This document shows, piece by piece, positions 1 to 13,516 of a stretch of DNA of 13,516 nucleotides. The stretch comes from an uncultured Lachnospiraceae bacterium (GTDB taxonomy: Bacteria > Bacillota > Clostridia > Lachnospirales > Lachnospiraceae): positions 1-13,516 of the forward strand of contig CAMOZD010000004.1 in NCBI GenBank assembly GCA_946630645.1, written 5' to 3'. Both the position numbers and the translations under genes were made by a program. How positions within the stretch are numbered: the stretch's first letter is position 1; each line of letters begins with the position of its first letter. The notes under the pieces were generated by a model. That model was not told where the DNA came from and made no database searches. It saw only the letters and a program-made list of their open reading frames with translations.

Positions 1-2
1 CC

Positions 3-125
3 GGCTTACCCCAGGGTGCCTACCATGTCTACGACTACAAGTTTTTCTACCGCAACCTGCAGGAAAATGTCAGACTGCGGATCAGGTCTTACCGGAAGGA
101 AAAAGAGGCCATCCCTGGCCCCTGA
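3..125 (+). CDS. C-terminal end of an unidentified protein (5' truncated by window edge)
   Basis: Reading from base 3, an open frame of 40 codons runs from the window edge to a TGA at 123-125. It encodes a tail rich in aromatic and basic residues (YHVYDYKFFYRN near the start, then RLRIRSYRKEKE) ending in IPGP. This composition looks like genuine protein; the overlapping ATG-started frame at 16-213 gives a Ser/Thr-rich, low-quality product and is probably a shadow. I do not recognise the family, and with only the tail visible no function is proposed. The stop is followed by about 145 bp of AT-rich intergenic DNA before the end of the convergent hydrolase gene. Confidence 0.5.
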   Translation, partial: GLPQGAYHVYDYKFFYRNLQENVRLRIRSYRKEKEAIPGP

Positions 126-132
126 TTCCTTG

Positions 133-246
133 TCTGCTGTCAATTCCCTGCTGTTAATTATCTACGGTTATTTTTCTGCTGTTAACCCTCCACAATTGAT
201 GATCTACCGATAATCATCTGCTTCATAATATTGTTCTGTTAATTCC
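133..246. repeat. Degenerate CTG(CTG)TTAATTCC-like repeats
   Basis: Four related copies of a CTGCTGTTAAT-type word occur between two convergent gene ends: 133-147 and 148-160 are adjacent, with further copies at 176-188 and 235-246. An inverted repeat GATGAT/ATCATC (198-218 region) lies among them but has no T-run, so I do not call it a terminator. No function can be assigned. Confidence 0.35.
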
Positions 247-248
247 TC

Positions 249-284
249 GTTATTAATAGTTTCTTTGTTATTAATACCCTCTTT
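249..284. repeat. 18-bp tandem duplication across the hydrolase stop codon
   Basis: Units 249-266 and 267-284 match at 15 of 18 positions, both starting GTTATTAATA. The second unit contains the stop codon of the minus-strand hydrolase (TTA at 271-273, TAA on the minus strand) and its last few sense codons. It is one of several stop-spanning duplications in the window. Confidence 0.6.
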
Positions 285-963
285 CCCGGAGGAAGTTTAT
301 GAGCAATCTCCCCATGACCGGACTGTCCACGATATAGCTGCCATGGTCTGCCTCCTCCACAACCACCAGCTCAGAATCAGGCAGATTGGCGGCGATCCGG
401 TCTGTTTCCTCGGGAAGAATCAGGTCATGGTCTCCCACCGTAAGCAGAACCGGAATAGTGATCTGCTTCAGAGAGGAGGGATCGATGTGGGGCTCCGTCA
501 GCATGAGGCTGATCAGGGGGTCCGGCTCTTTTTTATTAAGCTCGGTATACTCCTCTAAAAATGACGGAATAAGGCCCTCCGGGTGAAGGTTGGTTCCACT
601 GATGGCCATGAGGGCCAGGGTTCCGGGATGGTGAAGCTCCAGAAGCAAGGCGATGATCCCACCGTCACTGTGGCCATAGAGGGCCGGTTTATCCAGGTCC
701 AGAGCCTTTATGAACTGGTAGATGTCCTCTGCCATATCGTCATAATGATATTCTTTCAGGGGCTCATTGGCCCCATGGCCTCTGGAATCCGGTGCGTATA
801 CCTTATAGCCGGCTTCTGACAGCTGGCCAATCTCCACGTCAAAAAGGTCATGGTCCTCCCCGTTTCCATGGACCAGAACCACCGGCTTTCCCTGGCCGGC
901 CACCGCATAGTGGAGCCTTACCCCATTTACTTCTATTACATGCTTTGCATCATATTTCGTCAT
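271..963 (-). CDS. Alpha/beta-fold hydrolase
   Basis: This is a 230-residue serine hydrolase of the alpha/beta fold; the substrate cannot be read from sequence. Visible hallmarks are the oxyanion-loop motif HGNGEDH (residues 32-38), the nucleophile elbow GHSDGG with Ser99, an acid candidate in VGDHDLI (Asp178 or Asp180), and the catalytic His in EADHGSY (His207). The lid region is short, since the whole protein is only 230 residues. There is no signal peptide, so it is probably cytoplasmic. The start at 963 is chosen because AGGAGG (complement of 973-978) lies 9 nt upstream. The longer frame starting at 984 would place that ribosome binding site inside the coding sequence. The gene is monocistronic and points toward the left window edge. 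Similar folds include esterases, haloperoxidase-like enzymes and C-C hydrolases, so the call stays generic. Confidence 0.88.
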   Translation of the reverse strand: MTKYDAKHVIEVNGVRLHYAVAGQGKPVVLVHGNGEDHDLFDVEIGQLSEAGYKVYAPDSRGHGANEPLKEYHYDDMAEDIYQFIKALDLDKPALYGHSDGGIIALLLELHHPGTLALMAISGTNLHPEGLIPSFLEEYTELNKKEPDPLISLMLTEPHIDPSSLKQITIPVLLTVGDHDLILPEETDRIAANLPDSELVVVEEADHGSYIVDSPVMGRLLINFLRERGY

Positions 964-1046
964 CTCTGCTGTCCTCCTCTTCATGCCATTTTTTCCTAAT
1001 ATAATAATAAAGCTTTTCCTTATTCTACCACATTAACCGGTCTTGT

Positions 1047-1190
1047 CCTATGAATACATTTTTCTCTGTTACTCCATCTTAGCCTGTTAATACATCCTTC
1101 CCCTTACCTATATCCCGTCCTGTTAGATCTCACTTCCTTAATATATCCTGCCCTGCTGGCAATTTACGCCTCCCAATATAGCCTTCCCTG
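1047..1190. repeat. Diverged 36-bp tandem repeats
   Basis: Aligned at 36-bp spacing, the words CCTATGAATACAT (1047), CCTGTTAATACAT (1083) and CCTGTTAGATCTC (1119) fall in register. A fourth, more decayed unit starts near 1155. Units are pyrimidine-rich and poorly conserved outside the anchor word, so this is probably an old tandem array. Confidence 0.35.
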
Positions 1191-1361
1191 CCCATATTTT
1201 CCACCCTTTTACAGGTCCTTTCCTGCCGGGATATTCCGAATGTTTAAGGTTTTCTTCCTTTTTTTATTTTCCATTTTTCTCTTATATTTTCCTGCCTGCA
1301 TCTCCTTTTTTTGTTAACTATTTCTTTATTGCTCTCTTCTTCTAAAATAAAATATCAGTTG

Positions 1362-1397
1362 GCAAAAATCTTCCTAAGTGCAAAAATCTTTCTTAAA
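1362..1397. repeat. 18-bp direct repeat, two adjacent copies
   Basis: Copies at 1362-1379 and 1380-1397 both begin GCAAAAATCTT and match at 14 of 18 positions. They lie immediately before the palindrome at 1399-1410, upstream of the phosphate symporter. They could be operator half-sites or simply slippage products. Confidence 0.5.
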
Positions 1398-1398
1398 T

Positions 1399-1410
1399 AT
1401 AGGCGCCTAT
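1399..1410. promoter_or_regulatory. Perfect 12-bp palindrome, possible operator
   Basis: ATAGGCGCCTAT is a perfect palindrome in otherwise AT-rich DNA about 155 bp before the symporter start. The GC-rich core stands out from its surroundings. The binding protein, if any, is unknown. Confidence 0.3.
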
Positions 1411-1450
1411 TTTACTTTATTTTTACAAATACTGGCTATACATTTTTACT
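1411..1450 (+). promoter_or_regulatory. Possible PhoP/PhoB-type box cluster before the Na/Pi symporter
   Basis: TTTACT (1411-1416), TTTACA (1422-1427) and TTTACT (1445-1450) occur at 11 bp and then 23 bp spacing. Gram-positive PhoP sites consist of TTAACA-like hexamers repeated about every 11 bp. A TATACA at 1437-1442 could be a -10 hexamer lacking a good -35, as expected for an activated promoter. The downstream gene moves phosphate, which makes the reading plausible, but AT-rich DNA yields such words easily. Confidence 0.3.
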
Positions 1451-1461
1451 TTTGTATGTTA

Positions 1462-1545
1462 TCGTGAGGGGGCGGAGTATCTTTTTTTGCTCACACGACT
1501 TTTCGGCTACGGGATAACCCGTGATTATCTGGCTAGTTTACCAGA
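1462..1545 (+). promoter_or_regulatory. Three consecutive hairpins in the symporter leader
   Basis: Three potential RNA stems lie in the 100 nt before the symporter. TCGTGAG (1462-1468) pairs with CTCACACGA (1490-1498) with a 2-nt bulge. ACGGG (1509-1513) pairs with CCCGT (1518-1522) around ATAA. TCTGG (1528-1532) pairs with CCAGA (1541-1545). The last ends 8 nt before the AAGGAG ribosome binding site. The sequence matches no riboswitch class I can recall. It may be a cis-regulatory leader or a chance cluster. Confidence 0.3.
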
Positions 1546-1565
1546 GAGAAAAAAAGGAGAAAAAT

Positions 1566-3227
1566 ATGTTTGAGATGTTGACCGAATTAATTGCCGGTTT
1601 AGGTCTATTCCTATTCGGCATGAAGTTCATGGGAGAAAGTCTGCAGAAAGCGGCCGGCGACAAGATGAGAGACCTGCTGGCCAAGGTAACCAGCAACCGT
1701 TTTACCGGAGTACTGTTTGGTGCACTGTTTACAGCCATCATCCAGTCATCCGGAGCCTGTACTGTTATGGAAGTAAACCTGGTTAATGCCGGTCTGATGA
1801 CTTTGGAACAGTCTGTCGGTATCACCTTTGGTGCCAGCATCGGTACCACCATTACTTCCCAGTTAGTATCTTTGAAACTTACGGCTGTAGCACCCTTCAT
1901 CGTATTCCTGGGAGCAGTCCTTATCATGTTCGGTAAGAAGCCCCTGCTTAGGAAGATCGCTGAGATCATCTTCGGTTTCGGTGCCCTTTTCCTGGGAATC
2001 AGCAGTATGTCCGCTGCTCTTTCAGCCATACCTGAGCATCCGGTAATCATGCAGTATTTCAGCATCCTCAGCAATCCGGTCATTGCCCTTATCGTAGGAC
2101 TGATTTTCACTTTGATTACCCAGTCTTCTTCTGTAACGGTCAGTGTCCTGGTACTGTTAGCCGGAAGCGGCCTGGTACCCCTGCTCAGCTGCTGTTTCTA
2201 CATCCTCGGCGCCAATGTCGGTGCCTGTACCCCCACCCTTATGGCTGGTATGGGAGCCAGCAAGGATGCCAAGAGAACTGCCCTGATCTTCCTGCTTCTG
2301 GAATTATTCGGTATGATTATTATCAGCGTACTGCTTATCTTCTTCCACGGCCCGATCATCAGCGCGATCTCATCCATTGACGGAGCCGATAATTACAACC
2401 GTTTCGTAGCCAATGCCAATACGGTCTTCAAGGTTTTCCAGACCGTGATTTTCCTGCCCTTCGTTGACCAGTTTGTGGCCATCACCAAGAAGGTATATCC
2501 GGACGGACCGGAAGTGGCAGACCAGATCATGGAAGAGAAATTCCTTTATATCACTTCTGACAGTGCCAAGTTCGCACCTTCCACAGCAGTGATTCAGGTA
2601 GTCCAGGAGATTGGCCGTATGGCTAACTTAGTAGATGACAACTTAGAGGACGCCATGTCCACCCTATTTTCCTTTAGTCAGGAAAAGATAGAACAGGTAG
2701 CTGCACGGGAGAAAGTCATTGACTGGCTGAGCAGCGCCATCACCAAGTATCTGGTTGATATCAACCGTTACGAACTGCCTCTGGCCGACTCCAACCGGAT
2801 CGGCAGTCTCTTCCACGTAGTAATTGACCTGGAAAGAATTGGTGACCATGCAGTTAACTTTACTGAGGATGCCCAGAAGAAGAAGGACCTGGGCGAGGAA
2901 TTCACCGAGCGGGGCAAGGAAGAGCTTCAGGCTATGTATGACAATGTTCATGAGCTCTACGAAAAAAGTATGTACTCCTTTATCTGTTATGATAAGTCAG
3001 ATATCCAGGAGATCATCACCCTTGAGAACCAGGTTGATGATATGGAAACCACCCTCAAAGACCATCAGGTACAGAGCCTTTCCAAGGGTACTACCTCTGT
3101 TGCAATCGGCCTGATCTTTACAGATACCGTCATTGCTCTTGAGCGTATCGGTGACCATTCTACCAACATCGCCTACTCTCTCTTCCGGGACGACCCCGAA
3201 GAGAAAGGCATCGAGGCGGTCAGCTAA
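1566..3227 (+). CDS. Na+/phosphate cotransporter family protein with PhoU-like domain
   Basis: This 553-residue protein of the NptA/Na-Pi cotransporter (PNaS, SLC34-related) family is expected to import inorganic phosphate across the cytoplasmic membrane with Na+. The membrane half (residues 1 to about 310) contains the two inverted QSS repeats typical of the family: IIQSSGACTV (residues 59-68) and ITQSSSVTVS (184-193). GASIGTT (89-95) and GANVGAC (215-221) are the matching downstream motifs. From about residue 335 a helical PhoU-like domain follows, with paired VIDLERIGDHAVN and VIALERIGDHSTN motifs. The start at 1566 is preceded by AAGGAGA (1554-1560); the longer frame from 1521 would bury this site and adds a charged, non-family N-terminus. 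The gene is monocistronic with a terminator just after it. Phosphate transport is inferred from family; some members may move other anions or act in regulation. Confidence 0.93.
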   Translation: MFEMLTELIAGLGLFLFGMKFMGESLQKAAGDKMRDLLAKVTSNRFTGVLFGALFTAIIQSSGACTVMEVNLVNAGLMTLEQSVGITFGASIGTTITSQLVSLKLTAVAPFIVFLGAVLIMFGKKPLLRKIAEIIFGFGALFLGISSMSAALSAIPEHPVIMQYFSILSNPVIALIVGLIFTLITQSSSVTVSVLVLLAGSGLVPLLSCCFYILGANVGACTPTLMAGMGASKDAKRTALIFLLLELFGMIIISVLLIFFHGPIISAISSIDGADNYNRFVANANTVFKVFQTVIFLPFVDQFVAITKKVYPDGPEVADQIMEEKFLYITSDSAKFAPSTAVIQVVQEIGRMANLVDDNLEDAMSTLFSFSQEKIEQVAAREKVIDWLSSAITKYLVDINRYELPLADSNRIGSLFHVVIDLERIGDHAVNFTEDAQKKKDLGEEFTERGKEELQAMYDNVHELYEKSMYSFICYDKSDIQEIITLENQVDDMETTLKDHQVQSLSKGTTSVAIGLIFTDTVIALERIGDHSTNIAYSLFRDDPEEKGIEAVS

Positions 3228-3280
3228 GGCCTGATTACGAATCAGGGACCGTCTTCAAGCGTCCCGGATAAATAGAATTT

Positions 3281-3341
3281 AAAAAACCAGGGTAGACATG
3301 TCCTCTCTTCCTTAGGAATGAGTCATCTATCCTGGTTTTTT
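3281..3341. terminator. Bidirectional terminator between convergent genes
   Basis: The arms at 3281-3296 and 3326-3341 pair over 16 bp with one G-T mismatch, around a 29-nt loop. The A6 flank on the left and T7 on the right give a T-run on both strands. It lies 53 nt after the symporter stop and 12 nt after the UPF0261 stop, so it fits both. Two further short stems (around 3231-3247 and 3245-3265) precede it. Confidence 0.8.
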
Positions 3342-3353
3342 TATGCTTTCTTA

Positions 3354-4628
3354 CTACTGGCCTGCCGGCTGGTATTTGTGGAAGATCATCTCCATGAGAA
3401 TAACTGCCGCTGCCTCTCCGAATTCCTCATCATTGATATTGCAGTCCAGCTCAATGACAGGAATCCTCTTCACATCCACCTTTTCCTTAAGAGTGTCAAA
3501 CAAGGCCTTGTCCTCTTCCGGTCCCCAGAAGACCTTGCCCTGGGCATCCACGCCGGACAGACCCTTGAGGGGCAGCAGGAGAACGGTATATTCCTGGGCC
3601 CGGTTGATCTTCTCCGCCAGCTTAGTGGCCAAAGCTTTATTTTCCTCCACATTGGTCCTCATGACAGTAACCATGGGATTGTGGACATGCTTCTTTCTGT
3701 CGGCATATTTTTCCGGCACAGTATCCATAGGGCCGAAGGTTACCATGTCCATGGCTCCCGGGGATACCACCTGGGGGATATGATTTCTGGAAGCCGCCTC
3801 GCTGCGGTTGGGCCCGGCTGCCATAATGCCGCCGAAGAGTTCATCACACCATTCCGTGGTGGTCAGATCAAGAACACCACAGAAGGCTCCCGCATCGATC
3901 AGCTGCTCCATAACCCTGCCTCCGGTGCCGCTGGCATGGAAAATAATGACCTCAAAGCCATTGTCTTCCAAGAGTTTGCGGGCCGCTGTCACCCCGGGTG
4001 TGGTCACTCCGTACATGGTGGCCGCAATCCTGGGCTTGTCCGGATACTGGTCCTCTGACAAGGTCCTGGTGCAGCCCAACATACCTGCCATGGCCTGGAC
4101 TGCTCCCCGCAGGACAAAGCGGGTGATCCGGTTGAGACCGGAAATATCCGCGATGGAGGGGAACATAATCAGGTCACTGGTCCCCACATAGGGGGCTACA
4201 TTGCCTCCTGCCATGGTGGATACCATGATCTTGGGCACACCCCAGGGCAGGGTCCTCATGGCCGGTGTCAGAATGGAGGTTCCTCCCGAGCCTCCCAGAC
4301 CCAGCATGCCTGCCACAGATCCTTTCTCATAAAGGTAAGGAACCAGCATCTGCAGGCCTTCCATCATGGCCGTGACCATCCGGCCCCGGTCATTGTCTTC
4401 TCTTAACTGCTGCAGATTATAACCTGCCAGCTCTGCCACCTTATCCGCGGAGATATCCGGCTCAAAAGCCGGCTCCCTGCCGCCGGTATCAATGAGAATG
4501 GTGGCTATTTCCAACTCGTCAAACAAAGATTTCACATATTTATACTCTTCCCCTTTGGTATCAAAGGTTCCGGCAAGAATAATCGCTTTTTGCATCTCAT
4601 CCATATGATTACCCCAGACATTTGTCAT
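3354..4628 (-). CDS. UPF0261 / Tm-1-like ATP-binding domain protein
   Basis: This 424-residue protein belongs to the UPF0261 family, homologous to the N-terminal domain of tomato Tm-1. The N-terminal signature KAIILAGTFDTKGEE is at residues 14-28, DTGGRE at 47-52, and the glycine-rich loop GLGGSGGTS at 110-118. The family's bacterial role is not established; Tm-1 binds nucleotide. In plants and many bacteria this domain is joined to, or encoded beside, a TIM-barrel PEP-hydrolase-like partner, which is absent here. The start is uncertain: neither the 4628 ATG nor the ATG at 4604 (MDEMQKAII) has a strong ribosome binding site. The family usually begins just before KAIIL, which favours 4604. A 9-codon frame (4638 to 4609) overlaps the 4628 start. 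The MBL gene is 118 bp upstream in the same direction. Confidence 0.9.
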   Translation of the reverse strand: MTNVWGNHMDEMQKAIILAGTFDTKGEEYKYVKSLFDELEIATILIDTGGREPAFEPDISADKVAELAGYNLQQLREDNDRGRMVTAMMEGLQMLVPYLYEKGSVAGMLGLGGSGGTSILTPAMRTLPWGVPKIMVSTMAGGNVAPYVGTSDLIMFPSIADISGLNRITRFVLRGAVQAMAGMLGCTRTLSEDQYPDKPRIAATMYGVTTPGVTAARKLLEDNGFEVIIFHASGTGGRVMEQLIDAGAFCGVLDLTTTEWCDELFGGIMAAGPNRSEAASRNHIPQVVSPGAMDMVTFGPMDTVPEKYADRKKHVHNPMVTVMRTNVEENKALATKLAEKINRAQEYTVLLLPLKGLSGVDAQGKVFWGPEEDKALFDTLKEKVDVKRIPVIELDCNINDEEFGEAAAVILMEMIFHKYQPAGQ

Positions 4629-4657
4629 CCCAATACATGGTCAAAAGGTTACATTTT

Positions 4658-4663
4658 ATTTTA
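4658..4663 (-). promoter_or_regulatory. Weak candidate extended -10 for the UPF0261 gene
   Basis: On the minus strand TGCTAAAAT gives an extended -10 (TG-N-TAAAAT; hexamer is the complement of 4658-4663). It would start transcription about 22 nt before the 4628 ATG or 46 nt before the 4604 ATG. No good -35 hexamer lies 17 bp upstream. Readthrough from the MBL gene is the alternative, since I see no intrinsic terminator between them. Confidence 0.25.
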
Positions 4664-4746
4664 GCATTTCTATGGAAAGAGTTCTGATAAAATCATTTCA
4701 GGATGGTTGGAATAATAAATAGTCTTTCAAAAAAACTGCCTGCTGC

Positions 4747-5580
4747 TTAAAGGGAAATGGTTTCCCAGTCGTCGGGAACCCATATATTGCCATCGTAATA
4801 GCGGGAGGCCTCTTCCGTATATAATTTCTTTCTCTGGCCAAAGGTGTCATCCTCGGTGTGCCAGAGCAGGAGATTCTTCACATGGTGCTTCTGGGCCATC
4901 ATGCTGCTCTCCTTTACCGTCAGATGGTGGTAGCGTTCCGGCCTGTAGATGGCCCTGTCCCGGTCCAGGCAGAAGGCCTCTGACAGCAGCCAGTCGGCAT
5001 CGCCGCAGAACTGCTCCCCATGTTCTGTCACTGGCTCATCCCCCGGGAAGACCAGACGGGTGCCGTCGGGCCAGACCATATGAAAGCCAAACTGTTTGGC
5101 TTTGGTGGACCCGATATCAAAAAAGGTAAAGTGGCAGTTCCACAGGTCCATCTCTTCCATATCCTCCACCACGACCAGGTGAATCCTGGTCCCGATCAGG
5201 GCCATTCCCTGAGGCTTTATAATCATCTGGCAGACCTTGTAAGCCTTATCCAGGACCACATCATTGCCATAAAGGTAAAAGTCTCCTTCATAGGCATCAT
5301 TTATGATCAATTCCCCGATGTTACGCAGGACCCAGATCATGCCAAGAAAATGATCTGTATGCTCATGGCTCAGAAATCCATAATGCATTTTACTCCAGTC
5401 CAGATTCATGGCATCAAAACAACGGAGGACATCAGAGCCTCCGGTCCCGTCCACCAGGAAAAGGCTTTCCCCGTCATCAAAAACACAGGCCGTGTTCACA
5501 TATTTTGATACGGTCGCTGTTCCTGTGCCCAGGATATGCATTCTTTTTTCGCTTGTATTCTCAGTCTTCTTCCCAGTCAT
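4747..5580 (-). CDS. MBL-fold metallo-hydrolase (RNase Z-like)
   Basis: A 277-residue metallo-beta-lactamase-fold hydrolase. The metal-binding motif HEHTDH is at residues 72-77, preceded by the N-terminal strand LGTGTAT (17-23) and VDGTGG (43-48). The bridging Asp is probably Asp181 in FPGDEP, and the final ligand His241 in LLLWHTED. YHHLTVKESS (217-226) resembles the H-S/T-x-x-E segment of RNase Z-like enzymes. The substrate is not known; RNase Z proper needs an exosite arm that I do not see, so this is likely a small-molecule or nucleic-acid phosphodiesterase-type relative. The start at 5580 has AAGGTG 8 nt upstream. A good promoter lies at 5675-5702, giving a leader of about 87 nt. Confidence 0.88.
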   Translation of the reverse strand: MTGKKTENTSEKRMHILGTGTATVSKYVNTACVFDDGESLFLVDGTGGSDVLRCFDAMNLDWSKMHYGFLSHEHTDHFLGMIWVLRNIGELIINDAYEGDFYLYGNDVVLDKAYKVCQMIIKPQGMALIGTRIHLVVVEDMEEMDLWNCHFTFFDIGSTKAKQFGFHMVWPDGTRLVFPGDEPVTEHGEQFCGDADWLLSEAFCLDRDRAIYRPERYHHLTVKESSMMAQKHHVKNLLLWHTEDDTFGQRKKLYTEEASRYYDGNIWVPDDWETISL

Positions 5581-5674
5581 TTGAACACCTTATCTTTTCC
5601 ATTTTAAGCGATTTATCTATATTTCTTAGTTCCTCTACTAGACAAAGGATGGTTTTATGGATGATTATTCTGTC

Positions 5675-5702
5675 TATATATAATATATAGTAGCATTGCC
5701 AA
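5675..5702 (-). promoter_or_regulatory. Candidate sigma-A promoter for the MBL gene
   Basis: On the minus strand TTGGCA (complement of 5697-5702) is separated by 16 bp from TATATA (complement of 5675-5680). Transcription would start near 5667, about 87 nt before the MBL start codon. The surrounding DNA is AT-rich with alternating TA, so the exact -10 is uncertain. Confidence 0.45.
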
Positions 5703-5823
5703 ATCCACCAAAGCAGTAAAATCTTCTTTTCATTATGGGAAATCCATGACCGGACAAGCTTAACCCCAATCGTCAGCCCTCCGGCAACTCTTCTGGGCAG
5801 GACAAGGCTGCAGATATTAATTT

Positions 5824-6645
5824 TCAGCCATCCAGTCCCAAAGTCCTGATGATTTCCCTGGCCACACCATCCTGGTCATTGGTATATCTTGTGACATGGC
5901 GGCACTGCTTCTTAACCTCCGGATGACCATTGAGCATACACCAGGAGTCAGGGCAGAGTACCAGCATATCCAGATCATTGAGATAATCGCCGAAAACCAT
6001 GGTTTCTTCCGGCTCCAGCCCCAGGTGGGCACACAGCCTCTCGTAGGCGATCCCCTTGGAGGCTTTCTTGCTGATCACATCAATCCATCCCTCACCGGAA
6101 AGCCTGATCATAAACTGGTCCATGTAATCTTTGAGCAGTCTGAGACCCTTTTGCTCTTCGGACCCGTCAAGGCTGGTATGGAGGGAAATCTTCACCAGCC
6201 GGTCCCTGTCAAAGACCTCCTCAATGGACGAAACCAGCCCCACACGGCCATTAAAGCCATTGAAATAATGCCAGGCAACCTCCCTGGCCGCCTCCGTCTC
6301 GGCTTCCAGCACATAGTTTTTTTTCAGGCCGCAGAAGACTGGATGGAGAAAATCTGTATCCATGATCAACTGCCAGATTCCCTTCAGTTGCTCATAGGTG
6401 CAGTCCTCATACCAGATCAGGCTCCCGTCCACATCATAGAGGGTCGAACCGTTATCGGAAATAGAAGCAAAGGGAATTCCCTGGAAAAAATCCTCCAGAT
6501 TAGGCCTGGATCTTCCACTGGCCGCAGCGAAAACAATACCCCGGTCTGTGATTGTTTTTAAGGTTTCCCTGGTCAGCCTGCTCAGCTGCTGTTTGTCATT
6601 TAAAAGGGTTTTGTCCATATCGCAGACAATCATTTTTTTCATCAT
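5824..6645 (-). CDS. Cof-type HAD-IIB family hydrolase (sugar-phosphate phosphatase-like)
   Basis: A 273-residue haloacid dehalogenase superfamily phosphatase. Motif I is DMDKT (Asp9 and Asp11, nucleophile and acid/base), motif II AASGRS (Ser43), motif III Lys197 in KKASKGIA, motif IV GDYLNDLDM (Asp220, Asn223, Asp224). The C-terminal NDQDGVAREI is typical of the Cof/YbjI group, which has a C2B cap and removes phosphate from sugar phosphates or cofactors such as FMN or PLP. The precise substrate cannot be inferred. The start at 6645 is set by GGAGG (complement of 6652-6656) 6 nt upstream, shortening the longest frame (6672) by nine residues. The DUF89 gene ends 147 bp upstream with no visible terminator or promoter between them, so the two are probably co-transcribed. 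Confidence 0.92.
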   Translation of the reverse strand: MMKKMIVCDMDKTLLNDKQQLSRLTRETLKTITDRGIVFAAASGRSRPNLEDFFQGIPFASISDNGSTLYDVDGSLIWYEDCTYEQLKGIWQLIMDTDFLHPVFCGLKKNYVLEAETEAAREVAWHYFNGFNGRVGLVSSIEEVFDRDRLVKISLHTSLDGSEEQKGLRLLKDYMDQFMIRLSGEGWIDVISKKASKGIAYERLCAHLGLEPEETMVFGDYLNDLDMLVLCPDSWCMLNGHPEVKKQCRHVTRYTNDQDGVAREIIRTLGLDG

Positions 6646-6704
6646 TACCGGCCTCCGATCTTTTTCTTCCACTCAATTGGCCGTTAGCCTTTTCTGACTT
6701 CTGG

Positions 6705-6792
6705 CATGTCTCTTCTGTTGTTCTTCTTCCTCATTTGCCTACAACATGTCTCTTCTGTTGTCCTTCTGGTCCGGGCCCTCTTTCCGGCAAAT
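6705..6792. repeat. 40-bp spaced direct repeat with nested inverted repeats
   Basis: A 23-bp word beginning CATGTCTCTTCTGTTGT occurs at 6705-6727 and 6745-6767 with one mismatch (period 40). Over the second copy, ATTTGCC (6733-6739) pairs with GGCAAAT (6786-6792) and encloses ACAACA (6741-6746) / TGTTGT (6756-6761). The minus-strand transcript between DUF89 and HAD could therefore fold into a multi-branched structure. No T-run follows, so it is not a typical terminator. Confidence 0.5.
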
Positions 6793-7740
6793 TTAGCTTT
6801 TCTTTTCTGTCCCGGCCTGCTGGTTATTGCGGGGATCCCGGTCATTAATCAGCATACCTGACAATCTCTCCACGCCAAACATACCGGCAAAATAATCACA
6901 TTTACACAGGAAGAGATAGTAAATATTCAGGTCGCTCCGCCTCATGGTCTCAAAATTAGCCTGACCCTTGGCCATGATTATGTCCGCCGACTTAAGCAGG
7001 TCCGCTGCTTCCGGGGAAATCTCCGGAAACCAGGTTCCCATAATATTGTTGCCATTGCCGACCACCTGGTCCACCTGGTCTATCTGGGTCAGACCCACCT
7101 GTCTGGCATCGTCCATGGTGGCGTCATTGAGGGTATCCATGCCCCTCACCAGTACAGAGACAGAAATGTCCGGATACATATCCTTGATCACTTCGATCAG
7201 CAGCCGGTCCATGACAATCTCCCCACAGTTGTCTGTACAGAAGACCAGCCGGCCTCCCCTGGCCAGGTCCTCTTTCAGTTTCAGGTAAGTCCCCTGGTCC
7301 AGGGTTTTCCCTTCTGCCTCCTTGAGCAGCTGGTTGAGAAAATCCTCATCAATATAGTCCACTACGCCAAAGTCGATATAATTCCCCACCAGGGACAGCT
7401 GCAGGGCCAGCATCAGGGGGTCGTCTGCCTGCCGGATCCTTTCCCGGAAATTATCTGCCTGGTCTAAGAGCATCTGGTTAAAATGCTTTTTGATCTCTGT
7501 ATAATCATCGGTAAAGCCAAACATCTCAATCCGGAGCTGGTCGATATCCCGGATGATTACCGGAATCGCTGTGGACAGGTCGGCTTCTGCCATCATGGTC
7601 ATAACCTTTTGCATATAGTCCACCTTCTCGGCCTGGGATACGTTGTCCGGATACTTGTCAATATATTTATTAAATGCACACATAATACAGTCAGGACTTA
7701 AATGCTGCACCTGCTTGATCTTCCTTAATAACTGTTCCAT
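6793..7740 (-). CDS. DUF89 / ARMT1-like damage-control phosphatase
   Basis: A 315-residue DUF89-family protein, a group of divalent-metal-dependent phosphatases that hydrolyse damaged or overflow phosphometabolites. Visible hallmarks are the N-terminal CxxC (Cys18, Cys21) of the short bacterial and archaeal subgroup, GNYIDFG (119-125), the core TDNCGEIVMD (169-178) with the metal-site Asp170-Asn171, RGMDTLNDATMDD (199-211), and AKGQANFET (257-265). The length fits the subgroup. The start at 7740 has AAGGAG with a 5-nt spacer. A very good promoter stands 95 bp upstream, and the HAD phosphatase follows, which suggests a two-gene metabolite-repair unit. The physiological substrate is unknown; sugar phosphates are typical for the family in vitro. 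Confidence 0.92.
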   Translation of the reverse strand: MEQLLRKIKQVQHLSPDCIMCAFNKYIDKYPDNVSQAEKVDYMQKVMTMMAEADLSTAIPVIIRDIDQLRIEMFGFTDDYTEIKKHFNQMLLDQADNFRERIRQADDPLMLALQLSLVGNYIDFGVVDYIDEDFLNQLLKEAEGKTLDQGTYLKLKEDLARGGRLVFCTDNCGEIVMDRLLIEVIKDMYPDISVSVLVRGMDTLNDATMDDARQVGLTQIDQVDQVVGNGNNIMGTWFPEISPEAADLLKSADIIMAKGQANFETMRRSDLNIYYLFLCKCDYFAGMFGVERLSGMLINDRDPRNNQQAGTEKKS

Positions 7741-7834
7741 ATATTCTCCTTTCTGTCATTCTAATGTCTCTGTCCGTCTTCCTGTCATATATTTCTTTTG
7801 GAATAATAGGGCAAACAGACCCCAGTTTAATAAA

Positions 7835-7863
7835 ATATTAGTATAAAAGAAAGTAGCTTTCAA
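7835..7863 (-). promoter_or_regulatory. Sigma-A promoter for DUF89-HAD
   Basis: On the minus strand TTGAAA (complement of 7858-7863), 17 bp, then TAATAT (complement of 7835-7840). This is close to consensus with optimal spacing, giving a start near 7828 and a leader of about 88 nt. A weaker second pair (TTGTGA-N17-TAACAT) lies just upstream. Confidence 0.6.
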
Positions 7864-7918
7864 TATGTTAAAATATTTCTATATAGTTCACAAGTCATAA
7901 TTCCTGCATCAATATTTG

Positions 7919-7948
7919 AAAAAGAGGCCCGTTTTTCCACGGACCTCT
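7919..7948 (-). terminator. Intrinsic terminator of the lipoprotein gene
   Basis: The arms at 7923-7932 and 7939-7948 pair over 10 bp with one G-T mismatch and a 6-nt loop. On the minus strand the stem is followed by five Ts (A-run at 7919-7923). It ends the lipoprotein transcript about 180 nt after its stop codon and shields the DUF89 promoter. Confidence 0.8.
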
Positions 7949-8018
7949 CAAAACAAATCATCAGTTTTCCACAAAAGCAGGCCTTTTCCCCTTGCCTGGA
8001 TTTTCCGGCCTTCGCAGT

Positions 8019-8141
8019 TTATGCAGCTTTCCCGGGCTTTGCAGCCTGTACAGTCTTTCTACCTCCGTAAATTATGCAGCTTTCCCGGGCTTTGCAGCCT
8101 GTATAAACTTTCTGCCTCCACAGCTTAGACAGGCTTTCCGG
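8019..8141. repeat. 53-bp tandem repeat starting at the lipoprotein stop
   Basis: Units 8019-8071 and 8072-8124 match at 45 of 53 positions, with the first 32 bp identical. Each begins with TTA followed by GCAGCTTTCCCGG. The sequence at the lipoprotein stop (8125 onward, TTAGACAGGCTTTCCGG) resembles the start of the unit, so the array seems to descend from the gene's 3' end. It lies in the 3' untranslated part before the terminator at 7919-7948. The rest of the 384-bp gap 7741-8124 holds the DUF89 promoter and no gene. Confidence 0.75.
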
Positions 8142-8472
8142 CCGGAGTCCTTGCCAGGCCATTGCCGATTACATCCACCTCTATGGTCACATCCTCCGCC
8201 GGCATGATGAACTCATAGAGACCTTCCTTGTTATAATGGCCATAATCCTTATCCCCGTTTACCCAGACATAAACATAGGCATCCGTAACATCCGCTATCT
8301 CCAGGGTAACCGTCTCCCCTTCGCTGGCACTGGCAGGACAGTTTCTCACCATGTAATCCTCGGCTTTAACGGTAATTTTGTACTTTTTGGTCTGACCGCA
8401 GCCTGCCAGCAGGACTGACCCTGCCAGGACGAGCAGCAGAGCTGTCAGACAGAGCAAATGTTTTCTTCTCAT
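8125..8472 (-). CDS. Small lipoprotein with a bacterial-repeat-like domain
   Basis: A 115-residue predicted lipoprotein. Residues 1-24 form a signal peptide (MRRKH then a Leu/Ala-rich core) ending in the lipobox L22-A23-G24-C25, so the mature protein should be lipid-anchored on the outer face of the membrane. The mature part, from GQTKKYKITVKAE to the end, is acidic. Its ASEGETVTLEI ... VYVWVNGD ... YEFIMPAEDVTIEV pattern resembles the beta-rich repeat domains (Flg_new_2 / divergent InlB B-repeat type) often found in Firmicute surface proteins. The function is unknown. The start at 8472 has AAGGAG 8 nt upstream; the GTG at 8481 overlaps that site and is rejected. It is a single gene with its own promoter and terminator, and unusually long untranslated flanks. 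Confidence 0.85.
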   Translation of the reverse strand: MRRKHLLCLTALLLVLAGSVLLAGCGQTKKYKITVKAEDYMVRNCPASASEGETVTLEIADVTDAYVYVWVNGDKDYGHYNKEGLYEFIMPAEDVTIEVDVIGNGLARTPAGKPV

Positions 8473-8609
8473 AGTAACCACTCCTTTTTATTCCTCTCCA
8501 TAAAACGAAAGACCTGTCAGCTTTTCAAACTTTCCCAGGCTTTCCCACCTATGTACACAAAAGAACCTGCCGGCACCTCTTTGTTTGTTTCCCTATTAGA
8601 TTTAACCTG

Positions 8610-8638
8610 ATTTTATCATAGATAGGCCTCTATAGCAA
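8610..8638 (-). promoter_or_regulatory. Promoter of the lipoprotein gene
   Basis: On the minus strand TTGCTA (complement of 8633-8638), 17 bp, then TAAAAT (complement of 8610-8615) preceded by TGA, an extended -10. The start would be near 8602, giving a leader of about 130 nt. The leader contains an imperfect inverted repeat AAAGCCTG / CAGGTCTTT whose role is unclear. Apart from this promoter and the repeats at 8691-8829, the 332-bp gap 8473-8804 holds no gene. Confidence 0.55.
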
Positions 8639-8690
8639 TTTTCTTCCAGCCGGGTTTTTAATCCCTCTTTCCGGCATATTACTTTCCGGC

Positions 8691-8829
8691 CCGACATGAT
8701 CCGACATAGTCCGGCTCATACTTAAAAGCCCGCCGGCTACAGGGCCGGCTCATACTTAGAAACCCGGCATCTACAGGACCGGCTCTTACTTAGAAACCCG
8801 GCATCTACAAGACCGGCTCCTGCTTCATC
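8691..8829. repeat. 34-bp tandem repeat across the esterase stop codon
   Basis: Units 8711-8744, 8745-8778 and 8779-8812 are contiguous, with a partial fourth from 8813; each starts CCGGCTC. Units 2 and 3 match at 32 of 34 positions, units 1 and 2 at 28 of 34. The third unit contains the esterase stop (8805-8807) and the partial fourth lies in its last codons. Two 10-bp CCGACAT-type repeats (8691-8710) adjoin the array. Confidence 0.8.
8732..8749 (-). terminator. Weak terminator-like hairpin after the esterase gene
   Basis: GCCGGC (8744-8749) and GCCGGC (8732-8737) form a 6-bp GC stem with a 6-nt loop. On the minus strand it is followed by GGGCTTTT, a short T-run set off by four bases. It falls inside the first 34-bp repeat unit, the only one whose sequence has diverged to make the stem. 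Confidence 0.3.
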
Positions 8830-9464
8830 AGCCAGGCAAAGGCCCTGGCTGTCCTCAGATCCGGATTCTTAAAGTGGTTGCCCTTATTCCATTCCAGAGT
8901 ACAGTTCACTCCCCTGTCCCGAAGGCAGGCCCAGGCCTCCCGGATGGCAGTCCCCACCCGGGCCACGACCGGATTTCTGGTCTTTTCCTCCCGGTCGCCT
9001 AAGCTCAGATAGACTGCCGGACTCTGGATGGGTCTGCCCTCCATATATTCCCTAAAGCCAGGGAACCATATGGAAGGGGATGCGGCGGCAATCCCATGGA
9101 AATGATCTGTCTGGTAAGCTGCCCAAAGGGAGAAAAGACCTGCCAGGGAGTAACCTCCCAGAAAAATCCGTTTCCTATTCTCTGTCTCCCCGCCGGTCAT
9201 CAGATTATGGTCCAGCCAGGCCAGGCTTTCTGCAGCTCCTCCCCCGAAATCTTCCTTGCCAAAGACTGCCGGGGCCGGCCAGGGTGACAGGTCCCTGTTC
9301 CAGTCTTCCACCTTTACGGCTTTGAGACAGAAGCTTTGTCCCGCTGCCAGCTCCTGCAGGCAGGCCACCTCCTTGTCCATCAGGCCCAGGTCATGGTCAT
9401 CCACCGGCTGGATAAGCAGAGTTTCCGCAGCCGGATTTCCAAAAGTAATTATGTCATAGTTCAT
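8805..9464 (-). CDS. Alpha/beta-hydrolase-fold esterase
   Basis: A 219-residue predicted serine esterase. The nucleophile elbow is GGYSLAG (residues 103-109, Ser106), with probable acid Asp157 in LSLGDREEK and catalytic His197 in KGNHFKNPD. The order and spacing resemble putative esterases related to the esterase D / enterobactin-esterase group, but the substrate is not determined. It has no signal peptide. The start at 9464 is chosen because GGAGGTG (complement of 9471-9477) lies 6 nt upstream; the longer frame from 9512 lacks such a site in front. The Nudix gene ends 90 bp upstream on the same strand, with a 6-bp hairpin (9499-9519) and no T-run between, so co-transcription is likely. The last codons and stop lie in a 34-bp tandem repeat. 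Confidence 0.85.
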   Translation of the reverse strand: MNYDIITFGNPAAETLLIQPVDDHDLGLMDKEVACLQELAAGQSFCLKAVKVEDWNRDLSPWPAPAVFGKEDFGGGAAESLAWLDHNLMTGGETENRKRIFLGGYSLAGLFSLWAAYQTDHFHGIAAASPSIWFPGFREYMEGRPIQSPAVYLSLGDREEKTRNPVVARVGTAIREAWACLRDRGVNCTLEWNKGNHFKNPDLRTARAFAWLMKQEPVL

Positions 9465-9498
9465 TTTTAACACCTCCCCGGCATCCTTCCGGTCAAAG

Positions 9499-9519
9499 CC
9501 AGGCAAAAGCAAGGCCTGG
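9499..9519 (-). other. Hairpin in the Nudix-esterase spacer
   Basis: CCAGGC (9499-9504) and GCCTGG (9514-9519) form a perfect 6-bp stem with a 9-nt loop. No T-run follows on either strand. It might stabilise or process the two-gene transcript. Confidence 0.3.
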
Positions 9520-9526
9520 TCCTGAG

Positions 9527-9564
9527 ACCGGCAGATCGTCCCAAAACCGGCAGATCAGTCGAAG
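9527..9564. repeat. 19-bp tandem duplication across the Nudix stop codon
   Basis: Units 9527-9545 and 9546-9564 share the first 11 bases (ACCGGCAGATC) and match at 14 of 19 positions. The second unit contains the Nudix stop (TCA at 9555-9557, TGA on the minus strand). In the outer copy the stop has become CGA. Confidence 0.6.
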
Positions 9565-10175
9565 ACTGTCTCCCAGTGGTCTGCCTTATAAGCCTCATAG
9601 CACATGAAAACCTGGTCACTGGTATTTTTATCCTGGGTCAGCTCAGGAAGCTCATCCATGGCAAAATACCTGCTGGCCACTGTCTCAATGTTTTTCTCGA
9701 ACTCCCCCTCCAGAGGCCTGCAGAGAACAAAGGCCTTGATTACCTTAAAGGGATGGAGCTTCAGGTTATGTTTATCCAGGTCCACCAGGGCAACCAGCCG
9801 TCCTGGAGTTACCGTGAGACCAGACTCTTCCCTGGCTTCCTTCAGGGTATTTTCCAGGATGGAAGTATCCGGGTCTACCCAGCCGCCGGGCATGGACCAG
9901 GTTCCGCTCTTCTCCTGAACCAGCAGAATCTTATCCCCTTTGAAAATGGCCGCCCTGGTATCCAGCTTGGGAGTCACATAGCCTATATCACTGCAAAAAA
10001 GACTTTTTGCCCGGTCCACTGGTATATCCAGGCCTTCACTGATCATCTCTGCCGCAATCTCCCTGATCTTCTGGTAGCGTTCCAGGTCAAAGGGACCTGT
10101 CCCATAATAGAGTCCTTCCTGGGCTATGGCCTGCAGCTGCAGGGCCCGGTCCAGCCATTTATCATTCTCGTACAT
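9555..10175 (-). CDS. Nudix hydrolase with N-terminal Nudix_hydro_N domain
   Basis: A 206-residue Nudix hydrolase. Residues 1-60 match the helical N-terminal domain of the ADP-ribose/CDP-choline pyrophosphatase group (LQAIAQEGLYYGTGPFDLERYQ-type segment at about 14-35). The Nudix box spans residues 98-120. It reads G98-x5-T104-x7-K112-E-A-R-E-E-S-G-L, so the first Glu of the canonical GX5EX7REUXEE pattern is Thr and the Arg is Lys, while Glu113, Glu116 and Glu117 (metal ligands) are kept. Lys is common in this subgroup; Thr at position 104 is less usual. The likely reaction is cleavage of a nucleoside-diphosphate derivative, with the substrate unproven. The start has AAGGAG 8 nt upstream. It has its own promoter and is divergent from feoAB, with the esterase downstream. 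Confidence 0.9.
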   Translation of the reverse strand: MYENDKWLDRALQLQAIAQEGLYYGTGPFDLERYQKIREIAAEMISEGLDIPVDRAKSLFCSDIGYVTPKLDTRAAIFKGDKILLVQEKSGTWSMPGGWVDPDTSILENTLKEAREESGLTVTPGRLVALVDLDKHNLKLHPFKVIKAFVLCRPLEGEFEKNIETVASRYFAMDELPELTQDKNTSDQVFMCYEAYKADHWETVFD

Positions 10176-10236
10176 ACTGTCTGCTCCTTCTTATGTCTTA
10201 TCTGTTAAACCACAATATAATACTTTATTGTCCTTC

Positions 10237-10265
10237 ATATTACCTTGGCTTTAAGAAAATGTAAA
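10237..10265 (-). promoter_or_regulatory. Sigma-A promoter for Nudix-esterase
   Basis: On the minus strand TTTACA (complement of 10260-10265), 17 bp, then TAATAT (complement of 10237-10242). Transcription would start near 10230, about 55 nt before the Nudix ATG. The match to consensus is good at both hexamers. Confidence 0.55.
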
Positions 10266-10323
10266 TAAAAACATAGATTTCAAATAATTATTAAACTTTT
10301 TTATTCCTTGTAAGGGGGCGAAG

Positions 10324-10509
10324 GATGTGTTAGAGTTTACTAACTTTATTATAGGAATTATTAAACTTATCTATCTATATTACAGGAAATGCTAGTATTT
10401 CCTGACTTTATTGCAGGGTGTGTTAGAAGTTCCTAACTTTATTGCAGAAAAAGTTAGACATTTCTAACTTTATTGCAGGAAATGGCAGAATATGCTAGAC
10501 TTAGTTCGT
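10324..10509. repeat. Six tandem 31-bp units with inverted repeats upstream of feoAB
   Basis: Contiguous units begin at 10324, 10355, 10386, 10417, 10448 and 10479, each 31 bp. The most conserved part is the right side, CTAACTTTATTGCAG. At offsets 6-10 and 17-21 sits an inverted repeat: GTTAG-N6-CTAAC in units 1, 4 and 5, degenerate in 2, 3 and 6. Unit 5 has the longest arms, AAAGTTAG/CTAACTTT. There are no unique spacers, so it is not CRISPR. The TTAG-N6-CTAA geometry recalls palindromes bound by DtxR/MntR-type metalloregulators, which would suit an iron transporter, but the regulator is not shown. Confidence 0.85.
10473..10501 (+). promoter_or_regulatory. feoAB promoter made from repeat units 5 and 6
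   Basis: TTGCAG (10473-10478), 17 bp, then TAGACT (10496-10501) preceded by TGC, an extended -10. The -35 is the conserved tail of unit 5 and the -10 is the right arm of unit 6. Transcription would start near 10508, 33 nt before the feoAB ATG. The inverted repeat of unit 6 lies between and over the hexamers, as expected for a repressor operator. Confidence 0.5.
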
Positions 10510-10541
10510 TTAGGCAAAACAAAGAATGTTGAGGATTTCCT

Positions 10542-12893
10542 ATGACGATAAAAGATTTAAAGCCGGGTCAAAGCGGTATGATCACCAGGGTTGGGGGCCA
10601 GGGAGCCCTGCGCCAGCACTTCCTGGACATGGGTGTGATACCAGGCGCTGAGGTTACCCTGATCAAGCTGGCTCCCATGGGTGACCCCATGGAGCTGCAG
10701 ATCCACGGCTATGAACTGACCCTACGTCTTGATGATGCGGCAAAGATTGAGATTAAAAATATAGCTGCCCCCAAGGCAGAACCGGAAAGCCCCCGGAAAA
10801 AACAGGAAGCTCCCCACCCGGGTCTGGGTGAGGAGGGCAAGTTCCATCCTAAGGGAACGGGAACGCCCCTGCCGGAGGATACCCTGTTAACCTTTGCCCT
10901 GGTTGGCAACCAGAACTGCGGGAAAACGACTCTGTTCAACCAACTGACCGGGGCCAACCAGCATGTGGGTAATTTCCCCGGCGTCACTGTGGACCGTAAA
11001 GATGGCGTCATCCGCGGCCATGCCAATACCCGCATCACTGACCTTCCGGGCATCTACTCCATGTCCCCCTATTCCAGCGAGGAACTGGTATCCAGGGACT
11101 TTGTTCTCCATGAAAAGCCCAAGGCCATCATTGATATTGTGGATGCTACCAATATTGAGCGGAACCTTTATCTGACCATGCAGCTGCTGGAGATGGATAC
11201 TCCCATGGTCCTTACCCTGAATATGATGGATGAGGTTTCCGGCAACGGAGGAGTCATAGACATAAACCGGATGGAGGAAATGCTGGGAGTCCCGGTAGTT
11301 CCCATCTCCGCATCTAAAAACCAGGGTGTGGAAGAGCTGGTACGGCACGCTGTCCACATTGCCAGATACCAGGAAAAGCCTGGCCGGCAGGACTTCTGTG
11401 ATGCCAACGACCACGGTGGTGCCGTCCACCGCTGCCTCCATGCCATCCTTCATCTGATTGAGGACCACGCACAAAAAGCCGGCATTCCACCCCGTTTCGC
11501 CACCAGCAAGCTGATTGAGGGCGACCAGCTGATCCTGAAACAGCTGGGGCTGGACCAGAACGAAAAAGAAACCCTGGACCATATCTGCCGGCAGCTGGAA
11601 AATGAAAGGGGTCTGGATTGCAGTGCCGCCATAGCGGATATGCGCTTTTCCTTTATTGAAAAGGTCTGCAGCCAGTGTGTCAAAAAGCCTAAAGAAAGCA
11701 AGGAGCATGCCCGGAGCCAGAGGATCGACCGGGTCCTCACCGGCAAATACACGGCCATCCCCACCTTCATTGCCATCATGGCCCTGGTCTTCTACCTGAC
11801 ATTTTCCGTAATCGGCGTATGGCTCCAGAACCTGCTGATTATGGGCATCAGCTGGTTGACCAGTATGGTTGATGCCGCCCTGACCGCCGGCCATGTCAAC
11901 CATGCCATCCACGGTCTGATTATCGAGGGTATCTTTGAAGGTGTCGGTAGCGTCCTGAGTTTCCTGCCCATCATCGTAACCATGTTCTTTTTCCTGTCCC
12001 TTTTAGAGGACAGCGGATATATAGCCCGTGTAGCCTTTTTTATGGATAAACTGCTACGGCGGATCGGTCTGTCAGGCCGAAGTATCGTACCCATGCTCAT
12101 CGGTTTTGGCTGTACGGTTCCGGCAGTTATGTCCACCCGGACCCTGCCCAGTGAGAGAGACCGGAGGATGACTATCCTTCTGACTCCCTTTATGAGCTGC
12201 ACTGCCAAGCTGCCCATATATGCCTTTTTCATCAGTGCCTTCTTTCCCAGCTACGGCTGGCAGATTATGACAGGCCTTTACCTGCTTGGAATCCTGGTTG
12301 GTATTATAGTGAGCAAGGTTTTCAATAGTTTTCTCTTCAAGGGAGAACCGGTCCCCTTTGTTATGGAGCTGCCCAATTACCGCCTTCCCAGCCCCCGCAA
12401 TGTCATGCAGCTGCTCTGGGAGAAAGCCAAGGACTTTTTGCAGAGAGCCTTTTCTGTCATCCTTGTGGCTACCATTCTGGTCTGGTTCCTCAAGAGTTTT
12501 GATTTCCGCTTTAACCTGGTAACCCATTCCCAGGACAGTATCCTGGCAAGTCTGGCCGGCCTCCTGGTACCTGTCTTTAAGCCTGTTGGCCTGGGGGACT
12601 GGAGGATCATTACTTCTTTGATCAGTGGCTTCATGGCCAAGGAGAGTGTGGTTTCCGTTATGAAGGTGCTCTTCTCCGCCCAGGGCGGTGTGGATGCCAT
12701 GATGTCCTCTCTGACGGCTGCTTCTCTATTGGTATTCAGCCTGCTCTATACCCCCTGTGTTGCGGCCATTGCCTCCATCAGGCGTGAGCTGGGCAGCCGC
12801 TGGTCCATAAGCGTCATCCTCTTCCAATGCGCCATCGCCTGGCTGGCCGCCTTACTGATCCAGTTAATCGGGCCCTTCCTGGGTCTGGCTTGA
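10542..12893 (+). CDS. feoB: FeoA-FeoB fusion, ferrous iron transporter
   Basis: A 783-residue ferrous iron importer in the cytoplasmic membrane. Residues 1 to about 73 are an SH3-like FeoA domain (LKPGQSGMITRV, FLDMGVIPGAEV). A charged, Pro-rich linker (about 74-113) joins it to FeoB. The G domain has G1 GNQNCGKTT (122-130), G2 region GNFPGVTVD (143-151), G3 DLPG (167-170), G4 NMMD (227-230) and G5 SAS (256-258). A helical GDI-like segment follows to about residue 390. The membrane domain carries the two Gate regions: GCTVPAVMSTRT (523-534) with SCTAKLP (552-558), and YTPCVAAIASIRREL (736-750). Cys524 and Cys739 lie in the gates. The ATG at 10542 is preceded by GAGGA (10531-10535). FeoA-FeoB fusions are known in some anaerobes. 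The Cys-rich partner gene follows 130 bp downstream, and the operon is probably controlled through the 31-bp array. Confidence 0.95.
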   Translation: MTIKDLKPGQSGMITRVGGQGALRQHFLDMGVIPGAEVTLIKLAPMGDPMELQIHGYELTLRLDDAAKIEIKNIAAPKAEPESPRKKQEAPHPGLGEEGKFHPKGTGTPLPEDTLLTFALVGNQNCGKTTLFNQLTGANQHVGNFPGVTVDRKDGVIRGHANTRITDLPGIYSMSPYSSEELVSRDFVLHEKPKAIIDIVDATNIERNLYLTMQLLEMDTPMVLTLNMMDEVSGNGGVIDINRMEEMLGVPVVPISASKNQGVEELVRHAVHIARYQEKPGRQDFCDANDHGGAVHRCLHAILHLIEDHAQKAGIPPRFATSKLIEGDQLILKQLGLDQNEKETLDHICRQLENERGLDCSAAIADMRFSFIEKVCSQCVKKPKESKEHARSQRIDRVLTGKYTAIPTFIAIMALVFYLTFSVIGVWLQNLLIMGISWLTSMVDAALTAGHVNHAIHGLIIEGIFEGVGSVLSFLPIIVTMFFFLSLLEDSGYIARVAFFMDKLLRRIGLSGRSIVPMLIGFGCTVPAVMSTRTLPSERDRRMTILLTPFMSCTAKLPIYAFFISAFFPSYGWQIMTGLYLLGILVGIIVSKVFNSFLFKGEPVPFVMELPNYRLPSPRNVMQLLWEKAKDFLQRAFSVILVATILVWFLKSFDFRFNLVTHSQDSILASLAGLLVPVFKPVGLGDWRIITSLISGFMAKESVVSVMKVLFSAQGGVDAMMSSLTAASLLVFSLLYTPCVAAIASIRRELGSRWSISVILFQCAIAWLAALLIQLIGPFLGLA

Positions 12894-12944
12894 GTTTCTT
12901 TTACCAGGCCTGACACAGACTGCTTTTGTTTATCCCAAAGTCAG

Positions 12945-12979
12945 TTGAAAGCATTTTTTCATCCGGCTTTTTGAAAGCA
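12945..12979. repeat. TTGAAAGCA direct repeat with nested stems
   Basis: TTGAAAGCA occurs at 12945-12953 and 12971-12979 (26-bp period) in the spacer after feoAB. GCTTT-TTG-AAAGC forms a 5-bp hairpin around the second copy, and the first AAAGC could pair with the same GCTTT. It may act as an RNA element between the two feo genes, or be another decayed duplication. Confidence 0.35.
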
Positions 12980-13023
12980 ACTATAGAAACCGACCATTTT
13001 CATATCTGAATAAGGTGAATGAA

Positions 13024-13197
13024 ATGAATATACTGGATATCTTTTTAATCTTATTGATTGCCCTGGTTTTTTTCCTGGCCCTGCGCAAGATCCACAGGGA
13101 CCGGAAAAACGGCCGCAGCTGTCTCGGTTGCGGGGGTAATTGTAATTCCTGTGGCTTAGACTGCCGACAGCAGAAAAAGAAAGAAATCAAGCCCTAA
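13024..13197 (+). CDS. FeoB-associated Cys-rich membrane protein
   Basis: A 57-residue small membrane protein. Residues 4-20 form one hydrophobic helix, followed by a basic stretch (RKIHRDRKNGR). A cysteine cluster follows at Cys33, Cys36, Cys40, Cys43 and Cys47 in the pattern CxxCxxxCxxCxxxC, and the tail is lysine-rich. This is the architecture of the FeoB-associated Cys-rich family (Pfam FeoB_associated), which lies next to feoB in many Firmicutes. It is proposed to help Fe(II) transfer or sensing, but its biochemical role is unproven. The start at 13024 has AAGGTG (13012-13017) 6 nt upstream; the GTG at 13015 overlaps that site and is rejected. Same strand as feoAB and probably in the same transcript, ending at the terminator at 13312-13360. 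Confidence 0.9.
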   Translation: MNILDIFLILLIALVFFLALRKIHRDRKNGRSCLGCGGNCNSCGLDCRQQKKKEIKP

Positions 13198-13311
13198 GGG
13201 CGGCAGCCAGGCCTGCTTTTCCATTATTTAAGCTAGAGGCCAGGAAACCCAAAGCTTATCAACAGAGGTCATAAAGTTATCAATACAGTTTCTAAATCAT
13301 ACTAATTAAAA

Positions 13312-13360
13312 AGCCTGTGTCAGATAACAGCTCCTTAACCGCTGTTATCTGACACAGGCT
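13312..13360. terminator. Bidirectional terminator with a perfect 20-bp stem
   Basis: The arms at 13312-13331 and 13341-13360 are perfectly complementary over 20 bp with a 9-nt loop. The plus strand continues CGTTTTCT; on the minus strand the stem is followed by five Ts (A-run 13308-13312). It sits between the feo operon and a convergent gene and can end both. The stem is long for an intrinsic terminator. Confidence 0.85.
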
Positions 13361-13373
13361 CGTTTTCTGGTCT

Positions 13374-13441
13374 TATTCCTCGGATTCGTCTGTTCTCCAG
13401 ATTTATCTACTCCTCAGATTTATCTATTCCTCAGACTCATC
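13374..13441. repeat. Four 17-bp tandem units across a stop codon
   Basis: Contiguous units lie at 13374-13390, 13391-13407, 13408-13424 and 13425-13441. On the minus strand each reads GAY-RAR-TCY and then mostly GAGGA(A/G)TA. The rightmost unit encodes the acidic tail DESEE of the gene entering from the right. The TAG stop is formed by the end of that unit plus the G of the next. Because 17 is not a multiple of 3, each copy would supply a stop in its own frame. Confidence 0.85.
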
Positions 13442-13516
13442 CGTCCCCAGTCCATAGTAAAGTAACTCATTATATTTTCTATTATAGTATTCTGCAGACT
13501 TCTTCCGAACCCACCG
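13424..13516 (-). CDS. C-terminal end of an unidentified protein (5' truncated by window edge)
   Basis: Reading the minus strand from the window edge gives 30 codons and a TAG at 13424-13426. The tail is basic and Tyr-rich (RWVRKKSAEYYNRKYNELLYYG) and ends in the acidic TDESEE. The mix of charged and aromatic residues, plus the clean stop just before a terminator, supports a real gene end. I do not recognise the family. The last codons and stop lie in the 17-bp tandem array at 13374-13441. Confidence 0.6.
   Translation of the reverse strand, partial: RWVRKKSAEYYNRKYNELLYYGLGTDESEE

Follow-up and report, generated by a model that had tools for sequence, protein, structure and literature searches.

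The repeat array upstream of feoAB in the window studied here (the whole stretch of 13,516 nucleotides) reads, with a probability of roughly two in three, as a multi-site operator built from single-dimer DtxR-type sites that would repress feoAB when iron is plentiful. This reading has its basis in the array itself, the recurrence of its core before feo and iron-limitation genes, boxes embedded in promoters in some relatives, and the adjacency of DtxR genes in some genomes. Judged by gene neighbourhoods, the array lies before an iron gene and a number of other copies of its core do likewise. The array is most likely one member of a predicted set of multi-site iron switches spread through the order.

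We found that the 31-bp step is exact across six units (10329..10514, no strand assigned; located by TRF, self-match and core register). Self-match reached 0.66 at shift 31, compared with 0.23-0.33 at the remaining shifts between 25 and 39, and TRF called 3.6 copies at 10371-10482 with a score of 112. The exact core, TTAG-N6-CTAA, occurs three times in 10250-10545, and three or more copies were seen in 0 of 5000 dinucleotide shuffles (mean 0.027). These results bear out the six-unit 31-bp array that the original prediction placed upstream of a feo gene.

The box cores, 16 bp long and without assigned strand, start at 10329, 10360, 10391, 10422, 10453, and 10484, and were scored against GTTAG-N6-CTAAC. 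Box 1 (GTTAGAGTTTACTAAC, 10329..10344), box 4 (GTTAGAAGTTCCTAAC, 10422..10437), and box 5 (GTTAGACATTTCTAAC, 10453..10468) score 10/10; their cores are perfect, and they differ from one another in the six bases within the core and in parts of the flanks. Box 3 (GCTAGTATTTCCTGAC, 10391..10406) scores 8/10. Box 2 (ATTAAACTTATCTATC, 10360..10375, placed by register only) and box 6 (GGCAGAATATGCTAGA, 10484..10499) are degraded, with 7/10 and 6/10 by eye. The expectation that most units carry a palindrome thus held for units 1, 3, 4, and 5 and failed for units 2 and 6. At a core match of 7/8 or better, only the three perfect boxes stand in register in the window.

The tail TTTATTGCAG, described earlier as conserved, is exact only 3' of units 3, 4, and 5. 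Units 1 and 2 carry the variants TTTATTATAG and TATATTACAG, and unit-by-unit reading of the array found no tail 3' of the core of unit 6. The tail is probably not a general feature of the site, since TTGCAG follows within 16 nt in just 3 of the 220 boxes outside the host's own genome, in two genera (shuffled flanks predict 0.33; post hoc P 0.003). In this tail test, the exact 31-bp step was common to loci L193 and L194. Two other tandem repeats were seen in the window, one of 34 bp (3.2 copies, 8711-8819, between two minus-strand ORFs) and one of 53 bp (1.9 copies, 8019-8119).

The gene downstream of the array is a single FeoA-FeoB fusion ORF on the plus strand (10542..12893, 783 aa), with FeoA, FeoB_N, FeoB_Cyto, Gate, and FeoB_C domains in Pfam, and not two genes as first supposed. 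The intergenic region that holds the array is bounded on its other side by a divergent Nudix hydrolase gene (9555..10175, minus strand; ORF and Pfam). The promoter scan of the array region returned no sigma-70-like site on the plus strand toward feoAB. By eye, a weak candidate absent from the scan output, TTGCAG-N17-TAGACT (10473-10501, 7/12 consensus letters), overlaps box 6. On the minus strand, a promoter-like TAGATA-18-TATAAT (10377..10348, 10/12) points toward the Nudix gene and is closely followed by box 1, which might control this gene; the region has three promoter-like sites of this kind compared with 1.6 expected. Another copy of the palindrome, with 9/10 (GTTAGCCTTTTCTGAC, 6683-6698), lies just upstream of a HAD-family hydrolase ORF (5824-6672, minus strand). 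The window shows no sign of being a foreign contig in the bin, because its tetranucleotide correlation with ten other contigs of the genome averages 0.885 and theirs range over 0.75-0.89.

We then compared 80 feoAB loci, the window excluded, from named genomes of mostly uncultured rumen or gut Clostridia labelled Lachnospiraceae, Oscillospiraceae, or Clostridiales. All tetramer dyads with a 6-bp spacer were counted in the 250 bp upstream of each locus (19.9 kb in total). TTAG-N6-CTAA ranked first of 256 dyads, with 15 exact occurrences in nine loci, compared with 6 for the next dyad. With other spacers from 0 to 15, the TTAG/CTAA dyad was found at most three times upstream of these loci, and TTAG-N6-CTAA was found 0 times in 80 kb of feoAB coding sequence. 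Conservation of the palindrome upstream of feo genes is therefore favorable though patchy: an exact core lies within 250 bp in 9 of the 80 loci and in none of the other 71. Among the five nearest FeoAB proteins (79-80% identity; L054, L055, L057, L058, and L059), only L059 has the exact core. L055 and L057 have no boxes upstream of feoAB; what they have there is a TGATAACAAATTATCA dyad similar by eye to a Fur box, which hints at a switch of regulator between lineages.

Two boxes (8/10 or better) 28-36 bp apart were found in 6 of the 80 loci (L092, L105, L110, L111, L116, L121). In L105, L110, L204, and L206, the arrangement TTGACAA-[box]-TATAAT places a box across the whole sigma-70 spacer, with another box downstream; L092, L111, and L116 have a similar promoter-embedded box with small differences. 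Occupancy of a spacer-filling box by a protein would presumably block RNA polymerase.

Tandem boxes recur in the order. A search of 392 genomes found TTAG-N6-CTAA pairs at a spacing of 29-35 bp in 80 of them (8 for the reversed control), and a wider search at spacings of 14-44 found pairs in 87 of 196 genomes (20 for the reversed control). Among 75 pairs listed, which were not filtered for coding sequence, the spacing ran from 17 to 44 bp, with 34 bp the commonest (13 pairs) and 25 bp next (7). Because the spacing varies, 31 bp is no rule, and strict helical phasing of the boxes is not claimed.

The neighbors of 30 pairs from the 29-35-bp search, a capped set that is not random, were feoA/feoB (11), DUF2325 (8), flavodoxin (3), ABC transporter (3), and a Shr-like heme-binding domain (1); none of these gene types adjoins the remaining four pairs (L186, L195, L196, L205). 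Thus a feo, DUF2325, or flavodoxin gene adjoins 22 of the 30 pairs, in a tally based on 38 of 47 ORFs, with nine divergent or spurious-looking ones excluded beforehand. At eight loci (L184, L185, L187-L190, L210, L211), DUF2325, sometimes followed by DUF3793, lies 3' of tandem boxes, and these loci form a candidate iron-limitation operon. Longer rows were found as well. With cores of 7/8 or better counted, five boxes precede feoA in L207 (steps of 28, 33, 34, and 33 bp by eye) and six in L212 (steps of 19, 19, 30, 35, and 19 bp by eye), so an array of this kind is not unique to the present locus. In relatives, the flank of the core often reads TTAGC...GCTAA.

Within the host genome, we searched for GTTAG-N6-CTAAC with zero or one mismatch and read ten places on nine contigs; three of the 12 one-mismatch sites (C1:2557, C108:4712, and C4:6683, the last in the window) were left out of this reading. 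Four of the ten places precede plainly metal-linked genes: an FTR1 permease with an Fe2+ transport protein (C179), a DUF3793-flavodoxin (C32), a ZIP transporter (C185), and a Fur-family gene (C30). A further site precedes an ABC transporter (C150), and the other five lie ahead of methyltransferases, DUF4418, or an unassigned ORF. With two mismatches allowed, the palindrome was not enriched in this genome (143 matches compared with 327 for the reversed control); thus only near-perfect sites are meaningful. Box pairs (8/10 or better) 20 bp apart were also observed before DUF3793/flavodoxin in the host (L137:4043-4078) and before feo genes in genomes of the same genus (L027, L034, L038, L040, L042).

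The recurrence of the core before feoAB loci supports the original proposal of an operator array of a DtxR-like kind for the feo gene, as far as sequence comparison can indicate, and its DtxR hunch was the better of its ideas. Of 78 genomes searched, 73 had a gene with the DtxR family PF02742, as did 60 of 60 near-complete genomes. Since the gene is present with or without arrays, its presence alone says little. Its position is more informative: no more than 1 kb separates a DtxR gene from a box pair in at least 12 of 50 pair-bearing genomes, and 5 of the 24 DtxR genes read have a box of 9/10 or better upstream (G268, G334, G310, G009, G020), two of them (G009 and G020) in the genus of the window. 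The host's own draft genome, which is 75.6% complete, gave 0 matches to a DtxR gene; one borderline PF01325 match near the cut-off was rejected, as the protein belongs to the MarR family. The sister genome G021 has a DtxR gene, and its Fur-like protein is 98% identical to that of the host.

Five DtxR proteins of the order were scanned. They are 125-158 aa long, only the DNA-binding and metal-binding DtxR families scored above the cut-off, and no SH3-type family was matched. Two of the order's DtxR proteins align to structures of MntR and of DtxR or IdeR. We examined the positions of DtxR Cys102 and Met10, which have ligand roles. The Cys102 position holds cysteine in all 29 ORFs caught by a pattern permitting C, M, S, or E, and MntR has Glu there in the alignment. 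The Met10 position holds Asn in 18, Met in 6, and Asp in 5 of these ORFs, and because of this variation the metal is uncertain. Both counts refer to the set obtained by regular expression, which missed seven of 30 loci (L213, L214, L215, L232, L233, L234, L240). According to a review, the SH3-less members reported so far show no Fe2+ response in vivo (PMC7762939); therefore, the metal is the key question.

The main rival to the DtxR reading, which we consider unlikely, is that the host's divergent Fur-family protein, encoded on contig C30, recognizes the boxes. The gene for this protein (L136:3469-3945, minus strand) has a GTTAG-N6-CTAAC-type box, and the protein is the sole Fur-family match in the host's own genome (G000). 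A box of 9/10 lies upstream of the Fur-like gene in 5 of the 16 genes read (G000, G021, G016, G006, G023), and a Fur-like homologue lies just downstream of feoB in several relatives, such as G005, G009, and G018. However, the homologue was found in only 11 of the 45 pair-bearing genomes searched (80 such genomes overall), the Fur model matches only the DNA-binding half of the host protein and leaves the C-terminal half outside, and the place of the gene in the regulon does not make its product the regulator. An array of Fur boxes was rejected: the inverted repeat TGATAATNATTATCA, the Fur-box consensus, is absent from the array at up to 3 mismatches, and two matches lie elsewhere in the window (0.66 expected).

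It is more doubtful still that the array is a neutral tandem repeat that happens to hold an old operator, with the number of units having no effect. Units 2, 3, and 6 are degraded, and the DNA of the array was unmatched in the remaining 23 genomes of the genus, where at most 14 candidates per genome were scored. Against this, three cores stayed perfect despite differing inner six bases and partly differing flanks. The five- and six-box rows before feoA in L207 and L212 have unlike flanks, and from these rows it follows that multiple boxes recur. The idea that the array acts as RNA, as a leader with repeated hairpins, an attenuator, or a riboswitch-like element, is very improbable: each box can pair with itself and one terminator-like hairpin was found at 10383-10404 (0.2 expected), but the window has no Rfam match, the fold is only weakly better than that of shuffled sequences (z -1.56, with 17 of 200 shuffles folding equally well), and some relatives have a box within the spacer of the promoter, on the upstream side of the start site.

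For the operator reading, we propose the following mechanism. Each 14-bp TTAG-N6-CTAA core would bind one dimer of a metalloregulator of the DtxR family, most likely the order's short DtxR protein. Dimers loaded with metal, presumably Fe2+, would occupy adjacent boxes at intervals of about three helical turns, perhaps cooperatively, and the filled boxes would turn feoAB transcription off. When iron falls, the dimers would leave and FeoAB would be made. The 31-bp regularity may have arisen by tandem duplication of one box-plus-flank unit, after which boxes 1, 4, and 5 would have been kept while boxes 2, 3, and 6 were decaying.

A wider version of this model is tentative, and we hold it with clearly less confidence than the operator reading itself. 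It extends to the whole order of anaerobic Clostridia, where a short SH3-less DtxR would control the iron regulon through separate single-dimer sites, in rows of two to six boxes with steps of mostly 19-35 bp, in place of the classical overlapping box. The number of boxes, changing by tandem duplication as in the 31-bp array, would set the steepness of the iron switch. If true, the model would predict both the members of an iron regulon (feo, FTR1, flavodoxin, DUF2325/DUF3793, ABC transporters) and the operator that serves it in many gut and rumen bacteria; titles and abstract openings of the literature matches listed describe no such regulon or operator for these bacteria. It would also place an SH3-less DtxR on iron genes, though the known ones are reported in the review as Fe2+-unresponsive in vivo (PMC7762939). 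Furthermore, the natural series of box numbers and spacings could reveal how site count shapes a metal switch.

A reading of the palindrome as fitting no known box is not supported when it is compared with IdeR: in a published IdeR study, two dimers bind the 19-bp box from opposite faces, and a half-site, proposed there to be TTAGGNNNNCCTAA, can be bound by a single dimer (PMC8464063). The half-site and the array have the same 14-bp TTAG-N6-CTAA frame. Across the whole window, box 4 matches TTAGGNNNNCCTAA best, with one mismatch, and boxes 1 and 5 have two; the array differs in that the base beside the core is often not G or C. The half-site pairs one dimer per 14-bp site with control of iron genes, and both properties are predicted for the array. 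The classical 19-bp box consists of two overlapping sites offset by 5 bp, whereas the sites of the array are separate and 31 bp apart. We rejected the array as a classical IdeR box, since no match to the overlapping 19-bp form was found in the window at up to 3 mismatches; exact copies of that form occur in 2 of the 392 genomes of the order.

Two further systems offer partial likenesses. The Fur operator before feoAB (PMC4506495) resembles the array in being an iron-responsive operator before feoAB, a property that is predicted here. Its sequence is unlike the array, which has no Fur-box match within 3 mismatches of the consensus. A row of sites for a DtxR-family regulator, the regulator being a prediction in our case, is known from B. 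subtilis MntR at mneP, where four dimers are reported to cooperate on weak 18-bp sites that follow one another with 1 bp in between (PMC11275975). The resulting 19-bp step recurs partly in L212 and is not matched by the 31-bp step of the window, and the mneP array activates an Mn2+ exporter, whereas the present array precedes an Fe2+ importer. By analogy, the array would combine the half-site idea of IdeR with the multi-site idea of MntR, at another spacing and before another target.
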